From assembly GCA_937128505.1 (NCBI GenBank), contig CAKZMM010000023.1:1-52007 (forward strand): 52,007 bases of DNA, in the 5' to 3' direction. The DNA is from an uncultured Thermogutta sp. (GTDB lineage Bacteria; Planctomycetota; Planctomycetia; Pirellulales; Thermoguttaceae). Below the pieces are notes generated by a model that did not search any database, was not told the DNA's origin, and was given only the letters and a program-made list of their open reading frames with translations. Below are positions 1-52,007 of the stretch, one piece after another. The position numbers and the translations under genes are program-made. The stretch's first letter is position 1. Each line of letters opens with the position of its first letter.

Positions 1-170
1 TTACTGCTTCGTGAACTCTTGCCCGTGGCACAGCCTATAGCTCCCGTGTATTTACTCAAGGGAGAGCTCAAAGGCTTTTGCAAGGCTACGCAAATTGTTC
101 ACTTTTCGCGGAAATTGTGAATAGTTTTCCGCATGAAGGGCGAGCCGAACCGACCTCGATTTTTGTCTTG

Positions 171-266
171 GTGGCTAAGACTTTCTTTATCTACGTGCTT
201 TATCTGCGTGGGTAACACGGTGGCTAAGAATCTTTTTATCTATTTTGCCTATGTGGCTAACACGAC
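171..266. repeat. Imperfect ~49-bp tandem duplication
   Basis: The phrase gtggctaaga occurs at 171 and again at 220, so the period is 49. A third, shorter gtggctaacacga begins at 253. The intervening bases are similar (tttatct, gtaacac). Just downstream, at about 280-350, a second pair of imperfect copies (tacaacttcaattagg and tacaagttcatcttagg) continues the pattern. Confidence 0.6.
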
Positions 267-625
267 TTCATCTAGGGCATACAACTTCAATTAGGACAAA
301 CGACTTTCTCTTGGGCTAAGGTATACAAGTTCATCTTAGGCAAAGGTATACGTATACAACGGAGTAGACACGGGAAAGGAAAGAGCGTAAGGGCAAACGA
401 AAAGAAAGATTGGTTTGATCGAAAACAATCGGATAAAAGTTACTTTTACGGTGTAATTATACCTTTTAATATACCTTTTAAGCTTGCTGCGATGAAATTG
501 ATCTAAGTTGACAGATGTAATGAAGTATCTGGTAACGCAAACTGTGTTTTCAGGGTTACTGACGGGTTCAATTTACACCTTGCCCCTGGTTTCCTGCCTT
601 TGGCGAGTTGGTTTATAACCCGGTC

Positions 626-679
626 TCGGGGATGAGGTTTATTCCCGAAGCCACCATTTACGGCTTTCGCCCGGTGGCT
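626..679 (+). promoter_or_regulatory. Two adjacent hairpins upstream of hisA
   Basis: Two inverted repeats abut. TCGGG at 626-630 pairs with CCCGA at 644-648. Directly next to it, AGCCACC at 649-655 pairs perfectly with GGTGGCT at 673-679. They lie about 125 bases before the hisA start and could form a coaxially stacked structure in a 5' leader. The function is unknown and chance cannot be excluded. Confidence 0.35.
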
Positions 680-803
680 GCGCTTTCCCGGAATCGCGTA
701 GGGTTCAGGGGTAGGTCGGCTCCGCCGTTGCAGCGCATCCGCGAATCTGCAATATTAACGGTTTATCCGCTAACGGCTTAAAACGAACGGTAAGGACGAT
801 ACG

Positions 804-1547
804 GTGGAAATCTGGCCCGCAATTGATATCCTCCGCGGACAATGCGTCCGCCTTTGGCAAGGGGACTATGAGCGGGTCACGGTCTACGATTCTTGCCCCG
901 TGAAAATGGCTCGATATTGGGTCGATCAAGGGGCTGATCGACTTCACCTAGTCGATCTGGATGCTGCAAGAGAAGGTATTGTTGTCAATATTGATGTCAT
1001 TAAGCAGGTTATAGAAGAAATCAAGGTACCGTGTCAGGTCGGCGGCGGGGTGCGATCGGAGGAGACGATTTCGCAGCTTTTGGATCGAGGAGCTGGCCGG
1101 GTGGTGGTGGGTACAGCCGCCGTGCGATCACCCGAGTGGTTTCGCAGGATGTGCCGGAAGTTCCCTCAGCGGATCGCCTTAGGCCTGGATGCGAGAGACG
1201 GGCAAGTTGCCGTGGAGGGTTGGACGCATACCACGCAGACCGCTGCCGTTGACTTGGCGTGTCGTTTCGCTTCCGAGCCACTTGGGGCGATCATCTTCAC
1301 CGATATTGCGACGGATGGCACCCTCTCGGGACCGAACATCCCGGCCGCGGTCCAGTTGCAAGAATCAGTGCGCGTGCCAGTGATTGTTTCGGGAGGGGTG
1401 CGATCTGCGGAGGACGTCCGGCGGATCGCCGAGGCGGGATTAGCCGGCTGTATCATAGGTCGGGCCTTGTACGAAGGCACTTTGAGTTTAACCGAGGCGA
1501 TCCGCGCCGCAGGGCTCGGACGGTTTAGCGACTCCGAAGAGACTTGA
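804..1547 (+). CDS. hisA: HisA, ProFAR isomerase
   Basis: This is phosphoribosylformimino-5-aminoimidazole carboxamide ribotide isomerase, the cytoplasmic (beta/alpha)8-barrel enzyme that performs the Amadori rearrangement of ProFAR to PRFAR in histidine synthesis. The 247 residues match the family length. Visible motifs are the catalytic Asp8 in PAIDI, the second catalytic Asp129 in LGLDARDG, and the phosphate-binding VGGGVR (79-84), VSGGVR (195-200) and GRALYEG (219-225). TDIATDGTLSGPN (166-178) is the typical loop after strand 6. The start is GTG, with AAGGA about 8 bases upstream. No other his gene is nearby, so it is not in a his operon here. The identification is secure. Confidence 0.96.
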   Translation: MEIWPAIDILRGQCVRLWQGDYERVTVYDSCPVKMARYWVDQGADRLHLVDLDAAREGIVVNIDVIKQVIEEIKVPCQVGGGVRSEETISQLLDRGAGRVVVGTAAVRSPEWFRRMCRKFPQRIALGLDARDGQVAVEGWTHTTQTAAVDLACRFASEPLGAIIFTDIATDGTLSGPNIPAAVQLQESVRVPVIVSGGVRSAEDVRRIAEAGLAGCIIGRALYEGTLSLTEAIRAAGLGRFSDSEET

Positions 1548-1634
1548 GAAGTCAGTCAAAGAATTCAGATCTGAAGTCACGCGAAAAAACAGTTCGGACG
1601 ATTCAGCTGGGTGAGTGCGTCAAGGGACACTTCA

Positions 1635-3734
1635 ATGGAGAATCTGTCGGTTGAAAAAATTCGGAATGTGGCGTTGTGCGGCCACGGGGCCTGCGGCAAG
1701 ACGACCCTCGTGGACAAAATGCTGTTTGTCACGGGGATGGTGACCCGGCCGGCCAGCGTGGACGATGGAACCAGTATTTGCGACTTCGATGAAGAGGAGA
1801 AGGCGCACCGTTACAGCATCGAAGCCAAAATCGTCCATTTTCGGCATAATGACCGATATTTTCAGGTCATCGATACACCGGGCTATGCCGATTTCATCAA
1901 CCAGACCATCAGCGGCTTACGCGCTGCGGATGCCGCAGCCATCGTGATCAATGCCCAAGCCGGTATCGAGGTCAACACTCGTCGAGTATTCGCAGAATCC
2001 AAAAAGGCAGGGATAGGCCGAATCATCATTCTGAGCAAACTCGATCAAGAAAACATCAATTTTCCGGACCTTTTAAAGAAGATTCGCGACTTATTTGGCA
2101 ATGAATGTGTTCTGCTGAATGTCCCGCGAGGTCTGGGGTCAGAATTCCGGGGCGTCATCAGCACCCTTCAGGTGCCCGAGGATACTAGCGGAGCTGTGGT
2201 GGATCCGCAAGAGATCCACGAAAGCTTGATCGAATCCATCGTCGAGGCCGACGATGAGGTGATGGAGTGCTACCTCGAGGGGAATCCGCCCACTGAGGAA
2301 GAATTAGCGCGGCTGGTGGCCATGGCTGTGGCCAAAGGGACGCTCATTCCCATGCTTTGCGTGTCGGCCAAGACTGGGGTCGGAATGCAAGAGCTTTTGG
2401 ATGCGTTAGTCCTGTGCGTTCCCGATCCAACGATGGTCCCGCGAACCGCGAAAAGTCCCACGGGCGAGGAAGTTGTTTTACGTGACGATCCGAATGGTCC
2501 GCTGGTGGCACAGGTCTTCAAGACCCGGATTGACCCCTTTGTGCAAAAGTTGAGTTTCATTCGGATCTACAACGGTCGAATGCGGAGCGGCGAAACCGTA
2601 CCGGTGGCCGGCCTGCGAAAAGGTTTGAAGATCGCGCAATTGTATCGGCTGCAGGCTTCGGAGACTGAATCGATTGACGAGGCCACTGCCGGGCAAATCG
2701 TCGCGGTCACGAAGTTGGAGGAATTGCAAACCGGCAGTGTCATCGGGGAGTACACCTTGCCGCCCATTCAGTTTCCCACCCCGATGGTGGGATTGGCAGC
2801 CAGCCCGAAAAGCCGCGGTGACGAGGCCAAGATGTCCGGCTCCTTGGCCAAAGTCTGCCAAGAGGATCCAACGTTCCGACTCGATCGCGATTCCCAAACA
2901 AAGGAAACGGTCATTACCGGGATGAGCGAGCTCCACTTGCAGATCATCATGGAGCGGCTGAAACGCCGCGACAAGTTGGAGATTATCACCAAGGAACCAA
3001 AGATCCCGTATCGGGAAACGATTCAGGCTTCGGCTGAGGGGAGTTACCGGCACAAGAAACAGACGGGAGGTCGCGGCCAGTTCGGCGAGGTCCACATCCG
3101 CATGTGGCCTCTGGCCCGCGATATCAAGATCGAAGAATTCGCCACCAAAGAGCGGTTCGCGGAAATGAAGGAGTATCATTATGATCCGGAGAACAACTTC
3201 CTCTGGATCGATTCGATCGTCGGCGGTGTGATCCCCAGTAATTTCATGCCTGCGGTGGAAAAAGGCTTCAAAGAGCGAATTGAAAAAGGCGTCATCGCGG
3301 GTTACCGGGTTCAGGATGTGTGCGTGGAGGTCTTTTACGGCAAGCACCACCCGGTCGACAGCTCTGAACAGGCGTTCAAGACCGCCGCTTCCATGGCTTT
3401 TCGCAACGTTTTTCAGCAGGCTAAGCCTGCATTGCTCGAGCCGATTGTGCGGCTGGAAGTGACCGTGCCGACCGACAAAGTGGGCGACATCAATGCCGAT
3501 ATTTCGAGCCGTCGCGGTCGGCCCCTGGGCATGAACTCCGCGGGGGGAGACATGCAAACGGTGATCGCCGAAGCCCCCTTGGCTGAAGTAATGACCTACG
3601 CGCGGAGCCTGTCGAGCATAACCGGCGGTCAGGGCTCCTACACCATGGAATTCGTGCGTTACGACGTAGTGCCGCCCAATATTCAGCAGGAGATTATCCG
3701 TAAAGCGAAACTCGAAGAAGAAGAGGAAGAGTAG
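1635..3734 (+). CDS. EF-G-like translational GTPase (paralogue type)
   Basis: This is a translation-factor GTPase with the full EF-G layout: G domain, domain II, and domains III-V ending in an acidic tail (six glutamates). From the ATG at 1635 (699 residues), G1 is GHGACGKT (16-23), G3 is DTPGY (80-84) and G4 is SKLD (134-137). Canonical EF-G has AHIDAGKT, DTPGH and NKMD, so this is probably a second EF-G-like protein rather than the main translocase; the catalytic-loop His of DTPGH is Tyr here. The ATG at 1635 is preferred because AAGGGA lies 8-9 bases before it; the frame also allows GTG at 1611. It follows hisA by about 90 bases. The role is uncertain (ribosome recycling, back-translocation or stress). 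Confidence 0.9.
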   Translation: MENLSVEKIRNVALCGHGACGKTTLVDKMLFVTGMVTRPASVDDGTSICDFDEEEKAHRYSIEAKIVHFRHNDRYFQVIDTPGYADFINQTISGLRAADAAAIVINAQAGIEVNTRRVFAESKKAGIGRIIILSKLDQENINFPDLLKKIRDLFGNECVLLNVPRGLGSEFRGVISTLQVPEDTSGAVVDPQEIHESLIESIVEADDEVMECYLEGNPPTEEELARLVAMAVAKGTLIPMLCVSAKTGVGMQELLDALVLCVPDPTMVPRTAKSPTGEEVVLRDDPNGPLVAQVFKTRIDPFVQKLSFIRIYNGRMRSGETVPVAGLRKGLKIAQLYRLQASETESIDEATAGQIVAVTKLEELQTGSVIGEYTLPPIQFPTPMVGLAASPKSRGDEAKMSGSLAKVCQEDPTFRLDRDSQTKETVITGMSELHLQIIMERLKRRDKLEIITKEPKIPYRETIQASAEGSYRHKKQTGGRGQFGEVHIRMWPLARDIKIEEFATKERFAEMKEYHYDPENNFLWIDSIVGGVIPSNFMPAVEKGFKERIEKGVIAGYRVQDVCVEVFYGKHHPVDSSEQAFKTAASMAFRNVFQQAKPALLEPIVRLEVTVPTDKVGDINADISSRRGRPLGMNSAGGDMQTVIAEAPLAEVMTYARSLSSITGGQGSYTMEFVRYDVVPPNIQQEIIRKAKLEEEEEE

Positions 3735-4044
3735 TCCTGAACTCAACCGTTCAAAGGACTTCCCCGCGGTCCCAACGAAAAGGCGGAGAATATATATTGT
3801 GGTGCGGAAAAGCCCTCCCTTTTGGGCGAATGCGATAGGTGTTTGGATTCCCGGGCGACTGAAAAGAATTGGATTCGACTTCAAAACGCTGTACCTCGCC
3901 CCGGAGTCTGCCCGCGCGGTTCTGCCCGGGCATTACATGCTCGTGATCATGCAACCGACGATCATGCAACCGACGATCGTGGGACCGACGATGATCATGG
4001 GACCGAGGTTTTAAGAGCGAAGCAGGATCACCCAAGGAGCATCT
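3735..4044. other. Intergenic gap before tpiA
   Basis: Three hundred bases separate the EF-G-like gene from tpiA. A 71-codon frame from GTG 3799 ends in a repeated MQPTI peptide, but this comes from the tandem repeat described separately and has no clear ribosome-binding site, so I do not call it a gene. Confidence 0.55.
3949..4008. repeat. 15-bp tandem repeat, about 3-4 units
   Basis: A 15-base unit, tcatgcaaccgacga, is present twice in exact tandem. It is followed by a diverged copy, tcgtgggaccgacga, and a partial fourth containing catgggaccga. The block ends about 40 bases before tpiA. Confidence 0.8.
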
Positions 4045-4812
4045 ATGCGGCGACAATTGATAGCCGGCAACTGGAAAATGAATTTGAATCGCGCCTCAGC
4101 GGTAGCTCTGGCGCTGCAAATTGTGGAGAAAGCTGACGGTTGTCCCCGGGCAGATTTGGCCGTTTGCCCGCCGGCGGTCTACCTGGAAGCTGTGGGCAAG
4201 GTGGTCGCTGGGTCGCGAGTAGGGCTCGGGGCACAGAACATGTTCTATCAACTTTCCGGCGCTTTCACTGGGGAGATTAGCGGCGAAATGTTGCGAGACC
4301 TCGGGTGCCAATACGTCATCCTGGGTCATTCGGAGCGGCGAAATATCCTGGGAGAATCGAGCGAATTTGTAAACCGCAAGGTTCATGCAGCCCTCAATCT
4401 GGGCCTTACGCCGATGGTCTGTGTCGGCGAGCTATTGGCAGAACGCGAGGCGGGAGATACCGCCCAGGTGATCCGGCGGCAATTCGACGGCACCTTCTCG
4501 GGCCTCAATGCGGAGGAAATGCTTCGGGTCATCATTGCGTATGAGCCGGTTTGGGCCATCGGCACCGGCAAAGTAGCCACCCCGGAACAGGCTCAAGAAG
4601 TGCACTTGCAACTTCGGCAATTGATCGCCGAGCGTTACCAAGAAAGCGTCGCGCAACAAGTGAAGATCCTCTACGGCGGTAGTGTCACGGCGGAAAATGC
4701 CGGAGGACTTTTGTCCCAGCCGGACATCGATGGTGCCTTGGTCGGAGGAGCCAGCCTTAAGGCAGAGCAATTCCTCGGCATCGCCGCCCAGGCAAGAGAC
4801 ACGCAGAATTGA
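4045..4812 (+). CDS. tpiA: Triosephosphate isomerase
   Basis: This enzyme interconverts dihydroxyacetone phosphate and glyceraldehyde 3-phosphate in glycolysis and gluconeogenesis, as a cytoplasmic TIM barrel. All catalytic residues are visible: Asn9 and Lys11 in AGNWKMN, His96 in ILGHSERR, and Glu168 in AYEPVWAIGTG with the mobile loop 6 (170-180). The phosphate-binding ILYGGSV (209-215) and GALVGGASL are also present. The 255 residues are the normal length. The ATG start is preceded by AAGGAG about 6 bases upstream. It lies before secG, the common tpiA-secG order in bacteria, although here 474 bases separate the two. Confidence 0.97.
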   Translation: MRRQLIAGNWKMNLNRASAVALALQIVEKADGCPRADLAVCPPAVYLEAVGKVVAGSRVGLGAQNMFYQLSGAFTGEISGEMLRDLGCQYVILGHSERRNILGESSEFVNRKVHAALNLGLTPMVCVGELLAEREAGDTAQVIRRQFDGTFSGLNAEEMLRVIIAYEPVWAIGTGKVATPEQAQEVHLQLRQLIAERYQESVAQQVKILYGGSVTAENAGGLLSQPDIDGALVGGASLKAEQFLGIAAQARDTQN

Positions 4813-5286
4813 CCGTGGCCAAGGGCAACGATTTTCCCCGGATCATTCGGGCTGTATCGGCGTGTTTGCAATCTGCCTAAGTAACCAATTAACCTAATTA
4901 ACGCGGGAACAATCGGTTGACAAAAGAAGAAATTGGACCGGGGGAAATTACACCCTGAGGCAAAACCGGGAAAGAGGACAAAAGCCGACTAATATTGCGA
5001 AAGTTGGACGAACGGCTTTTTGGTGGTGGCAAACCGGGGCAAGTGAAGACGCAAGACAAACCGAAATCGAAGGCACATCAGAATCGAGACACATCAGAAG
5101 ATTGCTCCAGAATATTGCTCCGAACGAAATACAGATCGATTGGAAACGTAAGTCTGGGCGAAATATCGAGAGAATCCGAAGCGAATAAGACCGACAAAAT
5201 TACCATCAACATTCAACATTTAAGACTTTCTGACGAACATGCTTAGCCATTTTTAGGATCCGTCATTCAAACTGGGAGCAGGTGTC
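4813..5286. other. Intergenic gap between tpiA and secG
   Basis: No supportable gene. An 83-codon frame at 4995-5246 is rich in charged residues, has no ribosome-binding site and matches nothing I know. Micro-duplications are visible (acatcagaatcgag/acatcagaag; attgctccagaat/attgctccgaac, about 5078-5130). TTGACA at 4917-4922 lacks a recognisable -10. Confidence 0.5.
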
Positions 5287-5625
5287 ATGCTTGAAACCTT
5301 GATGATGATTCTTCTGTTTTTCTTGGCGGTTTTCTTAATTCTGGTGATTCTTGTCCAGCGAGGTCGCGGCGGTGGCTTGGCGGGCTTTGCCGGTGGAATG
5401 GGAGGGCAGAGTGCATTTGGTAGCAAAGCGGGCGACGTTTTTACCCGCATTACGATGATTGTGGCGGCGATCTGGATTGGAGCGTGCATTTTGACGGCCC
5501 TTGTTTTGGCTGGCCGCGGATCGCAATTGGAGTTGCCTGCCGGTCGGCCGGCGAGTGCAACCCCGGCCGAAGGGCCAACCGGTGTTCAAGGGCCGCCGCA
5601 GGAGTCGCAGCAGCCAACTCCTTAA
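5287..5625 (+). CDS. secG: SecG, protein translocase subunit
   Basis: This is the small third subunit of the SecYEG inner-membrane translocon, which assists SecA-driven export. Two hydrophobic helices (about 3-23 and 55-76) flank the conserved cytosolic loop: QRGRGGGL at 24-31 (the family's QRGKGGG) and [12 protein letters not shown] at 43-54. The C-terminal 35 residues are a Pro/Ala/Gln-rich tail longer than in E. coli, as is usual in planctomycetes and other groups. The ATG start has GGGAGCAGG upstream. Total length is 112 residues. Confidence 0.93.
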
Positions 5626-6118
5626 CCCGGTGGCTCAACTCCGGTAAATACCCCAAGTGGTACGCCATAGCCCATTGAATTCGGCAAGGGGTTGACTTAT
5701 TCGTCGATATGTTATTCGTCGATATGTTCGACTCAAGGTTCGATTCATTCACCTGACCGGCTGGCAAGCTTATCCTCAAACGAGCTCGACGATTTTTTAG
5801 GTCAACTCATTCAACTTGCCAAAGATCGGCGTCTATTGATGAGGCATTGATCATCGCGGTGCGATTGTTTTTCGCAGCGCGATGGCCGAGATGGGCCGGG
5901 GGCAGGCTATCGGGGCACCAGAGGCCCGCGGCAATCGAGCCAAAGCGACTTTGGGATGAGCGGTTGAAACACACAAGAGGCTTATCCTCTAGGGGCTTCG
6001 TTTTTCAGTGGCGGATAAGAGGCTGGATTCTTCTTGGGTTTCTGAATCTTTGTATCGCCCGATTCTTCCGCAGCTTTAGGTTCTCGCGTTTGAATTTTTG
6101 CGAAGGAGCATAAAAAAC
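5626..6118. other. Intergenic gap between secG and yicC
   Basis: No gene is supported. The gap contains the 15-bp tandem duplication described separately. An 88-codon frame at 5847-6113 shows no family features and runs into the yicC ribosome-binding site. Confidence 0.5.
5699..5728. repeat. Exact 15-bp tandem duplication
   Basis: The unit attcgtcgatatgtt at 5699-5713 is followed immediately by an identical copy at 5714-5728. It lies in the secG-yicC gap and has the same period as the repeat before tpiA, but an unrelated sequence. Confidence 0.9.
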
Positions 6119-7003
6119 GTGGTGCTCAGCATGACGGGCTTCGGCGAGGCCCATGTTGAAACTGATGGGCTTCGCGTCAGCGTGGAAGTTCGCGCGGTCA
6201 ACCATCGGTTCCTGAAGACCGCGGTACGGGTCACCGAGGGCTACACCGCCTTTGTTCCCCTTGTGGAGGGGGTGCTCCGGCAGCGGATGCGCCGGGGAAC
6301 GGTGCATGCCCAGGTGCGGATTGCGCTCACGCAACTGGTCCACCGTTTTCGTATCGACGAGCGGATGCTCGAGTGCTATTGGCGGCAACTGGAGGACCTG
6401 CGGAACCGTTGGCAACTCGCCGAACCGGTACCCCTTGCCACCTTACTGAGCCTGCCGGGTGTGGTGGTGGCGGAAACTCAGCCGGAACTTTCGGAGAGCG
6501 ATTGTTGGCCGGTGGTGGAGAAGGCCCTTCGTCAAGCACTCGATGAAATGGATCGAATGCGGGCCGAAGAAGGGCGGGCGATGCTTGTCAGTGCCAAGTC
6601 GATCTGCGACCAAGCCCTGAGAATCGTGGAGCAAGTGCAGGCTCGAATGCCCGCCATGTTGGAGGCGTATCGGCTCCGGCTGCACGAACGGCTCACGGCA
6701 CTTCTGGCGGAAAGACAGATGATGCTGGAGCCCGGCGATTTGCTTCGCGAAGTCGCTCTCTTGGCAGAACGCTCGGATATCGAAGAAGAAGTTACCCGCT
6801 TGCGAAGCCATTTCGATCAGTTTGTTCGACTGTTGGACTCCGAGCAGTGCACGGGGCGAAGACTAGAGTTTTTGACCCAGGAGATGCACCGTGAGGTTAA
6901 TACCATCGGGGCGAAGGTCAGCGATCTGGCCGTTGCTCAAATGGTGGTCGACTTGAAGACGTGCGTCGAACGATTGCGCGAGATGGTTCAAAATATCGAG
7001 TGA
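6119..7003 (+). CDS. yicC: YicC/YloC family endoribonuclease-like protein
   Basis: This is a YicC-family protein, a cytoplasmic RNase-related stress protein conserved in most bacteria and often next to gmk. The N-terminal SMTGFGE and VEVRAVNHRFL are the YicC_N hallmarks. The C-terminal LEFLTQEMHREVNTIGAKV followed by VVDLKTCVERLREMVQNIE is the conserved DUF1732 end. The start is probably GTG at 6119 (or GTG 6122), because GAAGGAG at 6102-6108 sits 10 bases before it; the open frame extends back to TTG 6098, which would place that Shine-Dalgarno sequence inside the gene. This gives 294 residues, the usual length. gmk and rpoZ follow, but 1.75 kb downstream. Confidence 0.92.
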   Translation: MVLSMTGFGEAHVETDGLRVSVEVRAVNHRFLKTAVRVTEGYTAFVPLVEGVLRQRMRRGTVHAQVRIALTQLVHRFRIDERMLECYWRQLEDLRNRWQLAEPVPLATLLSLPGVVVAETQPELSESDCWPVVEKALRQALDEMDRMRAEEGRAMLVSAKSICDQALRIVEQVQARMPAMLEAYRLRLHERLTALLAERQMMLEPGDLLREVALLAERSDIEEEVTRLRSHFDQFVRLLDSEQCTGRRLEFLTQEMHREVNTIGAKVSDLAVAQMVVDLKTCVERLREMVQNIE

Positions 7004-7453
7004 TTGGAGACTCGCGAGATTTGGGAGAGGCAACTTTTTAAAAAACACATGCGTGAACACTTGAACACCGAATTCCACTCGATCTCACGAGCGGTAAAAG
7101 GGCGCTCGTCTGTGCGAGGCTCCCTTTCCAACCGCGTGGGTTTCCCCGGCTTCATCCATCCTCGAAGCGGAGTGTGTTTCTTGTGAACGTTAGTACACTG
7201 TGGATCGCTTGAAGAATCGGCCGCGAGGAAACTAGTTGCTGAAGGTCGGTAATTCTCAATCGGTTGTGGGTAGTCTGGATGCGGTATTTTCCCGGGAACG
7301 AGAATATGCAGATCAAAATTGGCATTTTGGCCGTTGATTGATCAACCGGGTGTGGCACAAACCCATCCGCCCCATTGGGCTTCAGGAGGTAAAAATTGAG
7401 TTTGAGGAGATAAAAATCGGGGGAGTGAAGGTGCTGGCGGAAACGGGATTAAG
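7004..7453. other. Intergenic region downstream of yicC
   Basis: No gene is supported. A short imperfect duplication is visible around 7383-7417 (aggaggtaaaaattgagttt, then gaggagataaaaatcgg), which copies a ribosome-binding-site-like purine run; neither copy precedes a credible gene. Confidence 0.5.
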
Positions 7454-7586
7454 TGGAGGCGCCGGGAATTGCACCCGGGTCCGGAGGCAGCACTCGGGCC
7501 CCCGGCCTACACACTTGGGCGTTTTTCGGCCTTGGACTCTGGGTCCTAGAGGGCTTGCTGCTGACCCGTCGAGGCTATTCGCCCCC
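7454..7586 (-). ncRNA. tmRNA-like RNA lacking a normal tag region
   Basis: Read on the minus strand, the RNA starts GGGGGCG (7586-7580), continues AATAGCCTCGACGGGT, and ends CCGGACCCGGGTGCAATT, CCCGG and CGCCTCCA (to 7454). These match the two ends of bacterial tmRNA. The 5' GGGGGCG pairs with the 3' CGCCTCC over seven base pairs (one G-U). CTCGACGGG is the conserved D-loop-like element, and CCGGG/CCCGG is a perfect 5-bp T stem around the loop TGCAATT. GCAGCA (7561-7556) pairs with TGCTGC (7492-7487), the expected position of helix P2. Only about 60 bases lie between the P2 strands, too short for the usual tag frame and pseudoknots. CCA is not encoded (CTT follows). It may be a tagless paralogue, a remnant, or a new variant. 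Confidence 0.6.
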
Positions 7587-8760
7587 GATTTTGGGGAGTT
7601 CGTTCCGAGACATCTCCAACGTTTGTGCCGCGAGCCACGTCAGCCAGTCTCAGTCGAATCACATTAAGCAGTACGAATGGGTGAGAGTTTTTGTGACAAA
7701 GCCGTTTCCGAGCCCTTGTCTCAGCCTTTCTCGTCAAAACGCCTTGGTGTCGGCCTCCGCGGAGGAAACGACCTCTGCCTAAATGTTGTAAGATTACTTC
7801 GGTTATTGAGGGTTATTAAGGCTCGTTGCCGCCATGATCGTTCTTTTCTCGACCACGAATTCCTGGAAGCTGTTTGGAATCGGATGGTGCACGGCCAATG
7901 CCGTATGAAGTCGATTGTTCACTCGATTGTAATTTCGCTAAACATTGCGGTCGTTGGTGGGAAGCCTAGATGTCCCGGCAAGGTGGGGTGAAATAACCGC
8001 GATTTTTGGGGAATACTTTCATATCCCTTGGGAATCAACTTTTCGGCGATATCTTTGTTCTGATGCGTCTTGCTTTCCCCCTTCGTCCCCCAAGTCATAC
8101 ATGAGTAAGATCATCACAGATGAGGTTTATGGTTGATATGTGAGTTCGTAGGTTGTTTAACCTTATAGACGATGCTTACGTTTTTAAATGAGCAAAGATC
8201 GTGTTTAAATAGATAACAGGTGTAGATCGAGTCATGGAGAGACGGACCAAGATTTACGAGCAAAGTAATTCACAATATGACCAATTCTATAAACCCTAAA
8301 GCGCGAACTGTCGCGGATTAAAGTCACGCAAATGTAAATTAGCTATCATTAAACTTCCGGAAATATGTTGTCCTAGAAGAGAGCCCAAATGTGTTGTCTC
8401 AAAAAGAGAGCCTAACTTCGTAATTCGTATATCCGAATCCTTCCGTCCGCTCCTTCCAACCCGTGGAATTGGGGGTGGTAAGGAAATGGGAAGGATTGTA
8501 GGCGCGACGGGAAAACGGTTTAATGAATGATCGCCTGTGCGAAGATTAAAACTAGTGTGTTTATGTGTTTTGTCAGTTTTTTGATTTGCCGTTTATAAAA
8601 GGGTTGTCGTTTTTCTGGCTGAATGGATTTTGGGGAAGCACCGGCAGCCTTTCTGAAGTATTAGACGCGAAGCATTTGATTACGTTTCGCATGAATTAAG
8701 ACCGGGAAGCCGAGAACGCTCAATTCACTGCCGGTAGAATCGTAGGTTGAAGCCGCGCCG
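7587..8760. other. Long gap between tmRNA-like RNA and gmk
   Basis: About 1.2 kb with no supportable coding region; it is more A+T-rich than the genes. A minus-strand promoter for the RNA at 7454-7586 should lie at about 7590-7630, but no convincing -35/-10 pair is visible there. A diverged repeat is listed at 8364-8415. Confidence 0.5.
8364..8415. repeat. Diverged ~26-bp tandem duplication
   Basis: Two adjacent imperfect copies share tgttgtc, then agagagcc and taa/caa. The first contains tcctagaagagagccc and the second tctcaaaaagagagcc. The repeat is noncoding. Confidence 0.55.
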
Positions 8761-9363
8761 ATGTCCCACCAGGTGAGGGAAGGTCGAATCGTAGTGATCT
8801 CGGGGCCTTCGGGGGTGGGAAAGTCGACCGTCCGAAAGGAGCTGCTTCGGTCTTCCCCTGTGCCGCTGGTGCGAAGCGTTTCGGCGACCACACGGCCCCC
8901 CAGACCGGGGGAACGGCACGGCGTCGATTATTATTTCCTTGCGGAAGATCAATTCGCCCAACTTCGCGAGAAGGGGGAATTCCTAGAATGTTTTCAAATA
9001 TTCGGCGGACATTGGTACGGAACACTCCGGCAGGAAGTGGAGCGAATCCTTTCCGCCGGTAATTGGGCTTTATTGGAAATCGATGTTCAAGGGGCGCGGC
9101 GAATTCGCCAGCAGAATCCCAATGCGGTAACAATCTTCATCTTGCCGCCTGACGAAGAGGAATTGGTCCGCCGGTTAACCGGTCGTGGCACGGAATCCCC
9201 CGATCGCATCGCCGAACGTTTGGCACGGATGAAAGCCGAGTTGGCGTTCGCGGGGGATTACCAGTACCAGGTGGTAAATGACGACCTATCGGCCGCGGTA
9301 AATCAGCTGAGGCAGATCCTCCTGGAGGAAAGCCGCAAAGGCAGCACGGCGGCTACCGAATGA
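8761..9363 (+). CDS. gmk: Guanylate kinase
   Basis: Transfers a phosphate from ATP to GMP, giving GDP for nucleotide synthesis; cytoplasmic. The P-loop is GPSGVGKS at 15-22, followed by the GMP-binding SVSATTRPPRPGERHGVDYYF (about 39-60) and GHWYGT, all diagnostic of Gmk. VNDDL near the C terminus is the usual adenine-side motif. Length is 200 residues, as in the family. The ATG at 8761 has a poor ribosome-binding site, and a TTG at 8746 in the same frame is possible. It is upstream of rpoZ, as in many bacteria, with a 380-base gap. Confidence 0.95.
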   Translation: MSHQVREGRIVVISGPSGVGKSTVRKELLRSSPVPLVRSVSATTRPPRPGERHGVDYYFLAEDQFAQLREKGEFLECFQIFGGHWYGTLRQEVERILSAGNWALLEIDVQGARRIRQQNPNAVTIFILPPDEEELVRRLTGRGTESPDRIAERLARMKAELAFAGDYQYQVVNDDLSAAVNQLRQILLEESRKGSTAATE

Positions 9364-9745
9364 ATTCCCGCGACGATCCCTCACGAGCTTCCACTTTTGG
9401 GGAAAGCTCGGTTTTCCTTGGCGGAAAGTGCCGGAACTCGGGCGGAAAGTGGCGGAGCTTTGCGGCGGCGAACGGGATCGGTAAGCCCGGCGGCTTGCGG
9501 CGCAAATTCCTATTTAGGTGCAAATTCCTTATTAAACGATTGAAACGATACGAGCACAGATTCGCGAAGGCTGCGGAGTGAGGGATTCGCTAAGGCCTCG
9601 CCGCGGGCAACAAAGCCGGCGGCAGTGAAGGAGGCATCTGCCAGAGGTTCCTCCCATCGGCAGGCCAGGAAGAAGTTCGAGGTTTCATTGTCTTTGAGGT
9701 GTTCTAGAAGTCGATTCGCTTGATTTGGTCGGGAGAGGTGAAACG
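9364..9745. other. Gap between gmk and rpoZ
   Basis: No gene is supported. Two micro-duplications are present: ggcggaaagtg at 9420 and again at 9441 (period 21), and gcaaattcct at about 9500 and 9520. The final bases carry the rpoZ ribosome-binding site GGGAGAGGTG. Confidence 0.55.
9420..9461. repeat. 21-bp imperfect tandem duplication
   Basis: Unit ggcggaaagtgccggaact (9420) is followed by ggcggaaagtggcggagct (9441), with a few substitutions. It is noncoding and lies between gmk and rpoZ. Confidence 0.65.
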
Positions 9746-10000
9746 ATGTACGACGAGCTTTGCGATGAAGAATTGGTCAAAAAGGCAGGCGGCCACTTTA
9801 AGTTGACCACCTTAATCCAAAAAAGATTGGTCGCTTTGATGCAAGGGGCGGAACCACTGGTTCAGCTTAATACCGACGACCGGATGAAAATTGTGATTCA
9901 AGAGATCCTTCAGGATAAGATCCACCTAGATGTGGAACATAAGGTGCGGACGGTGGCCGATCAACCCGGGCCTCCGGATGTGGGTTTTGCAGATCTATGA
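9746..10000 (+). CDS. rpoZ: RNA polymerase omega subunit
   Basis: This is a small subunit that helps assemble and stabilise RNA polymerase. The 84 residues from the ATG at 9746 contain the omega signature: a helix starting ELVKKAGGHFKLTTLIQKR, then the LVALMQGAEPLV region. The ATG is preferred over the in-frame TTG at 9725 because GGGAGAGG lies 7-13 bases before it. Position supports the call: gmk upstream, coaC directly downstream with a 4-base ATGA overlap, a common bacterial order. The C-terminal 20 residues are variable. Confidence 0.85.
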   Translation: MYDELCDEELVKKAGGHFKLTTLIQKRLVALMQGAEPLVQLNTDDRMKIVIQEILQDKIHLDVEHKVRTVADQPGPPDVGFADL

Positions 10001-10545
10001 AAGAGCGGGAAATTCTTATTGGCGTAACGGGGGGAATTGCCGCCTACAAAACGGCCGCCTTGGTCAGTCGGTTGGTGCAGTCGGGGGCCAATGTCAGTGT
10101 GGTGATGACGAAATCGGCCCGGAAACTCGTCGGACCGAAGACTTTCGAGGCCTTAACCCGCCGGCCGGTTTGGTGCGATATGTGGCGGCTGAGCCCGCAC
10201 CCACATATCGATTTGGCAGTGCGGGCCGAACTCCTCTGCATTGCCCCTAGCACGGCGAACTTTCTTGCCAAGGCGGCCATCGGCCTTGCGGACGATTTGC
10301 TCAGTACTCTAGTCCTATCATTCACAGGGCCGATACTCTTGGCACCGGCCATGAATAGCGAAATGTGGCGTAAACCGGCCGTACAGCGCAACGTAGCCCA
10401 GCTTCGGAGCGATGGATTCCACATCATCGACCCGGAGGAGGGCTATCTGAGCTGCGGCATGGTAGGGCCTGGGCGAATGGCTTCGCCGGAAAGAATCTTC
10501 GAAAAGATTGCCGAATTACTCGAAAAAGCCCCACAGAGCCCTTAA
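9997..10545 (+). CDS. coaC: CoaC, phosphopantothenoylcysteine decarboxylase
   Basis: This FMN-dependent flavoprotein decarboxylates phosphopantothenoylcysteine to phosphopantetheine in coenzyme A synthesis. Visible motifs are the FMN-binding GVTGGIAAYK (9-18), the catalytic His70 in HPHIDLA, APSTANF (83-89), the PAMNSEMW motif (117-124), and the substrate clamp LSCGMVGPGRM (151-161) with Cys153. At 182 residues it is only the N-terminal half of the usual CoaBC bifunctional enzyme; the CoaB half is a separate gene at 11114. It overlaps rpoZ by 4 bases, implying translational coupling. Confidence 0.93.
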   Translation: MKEREILIGVTGGIAAYKTAALVSRLVQSGANVSVVMTKSARKLVGPKTFEALTRRPVWCDMWRLSPHPHIDLAVRAELLCIAPSTANFLAKAAIGLADDLLSTLVLSFTGPILLAPAMNSEMWRKPAVQRNVAQLRSDGFHIIDPEEGYLSCGMVGPGRMASPERIFEKIAELLEKAPQSP

Positions 10546-11113
10546 AGCAGCCGCCAAACACGCTGGAAACGAATGGCCTCGAAACCCTCGAAGTGCCCCC
10601 GCATGCTCGCCGCGAGAGAACTTCGATAGATTGCGTACCCAAAAAGGGGCGGAATCTCCTGCGGTAATGCCGTTGAAAAGTTTCAAATAGTTGTAAAGGC
10701 TTGAATCATCGAGGTGGCAAGAAGCATTCTTTTGGAGCTGGTCGCGGGCGCAGGAGCGTCTTTTGCGAAGCGGAAAACTCGGGCTAACTTCAAGCCGTAA
10801 AGAGCAAGCTGAAGACTTCGAACTTTCTCCACCTTGTGAAAAAGGCGGGTTATCATCTGGGAACTCTGAAACGCATCTCCATTTGGGAAAGGTGCTGCGG
10901 AGTTCGCCGGGAGAGACCGAGGAAGATGGTGGGTCGCAGAAATAAGATCCCCGGCAAGAGAAAGAATGAACAAATCGGGTACGGAGACTCGGCAAAGGGC
11001 TTTTTGAGCTTTAACGACTCATGCTGAACTGAGGTTAACGGATCGAGGCATTCGTCGAATCGGCTTGGCACCATAGGTTCTAAGAAACTGGCTTGATCGA
11101 TTAAACACAGCTC
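10546..11113. other. Gap separating coaC from coaB
   Basis: I see no gene in these 568 bases on either strand; the open frames are short and family-less. No leftover CoaBC linker sequence is recognisable. coaB has no obvious Shine-Dalgarno sequence at the end of this gap. Confidence 0.5.
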
Positions 11114-11758
11114 ATGGCACGTATCCTTCTGACATCTGGCCCAACCCGGGAATACATAGACCCCGTTCGCTACTTGACCAACGGCTCGAGCGGTCGCATG
11201 GGTGCCGCGCTGGCGGCAGCCGCGGTATCGCTGGGCCACCACGTGGTGATCGTCAGTGGACCTGTGGCCGTGCAATACCCCGCTGAGGCGGAATTGCATT
11301 GGGTGGTATCAACGGAAGAAATGGCCGAGGCAGCTTTGCGGCTTTTCCCCGAGTGCGACGGCCTGATTGCCGTGGCGGCTCCGTGCGATTTTCGGCCGGT
11401 ACACCGCGCCCCGCAAAAACTGCATCGGACCCCTCATCGTTGGCTGCTGGAGTTGGAGGAAACGCCCGACATCGTTTGCCGACTCTCGGCGATCAAACGT
11501 TCGCAGTGGATGGTCGCCTTCGCTTTGGAGACGGAGGATGCTCGCACCCGGGCCCTAGAAAAACTTCAGCGCAAGCAGTGCGATCTGATCGTGGTCAATA
11601 ATCCCAGTGCCATGGAGGCACCCGAAACTTCGGTAGAAGTCCTCGACCGTGAAGGGAGGGTGTTGGGTAGTTTCGCCGGATCAAAGCAAGTAGTTGGGGG
11701 GCAATTGATGGATCTTTTCGAGCGGCAGTTGATCCATCGCTTTGCACCGACCCCCTGA
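11114..11758 (+). CDS. coaB: CoaB, phosphopantothenate-cysteine ligase
   Basis: Joins 4'-phosphopantothenate to cysteine using a nucleotide triphosphate, the step before CoaC. N-terminal TSGPTREYIDPVRYLTN (7-23) with SSGRMG is the CoaB signature. AVAAPCDFRP (86-95) takes the place of the usual AAVADY motif, and AFALET (135-140) plus IVVNNP (159-164) mark the nucleotide-binding core. At 214 residues it is the size of the CoaB half of CoaBC alone. There is no clear ribosome-binding site before the ATG at 11114. It is separated from coaC by 568 bases, so co-transcription is uncertain. Confidence 0.92.
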   Translation: MARILLTSGPTREYIDPVRYLTNGSSGRMGAALAAAAVSLGHHVVIVSGPVAVQYPAEAELHWVVSTEEMAEAALRLFPECDGLIAVAAPCDFRPVHRAPQKLHRTPHRWLLELEETPDIVCRLSAIKRSQWMVAFALETEDARTRALEKLQRKQCDLIVVNNPSAMEAPETSVEVLDREGRVLGSFAGSKQVVGGQLMDLFERQLIHRFAPTP

Positions 11759-12494
11759 GGAGCTTGACTATTTGGGGAGCCTTCCCCGGCTTGAGCCAAC
11801 CGTTTTGGTTGAGTCGACCGTTTCACTTCAGCCGACCGTTTCAATAGCTGCTCCCCATCTGGGGTAAAAAGCCCAGGAAAACGAACCGCTTTCGGGGTGC
11901 CCTATCTGCGGGATGAGTTCGGAGTTTCGGCCGCGCTTAGGGGCAAGTTTTCCGCTTGGCAAAGTATTCGGAATGGGTAGTTTGTGCAGCTTCGTGACAT
12001 AAGCCTTTTTTCGAGCATAAGTTGCGTGATTTGCTCCGTGGGGGGTTTCGGCTAGGAATCGGAGAAACTTTAGAAAAATTTTTGCAACCTAAGCTCTTTT
12101 CCGATGGTGAGTTGCGAAGAATCGTCTTTGCTGCTCTTCTTCTCGCGTTTGCATTTCTCGAAGTTATCCGCAAGATTAAAGTAGATGTGCTTGCGCGCAC
12201 GCGGGGGAAGTATGCTGCAAGGTAGGAAGCCGATTGCGGCTGCTGGATGCCCCTACTCGCGCGGCCGAGCAAGCGACATTTCAATCACGGACGTAGTGTT
12301 TTCAAGCGAGGACGTGATGTGAGAGGACGCAATGTGAGGTGACTTTTCAAACACGGACGTAAGTGAAAGGAACCACAAGCGGCGGAAAACTGTGCGGGGT
12401 GGCCCTCGTTTGGGGGCCTTCCCGTTACGCGAAGAGCGCTTGAGGGTGTTTAACGAATAGCGAAGATTGGTGAAGTCAAATCGGGGGCTTGTCC
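11759..12494. other. Intergenic region with degenerate repeats
   Basis: No gene is supported. Around 11797-11845 three imperfect copies of an accgttt-containing unit occur (ccaaccgttttgg, cgaccgtttcact, cgaccgtttcaat). Around 12276-12370 units with ttcaa(g)cacggacgta and gaggacg..atgtgag repeat. A 67-codon frame at 12022-12225 looks hydrophobic but has no other support. Confidence 0.5.
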
Positions 12495-13829
12495 ATGTTG
12501 TGGCGTTTCCATGGGTTCACTCGGCTTGCGAGCCTTGCAGCCGTTGGGGTGCTGGCTGGGGCTTTCGGGTGCCTGGTAGCGGGCGAAAGCCGGGGTCAAG
12601 TGTGTGGTCCTCCTTCCGCCTGGATCGCCGGCTCAGATGGCCAAGTTTACCGAGTCGTTTATCAAACGGTTTGCGAACAACGCCAGGTGACCGCGTATCG
12701 CATTGAATACGAGACGGTATATGAGGAGCATCAAGTAACCACCTATCGGCCAGTATGGGAAACCGAGTACCGAGAGAATCGGTACCGGGTGGCCCGACCC
12801 ATCATGGAAACCTCCCAGCGCGAGGAGCGCTACTGGGTTCAGCGACCTGTGGTCGAGACCCAGTGGAGGGATGTGAGTTACGACCGAATTACGTATGTCA
12901 CAGAAACCGCCGAGCGCGAAGAGCGGTATTTTGTGGAACGGCCGGTTTGGGAAACCAGCGAGCGTGAAGAAGTGTTCACCGTTTACCGCCCGGTGCAGGA
13001 AACGGCATACCGCACCGAATGCCGCACGGTGTACGACCCGGTGGTCTCTTACCGGACGGTGGTCCGGGACGAGGGTCAATGGGCCGAACAATTGGTACTT
13101 CGGCCTGGACTGCCGCGGATAGGCCTGCGTTGGCAGCCGCCCGGTTGGGTAACCGATCCGATCACCGGCGCGGTCACGTGGCAGCGGATGGGGCTTCATT
13201 GGACACAGACGCCGGCGGGTCGCTATGAAGTGCAACGGGTGTGGCAGCCCAATCCGGTAGCTTATCAGGTTCCTCAGACCACGTATCTCCCGCGGACGGA
13301 GACGGTACAAATCCCGGTGCAGGTGACCCGGTACGTGCCCGAGCAGCAGGTGCGGCGGATTCCATATCGGGTATGCCGGATGGTTCGCGAAGAAGTGGTC
13401 CACAAGGTTCCGTACACGGTGCAGCGGCCGGTGGTGGAACGTGTGAACCGTCAGGTACCGGTGCAAGTGTGCCGCATGGTGTGGCAGGAAGAGGTACGCC
13501 AGGTGCCGGTCACGACTTATCGCATTGCTTGGGAAGAACGGGTGGAACAAGTGCCGGTTCGGGTGTGCCGGATGGTGGCAACGCAGGAGACGGTCATGGT
13601 GCCGCGTTGCGTCGAGAAGCGCGTGCCTGTGACCTACACCTACTACGTACCGAGAACCGTCTGCTGTTGGGTCCCCGTAACCTCGTGCCTGGTACCGGCG
13701 GAAACATCGCCAGCACCCTCTACGCCGGCACCGTCCGCGCCGACCCCTGCGCCTTCGGCCGCCCCCGCCGAAGCCCCCAGCAGCCCAACCCCCTCAGAGG
13801 CGCAACCCCGACCTTTGCCGGAAAGCTAA
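12495..13829 (+). CDS. Secreted YTV-repeat protein
   Basis: This matches planctomycete YTV-type proteins, secreted proteins reported from the cell wall of Rhodopirellula; their function is unknown. An N-terminal hydrophobic signal segment (about 10-30) is followed by two arrays of Tyr/Arg/Val/Glu-rich repeats. In the first (about 50-195) a unit of some 24 residues recurs with EREERYxVxRPVxET. The second (about 245-400) repeats RxVPVxVCRMVxQE with regular cysteines. The C-terminal 45 residues are Pro/Ala/Ser-rich, like a cell-wall spacer. ATG 12495 is preferred to TTG 12489, with GGGGG 8 bases upstream. Regular CRMV cysteines suggest cross-linking, which is inference. Confidence 0.82.
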   Translation: MLWRFHGFTRLASLAAVGVLAGAFGCLVAGESRGQVCGPPSAWIAGSDGQVYRVVYQTVCEQRQVTAYRIEYETVYEEHQVTTYRPVWETEYRENRYRVARPIMETSQREERYWVQRPVVETQWRDVSYDRITYVTETAEREERYFVERPVWETSEREEVFTVYRPVQETAYRTECRTVYDPVVSYRTVVRDEGQWAEQLVLRPGLPRIGLRWQPPGWVTDPITGAVTWQRMGLHWTQTPAGRYEVQRVWQPNPVAYQVPQTTYLPRTETVQIPVQVTRYVPEQQVRRIPYRVCRMVREEVVHKVPYTVQRPVVERVNRQVPVQVCRMVWQEEVRQVPVTTYRIAWEERVEQVPVRVCRMVATQETVMVPRCVEKRVPVTYTYYVPRTVCCWVPVTSCLVPAETSPAPSTPAPSAPTPAPSAAPAEAPSSPTPSEAQPRPLPES

Positions 13830-14437
13830 ACCCCGGCTTCGGGGCGAATGCACGATTCGCATGATGCGCGAAGCTGATCGGGGCCAATGATCAAACTTCA
13901 TCGGTATCACAGAGCGAGGATATTGTTTTAGGTCCTTTTGGCCGCGGCGGAGGATGGAGGGAATCTTCGGCGCGGAATCCCTATGGCACCCGCCAAAGCC
14001 ATTTAGCTGATTTTCAAGCATCCAGTGGCTTAACTGATGTTTAAGAATCCGGCTCAGCTCCTTATCAGGAATCCGGCGGTTTGGCAGCATCCTTGGTACG
14101 GTGGCTCGCAGCAGCGGGGAAGGCTCGCCAAATACGGGAAAAAGCCGCGGAAAGCTCGTCGATTCAAATTAGCCTCCTCCATAGTGAGGGTGCCCTGGCT
14201 GGCTGCCGGCTGACTTTTCCCACTTGCATCCACATCTACGCATACCCATGATAGGGGTTAATCCAGCACATTTTTCTCGGAAAAGTGCGCCCGGATGCCA
14301 ATGCCTTGCGAGGCGATTGACCGCAGTTTGAGTAAACGGTGGGATTCTGCCGGCGGGACGCGCTACCGCATGGTTATGTTACTTCAGGGAATGAATACTC
14401 AATTTCAATCAGCCCCAAAATTTGAAAGGCGCTTTGC
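13830..14437. other. Intergenic gap after YTV gene
   Basis: I see no supportable gene. Open frames here are shadows of the YTV gene end or lack family features. The last bases hold AAAGG, the probable ribosome-binding site of the next gene. Confidence 0.5.
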
Positions 14438-15025
14438 GTGTGCCGGCTCGCTTTAATTACCAATCGTCAGTTTGACTGGCTTCCCTATTTACGGCGCTCC
14501 GAAAAGTTGCGGGGAGGCGACGGCAATGGGCTTTATGTCGGCGGGGTGCTCATCAAGGGGCTGCATTTCAAAGTTGAGCAGGCATGGCGGATCATTTTGG
14601 AAATTCCCGGTCCTGCCCTTTTCCACACACGACTAGCAAGCTCGGGAATGAAGGTGTGCGACGAGCTTTGTCATCCCTTTTGGGTGGGCGACGGTGCGTT
14701 GGTTCATAATGGAACTTGGCCCGAGGGGGCACAAGAGGCCCGACGCTTGGAGGCGGAAACCGGTGAACCATGGTCGGATACCCGGTACTTTGCCACCCTG
14801 GCCACGGAGCTAGGCTTTGCCGAAGCCTGCCGAAAATGGCAGCCCAACGGCGTTTTGATCTTCTTGGCTCGGGATGGACGGTTTGAGGTTTTCAAACGCG
14901 GTGGGGAGCTCCACTATAGCCGATCGCTTCAATCCCTGGGGAGCGAACGTTTGCCGGAGGATTATCCTGTGGCGGACGGCTTCTGGGACGGCACCGGCGA
15001 GCCTCCTCGAGAATGCGGCAGCTAA
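14438..15025 (+). CDS. Class II glutamine amidotransferase-like protein
   Basis: This is a small stand-alone Ntn-hydrolase domain of the class II glutamine amidotransferase type. Cys2 directly after the start would be the N-terminal nucleophile once Met is removed. FHTRLASSG (62-70) holds the conserved Arg, HPF is at 79-81, LVHNG (88-92) supplies the oxyanion-hole Asn-Gly, and SDTRYF (117-122) the glutamine-binding Asp. At 195 residues there is no synthase or transferase domain, unlike PurF, GlmS or AsnB, so the acceptor reaction is unknown; YafJ-like proteins are the closest analogues. The GTG start has AAAGG 8 bases upstream. The next gene is convergent. Confidence 0.75.
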   Translation: MCRLALITNRQFDWLPYLRRSEKLRGGDGNGLYVGGVLIKGLHFKVEQAWRIILEIPGPALFHTRLASSGMKVCDELCHPFWVGDGALVHNGTWPEGAQEARRLEAETGEPWSDTRYFATLATELGFAEACRKWQPNGVLIFLARDGRFEVFKRGGELHYSRSLQSLGSERLPEDYPVADGFWDGTGEPPRECGS

Positions 15026-15102
15026 CCCTGCTTGGAGCTTCCAGGCGGAGAATGCCGTCCCGCTAGCGGTTAGCGGCTTCTTACGAGAGGGGCTGGCGGC
15101 TT

Positions 15103-15156
15103 CTTATAACCGTATTGGAACGCACGCGACTTATAACCGTATTGGAACGCACGTGA
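15103..15156. repeat. 27-bp tandem duplication
   Basis: Two adjacent copies of a 27-base unit beginning cttataaccgtattggaacg run from 15103-15129 and 15130-15156, and differ at a single base. The repeat is noncoding. Confidence 0.92.
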
Positions 15157-15186
15157 TTAGACGCATTCCACAGCCGCGCTTCTTAT

Positions 15187-15222
15187 CAGAGCGGTTAGCA
15201 GCTTCTTATAGCAGCTTCTTAT
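15187..15222. repeat. 15-bp tandem duplication
   Basis: agcagcttcttata is followed immediately by agcagcttcttata with overlap at the junction. The same word family, gcggcttctta, appears earlier in this gap. Confidence 0.7.
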
Positions 15223-15634
15223 AAAAGTAGTCATCTTCCGGAGTACGCCGGTTCTCGGGGGTGGTTGGCAATCGTCAAGTCGCTCGCTTATCAGATCACA
15301 ATATGACGAGATCACAACATTGATCAAATCAAAACCTGGTCAGATCAGAGCATGGTCAGATCGCAATCTTAGAATGGCAACTTGGTGTATATTTCCGGCT
15401 TTTCCGGGCAAAGGCATCGAATGCGGTAGGGGCTGCGGTGCTCTAAATAGATAAATCCAACCAATAAGTAGGTAAATCGAATTGAACACAGGCATCGGCA
15501 AGAAGAAGGAGAAACCTGCCGGAAGTACTGCGGCTTTAAAGCCGCCGGGGTTCTCATCGGAGTTGTGAAAGTCTGGCAAGCTGTGCTGCGGAGATGGCGC
15601 CGGCTGTGTACGGCGGCCCGCAATAAACCGCGCG

Positions 15635-16393
15635 TTACAAAAGTCCGCTAAGCTGTGCGGCGAAGATGGCCGCCAACGCCTCCGCCGCGGTTTCGATCCG
15701 AAGGGTTCGCGGACCCAGCCAAACCGGCTTCCAACCGCGGACAATCGCTGCTTGCACCTCCTCTGGGGAGAAGCCCCCTTCGGGTCCGACCGCTACGACT
15801 ACGCCGCATCCTCCGTGCGCGAGGCGAATCGACACCGCCTGCTGTAGCGGAGCACGACTGGGGTCTTCCGGCGGCTCTGAATCCGACTCCGTATGGGCAA
15901 TCAGACGATTGAGGGGCAGATCTTCCCGCTGAAGAAAGTTCGGCCACTCCACAGGCTCTGCAATTTGCATCAGCACATTCCGCCCACACTGTTTCGAGGC
16001 TTCTACCACCACCCGGCGTAGCCGGGCCAACCCCGCCGGGTGAAGCGCGACCACCGACCGTTGCGTGATCAGAGGTGCAAATTCGGTTACCCCTAACTCG
16101 ACAAGCTTTTCGATCAACCAACGCTGGCGATCTCCTTTCGGCAGAGCAGAAGCGATCACCAGGCGCACCGGTAGTTCTCGGTTAATCGCGAGGGATTGAA
16201 GGATGGTCAGCTCGGCCCAATCCCGCCCGAAATCTTCTAGCCGGGCTTCGTACTCCGTACCCGAGCCGTCAAACAGGACGACCTTTTCTCCCCGTCTGGC
16301 CCGTTTGACGTGCAAAAGGTGATGGGCCTCAGGACCGTGGATCTTTGCACGATTACCCTGAATGGACCCGTCGAAAAAATACCGGGAGCTCAT
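15635..16393 (-). CDS. rsmE: RsmE, 16S rRNA m3U1498 methyltransferase
   Basis: This SPOUT-class methyltransferase uses SAM to methylate N3 of U1498 in 16S rRNA. The N-terminal part carries the PUA-like segment with HLLHVKRARRGEKV (25-38). The C-terminal SPOUT knot shows EASKQCGR (131-138), VAVGPEGGFSPEE (200-212) and LGPRTLRIETAAEAL (226-240), the family signatures for cofactor binding. Length is 252 residues, as expected. The ATG start has only a weak purine-rich leader. Confidence 0.95.
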   Translation of the reverse strand: MSSRYFFDGSIQGNRAKIHGPEAHHLLHVKRARRGEKVVLFDGSGTEYEARLEDFGRDWAELTILQSLAINRELPVRLVIASALPKGDRQRWLIEKLVELGVTEFAPLITQRSVVALHPAGLARLRRVVVEASKQCGRNVLMQIAEPVEWPNFLQREDLPLNRLIAHTESDSEPPEDPSRAPLQQAVSIRLAHGGCGVVVAVGPEGGFSPEEVQAAIVRGWKPVWLGPRTLRIETAAEALAAIFAAQLSGLL

Positions 16394-16735
16394 GAGACTT
16401 TTTTCTTTGTTCTTAAATCGGAGCCCTCAAATCGGATAAATAAAATCAAGATTATCCCACCATAGAGCCACATTACGTTTGTGGTCAGCCGAATCTTCCT
16501 TGACTTTTGGAAATGCCCGCATGTTTCACCGCATAGAAATCTTGCAGTAATTGCGGGCTGACGCCGCCAATAACCCGAAAGCTTCCTTGAGGTTTCCAGC
16601 TTTTGTTGACATAATTCATGGGAGAAAGATGCCCCGGGTGCGTTGCCCGCCGGAGAACGTTGACCCCGTTCAATAGGCGGATTGGTTAAACGATTTAGGC
16701 TTTCTACTGCAATTATGGCCCAGTAACGACCGCCC
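16394..16735. other. Divergent intergenic region
   Basis: This lies between the divergently read rsmE (minus) and the giant cytochrome gene (plus), so promoters for both are expected here. I see no gene and no clear hexamer pair; TTGACATAATTC at about 16606 is the only strong -35-like word. Confidence 0.45.
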
Positions 16736-19700
16736 ATGCGAGCGGACGAAGGCACGTATTACGATATCAAGAAATTGCATCGGATCTTTGCCGTCGCAAG
16801 CCTGGGCTTTTTAGCCGCGACGTTCTGGATGGTGCTAAAGGACCACTTTCGGCTGTGGAAGGAATTTCAGCGCGCCTATCACGAGAAAATCGTCCCGTAT
16901 TACCGGGGGTTGTGGCAGCTTCAAGGGAGCGTGGTTCATCGCGATACGGCCCCCCCATTCGGCAGCATAGGAGCTCCCCATCCTGGGCTACCTTCTTCGC
17001 CGGGTAACCGTGAAGTAGGCACTTGGTCAACACCGAGTGCTGGTGGGGATGTTGATCCCGCCGGCGACCATTTCCGCGAAATCTGGAAGCAGCCTGGTTG
17101 GCCGCCGCGACCGGGTTGGTTCGATCGGATCTTTACCTGGCCATTTTTGGAACCTTTTAGCGGGAAACGCCGGATTCATCAAATTACGCTGACGGAGCTT
17201 CCGCTAGATTATCATTTCCGCCAAGTGCCTCGGATAGATCGCTGTGCCACCTGCCACCAGGGGATGCTCCGTGGCTCAAATCCCGTTTTGAATCCCGAGG
17301 CGTGGAAAACCCGACAATGGCGTCGGGGGGTCTTTCCCGCGTGTGATTTGCCGGTTTCGCAATCCGATGCCGGGGAGCAAGCGGATTCATCCACACCGAC
17401 AGCGGCCGGCGGCGGGCTCGGAACCAATCCCCAGGACTTTCCCCCCCAATCAAGTGGTTTGGGGCCGAGATGGTGGAATTCATGGCAAGGCGATGCCAGT
17501 TCGCTCCGCGCTGAATCGGTTACGGCGGCAGAGCGCGTGCTCGGTCTTCGATTCGTGCCTTGGGGGCTTTTTGAGGCGAGGGCTCCCACGATCGGAGTTG
17601 TCTTTCCCGGCAGCCCGGCCGCACAGGCGGATTTGCGGCCCGGGGATATTCTGATCGCGGTGGATCGCACGGTGGTGGATGGGCCGCGGGCGGCAGCGGA
17701 GCACCTGCTCGCCGCAGCAAATCGGGGAAAACCTTTCGAGGTCATCTATCAGCGGGGCTTACCGCACCCGTTTGCCGATCATCCGCGTCCGGATCTATAT
17801 GTGGCCCCACAAAGCCCCCACCCGATCGAGCGGTTCGGTTGTACGATTTGCCACGGCGGACAAGGAGGGAACACGAGCTTTTCTGCCGCCCGACACTGGC
17901 CTAGTGATCCGGAAAAACGCAGCGTTTGGCGGCATCGCTACGGGTGGCAAGAGGAGGACTCGTGGGAGATTCCCATGCGGCCGGTCGGCCTGATCGAGGC
18001 CGGTTGCCTCCGCTGTCATGTCGAGGTGGTGGACCTCGCAGCGCCGAAGTTTTTTGACCCGCCGGCTCCGAAGCTCCTTCTGGGGTATTATCTGGTGGAG
18101 AAATTCGGCTGCTTCGGCTGCCACGAGATCCGCGGTTGGGACGAGAATCTTCGGCGGGTGGGGCCGGATTTAAGATGGGAACCCCGGTGGCGGGAGGCAG
18201 CCCACGCGTTAGCCGAACTTTTGCCGCCCGATGATCCCTCGCGGTCTTTAGCCATCGCTTTGGCCAGGGAACCTTTCGAAAACGCGTTACGCCGAGAATT
18301 GCTTTTCCGTTTGCAGGAGGATCTTGCCTCTGGCAAGGTGGAGGGATCGATTGCCACCAGAATCCAGGGGTTCATCTCGCTTTTGCAGCGCGAGGACAGT
18401 CCGCCGGGCCAACTGCCTAAAGTGGGGCCTTCGTTACGCTCGATTGCCGCAAAGCTGGATCGCGAATTCATCGAGGATTTTCTGGTCGATCCCCGACGCT
18501 TTAGGCCCGACACCAGGATGCCGCGGGTTTTCTTTCTCTATGCTCATCTCAGTCCATCGGAGCGCTTGCGGGCGGAGGCTTTGGAGAGGGTGGAAATCGC
18601 AGCCATTACGTATTACTTGTTGACCGCAAGCCAAGCCTCGGCAGTTTGGGGTGAAAAAGGGAAGTTGAGTTTTCCGTCGAAGACGGGGATACCTCCCGAA
18701 GCTACCCCCCCCTCAAATCGAGGGGAATCCGAGGCCGATTTCCTACCGGAAGGATCGGCGGATCGCGGTCGCGAGCTTTTTGCCCTCCAAGGTTGCGTGG
18801 CATGCCACCGGCATCGGGAGTTTCCCGAAGTGACCACGACCTTCGGACCCGATCTTTCTAACCTTGGACGGAAACTTCATGGTGAAAAGGGGAGAAAATG
18901 GCTCCGCGATTGGTTGGAAGATCCGCAGGGTTATTCCCCCGGTACGACGATGCCCAATCCCCTTCTGCACCAAGTAAAGCCGCATGAGTCGGGACACCGG
19001 CGGCCCGATCCGGATACGGAAGAATCCGCCGCCTGCCTCCGGGCGTCGGTGACAGATGATTTGGTCGCCTTTTTGCTGGCCGATTCCCACCGGCAAACGC
19101 CTGCGACTGTTGGTTTCGACGAGGAAGTTCTGGACGAGCTTGCCGTGCAGTATTTGGGGCGATTTGTGCCGAAAGAACACGCCCTCGGTTTTCGTCGCCA
19201 CGGTATCCCTCCAGATGAGGCCGAATCATTTCCTGCCGAGGAGCAAGAACTCATAGGGCCGATGGACCGCCTGAAAAAGCTGCGGTATGTCGGCCGAAGG
19301 AGCATTCTTCGCCGTGGATGTTTTGGCTGCCACGATATCCCGGGTTTTGAAGCCGCGCAGCCCATCGGACCTTCGCTCACCGGCTGGGGCCGAAAACACG
19401 AAAGTTTGCTGGATTTTGGCAACCTGCATCAAACCGCTAAGTTCCCCGTAGATCAAGTTGGGGTTTATCAAGTTGGGGTTTTTCAATCGGGGGGTTTTTC
19501 CTCGGAAGATGGGCAGGAAAAGTCCGGCGATTTTCCCTGGGAAGGTAGGCAGGAGAAATCCGGGCGTTTTTTCTCGGCCGATGGGCACGACGGGTATGAG
19601 GAGTCTCAATTATTCGAGGGTTTGCCGGGCGACAAGGCGCATCCGAAGGCCTTAAGCACGTCGACCCTGTCGAAGCGATCTACCAGCTCGTCGGCAGATC

Positions 19701-21445
19701 GCGATGTGATGGAAGAATCCCTTCATTGGGGGGGTACCCGGCCTGCACCTTTGGCCACCAAAACGATGAGCGCGGAATCCCTCCCTTGGAGGGGGATTCG
19801 AGTTGTTGGCCCCTCCTATTTCCGAGAGGCACTTCGTCAAGGGCGTCGCGACGGTTTCCTCTGGGAAAAGCTGCGAGCGCCGCGGGGTTTTGATGCCGGT
19901 CGCGCATCGGGCAAGGGGTATTTGGATTGGCTTACCATGCCGCAGTTTCCGTTCGATGATTTGGAGCGGGAAGCGGTCGCCACGTTCATCCTCGGGCTGG
20001 TGGGGGAGCCGGTGCCGGCAAACTACGACCCCTACGGCCGCCGTCATGAGTCACCGGCCCTGGAGGGGGCAAAGTTAAACGATCGGCTCGGTTGCGGGCA
20101 GTGCCATGTGTTGCGATTGGAGCGATGGTGGGTCAAATACGATGCTGACAAGATCCAAGAACCGGTGGAAGCCCCTGAGTTTGCCTTCTTGCGGCCGCGA
20201 ATCGATCTGTCCCGCATCAGTTACGGCACGGATTCTCGAGGACTGCGGGAGGCGATCTTAATCGGGATGGTCGAGCGTGATAGTTCCGGGGATCCCGTCG
20301 AAGATCGCGACGAGGAGGATTGGCCCCTTTACTTTTTCAGCCCTTGGGAACCGAGCCCGCTTCAGGTCCAATCGCGATGGAGGCTTTGGGATGCCGGGGT
20401 GGCCCAAGTGCCGATCGCCGACCCCATGCGGCTTGTGGCCCGGAGCGAACGGGCGCGTTTTGCCGGCGGCCATGACGCGTGGCTGCTGAGAAAACCGCCG
20501 ATTTCCGCGGACAGCTTCCTGATCATCCCCCTGGGTGCGAATCACTCGATAACCGGAGTATTCGCTTCCGGTCTTGAGGGGGATGACCCGGAATTGCTTC
20601 GGCTTTCCGCCCGAGCGAAGGAAAACGCGCATCTTTGGGCGGTTGAGCCGGCTTTGGGGGGCGGCGTTCTGTGGCCTCTGATCTCGCGGGTGATGAGAGG
20701 AGTGGTCGGCTCACCGATGGAAGCCTTGAGCCGATTGCCGCCACCGCTAATCCGCGTGGCCGATGCGATAGAACCTGCGTGGCTCCAGCGGTATCTGGCC
20801 GAACCGCGGATGGTGCGGCCCAGTGTCCCGATGCGAATGCCCCGATACGCACTTTCGGAAGCGCAGCGGCAGGCGCTTGTTGCGTTTCTTGCGGCAAGTT
20901 CGGCGGAACATCGTGCGGCAATTCCCGTTGTGGAGCCCCTCCGAGTCGACTTGCCTTTGGAGGATAGATTGCCGGAACTAGGCGCAGAAGCCACCGATTG
21001 GCCAAGAAGCAACCAACTGAGTCAGAAGAATTCCGCGTCTTTTGAAAGCGGGGGAGCTTCTCTGCGTCGGCAGCAAATGCGGCGTCAAGCCTTCGCCTTG
21101 ATCACCGATCGAAAGATGTTTTGTGCGAAATGTCACTTGATTGGCGATTATCAGCCGGGCGAAGAGCCGGGCACCACCTTGGCCCCGCGACTGGATCAGG
21201 TTGCCGGCCGATGGAAGGCGGACTGGTTGCGGCGCTGGCTTGCCCATCCACAACGGTTCTTGCCTTACACAGGGATGCCCGTAAATTTTCCTTCAGAAGG
21301 ACCGCCGTTGGGGCAAGACCTCTTGCCAGGTAGCAGTGAGCAGCAAATCGAAGCAGTGGTCGATCTGCTGCTCCACTACGCGGAGTTCCTCCAGGGAGAA
21401 ATCGGCCTGCCTCAATTGAAGATGGAACCTGCGAAAAACCCTTAA
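16736..21445 (+). CDS. Giant eight-haem c-type cytochrome with PDZ segment
   Basis: This is a membrane-anchored periplasmic multihaem cytochrome of 1,569 residues. DIKKLHRIFAVASLGFLAATFW (about 10-32) is a single N-terminal helix followed by WKEFQ, an anchor type seen in planctomycete respiratory cytochromes. Eight CxxCH haem sites start at residues 170, 369, 424, 459, 687, 862, 1120 and 1463. Between the first and second sites, about 275-345 looks like a PDZ domain (PGSPAAQADLRPGDILIAVD). Low-complexity stretches occur at about 70-115, 215-260 and 900-1020; the last interrupts a cytochrome domain and contains short tandem repeats. It is followed by a cupredoxin-like and a dihaem cytochrome gene. 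A role in electron transfer, perhaps quinol oxidation in place of a normal bc1 arm, is inference. Confidence 0.85.
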   Translation: MRADEGTYYDIKKLHRIFAVASLGFLAATFWMVLKDHFRLWKEFQRAYHEKIVPYYRGLWQLQGSVVHRDTAPPFGSIGAPHPGLPSSPGNREVGTWSTPSAGGDVDPAGDHFREIWKQPGWPPRPGWFDRIFTWPFLEPFSGKRRIHQITLTELPLDYHFRQVPRIDRCATCHQGMLRGSNPVLNPEAWKTRQWRRGVFPACDLPVSQSDAGEQADSSTPTAAGGGLGTNPQDFPPQSSGLGPRWWNSWQGDASSLRAESVTAAERVLGLRFVPWGLFEARAPTIGVVFPGSPAAQADLRPGDILIAVDRTVVDGPRAAAEHLLAAANRGKPFEVIYQRGLPHPFADHPRPDLYVAPQSPHPIERFGCTICHGGQGGNTSFSAARHWPSDPEKRSVWRHRYGWQEEDSWEIPMRPVGLIEAGCLRCHVEVVDLAAPKFFDPPAPKLLLGYYLVEKFGCFGCHEIRGWDENLRRVGPDLRWEPRWREAAHALAELLPPDDPSRSLAIALAREPFENALRRELLFRLQEDLASGKVEGSIATRIQGFISLLQREDSPPGQLPKVGPSLRSIAAKLDREFIEDFLVDPRRFRPDTRMPRVFFLYAHLSPSERLRAEALERVEIAAITYYLLTASQASAVWGEKGKLSFPSKTGIPPEATPPSNRGESEADFLPEGSADRGRELFALQGCVACHRHREFPEVTTTFGPDLSNLGRKLHGEKGRKWLRDWLEDPQGYSPGTTMPNPLLHQVKPHESGHRRPDPDTEESAACLRASVTDDLVAFLLADSHRQTPATVGFDEEVLDELAVQYLGRFVPKEHALGFRRHGIPPDEAESFPAEEQELIGPMDRLKKLRYVGRRSILRRGCFGCHDIPGFEAAQPIGPSLTGWGRKHESLLDFGNLHQTAKFPVDQVGVYQVGVFQSGGFSSEDGQEKSGDFPWEGRQEKSGRFFSADGHDGYEESQLFEGLPGDKAHPKALSTSTLSKRSTSSSADRDVMEESLHWGGTRPAPLATKTMSAESLPWRGIRVVGPSYFREALRQGRRDGFLWEKLRAPRGFDAGRASGKGYLDWLTMPQFPFDDLEREAVATFILGLVGEPVPANYDPYGRRHESPALEGAKLNDRLGCGQCHVLRLERWWVKYDADKIQEPVEAPEFAFLRPRIDLSRISYGTDSRGLREAILIGMVERDSSGDPVEDRDEEDWPLYFFSPWEPSPLQVQSRWRLWDAGVAQVPIADPMRLVARSERARFAGGHDAWLLRKPPISADSFLIIPLGANHSITGVFASGLEGDDPELLRLSARAKENAHLWAVEPALGGGVLWPLISRVMRGVVGSPMEALSRLPPPLIRVADAIEPAWLQRYLAEPRMVRPSVPMRMPRYALSEAQRQALVAFLAASSAEHRAAIPVVEPLRVDLPLEDRLPELGAEATDWPRSNQLSQKNSASFESGGASLRRQQMRRQAFALITDRKMFCAKCHLIGDYQPGEEPGTTLAPRLDQVAGRWKADWLRRWLAHPQRFLPYTGMPVNFPSEGPPLGQDLLPGSSEQQIEAVVDLLLHYAEFLQGEIGLPQLKMEPAKNP
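19445..19580 (+). repeat. In-frame micro-repeats inside cytochrome gene
   Basis: Consecutive units tcaagttggggtttt and caatcggggggttttt, then diverged copies of aggaaaagtccggcgattttcc and aggagaaatccgggcgtttttt, encode repeated QVGVF and GQEKSGDF/RQEKSGRF peptides. The reading frame is kept open throughout. Confidence 0.75.
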
Positions 21446-22034
21446 TGCCCCTCAAATACTGAGCTTTGATCGCACGAAAATGTAACGCCCACCGACGAAG
21501 GTCGCCGGGGTCATACACACGCTCAAAGACTGAGCATCGACCGCAGGAAAATGTAACCTTACAAAAACGGTAAGCTTAATTTGCGCACGATTGAAACCCG
21601 TGCCCCCTTTCCAAAAACGGCGGGCGCAACGGCTGTGCAACCCCCCGTATTCGCGCGGTGCGCCGGCGTAAGCTTGAGAGGTTTGCTGCAAGTTTTGCCG
21701 GCGAGGCTTCCCCCATGTGCAGCGGAGGGATGAGCTGAGAAACTCAAAGAGAAAGGCACTAGAAACGTTTGCCTCATGTGCAGCGGACAGCGAGGCGATC
21801 ACCATTTGAGCCAAGTTGCGCACAAGGCGACTGGTCTGAAGATTCTAACGATGTGCATTGCGGCAGCTCCGGTAAGTGCATCCGTTCAAATTTCCGGTTT
21901 GCTATCGACTCAAGATTTCTTGGACAGGAATTCGGTTCGATTTCTGATTCGGTTGTCTCACGACGTCGAATTCGGTTAACTTAGCTTGCTGAGTTCGTGC
22001 CCAAATTTCATGGCAGCAGCATGGAGTTTTCGCA
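21446..22034. other. Gap between cytochrome and cupredoxin-like genes
   Basis: No gene is supported in these 590 bases. It begins with the 36-bp spaced duplication described separately. GGAG precedes the next start by about 10 bases. Confidence 0.5.
21451..21557. repeat. Spaced 36-bp direct repeat
   Basis: Copies at 21451-21486 and 21522-21557 both run ctcaaa.actgagc.t.ga to gaaaatgtaac and match at 31 of 36 positions, with a 71-base period. The first starts six bases after the stop codon of the giant cytochrome gene. Confidence 0.85.
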
Positions 22035-22874
22035 ATGCATCGCCAAAAGGAGAATGAATTGCCGATTAAAAGACGCCGGGTCACACGGCGGCACTTCGTG
22101 GCTGCTACCGCCGCCGTTGTAGCTACCCATGCCACAGCTATAAAGGTGCCGCAGGTCATTGCCTCTTTAAGTTCCCAGGAATGGGGCGATCTGACCGGCC
22201 GATTGGTTTATATGGGAAAACCGCCTGAGCGGCAGAAGCTTGTAGTAGATCGCGACGTGGAATGCTGTGGCAAATACGACATCCGCGACGAGTCTTTGAT
22301 GGTCGGCCGGGAGGGCGGGTTGATGAACGTCTTCATCTATCTCCGCTCTCGGCCGGCGAGGATTTGCTCGGAATTGGCCGAAAGGATGCCCGAGAAGGTC
22401 GTGCTCGATAACCGGGACTGCATTTTCATTCCTCACTGTATGACCGTTTGGTATCCGCGGCAAAAATATCACATCATCAATTCGGACCCGATTGCCCAAA
22501 ATGTGGCCTTTTCCCCGTTGGGTGATCGAGCGGCGAATATCATCATGACGCCGCCGCCGGACCCGGCTGCCGAAGCATGGTGGGAATTTCGCCGCAGTCA
22601 GACGGTCCCGGTGCTCGTCAAGTGCAATTATCATCCTTGGGAGAGTGCTTATGTTCTTCCGCGGGACAACCCGTACATGGCAGTAACCGGGCCAGACGGC
22701 TCTTTCCAGATCGAAAAACTCCCGGTGGGAAAGGCGGAGTTCCAGGTTTGGCAAGAACGCATCGGTTATTTGCACATCGAACGTTGGCCGAAGGGCCGCT
22801 TTGAAATCTCGATCAAACCGGGGCTCAACGATTTGGGTACGATCGCCATATCGGGCCAGCTTTTCCAGGTCTGA
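22035..22874 (+). CDS. Tat-exported cupredoxin-like protein
   Basis: A probable periplasmic protein with a twin-arginine signal: RRRVTRRHFVAATAAVV (13-29) fits the RRxF-type motif and hydrophobic core. The mature part has GDLTGRLVYMG at about 51 and VECCGKYDI (75-83), then a beta-rich region with IPHCMTVWYP (132-141) and VKCNYHPWESAYV (195-207). The last resembles the C-x-x-H loop of cupredoxin-like proteins, though the usual axial Met is not obvious. The final 70 residues (VTGPDGSFQIEKLPVG) look like a carboxypeptidase-regulatory beta-sandwich. Similar planctomycete proteins are often labelled methylamine-utilisation or plastocyanin-like. Its place between two cytochromes suggests copper-linked electron transfer, which is inference. 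ATG 22035 has GGAG upstream. Confidence 0.72.
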   Translation: MHRQKENELPIKRRRVTRRHFVAATAAVVATHATAIKVPQVIASLSSQEWGDLTGRLVYMGKPPERQKLVVDRDVECCGKYDIRDESLMVGREGGLMNVFIYLRSRPARICSELAERMPEKVVLDNRDCIFIPHCMTVWYPRQKYHIINSDPIAQNVAFSPLGDRAANIIMTPPPDPAAEAWWEFRRSQTVPVLVKCNYHPWESAYVLPRDNPYMAVTGPDGSFQIEKLPVGKAEFQVWQERIGYLHIERWPKGRFEISIKPGLNDLGTIAISGQLFQV

Positions 22875-22961
22875 AAGACCGGAGGACACCGCTGCCGGAC
22901 TTGCGGCGAAAGGCAGTTTTCCGATAGTTGGAGCGAAGATCAATAATCCATTTGAGGTCTT

Positions 22962-24242
22962 ATGAATACTGTGGGACGGGCAGCTTGGGAGATGCTGTCT
23001 TGGGGAATACGTGCCTTCGGCGGGGGATTTGCGATTGCAGTACTCGGCGGGATCATTCTCGGAAGCGCGGGGGGGTGCAATCCCGCTTCACCGGCAGCTT
23101 TCCGGTTGAACCTCGAGGGACGTGAACCGCGGCGGATCAGCTTCCTTCAGCGGGAGTCGCTCGAGGAGCTGATGGTGGAACTCTTCGGCACGCCCGACGA
23201 GCCTCGCCTCCCTCCCGGGGTAGAGCTGAACCTCGAGTTGCTGCGCATGGCTGCTGGACCTGCCATTCGCATGGGAGATGAGGAAGGGTACGGTCGGCAG
23301 CGGCGCGGGCTTTATCGGGAACATTGTGCTCGGTGCCACGGGATTTCAGGTGACGGGGCCGGACCGGCGGCCTTGGTCCTCCACCCTTATCCGCGGGATT
23401 TTCGCTGGGGTATCTTTAAGTACACTTCGACGCTGCCCGGGTTGAAACCCACACGCGCCGATTTGAGGCAGGTACTGCGCCGTGGGCTCCCGGGCACGGC
23501 GATGCCCTCGTTTGCCCGATTGGACCCGATCGAGCTGGAAGCCCTGGTGGAATACGTGATTTACCTGAGTATTCGGGGGGAAACGGAGCGCTATGCCGTT
23601 CAATTAATCCTGGATGAAGATGAGCCGCTCCCGCTGAGCATCGTGTCGAAGGAGCGGATCATCGAAGAAGGGGCCCAGTGGGCCTATCAGCAATGGTTGA
23701 TCCCGGAGTCTGATCCGCAGCAGTATGTGGTGGTTCCCCCGCCGCCTCCCGAAGTATCCATGCCCGCTGCTTGGGCAGATTCCGTGGCGAAAGGACGCGA
23801 GCTGTATCGATCCGAACGGGCCCAATGCGTTAAGTGTCATGGACCCGAGGGCGCCGGAGATGGCGAGCAAACCGACCTGTACGATGATTGGAATTTGGCG
23901 AAAAAGGGGGTGACTCCGGCTCAAACGGCGCGGCTTTCCGCGTTGTTCTCCCTGCCGCTCCAGCGACTGAAGGCCCGAGATTTTCGGGCCGGGATCTTCC
24001 ACGGCGGCAGCCGTGCGGAGGATTTGTACCTCCGAATCCATATCGGCATCAAGGGGACGCCAATGCCCGGCGTAGGCCCCAACGGGGATAATCCCGGGGT
24101 GCTCCAGCTCGAAGAGATTTGGCATATTGTTCACTTTATTCAGGATTTGGCCGGCCAAAACCCTTTTTCTCAGAAGGCAACCGGGGCGGCCGGGCGGAAC
24201 CCGCTTTTAAGTGAGCTGAGCGGCTCCACATTCGGAAAGTAG
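22962..24242 (+). CDS. Dihaem cytochrome c lipoprotein
   Basis: A periplasmic cytochrome with two class I domains. A hydrophobic N terminus ends in SAGGC39, a plausible lipobox, so it may be lipid-anchored. Haem sites are CARCH (122-126), followed by GISGDGAGP and the likely axial Met in GTAMPSF (about 181), and CVKCH (289-293), followed by GPEGAGDG and GTPMPGVG (Met about 374). A Pro-rich linker (VVPPPPPEV) joins the two domains. It is the third gene of the redox block, 87 bases after the cupredoxin-like gene, with GAGGTC before the ATG. It probably exchanges electrons with the giant cytochrome. Confidence 0.88.
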   Translation: MNTVGRAAWEMLSWGIRAFGGGFAIAVLGGIILGSAGGCNPASPAAFRLNLEGREPRRISFLQRESLEELMVELFGTPDEPRLPPGVELNLELLRMAAGPAIRMGDEEGYGRQRRGLYREHCARCHGISGDGAGPAALVLHPYPRDFRWGIFKYTSTLPGLKPTRADLRQVLRRGLPGTAMPSFARLDPIELEALVEYVIYLSIRGETERYAVQLILDEDEPLPLSIVSKERIIEEGAQWAYQQWLIPESDPQQYVVVPPPPPEVSMPAAWADSVAKGRELYRSERAQCVKCHGPEGAGDGEQTDLYDDWNLAKKGVTPAQTARLSALFSLPLQRLKARDFRAGIFHGGSRAEDLYLRIHIGIKGTPMPGVGPNGDNPGVLQLEEIWHIVHFIQDLAGQNPFSQKATGAAGRNPLLSELSGSTFGK

Positions 24243-24732
24243 CCGCGCTGAGTTTGTCGAACGGAGCCATACCCGGGACACAGCAATGCGGAGCAAGGCT
24301 TCCACGCCGCCCAAGATCCGCCATCTTTCGCTCCAACACGGGCGGATTTGTGCCGGGTAGTTGCCCCGCTTTCATAATCGCCGGTTGCCCACCGTGCCGC
24401 GAAGCTGCGTACCTTTTTTCGTGACCCTCGTCACTGGTAATGGGCTTAAGCCTTTGGCGCACTGGTACGAGGGGGGCTCAACGGGCCACGCCATCACCCG
24501 CTTCATCTACGCCGCAAGCAGCTTTGAGCGCGCGCGTAGCTTCACAGGGTTGAATGGTCGCACTGAGGGTTTGCGCCAGGACCACACGCGGGAATACCTT
24601 GGAGACGAAAAGGCCGCGGAAAAACCAGCTGAGTACAGAGGGTCGGCAACTCGTTTATGGCAGGCTATCGAGCCTTGAGATGGAAACCGGGCAGAAAAAC
24701 GGAACGTCGCCCCCGTGAAAACTTGCCCGGCT
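24243..24732. other. Convergent gap
   Basis: This lies between the plus-strand cytochrome gene and the minus-strand DUF58 gene. I see no gene and no clear bidirectional terminator. Confidence 0.5.
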
Positions 24733-25638
24733 TTACCGGGAGAACCGCGCTCGATGGGCCAGGTAGTTAGCCAGTGCCAGTCCCAAGGGCCGATCGGTCC
24801 GCATTTGAAGATAGTCGATTCCGTGGGCACGACAGCCGGCCTTCAACTCGCGAAGAAATTTATTCACACCGGCCAGGTAGGCGCGACGGACGGCTCGCGG
24901 GTCGGCGACCACGCGGATTTCCTCCTCCACTCCGCGAAACATGGCTAATTGATGAAAGGGGAACTCCAGTTCGGCCGGATCCAGCACCTGCACGGCAATC
25001 ACGTCGTGGCGGCGATGTCGCAGGTGCCGCAGCCCCCAAAGCACCGAATCGAGCTGGTCGAAAAAATCGCTGACTACTAAAACGATGCCGCGTTTGCCCA
25101 GCCGCTCGGCAAGCTCGTGAAGTGCCGGCCCTAACGCGGTTTTTTCTTTCCCGCACGCATTTTCGAGTTCAGAAAGGAGATTCTCTAATTGTGCCAGATG
25201 GCCCGCCGCCCGCAGAAAAGAGCGCGCTTGCGAATCGAAGGTGGCCATACAAACGGCGTCCTGCTGCTGAAGAACCAAATAAGCCAGCGACGCCACCACG
25301 CACTTGGCGAACTCCAATTTGGACATCGGGGCTGCCGGACCTTGGTAGCCCATGCTCGCACTGATGTCCAAGAGCAAATAGCAGATCTGGTTGGTCTCCT
25401 CCTCGAACTGCTTCAGATAGAATTTGTCCGTGCGGCCGTAGACTTTCCAATCCACATACCGCAGGTCATCCCCCGGTGCATACTCCCGATGTTGGGCAAA
25501 TTCGACGGAAAAGCCGTGGTACGGACTGCGGTGCATTCCCGCAATGTAACCCTCTACGACGGTTCTCGCCCGGAGCCGCAACCCCCGCAATTTAGCGAGA
25601 TTCTGGGGATCCAAGTATTTTCGCGAGTTTTCCGCCAA
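24733..25638 (-). CDS. DUF58 / vWA-like domain protein
   Basis: A DUF58-family protein, usually paired with MoxR ATPases; the family is thought to act in assembly or activation of other complexes. The hallmark [20 protein letters not shown] lies near the N terminus. It is followed by a von Willebrand A-like fold with a DISASMG metal site, AFAK-type helix and VVSDFFD. The frame is open to an ATG at 25722, but that would overlap moxR by 131 bases; TTG 25638, with GAGGAG about 10 bases before it, is a better start and leaves a 47-base overlap. No Bat-type membrane partners follow, so this is a bare moxR-DUF58 pair. Confidence 0.88.
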
Positions 25639-26668
25639 GCCAACTGTTCTCCTCGCTTCGCGCCACGAACTCGATGAGCCGTGAGATGATCCGATCGGGC
25701 TTAATCCCCTCGGCTTCGGCATTGAAATTCGTCAGAATCCGGTGGCGAAGCACCGGGTAGGCGACCACGTTGATATCGTCCTGAGAGACATGATGCCGAC
25801 CGCGGAGCAATGCCCGGGCCTTTGCCGCCAGGATGATGTACTGGCTTGCCCGCGGTCCCGCCCCCCAGGCTACATATTGCCGCACGAAATCCGGCGCCTG
25901 CTCGTGCTGGGGACGGCTCAGCCGCACAAGCCGCAGTGCATAACGACTGAGATGCTCCGCCACGGGCACACGACGAACGATTCGTTGCAGGGCCACGATC
26001 TGCGCGGCATCCAACACCGGTGTGATTTTCACCTCCACATCAGCCGTCGTGCGATGAATGATTTCTAGTTCTTCCTCCTCGTCGGGGTAATCGATAAAGG
26101 TCTTGAACATGAATCGGTCGAGCTGGGCCTCCGGCAGAGGATAAGTCCCCTCTTGCTCGATCGGGTTTTGCGTGGCCATTACGAAAAAAGGCTCGTCGAG
26201 CACGTATTTCTTCCCGCCGACGGTGACCTGATGCTCCTGCATCGCTTCCAGCAAGGCAGCCTGCGTTTTCGGCGGGGTCCGGTTGATCTCGTCGGCCAAT
26301 ACCACGTTGGCGAATATCGGCCCTTTGAAAAACCGCAATTCGCGCGTCCCCGAGAGCTTATCCTCCTGAATCAGTTCCGTACCCGTGATGTCGGCCGGCA
26401 TCAGATCGGGGGTGAATTGGATGCGGCTGAAGCGTAAAGATAAGCACTCGGCCAAAGTGCGGATCATGAGCGTCTTGGCCAGCCCGGGAACGCCCTCCAG
26501 CAGACAATGCCCCCGAGCAAAAAGCGCAATGAGCAGCTCATCGCTCACCTGCCGCTGGCCGACAATGACCCGCCCTAACTGCTCTACAATTTGTTCATAG
26601 GCCCGCTGAAGCTGCTCGACCGCTTCCAGGTCGTTTACGGTTCCTATAGTCGCTGGATGTTCGCTCAT
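25592..26668 (-). CDS. MoxR-family AAA+ ATPase
   Basis: An AAA+ ATPase of the MoxR type, a chaperone-like family that usually works with DUF58 or vWA proteins. Walker A is GVPGLAKT (59-66), Walker [10 protein letters not shown] (122-130), sensor 1 MATQNP (164-169), and the arginine-finger region PEAQLDRF (179-186). GARS-like C-terminal lid residues [20 protein letters not shown] are also typical. The 358 residues are the normal length. The 3' end overlaps the DUF58 gene, indicating translational coupling. Confidence 0.94.
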
Positions 26669-27407
26669 GATGCTTCGAGCTTGCGCTCCTGGGAATCATA
26701 AGGCTGCTTTCGCCCCAAGTCCCATTGGGTTCACAACCTGATTACAAGTCCTCAGGGAATTCCACACGCTTTGTGCGACACGCCTTGCCTTTGGCATGCC
26801 GTCCGTCGTATTCGCTGTATTGTAGCATCCCCAATGGCCCGCGGAAACCGACGATTTCGCAAGCTGCGGTTGCCACCGCTTGGAAGAGAATAAGTGCAGG
26901 CAAAAATCCAAGGGAAGGTCGGGGTATCTCCAAAATTAGGTTGCAACTGCTGGGAAGAGTTCGAATGCAGAGAGAAATCCAGGACAACACCCGCCCCTTG
27001 ATTGGATAGCTCAGGTATGCCGCGCACCACTGGGAATGGCTATGTTCGCAGGCGAAATGCTGCCAGCGGATCCACACTTGCAAAGCATGCCGGGGGAATG
27101 TGAACGCCCGTGACGACTCGACGTAATAGCTGCAAACATCCCGGATCGCGCGGGCAAATAGTGGCTTCCGAAACTGAACCGTCAAGCTGAAGCTATCGGA
27201 AACAGATCGCCGCTTTGAAGGGACAGGTTCGGCGGGTAACTCGAGTTAAAGCCTATCCCAAAATGGCGTTTATAAGAGACGTTTATTAGAAGAGGACTTT
27301 GGGTTATCCTGCCGGGCCTACCAGCAGTCCTTTTAGGCAAAGAGGTTCGGCAGGGCAGCAAAGGCCGAAGGGGTGTCGGAGGATTAGAGGATCCCCCGGA
27401 TGAATTG
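26669..27407. other. Intergenic gap upstream of moxR
   Basis: About 740 bases without a supportable gene. A minus-strand frame of 147 codons (26742-27185) has no ribosome-binding site or family motif. The moxR promoter should lie at the left end. Confidence 0.5.
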
Positions 27408-29705
27408 TTAATGGATCCCTGCCAGATGAGTGGGGGCACTTTCGCCCGGCGGCGGAGCACCGGGCCCAAAAACCGCAATCTCCCGCCCGGTGGCCAAAAC
27501 CAGATAACCGGAGCCGGCGGCGAGATTTCCGCCTTTCAAGTGCCATCGTCCCAGCGAAATGATCCGGCAAAGGCGAGCGGTTCTTTGATCGAAAACGAAA
27601 AGCCCCTCCTTCCCGGGCCAAAGCACCTGATCCCGAGCAAGCAGCCCGCGACCGCAGCCCAGCGGCTCTCCCCCCTGGGGCCAGGACGCCACTACCCTGC
27701 CCATCTCATCACCTTGAGTACCGATCCAAAAGAGCTTTCCGCCCCCTGCGATCAAACGGCCATAAGCCACACCCAGTAACTGCGTTGCCGTGGCGGTTTC
27801 CTCGCCGGTCCACCACAGCGCCTGCCCTGTTTGCGCATCGAGGGCAATGATGCTAGGGGTATCCGCCGGGGCGACATAAAGAATTCCCTCATGGAAAAGC
27901 GGTGCATTGGGATCCCGAAACCAATGTGGCCCCAAAGCCGTCAAATCCACCGCCGACCCCCGGGGATACGTCGCCACCCAGCGCAACCGCCCCTTCGTGC
28001 TGATGGCGGCGATTACCCCGAGGTTCGTCGTCACATAAATCGTATCCCGGTAGAGCGTGGGCACCAAATGGCTTGATTCGCTGAAGGTATTCCGCCCCAA
28101 GCTCTCTCCGCCAGCGATAAACCGCTGCCACAAAAGTGTACCCCGCGATGCCTCGTAAGCGGCTAACCACAGTTGTGGTTGCACTTCGCTTCTGCGAACG
28201 AGCACATACACAGCTTGACCGTCGCACGCCGGCGAACCCTCGAAAGCCCAAGTCGGTTGCTCGGGTTGCAACTTCCAGACTAGCCGCCCCTGAGAAGCCA
28301 AATCCAAGCACACAAGCGACGTGCGGGGATTACCTCCGCGCGTTCCTGGGGGAAACCCCGGAGTGGGCGATCCCATTTTGGCAAACACACGATTTCCATG
28401 CGCAGTGAGGGTAAACCGTGGAATTCCCAATCGTGGAGCCGTGGCCTCCAGCGAAAAAGTCTCGTCCGCGTACGGATCGCGATAGATGGTCGGGCCTCCC
28501 GCCCAAGCCGGCTGACCCGTGCCAAGCTCCCAAGCCCAGATTTCCGCCTGGTTATTCGCCAGAAGCCACCGCCCTACAATCACCGGATGGACACTCGGCG
28601 GCTCCGGCAGAGAGTCTCCGGCAGAAGCGGCCGACTTCCGTTGGAGCGAGAGAGTTACTTCCCCCGGGCCAATACCCTGCCAAACGGTTCGCCAACGTGG
28701 AGGTCCCGCGGGTACATCAACTCGGGCCCGGACTTGGCGAGTCGGCCCGCCGCCGAAGGTCGTCCAGTCCGAGCCGCTCTCATGCGCCGGCTGCTGTGGC
28801 ATCTCCGCGAGCAATTTCTTGAGCACAGTGACGTAAGAGGCGTTCTCGCTTCCGGCGAAAGGACCGGTGGCCTCGCCATGCAAGTTTTGGAATAGTTCCA
28901 GCAGTTCTTCGGCCCGACGTTTTTCCCCATGAAGGATTTCTGCCAAAATCAGCCGCGCGCGAACACCTGCAAGAGCGACATCACTCTCCGGAACGCAAAG
29001 CCAAGCCGCGCCGGCCGAGTGGGTGCGATCGATCGGAATGCACTGCTCCCAAAAATACCGTGCCTGGATCGGATCGGCATCTTCGAGTCGAAGGTCCCCT
29101 AATAACAGCAAGGCCCGCGCGGTCCACCGGCTTGCGTATGCCTTTTCCACAATCCGCTCTAAATAGCTCCAGTCGCGCGAGCTTATGGCCGATTCGAACC
29201 ACCTTTGTGCCAGGGGATCCACCCGCTGGCGATAAACGGCCAAGGCCTCGGGCGGCAATTTGGACAGTTGGATGCGGCAATACTCCGCCACGGGAAGAAG
29301 CCGACGCGGCGAAATGGAGACCAGTCGATCGCTCTCATCGTCAATGTAACGCTGAAGAATGTCGATGGCTTCCTGCCAATGGCCCTCGGCCAAGAAATCG
29401 GGCACCTGACTAAGCCGAAGTTGCGTTTGCCCGTCGATTAGCTCAAGCTGCGGATTCTCCGAAAGTTGATACCGCCACCGCGTTTGATACCAGGTCAGGA
29501 GTGGATCGGCGAGTACTTGGCCGAGTGCCCAGCCAACTCCCGAAGACCCGATCAGCCATAATAGGAAGAAGCCTGCCGCCCACCGCGTTCGGAATTTCCA
29601 AATCCCGGACCCGGGCCGACGCTCTTCCGCATTCGCGTATGAAACCAGCGACTTTAACATGAGACGGTTGACCTTCACTATTCCCGCAGCATTACCAGGC
29701 GGCAT
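27408..29705 (-). CDS. Membrane-anchored PQQ-repeat beta-propeller protein
   Basis: A 765-residue protein with one N-terminal membrane helix (about 45-63), an alpha-helical tetratricopeptide-like region (about 85-290; WQEAIDILQRYIDDES, then repeated short helices), and a C-terminal PQQ-type beta-propeller. Propeller blades are recognisable by WAWELGTGQPAWAG, AYEASRGTLLWQRF and ALDAQTGQALWW. Such proteins are common in planctomycetes and resemble BamB; no catalytic PQQ or calcium residues of alcohol dehydrogenases are seen. The start is uncertain: ATG 29705, GTG 29678 and ATG 29660 are all possible, the last with AAGG about 12 bases upstream. Function unknown; envelope location inferred. Confidence 0.78.
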   Translation of the reverse strand: MPPGNAAGIVKVNRLMLKSLVSYANAEERRPGSGIWKFRTRWAAGFFLLWLIGSSGVGWALGQVLADPLLTWYQTRWRYQLSENPQLELIDGQTQLRLSQVPDFLAEGHWQEAIDILQRYIDDESDRLVSISPRRLLPVAEYCRIQLSKLPPEALAVYRQRVDPLAQRWFESAISSRDWSYLERIVEKAYASRWTARALLLLGDLRLEDADPIQARYFWEQCIPIDRTHSAGAAWLCVPESDVALAGVRARLILAEILHGEKRRAEELLELFQNLHGEATGPFAGSENASYVTVLKKLLAEMPQQPAHESGSDWTTFGGGPTRQVRARVDVPAGPPRWRTVWQGIGPGEVTLSLQRKSAASAGDSLPEPPSVHPVIVGRWLLANNQAEIWAWELGTGQPAWAGGPTIYRDPYADETFSLEATAPRLGIPRFTLTAHGNRVFAKMGSPTPGFPPGTRGGNPRTSLVCLDLASQGRLVWKLQPEQPTWAFEGSPACDGQAVYVLVRRSEVQPQLWLAAYEASRGTLLWQRFIAGGESLGRNTFSESSHLVPTLYRDTIYVTTNLGVIAAISTKGRLRWVATYPRGSAVDLTALGPHWFRDPNAPLFHEGILYVAPADTPSIIALDAQTGQALWWTGEETATATQLLGVAYGRLIAGGGKLFWIGTQGDEMGRVVASWPQGGEPLGCGRGLLARDQVLWPGKEGLFVFDQRTARLCRIISLGRWHLKGGNLAAGSGYLVLATGREIAVFGPGAPPPGESAPTHLAGIH

Positions 29706-30343
29706 TCTCAGATTGTCACAAGCAAATCGCAGCGTTCTTGCAAACTTTCATGACCTAAAAGAAAACCGAGTTAGCTCCCTGTCTTCCGACGCCCCCTAAA
29801 ACTTGTCCCTTCGTGTTTGCCTGGGTGATTTTGTGCGATGATGAATTATGGGGGCGTAATCCCAGCGGATTCGCGCTGCTTTACCCCGGCGGATCCCCGC
29901 AGCAAATGCCTCACTCAACACCCGGATCCAGAAATCCCCGGTTTTATGCCGTTCTATGCCTGATTGGGTTTTCGGTTCTTGATCTTCCCCTGCATCCTCG
30001 TAATTTTAGGACGCGCGTCCTCGTAATTTTGGGATGCCCAAGACCGGAAACCCTTATCAACTAAAATCGGCCGGGTCAGACGGTCATCATGGACGAGGAT
30101 CGTCCGATGGTCATAACCCGCACGTACTGGGTCCGACTTGCCGGGTAGCACTGGAGTTGCAGCCGGTATCCTAATTCTAACCAAATCGGGCAGAAAAGTG
30201 CTGTATTGGAGGTAAAGTTCTGATTCCGGGGAGAATGCGCAATGTAACCAAACTTCAAATGCTCGCTAGAAATGCGTATAGCAGCCTCCTGCCGAAGATG
30301 TCTTCTTCCGTCAGGGGCATCGGGACGGGACAAATCGGGGGCG
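29706..30343. other. Intergenic gap with 23-bp duplication
   Basis: No gene is supported. It contains the tandem duplication at 29995-30040, listed separately. Confidence 0.5.
29995..30036. repeat. 23-bp tandem duplication
   Basis: tcctcgtaattttaggacg begins at 29995 and tcctcgtaattttgggatg at 30018. The two copies differ at a couple of positions. The repeat is noncoding. Confidence 0.85.
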
Positions 30344-31393
30344 TCAACCGGATAGCGTTGCCGAGGCCTCCGCGACGGCCTCGCAAAAAGCATCCACATT
30401 AATCGTCGGTACATTGGGGGGCATTCCGCCGCCGCATGAGAGAATCAACCGCCGATGATCCGCCAATGAGGCGATCGCCTCCCGCACCGATTCTTTAACT
30501 TGCTCCGGAGATCCTAAGGCCAGCACGTCCCGCGGCGGGATATTGCCCAACAAAACCACTTCTGACCCGGCCCATTCGCGCATGGCGGGCAAGGTGTGTT
30601 CATAGGAAAAGTTGAAAACATTAAAACCCATTTCGCGCAGGTATTTCGCCGTGATCTTTCCGTAGCAGTCGTTGTGCAGGATTTTCACAGGAAAATCGAG
30701 GCAATGGCCGATTTGCTTGAAATAGGGCAAGGCGAAGCGGCAGAAATCGGCCTCGCCCAAAAATCCGATCAAATCATCCAGCACAAGCATCCCCCCAATG
30801 GAGGGGAAAAGAGCAGCCTGGTACTGGAGCCATTCAGTCACAAAGTCGGTCACGATGCGCAGCAGGGTCTCGACCTCGGTGGGATGGGTCTTCACCCCCT
30901 CCATCAGCTCGGTGTGACCCACGAGGAAGGATGCGATATTCATCGGCCCCCGGCTTACCGCAAAGCGAATCGCATGCCCTTCGCGTTCGATCATCTCCTG
31001 CCGGTGTAGCAGCCGTTTCACCACAAAAGGACATAAACCATCCGTCTTACAATTCGGTTTTTTTTTCCGGTGCACTTCCGACCAATCGTGGATCACCCGC
31101 TCGGCAAACGGGAATTCATCTTCTGGCCAGATGCATCGCGCACCCCAGGCCGCCGGCTCGGTGCACATCCCGAATTCCGACCAAAACCCCGGCAAAAAAA
31201 TCACCTCCGGAAACCGTTGAACCACCTTGAAATTGGCCTCCAGCCACATCCGTTCGCTGGTGTAATAGTCTAAGATCGTGATCCCCGACCATCCGGGAAG
31301 CCATGGACTATCGATGATAAAGCCGACGGGAAGCGGCTTGACGAGCTCGCCTGCAATGACTTTCAGCAGTTGATCCCATTGCTTGTCTGTCAT
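30344..31393 (-). CDS. UroD/MtaA-family protein
   Basis: A (beta/alpha)8-barrel protein of the uroporphyrinogen decarboxylase superfamily, which also includes zinc methyltransferases acting on corrinoid proteins (MtaA, MtbA). The C-terminal half fits: LHNDCYGK at 239-246, LLGNIPP, VKESVREAI and ILSCGGGMPPNVP at about 317-329. Counting from ATG 31393, H240, C243 and C320 could correspond to the zinc ligands of MtaA, but the spacing is HxxC instead of HxC. The N-terminal arginines of true UroD are not apparent, so haem synthesis is unlikely. ATG 31393 is preferred to GTG 31402 because GAGAAAG lies at the right distance. No corrinoid protein is nearby. Confidence 0.75.
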   Translation of the reverse strand: MTDKQWDQLLKVIAGELVKPLPVGFIIDSPWLPGWSGITILDYYTSERMWLEANFKVVQRFPEVIFLPGFWSEFGMCTEPAAWGARCIWPEDEFPFAERVIHDWSEVHRKKKPNCKTDGLCPFVVKRLLHRQEMIEREGHAIRFAVSRGPMNIASFLVGHTELMEGVKTHPTEVETLLRIVTDFVTEWLQYQAALFPSIGGMLVLDDLIGFLGEADFCRFALPYFKQIGHCLDFPVKILHNDCYGKITAKYLREMGFNVFNFSYEHTLPAMREWAGSEVVLLGNIPPRDVLALGSPEQVKESVREAIASLADHRRLILSCGGGMPPNVPTINVDAFCEAVAEASATLSG

Positions 31394-31963
31394 GGAAACC
31401 ACTTTCTCTTAGCGTGGCAGGGCGTGTCGAATCCTCAGGCAACCACAAAGCGGGAGCACCCCGCAGGCCGCGGACATGGCGACGGAACTATCTGTGCAAT
31501 CGGCAAGGTCTTTCCCCGTTCCCACCTTGTTCTTATCGCTCGGTAGCCTTCCCCTTCAGAAGGATCGCGGAAGCTCATTCCCGTAACTCCCGTGAGTCTT
31601 TTCCCACTCGGGGACAAACCACCCGCACGGACACCGGCCGTAACGATCGCCCCAAAATTTATGCCCACCGCGGGCGGGACGCCTCGCCTGATGCCACTCC
31701 CGCGAGCCTGCAATCCCCCAATTGAATCTAACCCGGAAAGTGCCGTCAAGCACGTCGGGGCTTTACTCCTATCGAGGTTTCCCGACGAAAGGAGAAAATT
31801 CCCGCCCCTTCCCGGCCCTCATTCAGGGTGAGCGATTGCCGGGTTTCGCACTCGATAATAATCGGCACAACGTTCCGGACCGGATACGTATCGATCTTCG
31901 CTTATGCCCGGCAAACAGAGCAAAAGGCTGGCTTTCCGTTTTCGCTTGTTCTCCTGCTTTCTG
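31394..31963. other. Intergenic gap downstream of ctaAB
   Basis: I see no gene or clear structured element in these 570 bases; frames are short and family-less. Confidence 0.5.
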
Positions 31964-33892
31964 CTATTTGACCAATGCGAACACCCACATAAGCAAGGTG
32001 CCACCCAAATGAATCAAAGATATGCGGAAGAGCCACCGGGCGATTGGTAAATCAGGGTGCCACGCGAAAAACAGCGCCGTTACCAAGTAACCGATCGCCA
32101 AGACAATCGTCACGAGCCCGAGGCTAAGCGGAAAGCCAAGCATCCAATTTCCGACGGCCGTCAGCCCCACCAAAGCGAACGCACCCACCAGTGCTAAGAC
32201 GGCTGCGGGGCGCCCGGAAGGATCCACCACCGTGGCCACCTTCAGACCCGCGCTCGCGAATTGTTCGCGATACAACCAGGCGATCGCCATGGAATGGGGA
32301 AACTGCCAGAAATAAAGAATCCCAAAAAGTAGCCACGCGGCAACACTACTGGGGGCTCGCGCGATGGCTGCCCCCAAGAGTACCGGCATGGCTCCCGCGA
32401 TAGCTCCGACGCCAGTCTGCCAAAGTGTGACTGTTTTTAGCGGCGTATAAATCCCCACGTAAACGATCCAACTGACAATTGCCACCACGGTAGCCAGTAA
32501 ATTGACAAAATACCCCAAGTAGATCAACCCGATAAAACTGAGCACGATTCCGAACGCCAAGGCCTTTCGTGTGGTCAGGCGGCCGGAGGGCAAAGGCCTC
32601 AAGGCCGTGCGGAGCATCTGCGCATCAGAACGGCTTTCCAAGGCCTGATTGACCGCGAGGGCCCCGGCGATCACCAAGCCCGAGCCAATCAGTCCGTGAC
32701 CCCAAACGTCCCAAGGGGGCAAGGTTCCCGCGGCAATCAAAACACTCGTCAGCACGGTTAATAAAACCATCCCCAATAGCCGCGGACGCACCAAGGCAAA
32801 CCAGTCCCCCAATCGGGCCAACCACTCCGCACTTTGCGCCTCCGCATTGTAGCGGCGACACCAGTTCAGCAAACTCACGCTGCAAGCCAGGCAAAGCGAT
32901 CCAAAGGCCACATGCCCGGTGGCGGACCAGACTTTCGCCGGATCCTCCGCGGTCACCGTATACTGCCAGGCGAAGAAATAGTCCGTGAACCACCGGGGCC
33001 ATCCGTAGCTGGTTACCCAGGTCGCGATCCCGAGGAGCACCTGCACCACCACAAGCCCCAGGAGCAGTTTCTGCCGCCGGGCAATCATCGGCACCGGGGC
33101 CGGCCCGCTCCTCTCAACCGATGGGCCGCTCCGCCGCTTAGCGACAACCCGGCTTGCCGCCACCCAGACCGCAAGACCCAGGACCAGCACCGCACCGATT
33201 ACATGAAGCCACACCCAGAGGCTGAAAGTGATCGGCCAACTCTCCGGCGGCACATGCCGGAGTTGGGCCCCCAGGACGATCTGCGTGTAAATCGCCAAAC
33301 TTGTCAAGATGACCAAAACCTTAAGCCTTCCCACTCCTCCTTCGCTGGGGAGCCGGTCCGCCCGGGCCCAAGTCGGCGAATTGAAGGTCACCGCCGCCGT
33401 CACAAGCGCGAAAACCAGCGGGGCTGTACAGCCGTGAACTTTGGCCAAAAGGAGATCGTCTCCCAAAACTCGCAGCCCTCCGAGCACCCCTTGGCTAATG
33501 ATGCCTAGGAGAACCAAGCCCGCAAAAAGCTGAAGTCTACCGGGGGCTTTCCCCCACCAAAGGGTGATCACCAGCCCGATGGCCAAAAAGCCGGATAAAC
33601 TCCCCAGCAGCCGGTGGCTATGTTCCAAGAAAACATCCCATACCGCTGTCTCCCACAGCGGAAGCCACCGCGACAAAGGGTAAAGGAAAAGATTATAGCC
33701 ATACGTGCCGGGCCAATCCGGCACGGCCATCCCCGCTCCGTAGGTGGTGACCAATCCGCCCATCCAAATGAGCGGGAATACGCTGCACGCAAGGGCCCAT
33801 GCCAACACGTACGCCACTTGCCGGGCAGGGCTCCATTGCAACGCAAAAGGATGTGAAAGATCCCGCTGGTGCTGCTCCGTGGTTTGACTCAT
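31964..33892 (-). CDS. ctaAB: Fused haem A synthase and haem O synthase
   Basis: One polypeptide combines COX15/CtaA (about 1-345) and the UbiA-type farnesyltransferase CtaB (about 360-642). It would convert haem B to haem O (CtaB) and on to haem A (CtaA) in the cytoplasmic membrane, for aa3-type oxidases. The CtaA half has LEHSHR (E90, H91, H93), H153 in KVHG, H230 in WLHVIGA and H327 in TGHVAFG, the expected haem ligands, among eight or so helices. The CtaB half has RPRLLGMVLLT (369-379), the prenyl-diphosphate site NQALESRSDAQMLRT (415-429), RPLPSGRL, YTPLK and FWQFPHSMAIAWLYR. There is no fragment of a stop between the halves, so the fusion is genuine. Confidence 0.93.
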   Translation of the reverse strand: MSQTTEQHQRDLSHPFALQWSPARQVAYVLAWALACSVFPLIWMGGLVTTYGAGMAVPDWPGTYGYNLFLYPLSRWLPLWETAVWDVFLEHSHRLLGSLSGFLAIGLVITLWWGKAPGRLQLFAGLVLLGIISQGVLGGLRVLGDDLLLAKVHGCTAPLVFALVTAAVTFNSPTWARADRLPSEGGVGRLKVLVILTSLAIYTQIVLGAQLRHVPPESWPITFSLWVWLHVIGAVLVLGLAVWVAASRVVAKRRSGPSVERSGPAPVPMIARRQKLLLGLVVVQVLLGIATWVTSYGWPRWFTDYFFAWQYTVTAEDPAKVWSATGHVAFGSLCLACSVSLLNWCRRYNAEAQSAEWLARLGDWFALVRPRLLGMVLLTVLTSVLIAAGTLPPWDVWGHGLIGSGLVIAGALAVNQALESRSDAQMLRTALRPLPSGRLTTRKALAFGIVLSFIGLIYLGYFVNLLATVVAIVSWIVYVGIYTPLKTVTLWQTGVGAIAGAMPVLLGAAIARAPSSVAAWLLFGILYFWQFPHSMAIAWLYREQFASAGLKVATVVDPSGRPAAVLALVGAFALVGLTAVGNWMLGFPLSLGLVTIVLAIGYLVTALFFAWHPDLPIARWLFRISLIHLGGTLLMWVFALVK

Positions 33893-33977
33893 CTCCCGGA
33901 CCTGCTACTGCTACATGAAGCCACAGGTTTACTTGCGATACGAAATTGTGCTCCCGGTCTTCAGCTTTTCCATCTGT

Positions 33978-34030
33978 CTTTCGCCTGTGAGGCTACGGCT
34001 TTACCTTTCGCCTGTGAGGGTACAGCACGC
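33978..34030. repeat. 27-bp tandem duplication
   Basis: ctttcgcctgtgaggctacg begins at 33978 and ctttcgcctgtgagggtaca at 34005, a 27-base period with few differences. Confidence 0.85.
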
Positions 34031-34367
34031 TTGGCTCATTTCGCTTTTTGGGCTTTTCCGACTGGGATGCACGTAATGTTATGGTCGAGGGGCGGCGTTA
34101 GGTCATTGTATTCCGCCAACATCGCGCGGCAAACCGACGATTCCTTCTCGGGTCACCTCTTTTTCCGGGGGACTGACTTTTACATGCCTAAACCAAGACC
34201 GGGAAGAATCGTTGGCTCCACCGGCGAGAATCGATGGCTGCATCGGCAGGAATCGGCGGCTCTTTTTGCCGCTTGGCCGATCTTAGGGGGCGTAGCCACT
34301 TTTGGGGCTAGAGTTTCTCACAAAGCCGGTCGCTATTTCGAGGGGACTATGGGCCGGAAGCGGTGAT

Positions 34368-34418
34368 CGTGTGTGCGTCTTGATTATAGGTGGAAAATTG
34401 CTTATAAGTTCGGCCCCG
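34368..34418. repeat. 51-bp dispersed repeat, copy 1
   Basis: Bases 34368-34418 match 51937-51987 at 49 of 51 positions; the word begins cgtgtgtgcgtcttgatt and ends aagttcggccccg. Flanks are not alike. It lies in a noncoding gap and contains the palindrome CTTATAAG. Confidence 0.9.
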
Positions 34419-34761
34419 CGAGCGATTCCGTGAGTCCACTTCGTTGGAGAAGCTAAAGGCACCTTCGTTTGCGAGGGGCGAATTTAGTGCGTGGTGAAAA
34501 TTGATTCTGAAGAGAGATCAATCCGAAAGACGTTCGATTATTCATACCCAAGAGTGATTCACCTGCAAGAATGCGCCGGAGGACATAACCCCCGACGGCG
34601 TCGGCGCAAGCGGCGAAAATGAGGTGCCGGCAGCATGATCACGAGGCAACAATTGCGGCCGGGGGCAACAAAAAGCTCGATCGCACTCGCATCTTGCGGG
34701 GGAGCCGGGGAAAATGAGCCGCAAGCTGCAAGAGTAAAACGTTTCGAAAACCCCAAGCAAT

Positions 34762-35313
34762 TCAGCCGATCGAGAATTCCGACTGCACCTTCACGATGAT
34801 GCATTCATCGGGAAAAGTGTGGAAAGCCCGGACAAGCATGTGGCGGTCACGCGTTTCCATTAAGGCGTAACTAATGGGCGGCAATCCGAATCGCACACCC
34901 GGCTCGAATCGACAGAAAAGTCCCTGGTGACAAGCCAGGTTGCCTAGCTCCTTTTCCAAAGCGAACAAAAGCTCCGGTTTCACCGGCTCCACTTGGAAGC
35001 GGTAGCGATAGGTCACTTGCGGCCCGTAATGCACCCTCTCGTCTCGTTGACCCCGAAAACGGTACCCTGCGAGGCGGCCTAACTCGGGCAGTTTTTGATG
35101 GATCGAGCCGGTGACTTCCGTTAACATTACATCCCGATGGTGCCACGTGAGCACGTGCCCTGCCGAGGTAATCTCAACTTTGGCCGTGTACTGCCGCCGC
35201 TCTACCTGTCGCGAGGCTACGACCTCAAATAGCTCTGGATGCAACGAGCGTGCGTACACGTAAAAGATCAAATCCTCTAAGCTAGGACGGACTAAGGCAC
35301 GCTGAATCAACAC
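34762..35313 (-). CDS. DUF2617-like conserved hypothetical
   Basis: A 183-residue soluble protein without signal or membrane segments. RSLHPELFEV, then ITSAGHVLTW and LTEVTG, resemble DUF2617 proteins of planctomycetes and actinobacteria, but this is from memory and not certain. The C-terminal half is beta-rich with YGPQVTYRYRFQVEP and ends IIVKVQSEFSIG. The GTG start at 35313 has GAAGGAA about 9 bases upstream, which supports translation. It stands alone between two long gaps. Function unknown. Confidence 0.7.
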   Translation of the reverse strand: MLIQRALVRPSLEDLIFYVYARSLHPELFEVVASRQVERRQYTAKVEITSAGHVLTWHHRDVMLTEVTGSIHQKLPELGRLAGYRFRGQRDERVHYGPQVTYRYRFQVEPVKPELLFALEKELGNLACHQGLFCRFEPGVRFGLPPISYALMETRDRHMLVRAFHTFPDECIIVKVQSEFSIG

Positions 35314-36422
35314 CGTCGGAATTCCTTCTCAAAGTCCAACCCCTGTTAGGTAAGGGTGTGGGATTCATAATTCACTACCTCGCCAATAGACCGCACAATT
35401 TGCTGAGCCCGGGCTTGCTCGCCTTTTTTCCCCACCACCCCTTATTATATCGAGCGAAGTGGGATCTCTCAAACACTGCTTTCTCCGAACCGTAAGGCGC
35501 TCACCCCTTCGAGAAATGTAGCAGCAGTTAGGGTTTATAGCCAAGCCGAGATCGGGCGATTCTAGGCCGATCGCCGCCGATTGGCGGGAAGATAAAGCTC
35601 TTTTGTGGACCAGAAAAACTTGCGGGAAAAGGGGTTGTATTTACAATGGGGTTTCCGGGGAAAAGGTAGAGGATTTTCTAAACCCCGGCGAACGCCCCGC
35701 GATGTTTCGCCTTAAGGCTGTTTTGCTTTGACGCGAAAGCAAGCTATTTTGTTTTAGCCGTTGGCGAAGGTTACTCCGGGAATTTGTGCGTGAATTTCCG
35801 GGCCGGTAGCGCCCTCTCTGCCGACTTGGAAACCCGAGTGATACACGTTAATATTTCCGATTTGCCCGGGAGGGCACATAAGTTGCAGCGGAGCCCCGCG
35901 TTTCTCTCCGGCTTAAAAGGCTCGTTAAGCTGGGCACAGTAGTTGCGTGCGCGGAGGGCACGTGCCGATCCCTGAAACGCCGCGTCGCCGGAAGGTGGGT
36001 CGCCTGAAAATGAGCCGCCTGAAGATGAGGCGAAAGGTACTACCTCTACCACGCGTGCGCATCGTGCTGACAAACGAAGATGAGGCGATGCCCGCACCAA
36101 GCAACGGCCACATCAAGTGATCAAGTAATATACATCAAAAGATCGAGTAATGTCGCAAAGACCCTCTCGGCGTAGCCCAGAACCTTGACAACTAATGGAG
36201 CGAAAATATTGGAGCGAAAAACCTGGACAAGCTTCAAGGTGACCACTTCCCTCAGGCCATTTGAAGTCAGCACTCATTACAGGGATTAGACAGCTCCGCC
36301 TGCGGGAACTTGAACCGCGGCGGCGGTAAAGCGCAATCGAACAGGGCATTTGAGTGGTCGGTTTTTTTGAAACCACCGTGGACGGTATCAATGCTTCTCG
36401 GTAACGCACAGGAGAAAGACGG
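35314..36422. other. 1.1-kb gap before DUF1080 gene
   Basis: No gene is supported on either strand. A 14-base tandem duplication at 36197-36224 and the words tgatcaagt/tgatcaagtaat near 36115 show the same micro-repeat habit. AGGAG at the right end serves the next gene. Confidence 0.55.
36197..36224. repeat. 14-bp tandem duplication
   Basis: ggagcgaaaatatt is followed directly by ggagcgaaaaacct, identical over the first ten bases. Confidence 0.6.
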
Positions 36423-37433
36423 ATGACACACCTCGGCTCAGCACCTTTGCATCGCTACGTATGCCTTGTGATGATGAGTTTCTTCATTCTGGCCTTGGCA
36501 GCCGTGGCAGGCGATCCGAAGCAGGCTTTTCTCGACCCCCGAGCGGCGGGGATTGACTTCGAGATTCAGGGAGAATACGTCGGCGAAATCGAGATGGACG
36601 GCTTACAAAAATTTGGTGTCCAGGTGATCGCCTTGGGCGATGGCGAGTTCCTGGCCTCCGGTTACTCTGGAGGGCTACCGGGCGACGGCTGGCTGGGCAC
36701 GGAAATCATCCAAGCCAAAGGCCGGCTCAAGGACGGCACGGTCCGCTTTGTCGTGCCGGAGGGAGACGGGGCCGGCATTTGGAAAGACGGCGTCATCACC
36801 GTGCAGAATATCTACGGTCAAGTCCTCGGTGAGCTGCATAAGGTGGAGCGGAAAAGCCCGACACTTGGCGCCCAGCCGCCGGAGGGGGCGATCGTGCTAT
36901 TTGACGGCCGTTCGGTCGATGCCTTCCAAGTCGGTCGGATGAGCGAGGATGGGCTGCTATGCGAAGGGGCGGTGAGCAAACAAAAGTTTCAAGATTTCAC
37001 CCTGCACATCGAGTTCCGCACTCCTTTCCAACCGTTTGCCCGCGGGCAAGCGCGGGGCAATAGCGGCTTTTATGCTCAGGGGCGCTACGAGGTTCAGATC
37101 CTCGACTCATTCGGGCTGACGGGCGAATCGAACGAGTGCGGCGGAATCTACGCCGTGGCTCGACCCAAGGTGAACATGTGCTTTCCGCCGCTTGCATGGC
37201 AAACGTATGATATCGAGTTTACCGCGGCGCGATTCGAAAACGGCAAAAAGGTGGCCAATGCGCGAATGACCGTCCGGCACAACGGCGTCTTGATCCACGA
37301 CAATGTGGAGCTTCCGGGACCCACGCGGGCAGCGATCGTGGCGGAGGAATCCCCCGAACCAGGGCCGGTATATCTTCAGGATCACGGGAACCCCGTGCGC
37401 TTTCGCAACATCTGGATCGTCGAAAAGAAGTGA
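36423..37433 (+). CDS. Secreted DUF1080 (3-keto-disaccharide hydrolase) protein
   Basis: A signal peptide (about 10-30, ending AAVAGDP) is followed by a short N-terminal domain and a C-terminal DUF1080 concanavalin-like sandwich. The latter is recognised by IVLFDGRSVDAF, DFTLHIEFRTPF, GNSGFYAQGRYEVQILDSFG and QDHGNPVRFRNIWI. Characterised DUF1080 members hydrolyse 3-keto-glycosides, and planctomycetes carry many paralogues; the substrate here is unknown. Length is 336 residues. The ATG has AGGAG about 9 bases upstream. The next gene is another secreted protein on the same strand, 275 bases on. Confidence 0.9.
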   Translation: MTHLGSAPLHRYVCLVMMSFFILALAAVAGDPKQAFLDPRAAGIDFEIQGEYVGEIEMDGLQKFGVQVIALGDGEFLASGYSGGLPGDGWLGTEIIQAKGRLKDGTVRFVVPEGDGAGIWKDGVITVQNIYGQVLGELHKVERKSPTLGAQPPEGAIVLFDGRSVDAFQVGRMSEDGLLCEGAVSKQKFQDFTLHIEFRTPFQPFARGQARGNSGFYAQGRYEVQILDSFGLTGESNECGGIYAVARPKVNMCFPPLAWQTYDIEFTAARFENGKKVANARMTVRHNGVLIHDNVELPGPTRAAIVAEESPEPGPVYLQDHGNPVRFRNIWIVEKK

Positions 37434-37708
37434 AAGTCGCAAAACCGCCTTCGGGATTGGAGGCCAGCACGCTCCCGCGTCTTCCCCAAAACCGGGGTAT
37501 TGCTCATGCTGCATCGATCCGGCTGAATGAAAGATCGGTCGGGAGAGTCGGCGAATCCTGCGATCAATCCGTCGCTTTGGTCCTGCGATCCATCAGAGGA
37601 TCCGCCGACGGTTCGCCGACTAGCCGCCGGGGCGAAATTGACACGAGTCCTACGTGGGACTTAGACGGCGGCACCCGGCGGTAAGCGAAGCTCCCTAAGG
37701 AGCGTGTT

Positions 37709-40700
37709 ATGGTTCGGTACTCCCTTAAGCCGCGATTCTGGGCTGGTTTTCTGCGGAGATCCGCGGCGATCCTTGCGGCGGTTGGATGGTGGATCGTCCT
37801 TGCGTCGGTAGCCCGGGGCCAAGGAGAGCTTGCGCTTCAAGAGAAAAAGCCTGCGTTTCAAGAGCAAGAGGTTGTCTTTCAAGGGCAAGAGCCGGCCTTC
37901 CAGGAGCGATCATTGTGCGGTAGCCGTTCTATGGATTCGGAGGCGACCGCCTCGGCTAAGGCGACTTCCGAATCCATTCCCGCCTCAGTGTTTCCTTCGA
38001 CGGAAGTCGCGAACCTTCTTGGGAAATTGACCGCCGATGCACCAAGCCCCAATGGCGGGGCGCCCAAAGGTCCGAAGGAGCCTTCGGCGGCAAGCGCCGG
38101 GGAGCTTTCATTGGTTCGGTACCGGCTCGAAACCTTGCAGGTAGCCGTGGAAGATCTGATACAAACATTTGGTTCCCGGTATCGGAATGGGGAAGAATAT
38201 CTTGCGCGAATCGCGCGGTTTCGGGCAGATTTGGAGGCCGGGCACAAGATCGACCTTGCCGCCTTCGAAAATCTCCGGCGAGAAGCCCTTTTGGCGAACC
38301 CCCTATTGGACTTGCCCGGGCTACTGGTGGTCAAACGTCGCAGCCGAGCCGACAATCCGGCTGAAAAGCACTTACGGGGTTTGTACCAACGCAGCCCGGG
38401 ATTGGAGTTCGGTTTTCCCTCGAATCACGAGTGCAACTCGTCTTTGCCACGCACCGGTTACGATAACGAGATTGCCCTGCTGAGACCGGTCGGTCCCACC
38501 GGCACATGGTCCACGGTTTATCGACCCGAAGACGGCGGCTATGTGGGCGAAATAGATCTCCATGGGGATGCGGAGCGGTTACTTTTCACCAAATCCGATG
38601 AAACCAACTGGAAAATCTTCGAGGTTCGGGTCGATGGCTCCGGCCTGCGACAAGTTTCCCATCTGCCGGAGGATGTCGACTGCATGGATCCCTGCTACTT
38701 GCCCGACGGAGGGATCCTGTTCGGTTCCACGGCCTCGTATCAGTCAGTCCCCTGCTGGCACGGACTGAAGTGGGTGGTTCACCTATACCGAATGAATGCC
38801 GATGGGGGAAATATCCGTCAGCTTTGCTTCGATCAGGATCACAACTTGCACCCGGCGGTCCTACCGAACGGACAAGTGGTCTATCACCGTTGGGACTACA
38901 CGGGGCCAAATCATATCTTTTTGCGGCAGCTGATGGTGATGAATCCGGACGGCACCGGTCAACGGGCAATTTACGGGAGCAACTCCTGGTTTCCCAATGC
39001 TCTTTATTTTCCCCGGCCTCTGCCGGGAAAAGATAACCAACTGGTGGCGATCCTCTCGGGCTATCACGGTGTGCATCGGATGGGGCAGCTTGTGGTGCTC
39101 GACATCAATCGGGGCTGGTATGAGGCCGCGGGGTTGGTGCGGCGTATCTCTGGCAAGGGGGAGCTCATTCGGCCGATGATCCGCGATAACCTCGTGGACG
39201 AGGATTGGCCGAAATTCCTGCACCCATTTCCGCTGAGCGAAAAGTACTTCTTGGTCTCCGCATGGCCGGGGCCGAAGGAATCTTGGGGGATTTACCTTGC
39301 GGATATTTTCGATAATTTGATTCCGCTGAAGCTGGAACCGCCTTGGGGGCTTTTCGAACCGGTGCCGCTGCGGCGTCAGCCAGTGCCGCCGGTCCTTCCC
39401 GATCGGACCGTTCCCTCCCGGGAAGATGCCACCTGCTATCTGCACGATATTTACGCAGGGCCAGGGCTGGAAGGCGTTCCGCGGGGCACCATCTGCGCGT
39501 TGCGGATCGTTGCTTATCATTTCGGTTATCGGCATTTAGCCGGTCCGGACCTCATCGGCTATGGCGGACCTTGGGAAGTGATGCGAATCCTGGGCACGGT
39601 GCCGGTGGAAGAGGATGGTTCGGCCCATTTCCGCATCCCGGCTTGCACGCCCATTGCGGTGCAGGCCTTGGACGCCGAAGGGAAGGCCGTCCAGTTGATG
39701 CGAAGCTGGTTTACGGCGATGCGTGGCGAGGAATTGTCCTGCATCGGTTGCCACGAACAACCCCGGGATGTGCCGGCACCGCGAGTGAGCCGAGCCGCCC
39801 TGCGCGCACCGGATGAAATCGAGCCATGGTTTGGGCCGCCGCGGGGTTTCGATTTCACGCGGGAAGTGCAGCCGGTGCTCGACCGGTATTGTGTGCACTG
39901 CCACCGTGGGCCGGAGGGCGTTTTTCCCGATCTGCGTCGCGCGGAGGCGGTGCCAGAATACCGCGGCAGGCGGATTAGCGACTTGGGGGTCAAGCGGCTG
40001 CATCCGGAAATCCTCGCGGCTACCGGTGGTGTGTTTCGCTATAGTCCGGCATACGAAGCCCTTCTCCCTTACGTTCGGCGGGTGGGGATTGAGGATGATG
40101 TCAGCCTCTTGATCCCCGGCGAGTATCACGTCGATACAAGCCCGCTGGTGCGGATTCTTCGCAAAGGGCACGCCGGCGTGCGGTTAGACGCCCAGTCGTG
40201 GGATCGTTTCATCACCTGGATCGACCTGAACGCTCCCTTTCACGGCACGTGGAGCCAGGTGCATCCTGTGCCGGAAAAAGCACATGAGCGACGGATGGAG
40301 CTTCGGCGACTTTATGGTGGCCCGAGCGATGATCCGGAGCAAATGCCCGCCATATCCGATTCGGTGCTTGAGCCGGTGATCCCTGCTGCTTTAGAGCCGC
40401 CGGCTCTACCCGCGCTGGATGACTGGCCTTGGAAGCCGGAGCAAGCCGCCGCGTTGCAGCGGAATGGAAAAGGAGCGATTCGGCGTCTGCCTTTGGGTGA
40501 AGGCGAGTGGCTGGAAATGGTGTGGATCCCGCCGGGGCGATTTGTGATGGGCGATCCGCGCGGAGAGCCCGACGAATGGCCACCGTGCGTCGTGGAAATC
40601 GGAAAGCCTTTTTGGATCAGTGCCCATGAAATCACCAACCGCCAGTTCCGGTTGTTCCGGCCGGAGCATTCCAGCCGATATTACCAGAAGTTGCATGCGC

Positions 40701-41311
40701 GGAGCGATGACCAGGGGCTTTCGCTGGATGAGCCGGACCAGCCGGTGGTGCGCGTCTCATGGGTCGAAGCGATGCAGTTTTGTGATTGGCTTACGGAGAA
40801 ACTGGGTGAACGGTTTTCCCTCCCCGCGGAGGCTCAGTGGGAATATGCCTGTCGAGCCGGGACGGCCACGGCCTTAAATTACGGGGAGCTGTCGGAAGAC
40901 TTCTCAGCCTGGGCCAACCTGTTGGACCGAAGTTATGTCCAGGGATGGCCGCAGATTACCGGGGGATTGGAACATTTAGTAGTGGATGGGGCCGAACTGG
41001 CGGAGCTTCGGTTTGACGATCGCGCGGCGGTGACCGCTGCTGTGAAGAGTTATCGTCCCAACCGCTGGGGGCTTTACGATATGCACGGCAATGTGGCGGA
41101 ATGGACCCGAAGCGATTATCGGCCTTATCCCTATGACGAGGACGACGGTCGGCACAGCTTGGACCTGCGAACCCGGAAAGTGGTGCGGGGAGGTTCGTTC
41201 TTCGATCCGCCGAGGTTTTCCCGCTCGGCGCATCGGTGGGCTTACCCGGCTTGGCAGCGGGTTTTCAATGTGGGTTTTCGCGTCGTTTGTGAGGACAAGG
41301 CGGTCGAGTAG
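37709..41311 (+). CDS. Secreted HzsA-like dihaem protein with SUMF1 domain
   Basis: A 1,200-residue exported protein. After a signal peptide (about 10-38) come 7-residue repeats (FQEQEVV, FQGQEPA) and a Ser/Ala-rich stretch. Residues about 230-640 form a PD40/TolB-like propeller resembling the hydrazine synthase alpha subunit (MDPCYLPDGGILFGS, LHPAVLPNGQVVYHRWDY). Two haem-type sites follow: CIGCH (678-682) and CVHCH (728-732). A C-terminal SUMF1/FGE fold starts near 925 (LEMVWIPPGRFVMGDPRGEP, FSLPAEAQWEYACRAGT, RGGSFFDPPRFSRSAHRW, NVGFRV). The active-site cysteine pair of formylglycine-generating enzyme is absent, so that activity is unlikely. Hydrazine synthesis is also not implied. AAGGAG precedes the ATG by 8 bases. 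Confidence 0.82.
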   Translation: MVRYSLKPRFWAGFLRRSAAILAAVGWWIVLASVARGQGELALQEKKPAFQEQEVVFQGQEPAFQERSLCGSRSMDSEATASAKATSESIPASVFPSTEVANLLGKLTADAPSPNGGAPKGPKEPSAASAGELSLVRYRLETLQVAVEDLIQTFGSRYRNGEEYLARIARFRADLEAGHKIDLAAFENLRREALLANPLLDLPGLLVVKRRSRADNPAEKHLRGLYQRSPGLEFGFPSNHECNSSLPRTGYDNEIALLRPVGPTGTWSTVYRPEDGGYVGEIDLHGDAERLLFTKSDETNWKIFEVRVDGSGLRQVSHLPEDVDCMDPCYLPDGGILFGSTASYQSVPCWHGLKWVVHLYRMNADGGNIRQLCFDQDHNLHPAVLPNGQVVYHRWDYTGPNHIFLRQLMVMNPDGTGQRAIYGSNSWFPNALYFPRPLPGKDNQLVAILSGYHGVHRMGQLVVLDINRGWYEAAGLVRRISGKGELIRPMIRDNLVDEDWPKFLHPFPLSEKYFLVSAWPGPKESWGIYLADIFDNLIPLKLEPPWGLFEPVPLRRQPVPPVLPDRTVPSREDATCYLHDIYAGPGLEGVPRGTICALRIVAYHFGYRHLAGPDLIGYGGPWEVMRILGTVPVEEDGSAHFRIPACTPIAVQALDAEGKAVQLMRSWFTAMRGEELSCIGCHEQPRDVPAPRVSRAALRAPDEIEPWFGPPRGFDFTREVQPVLDRYCVHCHRGPEGVFPDLRRAEAVPEYRGRRISDLGVKRLHPEILAATGGVFRYSPAYEALLPYVRRVGIEDDVSLLIPGEYHVDTSPLVRILRKGHAGVRLDAQSWDRFITWIDLNAPFHGTWSQVHPVPEKAHERRMELRRLYGGPSDDPEQMPAISDSVLEPVIPAALEPPALPALDDWPWKPEQAAALQRNGKGAIRRLPLGEGEWLEMVWIPPGRFVMGDPRGEPDEWPPCVVEIGKPFWISAHEITNRQFRLFRPEHSSRYYQKLHARSDDQGLSLDEPDQPVVRVSWVEAMQFCDWLTEKLGERFSLPAEAQWEYACRAGTATALNYGELSEDFSAWANLLDRSYVQGWPQITGGLEHLVVDGAELAELRFDDRAAVTAAVKSYRPNRWGLYDMHGNVAEWTRSDYRPYPYDEDDGRHSLDLRTRKVVRGGSFFDPPRFSRSAHRWAYPAWQRVFNVGFRVVCEDKAVE
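37834..37910 (+). repeat. 21-bp in-frame tandem repeats
   Basis: Units of 21 bases around tttcaagagcaagag encode LQEKKPA, FQEQEVV, FQGQEPA and FQERS just after the signal peptide of the 1,200-residue protein. Confidence 0.8.
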
Positions 41312-41649
41312 CGACGACCGGCCGAGGTGGCCCGAGGAAACGCTTTTTCCGAGCACCGTTATTTCAGATTCGTCGCCAGCCCCCCCGTTGAGAGAATGTC
41401 GCCTTTATTTTTTCGGCCTGCCGTATAGTGTGGTTACTTATCTCGCGCTTGTCCTGAGCGAAGGCTTTCCCGCACCTCAATGGATTTTTGGGCCTTACCA
41501 TGGATATCAGGTTTTTGGGTCTTGCCGGGCGAACCGGCGGGAAGGTCCGGCAACGGTCACTTTGTCCCTTGTGACAATTCAGCCGACTTTCTAAGCTGAA
41601 AGAAAAGGAACTAGGGTCCCCCGCAATCGAGTGAAGATCAAGTACGGTC
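41312..41649. other. Gap before tmk
   Basis: No gene or repeat of note. A plus-strand frame (41091-41594) mostly overlaps the preceding gene and is a shadow. Confidence 0.5.
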
Positions 41650-42273
41650 ATGTTCATTTGCATCGAAGGTGCGGATGGCGTCGGCAAGACCACGCAGGTG
41701 AAGCTTCTCGAGAGAGCCCTGATTGACCGGGGTTACGACGTTCTTTGTTGCCGCGACCCGGGAAGCACGCCCCTCGGCGAGGCTATCCGGAAACTGCTGC
41801 TCGATCGGCTGGAGATCCCCATAGGGTCTCGGGCGGAAATGCTTCTGTATATGGCGGCGAGATCCCAATTGGTTGAGGAGGTCATTTTGCCGGCCTTGAA
41901 AGAGGGAAAAATCGTTATCAGCGACCGCTACCTTTTGTCCAACGTGGCCTATCAGGGCTATGGCGGCGGTTTGGAACCCACGATGCTTTGGGCCATCGGC
42001 GAGGCCGCTACTCAGGGGGTTATGCCGGATCTGACCATTGTGCTGGATCTTCCGCCGGAGCTTGCCTGCGAGCGTCGCCCCCAAAACACCGACCGGTTAG
42101 AGGCCCGCGGGATCGAGTTTCAACACCGGGTAAGGTTGGGCTTTTTGGAAGAGGGGGCCAAACAGCCGGGGATCATCCAAGTGATCGACGCATCGCCGGA
42201 TCCGCTCGCTGTCCACCAGCGGATCCTGGAACTGGTGCTGCCCCCTTTGGAGGCGAAAAAGGCTGTTTTTTAG
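41650..42273 (+). CDS. tmk: Thymidylate kinase
   Basis: Phosphorylates dTMP to dTDP for DNA synthesis; cytoplasmic. The P-loop is GADGVGKTT (7-15). RDPGSTPLGE (35-44) is the family's REPGGTPLGE with Asp for Glu and Ser for Gly. SDRYLLSNVAYQG (91-103) is the DRY motif, and RRPQNTDRLEARG (142-154) the LID region. The 207 residues are typical. The ribosome-binding site is weak. aroA follows closely (15 bases), so the two are probably co-transcribed. Confidence 0.94.
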   Translation: MFICIEGADGVGKTTQVKLLERALIDRGYDVLCCRDPGSTPLGEAIRKLLLDRLEIPIGSRAEMLLYMAARSQLVEEVILPALKEGKIVISDRYLLSNVAYQGYGGGLEPTMLWAIGEAATQGVMPDLTIVLDLPPELACERRPQNTDRLEARGIEFQHRVRLGFLEEGAKQPGIIQVIDASPDPLAVHQRILELVLPPLEAKKAVF

Positions 42274-42288
42274 ATTGGGGAGTTGCCC

Positions 42289-43581
42289 ATGGAGGCAATC
42301 TGTATGCGGCCGGTAGGGCCGATTCGTGGCAAGATTCGGCCCCCGGGTTCGAAGAGTATTACCAATCGGGCTTTAGTCTGTGCTGCTTTGGCGGCCGGTA
42401 CGTCGCGATTGACAGGTGCCCTGTTCAGCGAAGACACCGAAGTGATGATCGCCGCACTGCGGGAGTTGGGAATTGCCGTGGAGGCAGCTCCCGAGGCGGA
42501 AAGCATCAGCGTGCACGGTTGTGGGGGGCGAATCCCCGTTTCCACGGCGAAGCTCTATACCGCCAATAGCGGTACTACGATGCGTTTCTTGACGGCGATA
42601 GTCTCGCTGGGGGCTGGGGAATACTGGCTGGATGGCTCGCCGCGGATGCGGGAACGCCCGATCGCCGATCTCGTGGAGGCATTGCGCCAGCTTGGCGTGG
42701 AGGCTTGGAGTGTATATGAGAACGGATGTCCACCTGTGCGTATTTACAGTACCAGAGGCTTCCGCGGCCGGGCACAGGTTGCCGGCAATATCTCCAGCCA
42801 ATTTTTAAGCGGACTTCTCATGGCTATGCCGTGTGCCCCAGGACCGGTGGAGCTGATGGTCAGCGGCGAGCTGGTTTCCGTTCCTTATGTGGAAATGACG
42901 CTGGGCGTAATGCGGGCATTCGGGGCCCAAGTGGAGCACGAGCAATTGCGGCGGTTTTTCAGCCCCGGAAACCTGGGGTATCAGGCCCGGGAATACGCCG
43001 TGGAACCTGATGCTTCCGCAGCAAGTTACTTCCTGGCTGCCGCGGCCGTAAGCGGAGGGGAAATAAGCGTCCTGGGCCTCGGCGCAGAAAGTTTGCAAGG
43101 AGACGTCCGTTTTTGTGACTGCCTTCAGGCCATGGGTTGCCATGTGGAGTACGCGACCGATCGTATCACCCTGCGTGGGGGGCCACTTCGCGGGATCGAG
43201 GTGGATATGAATGCCATCAGCGACACCGTTCCCACATTAGCCGTGGTTGCCCTCTTTGCGGCAGGACCGACGACGATCCGGGGCGTTGCCCACATCCGTC
43301 ATAAAGAAACCGACCGGATCAAAGCGGTGGCCACGGAACTGCGGAAATTAGGTGCCCAAGTCGAGGAGTTTGCTGACGGAATGCGGATTGTGCCCGGACC
43401 GCTTCAGGGAGCGGTTATCGATACTTACGACGATCATCGCATGGCGATGAGCTTTGCCGTGGCTGGATTGCGGCAGCCCGGCGTGGTGATTCGAAATCCT
43501 GCCTGCACGGCCAAGACGTATCCGCAGTTTTTCGACGATCTTCGGAAATTAGCAGGCCCTTGCTTTACGGAAGCCGGCTGA
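42289..43581 (+). CDS. aroA: EPSP synthase
   Basis: 3-phosphoshikimate 1-carboxyvinyltransferase, the sixth step of the shikimate pathway. [12 protein letters not shown] (18-29), NSGTTMRFL (93-101), [29 protein letters not shown] and [15 protein letters not shown] are all family signatures for shikimate-3-phosphate and PEP binding. The 430 residues match. ATG 42289 is preferred to TTG 42283: GGGGAG sits 9 bases before the ATG but touches the TTG. Confidence 0.96.
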
Positions 43582-43819
43582 GCCAACTCGCGGGACCCGG
43601 ATGGGTAAATGGTTAGCGGAAAGCCGACGGTCCTCAAGGCTTTGAGCGTTTGCAAGACGATTTCCCCCAGCGTGAACTCTGAAGGCAACCCTCTCGCGGG
43701 GCTTTTGGGGCGAATCGAACTGTGTTGAAGAAACCTCGTTGACATAGTCGCAAGAAGCAAGGATTAGCCCCAAGGAAACGTTGCCGAAAGATTCGGGCGT
43801 GTAGCCACCGCCACCTGGG

Positions 43820-44164
43820 TCAGGGTCGGTTCAAACGCGAGTGCAATTCGCCTTCCTTAGATGCCGACAAATTCTGCGCCGGCAGCGGATCGGCAGCCGG
43901 TAAATCTTGCGGCAAACCTTGTTGGCCGAGGGCGTGACCGGAACGCCCGTTGCTGGCAGGGCCGGACTTTTTGACGAGTCCTGAGTGCGCGGATTCCGCG
44001 GGACCGTCTTCCAGCAAGCCTCCCGAGCGATCCGCGGCCTTCTCCTGAGCCACGAATTGCCCGCCGCAGTGCCGACAAATCACCCGCTTACCTAGATAGG
44101 AAATCCTTATGATAAGCCTTCGGCCACAAACAGGGCATTGAGCAGTAAAGGCTAAACCGGCCAT
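43820..44164 (-). CDS. Zinc-ribbon protein
   Basis: A 114-residue protein whose first 45 residues form a zinc ribbon (CPVC at 10-13, CRHC at 30-33). The rest is Gly/Pro/Ser/Ala-rich and probably disordered. Such short zinc-ribbon proteins, often with longer C-terminal domains, are common in planctomycetes. GAGGA about 7 bases before the ATG supports the start. The target is unknown. Confidence 0.72.
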   Translation of the reverse strand: MAGLAFTAQCPVCGRRLIIRISYLGKRVICRHCGGQFVAQEKAADRSGGLLEDGPAESAHSGLVKKSGPASNGRSGHALGQQGLPQDLPAADPLPAQNLSASKEGELHSRLNRP

Positions 44165-44949
44165 GGTTTTTCCTCGTTTTGTCCGCTCTCCCGCTTTAGA
44201 TTGAAATGAGGCAGAAGAAGTTTAAGGATGTCCCCACGCTTAGACAATCCCCCAAACTCGGCAAAATTTTTCGTTAATCGAAATGAAAATCCGGAAAAGA
44301 GTAGGGCACGTAGCCCTCAAATTCGCAGACAGGCTGTATCAGTCACACTTGTCGCTAGCTAAGTGATCGACCCTACTCGTCCACTTCTAAAGTTTACGAC
44401 TTATACGAGATCAATTACTCGAAGTCGGCGCAAGCTTTGCGGAAAGCTACACGCAGCTTACTCCGGCCCCCCGGTCGTGCTGAATCCTTCAACAAGCACC
44501 GCGGCCTTCCGGCGTTTTGGCCAGGACCGACGGCTAGCCTCGCCTTTTGCGGCCCTTCCTGTATCCTTTTGCCCAAAGCCATTTTGAAATGCGAAAATCG
44601 CAATAAACGGGCCGACTTACCGCGGGTACCTCCTACCCCTTTGCCACACCTAACTGGCAGTGTGCGGGCTATGTACCAAATGCCTGACGGTTCGATCCCT
44701 TAAACGCTGAAAACACCACACCTATGACGAGTGTGGCGGCCTAATGCAAGTAACGTATTATTCCCAAGGTGCTAGCTTAAAGGGGTGTAGCTCGGCCTAA
44801 TGCAAACCCCCAAATAAGGGCGTCCAAGGCCATCATGCGTTTCCTGCGATGCGTTCCTGAACTGCATTCCGGTGGCTCCGCCGGTGGCTCGACCAGCGGG
44901 TGCACTGGCTCCGGGCACCTCGTCCTCGCGGACTTTTCACAAGCTAGAC

Positions 44950-44993
44950 TCGGGCACAAACAAATAGAGGATCGGGCACAAACAAACAGAGAA
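44950..44993. repeat. 22-bp tandem duplication
   Basis: tcgggcacaaacaaatagag begins at 44950 and tcgggcacaaacaaacagag at 44972. The copies differ at two of 22 positions. Confidence 0.9.
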
Positions 44994-45510
44994 TAGGCGA
45001 CCAAAAGTCTATGATATTAACTCGGGGTTGGAAAAGTAAAGGAAAAACCTCGGCTATCTAATGCATGCAAGCAAGGCTTTCGCGGGTTGACGTTTGCTTG
45101 ATAGGGATTATTTCGAAAAAACGGGCCTAAACTCCCCGAGGCAATTCCCCCACTTGTGCCAGCCTAGGCATTCTCCCGGCCAATTTTCAGCTCCCCGGTG
45201 AGCAAAGGTCGTGCCCCATTACCGATGCCGTCGAGCACTGATACTTTTCAGTACTGCTGGTGAGAGAATGATTCGCCGCCCTCTCCCCAACTATTAGATT
45301 TGACAATCATCCGCACGCCCCACTGATGAGTTGATCTGCCCATGTTTTCCGTTCGAAGAGCGGACCGTTTTCACCACGGAAGACGGCTACACCTATTTAC
45401 CATCCTCCGGGCGTTTACGGACCAACCGCATGCGAGCGAGCATGAAAAGGGCGTGGGGGACATCCTCCGCGCACGCATGAAGCAACCTTCGGGGATCAAG
45501 TATTCGTTTG

Positions 45511-45640
45511 GATCGGGAAATGCACATCCTCGAATCGGAAAATAAGCACCATTGAATCAGGGAATGGACAATCTTTGAAGCGCGGAATGCACACTATTGG
45601 CTCGGGCAATAGACAGCGCTGAATTGGCGAAAGCAAACCC
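45511..45640. repeat. Degenerate ~22-bp array, five to six units
   Basis: Successive units run atcgggaaatgcacatcctcga, atcggaaaataagcaccattga, atcagggaatggacaatctttga, gcgcggaatgcacactattgg and ctcgggcaatagacagcgctga, then a weak sixth. The period is about 22 with much divergence. It is noncoding. Confidence 0.7.
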
Positions 45641-45981
45641 CGTTGCGGCTCATCGGTTGCGAACCTAATGTCCGCGGCAACTTCCGGCACCGGATCCTGC
45701 GATCCGTCAGTGCGTCTGTGCTGCTAGGCTCCGCCGGGCGAAAACATCAGGAGCTATTAGAAGTCCGCACGATGGCCTCAAGGATTCAGGCTATCCACGC
45801 TCGCAAGGCGCAACTTTCTCGGATGAATCGCATGTTCTCGGGCAAACCCGTATGAGCAAGTCGGTCACTACTCGCATTAGAAATCACCGCTCCGCGGCAG
45901 CTTGCGAGTGTTTTGCGTAGCTTCCGGTTCCTCAGCCGCCGGAGTGGGAGGTTCGTCTCAGAGAAAAGCTCAGGTCCATTT

Positions 45982-46013
45982 CAGATGAGAGCTCATTCAG
46001 ATAAGAGCTCATC
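45982..46013. repeat. 16-bp tandem duplication
   Basis: cagatgagagctcatt (45982) is followed by cagataagagctcatc (45998). It lies just downstream of the permease gene's stop. Confidence 0.85.
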
Positions 46014-46069
46014 ATGTGTCGAGCTGCGGGTTCCGCCGCTGGCACTACAGCCTAGAACTGCCCTAAAGC

Positions 46070-47881
46070 CTAGAACTCGATTCGGCGGAATGCGTAAATC
46101 CCCGTCGATAACGGAATCCCCGCGAACGCCAGTCCCACGACGGGTGTGGCCAACTGGCCGAGTAACCACCACGAGCGGATAAAGGGGCCCAGTTGCGGAT
46201 GAAGCTCCACCAGGCTGCTGCCGCCGGGCGTCCAGGAGCCCAGTAGCAAATGCGTCGGCAAGGCACCCAGGACCAAAAGGATCACGATAAGAACGGTGCT
46301 GAGGATCAGATTCAGCGTGCCGCCGAAACCCGCGGCGATCTTTGCCGGCGACTGCTCCCGGAAGCTTGGAATCGTCGCCCCGAGCCCTACGGCCAGCCCC
46401 GATAGTCCCAGGCACAAACTGACGCATGTCAGTTGGTGACTGGCAATGATCCCCGGGGAAACCCCCAGCATCCCATCACTGAGCAAAATCAGTCCGCAAC
46501 AAGGAAGTAGCGCCCCCAGACTCGCGAATAAAAACTTGCTCCAGAGAATGGTTTCGCGACGAACCGGCAAGAGTCCCAAAATCCAAAAATTCCGCCCCTC
46601 CAAGCTGATCATCGGAAAAATGAATCGCGTGGTAAACGTCGCCAGGAGCAAAGCCACCACCGTCAGATTCAGCAGACTGACCATGTTCACCCAACCTTGG
46701 TAATAGGTCTCGTAGGTGAATCGGCGGATATTCAGAAAGTAAAGCAGCAGCAACCCAAAGAAGATCAAAAACTGCGTCCACTGTACGGGGTCGCGCCGAA
46801 AAAGTCGAAAATCCTTGAGTAACAAAATTCGCACTTGCCCGGGCAGGAAGCCACTCAGCGACCAGAGAGTTTTGTCCAACCAGGAAGTCCGCACGCGGCG
46901 GGTCGGCCCGGATCGCGCTTGCGATCGCGCATAAGCCCCCCGAAAGATCGCGGCCGCCGTCCAGACGGCTAACTGGCGGAAAAACAAGGCATTGGCTGCG
47001 ATCAAGCAGAGAAACATCAAACTTTCCTGCCCATTTCCCAACCCGGCTTCGAGCAAGCCTCCGCTCAGCCACCAACTGGGTAGCAATCGATGCTGGGTAA
47101 ACTGAAGCCGTGAAAAGATTTGTTGGAACCACTCCGGGGCCAGCGTTTGCTGAGCCAGGGCATCCTTAAAAAGCCATACCATCCCGAAGATCGCAGCCAG
47201 CAGCGCCCCAACGCCGATCATCAGCGCCACCTTGGGTCTGCGTGCCAGGCGATAAACCAGCCCGAGGCAGATGATCCCTCCTAAGGCCCCCGGAATATGC
47301 GTGAAAAAGATGAGAAATAGCGGCATCATCACGAAGTAAAACCACGGGGACTCCTCCACCACCCCAAACGCAAGGAGCATCGGACTACCCAGCAGCAAAA
47401 ATGCCCAACTGCTTAGCGCCACAGCCTCCTGGTACTTGAACAGAAAAACCCGTTCCGGCCTCACCGGAAGCGTAAGCATCCACGCCACATCCGGTGCACG
47501 GAAAAGCGATCCGTATAGAATGATTCCTGTGGAAAACGCCAGCATCACCATCAAGGTGACGAAAAACACTCCGTACATGACCTCGATCACATCCATGTGC
47601 AAGTCGGCGGGAACGGTGTTCTTGAGAAACAAAAACCCATCGGCAAACAGAAAGAAAAGACCGACCCACAAGATGCTGCTTAGAAAAACCACAATCGATA
47701 GTTGGAAGCCCGTGCGAACCAGTGTTTGACGGATCACCGTCCGCATGGACCACCACCGCAGTCGCCAAAAAGCCTTGGCCTCGCCCTCCGGGGTGAGCAG
47801 TTTCTCGATCCCCTCGAACACCGCGCGAGGTTCCGCCACATCAATGGCCGTCACCGATAACGCTTGCTCGTTTGCATGCAT
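46070..47881 (-). CDS. ABC-2 type transporter permease
   Basis: A 603-residue integral membrane protein with around a dozen hydrophobic helices arranged as two similar halves, joined by a basic cytoplasmic loop (about 310-360). Each half has the ABC-2 pattern: the first with RRPDVAWMLTLPVRPERVF-like text (residues about 130-150) and the second with SLEGRNFWILGLLPVRRETILWSKF. These 'LLP' coupling elements are typical of exporter permeases that pair with a separate ATPase. The ATPase gene lies 256 bases upstream on the same strand. The substrate is unknown. The ribosome-binding site is weak. Confidence 0.83.
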   Translation of the reverse strand: MHANEQALSVTAIDVAEPRAVFEGIEKLLTPEGEAKAFWRLRWWSMRTVIRQTLVRTGFQLSIVVFLSSILWVGLFFLFADGFLFLKNTVPADLHMDVIEVMYGVFFVTLMVMLAFSTGIILYGSLFRAPDVAWMLTLPVRPERVFLFKYQEAVALSSWAFLLLGSPMLLAFGVVEESPWFYFVMMPLFLIFFTHIPGALGGIICLGLVYRLARRPKVALMIGVGALLAAIFGMVWLFKDALAQQTLAPEWFQQIFSRLQFTQHRLLPSWWLSGGLLEAGLGNGQESLMFLCLIAANALFFRQLAVWTAAAIFRGAYARSQARSGPTRRVRTSWLDKTLWSLSGFLPGQVRILLLKDFRLFRRDPVQWTQFLIFFGLLLLYFLNIRRFTYETYYQGWVNMVSLLNLTVVALLLATFTTRFIFPMISLEGRNFWILGLLPVRRETILWSKFLFASLGALLPCCGLILLSDGMLGVSPGIIASHQLTCVSLCLGLSGLAVGLGATIPSFREQSPAKIAAGFGGTLNLILSTVLIVILLVLGALPTHLLLGSWTPGGSSLVELHPQLGPFIRSWWLLGQLATPVVGLAFAGIPLSTGIYAFRRIEF

Positions 47882-48137
47882 GGTTCAGTCCGACTCAGCT
47901 TGCGACCGTCAATCGGGCGATCAACACCCGGCTGCATGCTTTTTATCTTCAACAGCAAACCTCTGCATAGTCGGTAGGGAAATCGTCCCGACGCTCTTCC
48001 GCCCCCGGGCGATTGCTCCCAACAGTTGGCTAGGGGCCGGAGGCATCGTTTCTGGGCACGAGGCGCCGTAACTGCCGTTCGATGGGCGTCCAAAAGCGCG
48101 CTTGGCCAATCAAAAAGCTCCCTTGAACGATTGTCTG

Positions 48138-48920
48138 CTAGGGATGCCCTTTCGGGCCTGACTGAGCCGCGTTTGCCGAGCCCGCCAGGGCCGCCTCTTC
48201 TTCCATGGTCAGTTGCAGGAAGAGCGCCTCGAGCGAGCTTTCCGCAGCCGCCAGTTCTCGCCGAAGTTGCTCCAAAGTGCCAAGGAATACTAACTTGCCG
48301 CGATGGATGATGCCGATTCGGTCCGCAATTTCCTCGGCAATCGATAACGTATGAATCGACATGAAGATGCAGCCCCCCCGGTCGGCCCGCTGCCGCAGTA
48401 GATCTTTCACCAACCGCGTGCTTCGCGGATCGAGCCCGACCATGGGTTCGTCGACGATCAAAACAGGCGGGTCATGGAGCAGGGCTGCTGCGAAAACCAT
48501 CCGCTGCCGCATTCCATGCGAGTAGGTTTCCATCAAATCCTTGAGAAAGCCCGACAGGCCGAACCGCTCCGTCTGCTCCGCAATTGCCCGATCGGCTTGC
48601 TCCCGCGACATCCCGCGGATTTCCGCCACAAACTGCAAAAATTCCAAACCCGACAACTTCTCGTACAAGAACGGTTGATCGGGTACATAGCCGATAAGCT
48701 GGGCACAAGCCCGGAATTGGGTAGTTACGTCGTATCCGCCGATAAAAATCGAGCCTTTGGTCGGCCGAAGCAAGCCGACCATCATCTTAATGGTCGTTGT
48801 CTTCCCGGCACCGTTCGGACCCAAGAAAGCGAAAAGTTCCCCGCGAGGGATTTCCAAATCAAGTGAATCCACCGCCACATTGGTGCCGAATTCTCGCGTC
48901 ACACCTTTTAAACTAATCAT
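48138..48920 (-). CDS. ABC transporter ATP-binding protein
   Basis: The nucleotide-binding subunit for the neighbouring permease. Walker A is GPNGAGKTT (34-42), the signature is YSHGMRQR (133-140, an accepted variant of LSGGQ in ABC-2 exporters), Walker B is VLIVDEP (153-159) and the switch histidine is H190 in MSIHTLS. The 260 residues are a single domain plus a short C-terminal extension. AGGAAG lies 7 bases before the ATG. It is 181 bases downstream of the anchored hypothetical protein, so the three may form one operon. Confidence 0.93.
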   Translation of the reverse strand: MISLKGVTREFGTNVAVDSLDLEIPRGELFAFLGPNGAGKTTTIKMMVGLLRPTKGSIFIGGYDVTTQFRACAQLIGYVPDQPFLYEKLSGLEFLQFVAEIRGMSREQADRAIAEQTERFGLSGFLKDLMETYSHGMRQRMVFAAALLHDPPVLIVDEPMVGLDPRSTRLVKDLLRQRADRGGCIFMSIHTLSIAEEIADRIGIIHRGKLVFLGTLEQLRRELAAAESSLEALFLQLTMEEEAALAGSANAAQSGPKGHP

Positions 48921-49101
48921 CGCAAAGCTTCCTGGATCCGAATGGACACTCGCCTTGTTTTACAGCCCCTTTTGGTGCCCAGAAGTCTTTACGCCCAGCC
49001 TTGCCGCTCTTGCAACGTTATGCCGAAGGCCGATGGATGGAAGCTCCAATCGTTTCTGGCCGGTTGGTTACGCATTCGCCTTGCCTAAAAAGAGGCCGCA
49101 T

Positions 49102-50040
49102 CTACGGGCGAACCCCAACCTCCGAGCCTTTCGATTGGGAATCGAGCTGCGCGACTTTTTCGGCCAATTCCCGAGTTACCTCCGGAGACATACGGCTGAA
49201 CACCAGTCGCGAATCGAAAAGCCCCACTTCTTGCTTGATCACGGTACCATCCATCAGGACCCACATTCTTCCTTTAGGCACTTGAGTTCGGCTGCCGGTT
49301 CGCCCCGGCTCACTTCGAAAAACCACTACCCATGCCGTGGCGATTCGATCCTCCCAAATGACCGGCTCCTTCCCCTCCACGGTGGCCTGCAAAATCTCCA
49401 CCGGGCTGCTCGGATTGGCAAACGGACTGTACACCTGAACAGTCCACGTTTGCCCTTCCCGAAGTCCTGGAAGCTTATTTTGGGGCGAATTCGACTCGCT
49501 AAAAAGCACATTCCGCGGTAGCGGCACGTCGAACTCCCGCGAAAAATCTAGGTAATGAATCGACAATTGCAATCGGCCTTCGTCCGCTTTGCCGTGGATC
49601 CGCATCGCGTCGCTTAGCGGCGGAAACCGCACCCGAGAATCGAATTGGCACAGCCGATGCAACGGATCGAACGTGAGATGGGTCCGGACCTCCATCTGGA
49701 GCTTTAACTGCCGCAAACCCACGCCACTGGGGAGCAGCAAACCCTGGAACCATTTCGGCAAAAGTCGCTCTAGCGGCAACCGCTCGAAGAATACATGGCT
49801 ATTGAGCGTCGTCAAATTCCCAGGTAGAAGTGTCGTCTCGCTGTAGGCCCAGCCAATCTCTTCGCCATTGCAGCTTAGTCGCCACGCGACTACCGGGTCG
49901 TGGTGCTGGGCCTCCAGAATCCGTTGATAATTGGGTGGCTCCCCCACCAGCATGCTCGGCAAGAGCTTCTGCGTGATGAGCCAAGTCATACTGGCCAACC
50001 AGACCACCACCACTGCAACGTTGTACCAGGGGGTATTCAC
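49102..50040 (-). CDS. Membrane-anchored protein linked to ABC transporter
   Basis: I do not recognise a named family. The 312 residues begin with one membrane helix (about 7-27) and are otherwise soluble, beta-rich and probably extracytoplasmic (VAWRLSCNGEEIGWAYSETTLLP; QTWTVQVYSPFANPSSPVEI; AWVVVFRSEPG). The C-terminal third has a DGTVIKQEVGLFDSRLVFSRM segment reminiscent of periplasmic substrate-binding or lipid-handling proteins, but this is not enough to assign a role. The GTG start at 50040 has GGAGG about 10 bases upstream. It is first in line with the ATPase and permease genes. Confidence 0.72.
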   Translation of the reverse strand: MNTPWYNVAVVVVWLASMTWLITQKLLPSMLVGEPPNYQRILEAQHHDPVVAWRLSCNGEEIGWAYSETTLLPGNLTTLNSHVFFERLPLERLLPKWFQGLLLPSGVGLRQLKLQMEVRTHLTFDPLHRLCQFDSRVRFPPLSDAMRIHGKADEGRLQLSIHYLDFSREFDVPLPRNVLFSESNSPQNKLPGLREGQTWTVQVYSPFANPSSPVEILQATVEGKEPVIWEDRIATAWVVVFRSEPGRTGSRTQVPKGRMWVLMDGTVIKQEVGLFDSRLVFSRMSPEVTRELAEKVAQLDSQSKGSEVGVRP

Positions 50041-51091
50041 CGCCTTGCCGCCTCCGATTCGCCGGTACCTAGTGAAACGGGATCATGGGGCGCCAAGGCC
50101 CCGAGCCCAAATCGCACTACCAATGGATTATATCAACTTTCCGTAGGAGCGGCACTTTTGCACCGCGTACGTCACCGCAGGCCGCCGGCCTCCGACGAGC
50201 GATGATGACTCAAAGCGTGCCGGTTGCCGCATGCTTGTCCGAGTGCTTTGCGGAGCTCATCTCAAAAGGCGAAAGTATCCACTTGTCCCGCCACTTACCG
50301 CTTCCTCCAGGAGTTGCCGCGCGAAGGACCAGAAGAAAAATCTCTGAAAAATCTCGGCGGGGCGGCCGCTAACCCACAGGGGGGCGTGGCTGAGAGAATA
50401 GTCCTCTTGCACTATCGGGTGAAGCCCCTTCGGCCCTAAAAGAGGCCGCTTATACTACCCCTGAACCCGTGCTTTCGACCACGGAATTATATTATAAAGT
50501 TTGACGCGAAACCTGCTTGCGGGGAAGAAGACAAGAGTTTCTTCAACAAAAGCAGGACGTTCCGGTCGCAAGAGCCGGAACAATTGCACCACGAAGGCCA
50601 AAAAGAGGAAAGTCTTTCGGCGGTTCTTGTTGCAAGAAGCGTATCGAGCACGAAAGCTTTCTAAAAACAAGAAGCCGAATTCGAAAATAAAAGCGTTTCC
50701 CGTCGTTTCCCGTTGATTTCGCACTTACCCCCGGCAACCCGAGGGTACAAAATCAACTCTGAAAGGCGCGGGCGGTCATGGGTATCTGTCGAATTCGCGA
50801 CCGGTGTCCAACGAGCGAATAGGGGAAAGTTCTTGGCTTTAAGTTCTTCAGGGGGGCGGCCGGCAAACGGCAGAATCGCTATGAATTACGGTGGGACCAA
50901 CCGCGGTAACCAAAGGATTGCATATAGTTTCGTTTAAATACGCTTACTTGTGCGTTCAGTTTCGTTCTCGGAAGATCGGAAGACTCGAGCACCTACCGTT
51001 CGTGCCGAACACCGGGGGAATTCACGCGCAAGTTCTCCCCAGGATATCGGTAGGCCATTCCACCGGTCCCCGCCGCCGGTGCGTCGCGCCG
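50041..51091. other. 1-kb gap with a doubtful basic frame
   Basis: No convincing gene. A 71-codon plus-strand frame at 50501-50716 (TTG start) encodes a very Lys/Arg-rich peptide but has no ribosome-binding site, and the same A+T/purine-rich stretch yields a minus-strand frame too. Confidence 0.5.
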
Positions 51092-51277
51092 TCACTTGAC
51101 TTCAACACCCCAATTTCGGAAAACCTCCAAGTAGCCGGGGGTGAGTGCCCGGACTTTATCCAAAATCCCAGGACGCTCGGACGGGGCCGCCTTTAAATAC
51201 CGCCGATATAGTTGCCGAAGTTTCTCGCGACGATGTCGCCGGCGCCTCAATTCCCAATGTCTTTCGATCCGACCCAT
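51092..51277 (-). CDS. Small basic protein, DUF6800-like
   Basis: A 61-residue protein: MGRIERHWELRRRRHRREKL at the N terminus, very Arg-rich, then a helical LRQLYRRYLKA segment and a C-terminal ILDKVRALTPGYLEVFRNW. Short planctomycete proteins with this MGRIER...RRRRHRR...PG layout exist (DUF6800, from memory). The pattern suggests nucleic-acid or ribosome binding, which is inference. GGAG lies 12 bases before the ATG. No partner gene is evident. Confidence 0.68.
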   Translation of the reverse strand: MGRIERHWELRRRRHRREKLRQLYRRYLKAAPSERPGILDKVRALTPGYLEVFRNWGVEVK

Positions 51278-52007
51278 GACACTCGGCTCCGAACTCCAAA
51301 ACTATTCCCCACTAATCCCAAAATTCTCAATTCGCGCTGAATACTTATTTTTTTGTCTTTTCTAAAACACCATACTCTTAACTCTTAAACTCTTAAATAG
51401 ATTGAAAATACAATCGCTGAATTAATAATCCTTATGCTTAGAAACTGGTCCAGCTTATATGACGCTAATTCTGATTCGTTTCGAGCCATTCTCCTGCTGA
51501 GAACCGCATCAGCATCGATTGATGTTGCGGAGTTTCGTTTCTCTCTAAACTCCCCGTTCGTGAAACCACAAGATTGTCGAAAAATTCGCGCGAAAAGTCA
51601 ATTGGTGTGAGTTTCCCCGCAAAATGAGCTGTTCTTCTCTGTTTTCTCCATGGTATCGGAAGCGGGCGGAAACTACTGGATTCGGGTCGAAAAGCAATTT
51701 AAACCCTCACCAGGAGCCTTCATCGGTGTTAGCCTCAATACGCAAACCGAGATGGCCCTTTGAGGAAGCAAGACGGCGTCTTCATTGACCCGAACGCATA
51801 AAAGCCCGCCAGAGGGCAAGAGACATCAGGGCAAGGGACATATCGGGCAATAAATGAAAGCGTTGGAAGAAAAGGAAGGAGGTTTTATTCCGGAATCACC
51901 GGAGGATGAAGACCTTGTAGGCGGCGGCGTGACTTTCGTGTGTGCGTCTTGATTGTAGGTGGGAAATTGCTTATAAGTTCGGCCCCGGGCGGGGGTTTAC
52001 CTATTTT
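51278..52007. other. Terminal gap, A+T-rich
   Basis: No gene is supported. The stretch from about 51340 to 51440 is markedly A+T-rich (cttaactcttaaactcttaaatag). It ends with the second copy of the 51-bp repeat. Confidence 0.5.
51937..51987. repeat. 51-bp dispersed repeat, copy 2
   Basis: Same orientation as the copy at 34368-34418, with two base differences (at the fifth base of gattRtag and in ggtggRaaa). It lies in a gene-free stretch at the right edge. Confidence 0.9.

Follow-up and report, generated by a model that had tools for sequence, protein, structure and literature searches.

The minus strand of the window, by which we mean the whole 52,007-nucleotide stretch of uncultured Thermogutta sp. 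DNA analysed, was found to carry an RNA of 133 nt with both halves of the tRNA-like domain (TLD) of tmRNA. Judged from its sequence, this RNA very probably belongs, as a chromosomal copy, to a class of tagless tmRNAs that are short and made in one piece. Tagless tmRNA was known before; the phage class and the conserved chromosomal family described below, with strong covariation and a kept alanine identity, appear to be new.

Structure of the window RNA

The RNA occupied positions 7454-7586 of the minus strand up to the discriminator base A73, after which no CCA was encoded, as was also the case for the host ssrA. The 7-bp acceptor stem was formed by the 5' strand GGGGGCG (7580-7586), which carried G3, and the 3' strand CGCCTCC (7455-7461), which carried U70. 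Its single G-U was pair 3-70, and G3.U70 and A73 together constituted an alanine identity. The D-loop region AATAGCCTCGAC (7568-7579) contained the AG-NN-TCGA shared with short RNAs of the Anaerolineae. The T arm CCGGG-TGCAATT-CCCGG (7462-7478) had a 5-bp stem (CCGGG/CCCGG) and a loop identical to those of the phage RNA L130 and the Anaerolineae RNAs L171 and L173. P2 was built in two pieces, C19-G22 paired with T102-G105 and then GCAGCA/TGCTGC. Its 5' strands CGGG and GCAGCA lay at 7556-7568, with an AGCAA motif at 7555-7559, and its 3' strands (TGCTGC and TCCG) lay at 7482-7497 together with a CCGAG motif (7493-7497). A preliminary description had placed paired tmRNA ends on the minus strand at 7454-7586, with about 60 bases inside P2 and no normal tag-coding body. 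All of the elements that it named were in place, including TCGACGGG where it had been located on that strand; 63 nt were enclosed by GCAGCA/TGCTGC, and no tag frame with a stop was present in the RNA, there being no stop from the loop GCC to the 3' end.

The inside of P2 was an ordered structure, since beyond P2 came a stem of 6 bp that carried two hairpins. This three-way junction (7498-7554, minus strand), which was drawn from folds, covariation and alignments to the covariance model R1 described below, consisted of stem S (GCCCTC/GGGGGC), hairpin H1 (GGAC-CCAGA-GTCC, 7534-7546) and hairpin H2 (7504-7531). The H2 loop GAAAAACGCCCAAGTGTGTA (7508-7527) resembled the resume-codon region of tmRNA, with an A at position -4 and then GCC. 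The pseudoknots PK1-PK4 were absent, the 63 nt inside P2 being occupied by S, H1 and H2, and a search by eye for a pseudoknot pairing the GCCC of the H2 loop with other parts gave nothing consistent. All helices of the RNA still paired, and its fold energy was ordinary (z -1.31; 19 of 200 shuffles folded equally well).

The tmRNA model RF00023 aligned over its whole length (1-374) to 7451-7586, spanning both TLD halves, with a score of 43.6 bits and an E-value of 1.2e-15 in a 1.5 kb search and 1.0e-15 genome-wide. The covariance-model match looked for in the preliminary description was thus obtained, though 3.4 bits below the gathering score of 47; no RF00023 call was made in the window at the curated cut-off, and ARAGORN called nothing at the RNA. 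After ssrA and the window RNA, the next RF00023 match in the host genome scored 27.3 bits. The same model reached 41.1 bits on 76-nt, tRNA-size loci in relatives and 41.8 bits in genome G380. The window RNA had no YrlA match, and the tRNA model lost to the tmRNA model. The permuted tmRNA model RF04321 scored no more than 23.4 bits, on a span that was incomplete and displaced, in keeping with the earlier view that the RNA is not the permuted two-piece form. At the level of sequence, the RNA is a real tmRNA relative, as settled by its R1 match and by covariation.

Short tagless tmRNAs in phages

Thirty-three viral loci (about 25 distinct), all on IMG/VR contigs without named phages, carried tmRNAs in one piece, 91-137 nt long, that had no conserved tag. 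A first pattern requiring both TLD ends within about 130 nt returned 23 viral stretches, of which 15 were short and tmRNA-like and 8 were chance matches by eye; two stricter patterns returned 21 and 9. These patterns fixed several bases, including G3, U70 and A73, and the conservation of these three was judged from U70 swaps, the Anaerolineae RNAs and the window RNA, G3 being unvaried in the viral scans. Both strict patterns lost all their matches on substitution of A, C or G for U70 (0 and 0, against 21 and 9 with U70). The strict patterns left two acceptor pairs free, and all seven positions paired in 30 of 30 matches; the corresponding count was 0 of 12 for matches in genomes that lay inside ordinary tmRNAs. 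The inner part, folded alone, closed with the P2 helix in 27 of 27 phage RNAs. The near-identical L121, L123, L124, L127 and L146 were omitted from the comparisons of loops and folds, as was L111. RF00023 scored above its gathering score at 10 of the 12 phage loci scanned (the exceptions being L112 and L120), and ARAGORN called a tmRNA at none of 26, which may explain why the class was overlooked.

tRNA genes surrounded seven of the phage loci (L114, L117, L123, L128, L134, L135 and L141). Among ten neighbour proteins tried, a head protein was found at L112, a tail protein at L113 and SbcC-like nucleases adjoining L133 and L138; three neighbour proteins of L144 had no match. No named phage isolate with the short class was found among seven records (Calle_1, BUCTxx99, Rb1, Mx1, Moby, DLP_6 and Yut3) examined out of those returned by BLAST with five short RNAs as queries, which also included 86 Streptomyces phage records. 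Six of the seven showed full-length or permuted tmRNA matches, and the seventh, Mx1, was judged full-length by eye.

The window RNA as a very probable member of the phage class

Five phage RNAs (L144, L112, L120, L128 and L145) shared one fold, which ran from P2 through an AGCAA-like strand, S, H1, H2 and a CCGAG-like strand back to P2. The H2 loop was 18-20 nt long, and the H1 loop was GUGGUA in four of the five, unlike the CCAGA of the window RNA. In their alignment, 22 of 33 pairs were changed on both sides, a value reached by 0 of 500 shuffles. The covariance model R1 was built from these five RNAs with the window excluded. In the window, the RNA at 7454-7586 was the sole R1 match, over the full length of the model (1-136), with 69.1 bits and an E-value of 2.8e-16 (R1 E-values being rough by construction), and the host ssrA scored 36.6 bits. 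Over 50 loci, the window RNA outscored every phage RNA outside the training set (41.5-66.8 bits), every ssrA locus (up to 47.3 bits) and every tRNA-size match (up to 23.5 bits). R1 did not part the whole class from ssrA, the weakest phage members (41.5-47.4 bits) overlapping with the best ssrA (47.3 bits).

A further RNA, L161 from a Parcubacteria contig, scored 87.7 bits with R1. When it and the window RNA were aligned with the five phage RNAs, 91.2% of cells were paired and 23 of 33 pairs were double-changed in an alignment that was fitted to the model and hence favoured the structure; 0 of 500 shuffles scored as high, and slid alignments reached at most 51.8%. The H2 loop GAAAAACGCCCAAGTGTGTA was identical by eye at 16 of 20 positions to GATTATCGCCCAAGTGTGAA of L133, which was outside the R1 training set, and the motif AAANGCYCAAGTG occurred once in the window, against 0.02 expected. 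The features of the class, namely the S/H1/H2 junction, the AGCAA and CCGAG motifs and the AAxxGCCCA loop, were all present in the window RNA.

A conserved relative in the Anaerolineae and other bacterial loci

A scan of genome contigs gave 17 matches, of which 11 overlapped ARAGORN-called tmRNAs. These and L160 (by sequence) were discarded as ordinary tmRNAs and are the 12 without complete acceptor pairing mentioned above. L161, L164, L170, L171 and L173 paired at all seven acceptor positions, and four of them stood: L161, about 2.6 kb from a phage-type integrase; L170; and L171 and L173 from the Anaerolineae, which were both flanked by ordinary metabolic genes, among them genes for acyl-CoA dehydrogenase and for a D-serine-dehydratase-like protein. 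L164 (2507-2646, plus strand), in a Burkholderiaceae assembly, was set aside as doubtful; it was a 143-nt tmRNA match of 118 bits with no longer one in the assembly, and was probably an internal assembly deletion. In the WWE3 genome RBG_19FT_COMBO_53_11, the sole strong tmRNA match was the 130-nt form at L170 (4891-5020, minus strand), in which no stop was seen by eye from GCA AAC up to the 3' end.

BLAST with the L171 RNA gave a match in 11 of the 81 genomes searched from its Anaerolineae family, the query genome included (L171, 537-659, plus strand; L173, 6321-6443, minus strand; L184-L193; L203). Its core was approximately GUAGCGNGAAGGCGCA...ACGUGAAA. Nine of the 11 carriers also had a full-length ssrA match, and none was found in G460 and G512. 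In the alignment A9 of ten of these RNAs, 96.4% of cells paired and 16 of 29 pairs were double-changed, with 0 of 500 shuffles as high; A9 omitted G519, which is counted among the 11, owing to an alignment slip at the 5' end, and G455 was slipped by one column at a cost in acceptor cells. When the T stem was checked at fixed positions, G478 showed 0 of 5 pairs and G479 showed 3 of 5, reflecting changes of loop length, and 98% of the T-stem cells were paired in A9. The 7-bp acceptor, G3.U70 and A73 were kept in 11 of 11 RNAs, with pair 4-69 being G-C, A-U or C-G. The window RNA had the D loop of these RNAs (AGNNTCGA) as well as their T loop ([TG]GC), and since both are the norm in a conserved RNA, the D and T loops of the window RNA do not look decayed.

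In the phylum of the host, R1 at an E-value of 1e-7 matched 4 of 392 genomes (the host, G380, G026 and G125), in a search whose filters for large genome sets can lose weak matches. The match in G380 was a true short RNA adjoining tRNA genes (L157), and those in G026 and G125 were ordinary ssrA. Among 60 relatives, R1 gave 17 matches in other genomes, 16 on ssrA and one (G024) on a tRNA-size locus, and matched neither genus-mate. The sporadic occurrence of the window copy fits horizontal gain. Other mid-length RF00023 matches in relatives were rejected as YrlA Y-RNA-like RNAs (G039:C123), as a tmRNA cut by a contig end (G057:C57) and as a called tRNA-Met (G015:C539).

The host genome and the yicC-gmk gap

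The host genome (5.58 Mb in 198 contigs) contained a normal ssrA at C177:2019-2378, with 176.3 bits by RF00023 and the tag ANYSLALAA*, and a gene for SmpB on C105 (182.5 bits). Because the host also has this ssrA, the window RNA represents a second, tagless paralogue locus. The reading in the preliminary description was borne out in part: the tagless paralogue that it proposed was favoured by the full ssrA (176 bits) for which it had suggested a search, by the missing tag frame and by relatives of like build; the deletion relic that it also offered was disfavoured by the R1 scores of 69.1 and 36.6 bits, and the link to phages had not been foreseen.

The RNA lay in an ORF-poor stretch of 1757 bases (7004-8760) between yicC (6098-7003, plus strand) and gmk (8761-9363, plus strand), both named in the preliminary description and by synteny. 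Conservation of the pairing between these genes in relatives, which had been envisaged, was not observed: the tblastn matches of yicC and gmk ended 6-219 nt apart in all 14 relatives read, which were picked out of the 60 genomes, and the RNA was absent in both genus-mates. The stretch was single in the host genome and had no match in plasmid sequences. PHROGs gave no family for seven of its ORFs and no phage gene was seen; Pfam gave none above cut-off for six ORFs and one sub-threshold match (E 0.098). Against phages there was one match, of 33 bases, which fell on the T arm within the permuted alpha-type tmRNA of Rhodobacter phage RcSimone-Hastad and was the lead to the phage RNAs. The window RNA most likely arrived with a phage or a similar element.

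Reading frame and proposed role

No conserved tag frame with a stop was found in 23 rows of viral and other RNAs or in the 11 Anaerolineae RNAs. The frame table included L111 and the near-identical L114, L117 and L122, and omitted L130, L131, L132, L136, L137 and L140, which were without the AAxxGC motif. In 18 of the 23 rows, the frame of the GCN in the loop ran on to the 3' end without a stop (the other frames in 11 and 13), as it did in 9 of the 11 Anaerolineae RNAs (3 and 7). Because the rows are related, the open GCN frame is only suggestive. In L147, L143, L133, L120, L112 and L157 (the last by eye), a stop followed 1-10 codons past the GCN, and these RNAs may encode very short tags. The base at -4 before the GCN was A throughout the sub-class of the window RNA (7 of 7, namely the window RNA, L112, L120, L128, L144, L145 and L161), U in the L133 group, and G in 9 and A in 2 of the 11 Anaerolineae RNAs. 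This position corresponds to A86 of E. coli tmRNA, the main determinant of frame choice, and the pseudoknots and tag template of tmRNA are replaceable (PMC2481249).

Taken overall, the observations are best explained, with reasonable probability, by a phage-derived tagless mini-tmRNA that competes with tmRNA. The most likely role, we infer, is that of an alanylatable competitor for SmpB and the ribosome that tempers trans-translation; as the role of the whole class, SmpB-dependent competition is a tentative assignment that has somewhat less than an even chance. If transcribed, the mini-tmRNA would be charged with alanine and bound by EF-Tu and by SmpB, which would replace an anticodon arm at the P2 helix; where other tmRNAs have pseudoknots and a tag, the second hairpin of the junction shows a resume-like loop. 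The mini-tmRNA would then be offered to stalled ribosomes in rivalry with normal tmRNA and, since it lacks a stop-terminated tag frame, would lower or change tagging, whereby unfinished (phage) proteins and ribosomes might be shielded from the trans-translation of the host. Inhibition by a TLD has been reported without need of charging, so the kept G3.U70 hints at more than titration and would allow for an active role free of tagging; the H2 loop suggests template switching, for which a pure decoy has no use. A dedicated, alanine-charged tagless tmRNA of phages and some bacteria (the Anaerolineae, alongside a normal ssrA, and the host studied here) that has a conserved junction and a resume-like loop of its own, is spread by phages and acts on ribosomes as an active regulator, through anti-tagging or tag-free rescue, is conceivable, and we propose it with more reserve than SmpB-dependent competition.

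Alternative explanations

Tag-free rescue by template switching, in which the peptide of the stalled ribosome passes to the charged RNA, whose H2 loop moves into the mRNA channel so that translation resumes there in a frame mostly open to the RNA 3' end, with tagless release or a renewed stall as the outcome, draws on the A at -4 throughout the sub-class (at the site of E. coli A86), the open GCN frame in both sets of RNAs and the kept G3.U70. The rows behind that frame are not independent, however, single-base indels shift it among the Anaerolineae RNAs, the -4 base is U in the L133 group and mostly G in the Anaerolineae, and a non-stop template seems self-defeating; we consider this mechanism unlikely. 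Slightly more weight, though still well short of a favoured reading, is given to a decayed copy, that is, a former class member left by a mobile element with its expression lost. Such a copy would account for a single RNA in an ORF-poor stretch that relatives lack, and for the absence of any promoter-like site found near it, but all helices pair and the odd T and D loops are normal in the conserved Anaerolineae RNA.

Both ends of the window RNA are tmRNA-like, as they would be in a copy of the host ssrA that had lost its inside, whether as a relic or through faulty assembly, and such deletions do occur in metagenome assemblies (PMC11915505), L164 being a likely case. The host ssrA is intact elsewhere, however, and the inner part, D loop and T arm of the window RNA set it apart from that gene and agree with the short class, with which the loop and junction motifs are shared and whose model R1 strongly prefers the window RNA to the host ssrA; this origin is thus very improbable. 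The least probable reading is that of a chance resemblance or of a tRNA or Y-RNA mimic unrelated to tmRNA. The RF00023 scores on tRNA-size loci in relatives come near to that of the window RNA, and tRNA-like Y RNAs exist in the order (L038), but the full-length R1 match (E 3e-16) stands against at most 23.5 bits on tRNA-size loci, and neither YrlA nor the tRNA model accounted for the RNA.

Relation to known tmRNAs

The closest parallel is the TLD-only tmRNA of mycobacteriophage DS6A, which, like the window RNA, is a one-piece, tagless tRNA-like domain. It is phage-borne, whereas the window copy is chromosomal, and it is little more than a TLD, as known here by description alone (PMC4131195). 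Strong inhibition of tmRNA has been reported for a molecule of similar kind, whether or not it can be charged (PMC4131195), perhaps by titration of SmpB (PMC4131195, citing Mao et al. 2009), and the DS6A form is reported to inhibit the endogenous tmRNA of E. coli when expressed there (PMC11915505). Standard ssrA (RF00023) and the window RNA have in common the G3.U70 acceptor, A73, a D loop with UCGAC, the T arm and P2, but the window RNA is without pseudoknots or a tag frame, is 133 nt rather than about 360 nt long and has the T loop UGCAAUU. The tag frame is also absent from the tagless organellar tmRNAs (mitochondria and, at about 65 bp, Mallomonadaceae plastids) and from the WWE3 RNA L170; no full-length tmRNA match was found in the WWE3 genome, whereas the host of the window RNA also has a normal ssrA. 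Among permuted tmRNAs (RF04321, RF01849), the alpha-type of a Rhodobacter phage has a T-arm sequence similar to that of the window RNA, in which, by contrast, the halves stand in normal order.

The 2025 tmRNA database lists 9 sequences as 'standard, no CDS' out of 97,179, and 79 phage sequences (PMC11915505). Tags are lacking or perhaps lacking in mitochondria, plastids, DS6A, Nasuia and 9FT-COMBO-53-11, DS6A being the one phage case named in the text of that paper (PMC11915505). A tmRNA was reported in 402 of 18,146 phages (PMC9004378), and the tmRNA gene of Wildcat is the most highly expressed lytic gene of that phage (PMC7474061). No account of a tagless phage tmRNA class, or of chromosomal members beside ssrA, was found in the literature covered, which mostly did not extend to subscription journals. 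The 33 viral loci and the chromosomal family turn the oddity of DS6A into a class, and the class raises the questions of whether phages and bacteria control ribosome rescue through the message-less tRNA half of tmRNA and whether ribosome rescue needs any tag.

Several other RNAs were noted in the course of the searches. An unannotated permuted alpha-type tmRNA was present in Rhodobacter phage RcSimone-Hastad (MW677525.1; L106, 1229-1619, minus strand; RF04321, 108.7 bits), and permuted tmRNAs without an annotated feature, with RF04321 scores of 100-137 bits, were present in Stenotrophomonas phages BUCTxx99 and DLP_6 and Xanthomonas phage Rb1 (L149, L150 and L153). In genome G039 (L038, 2996-3677, plus strand), tandem YrlA-type Y-RNA-like RNAs scored 68.7, 66.3 and 39.6 bits (gathering score 69) and were accompanied by a weak YrlB match.
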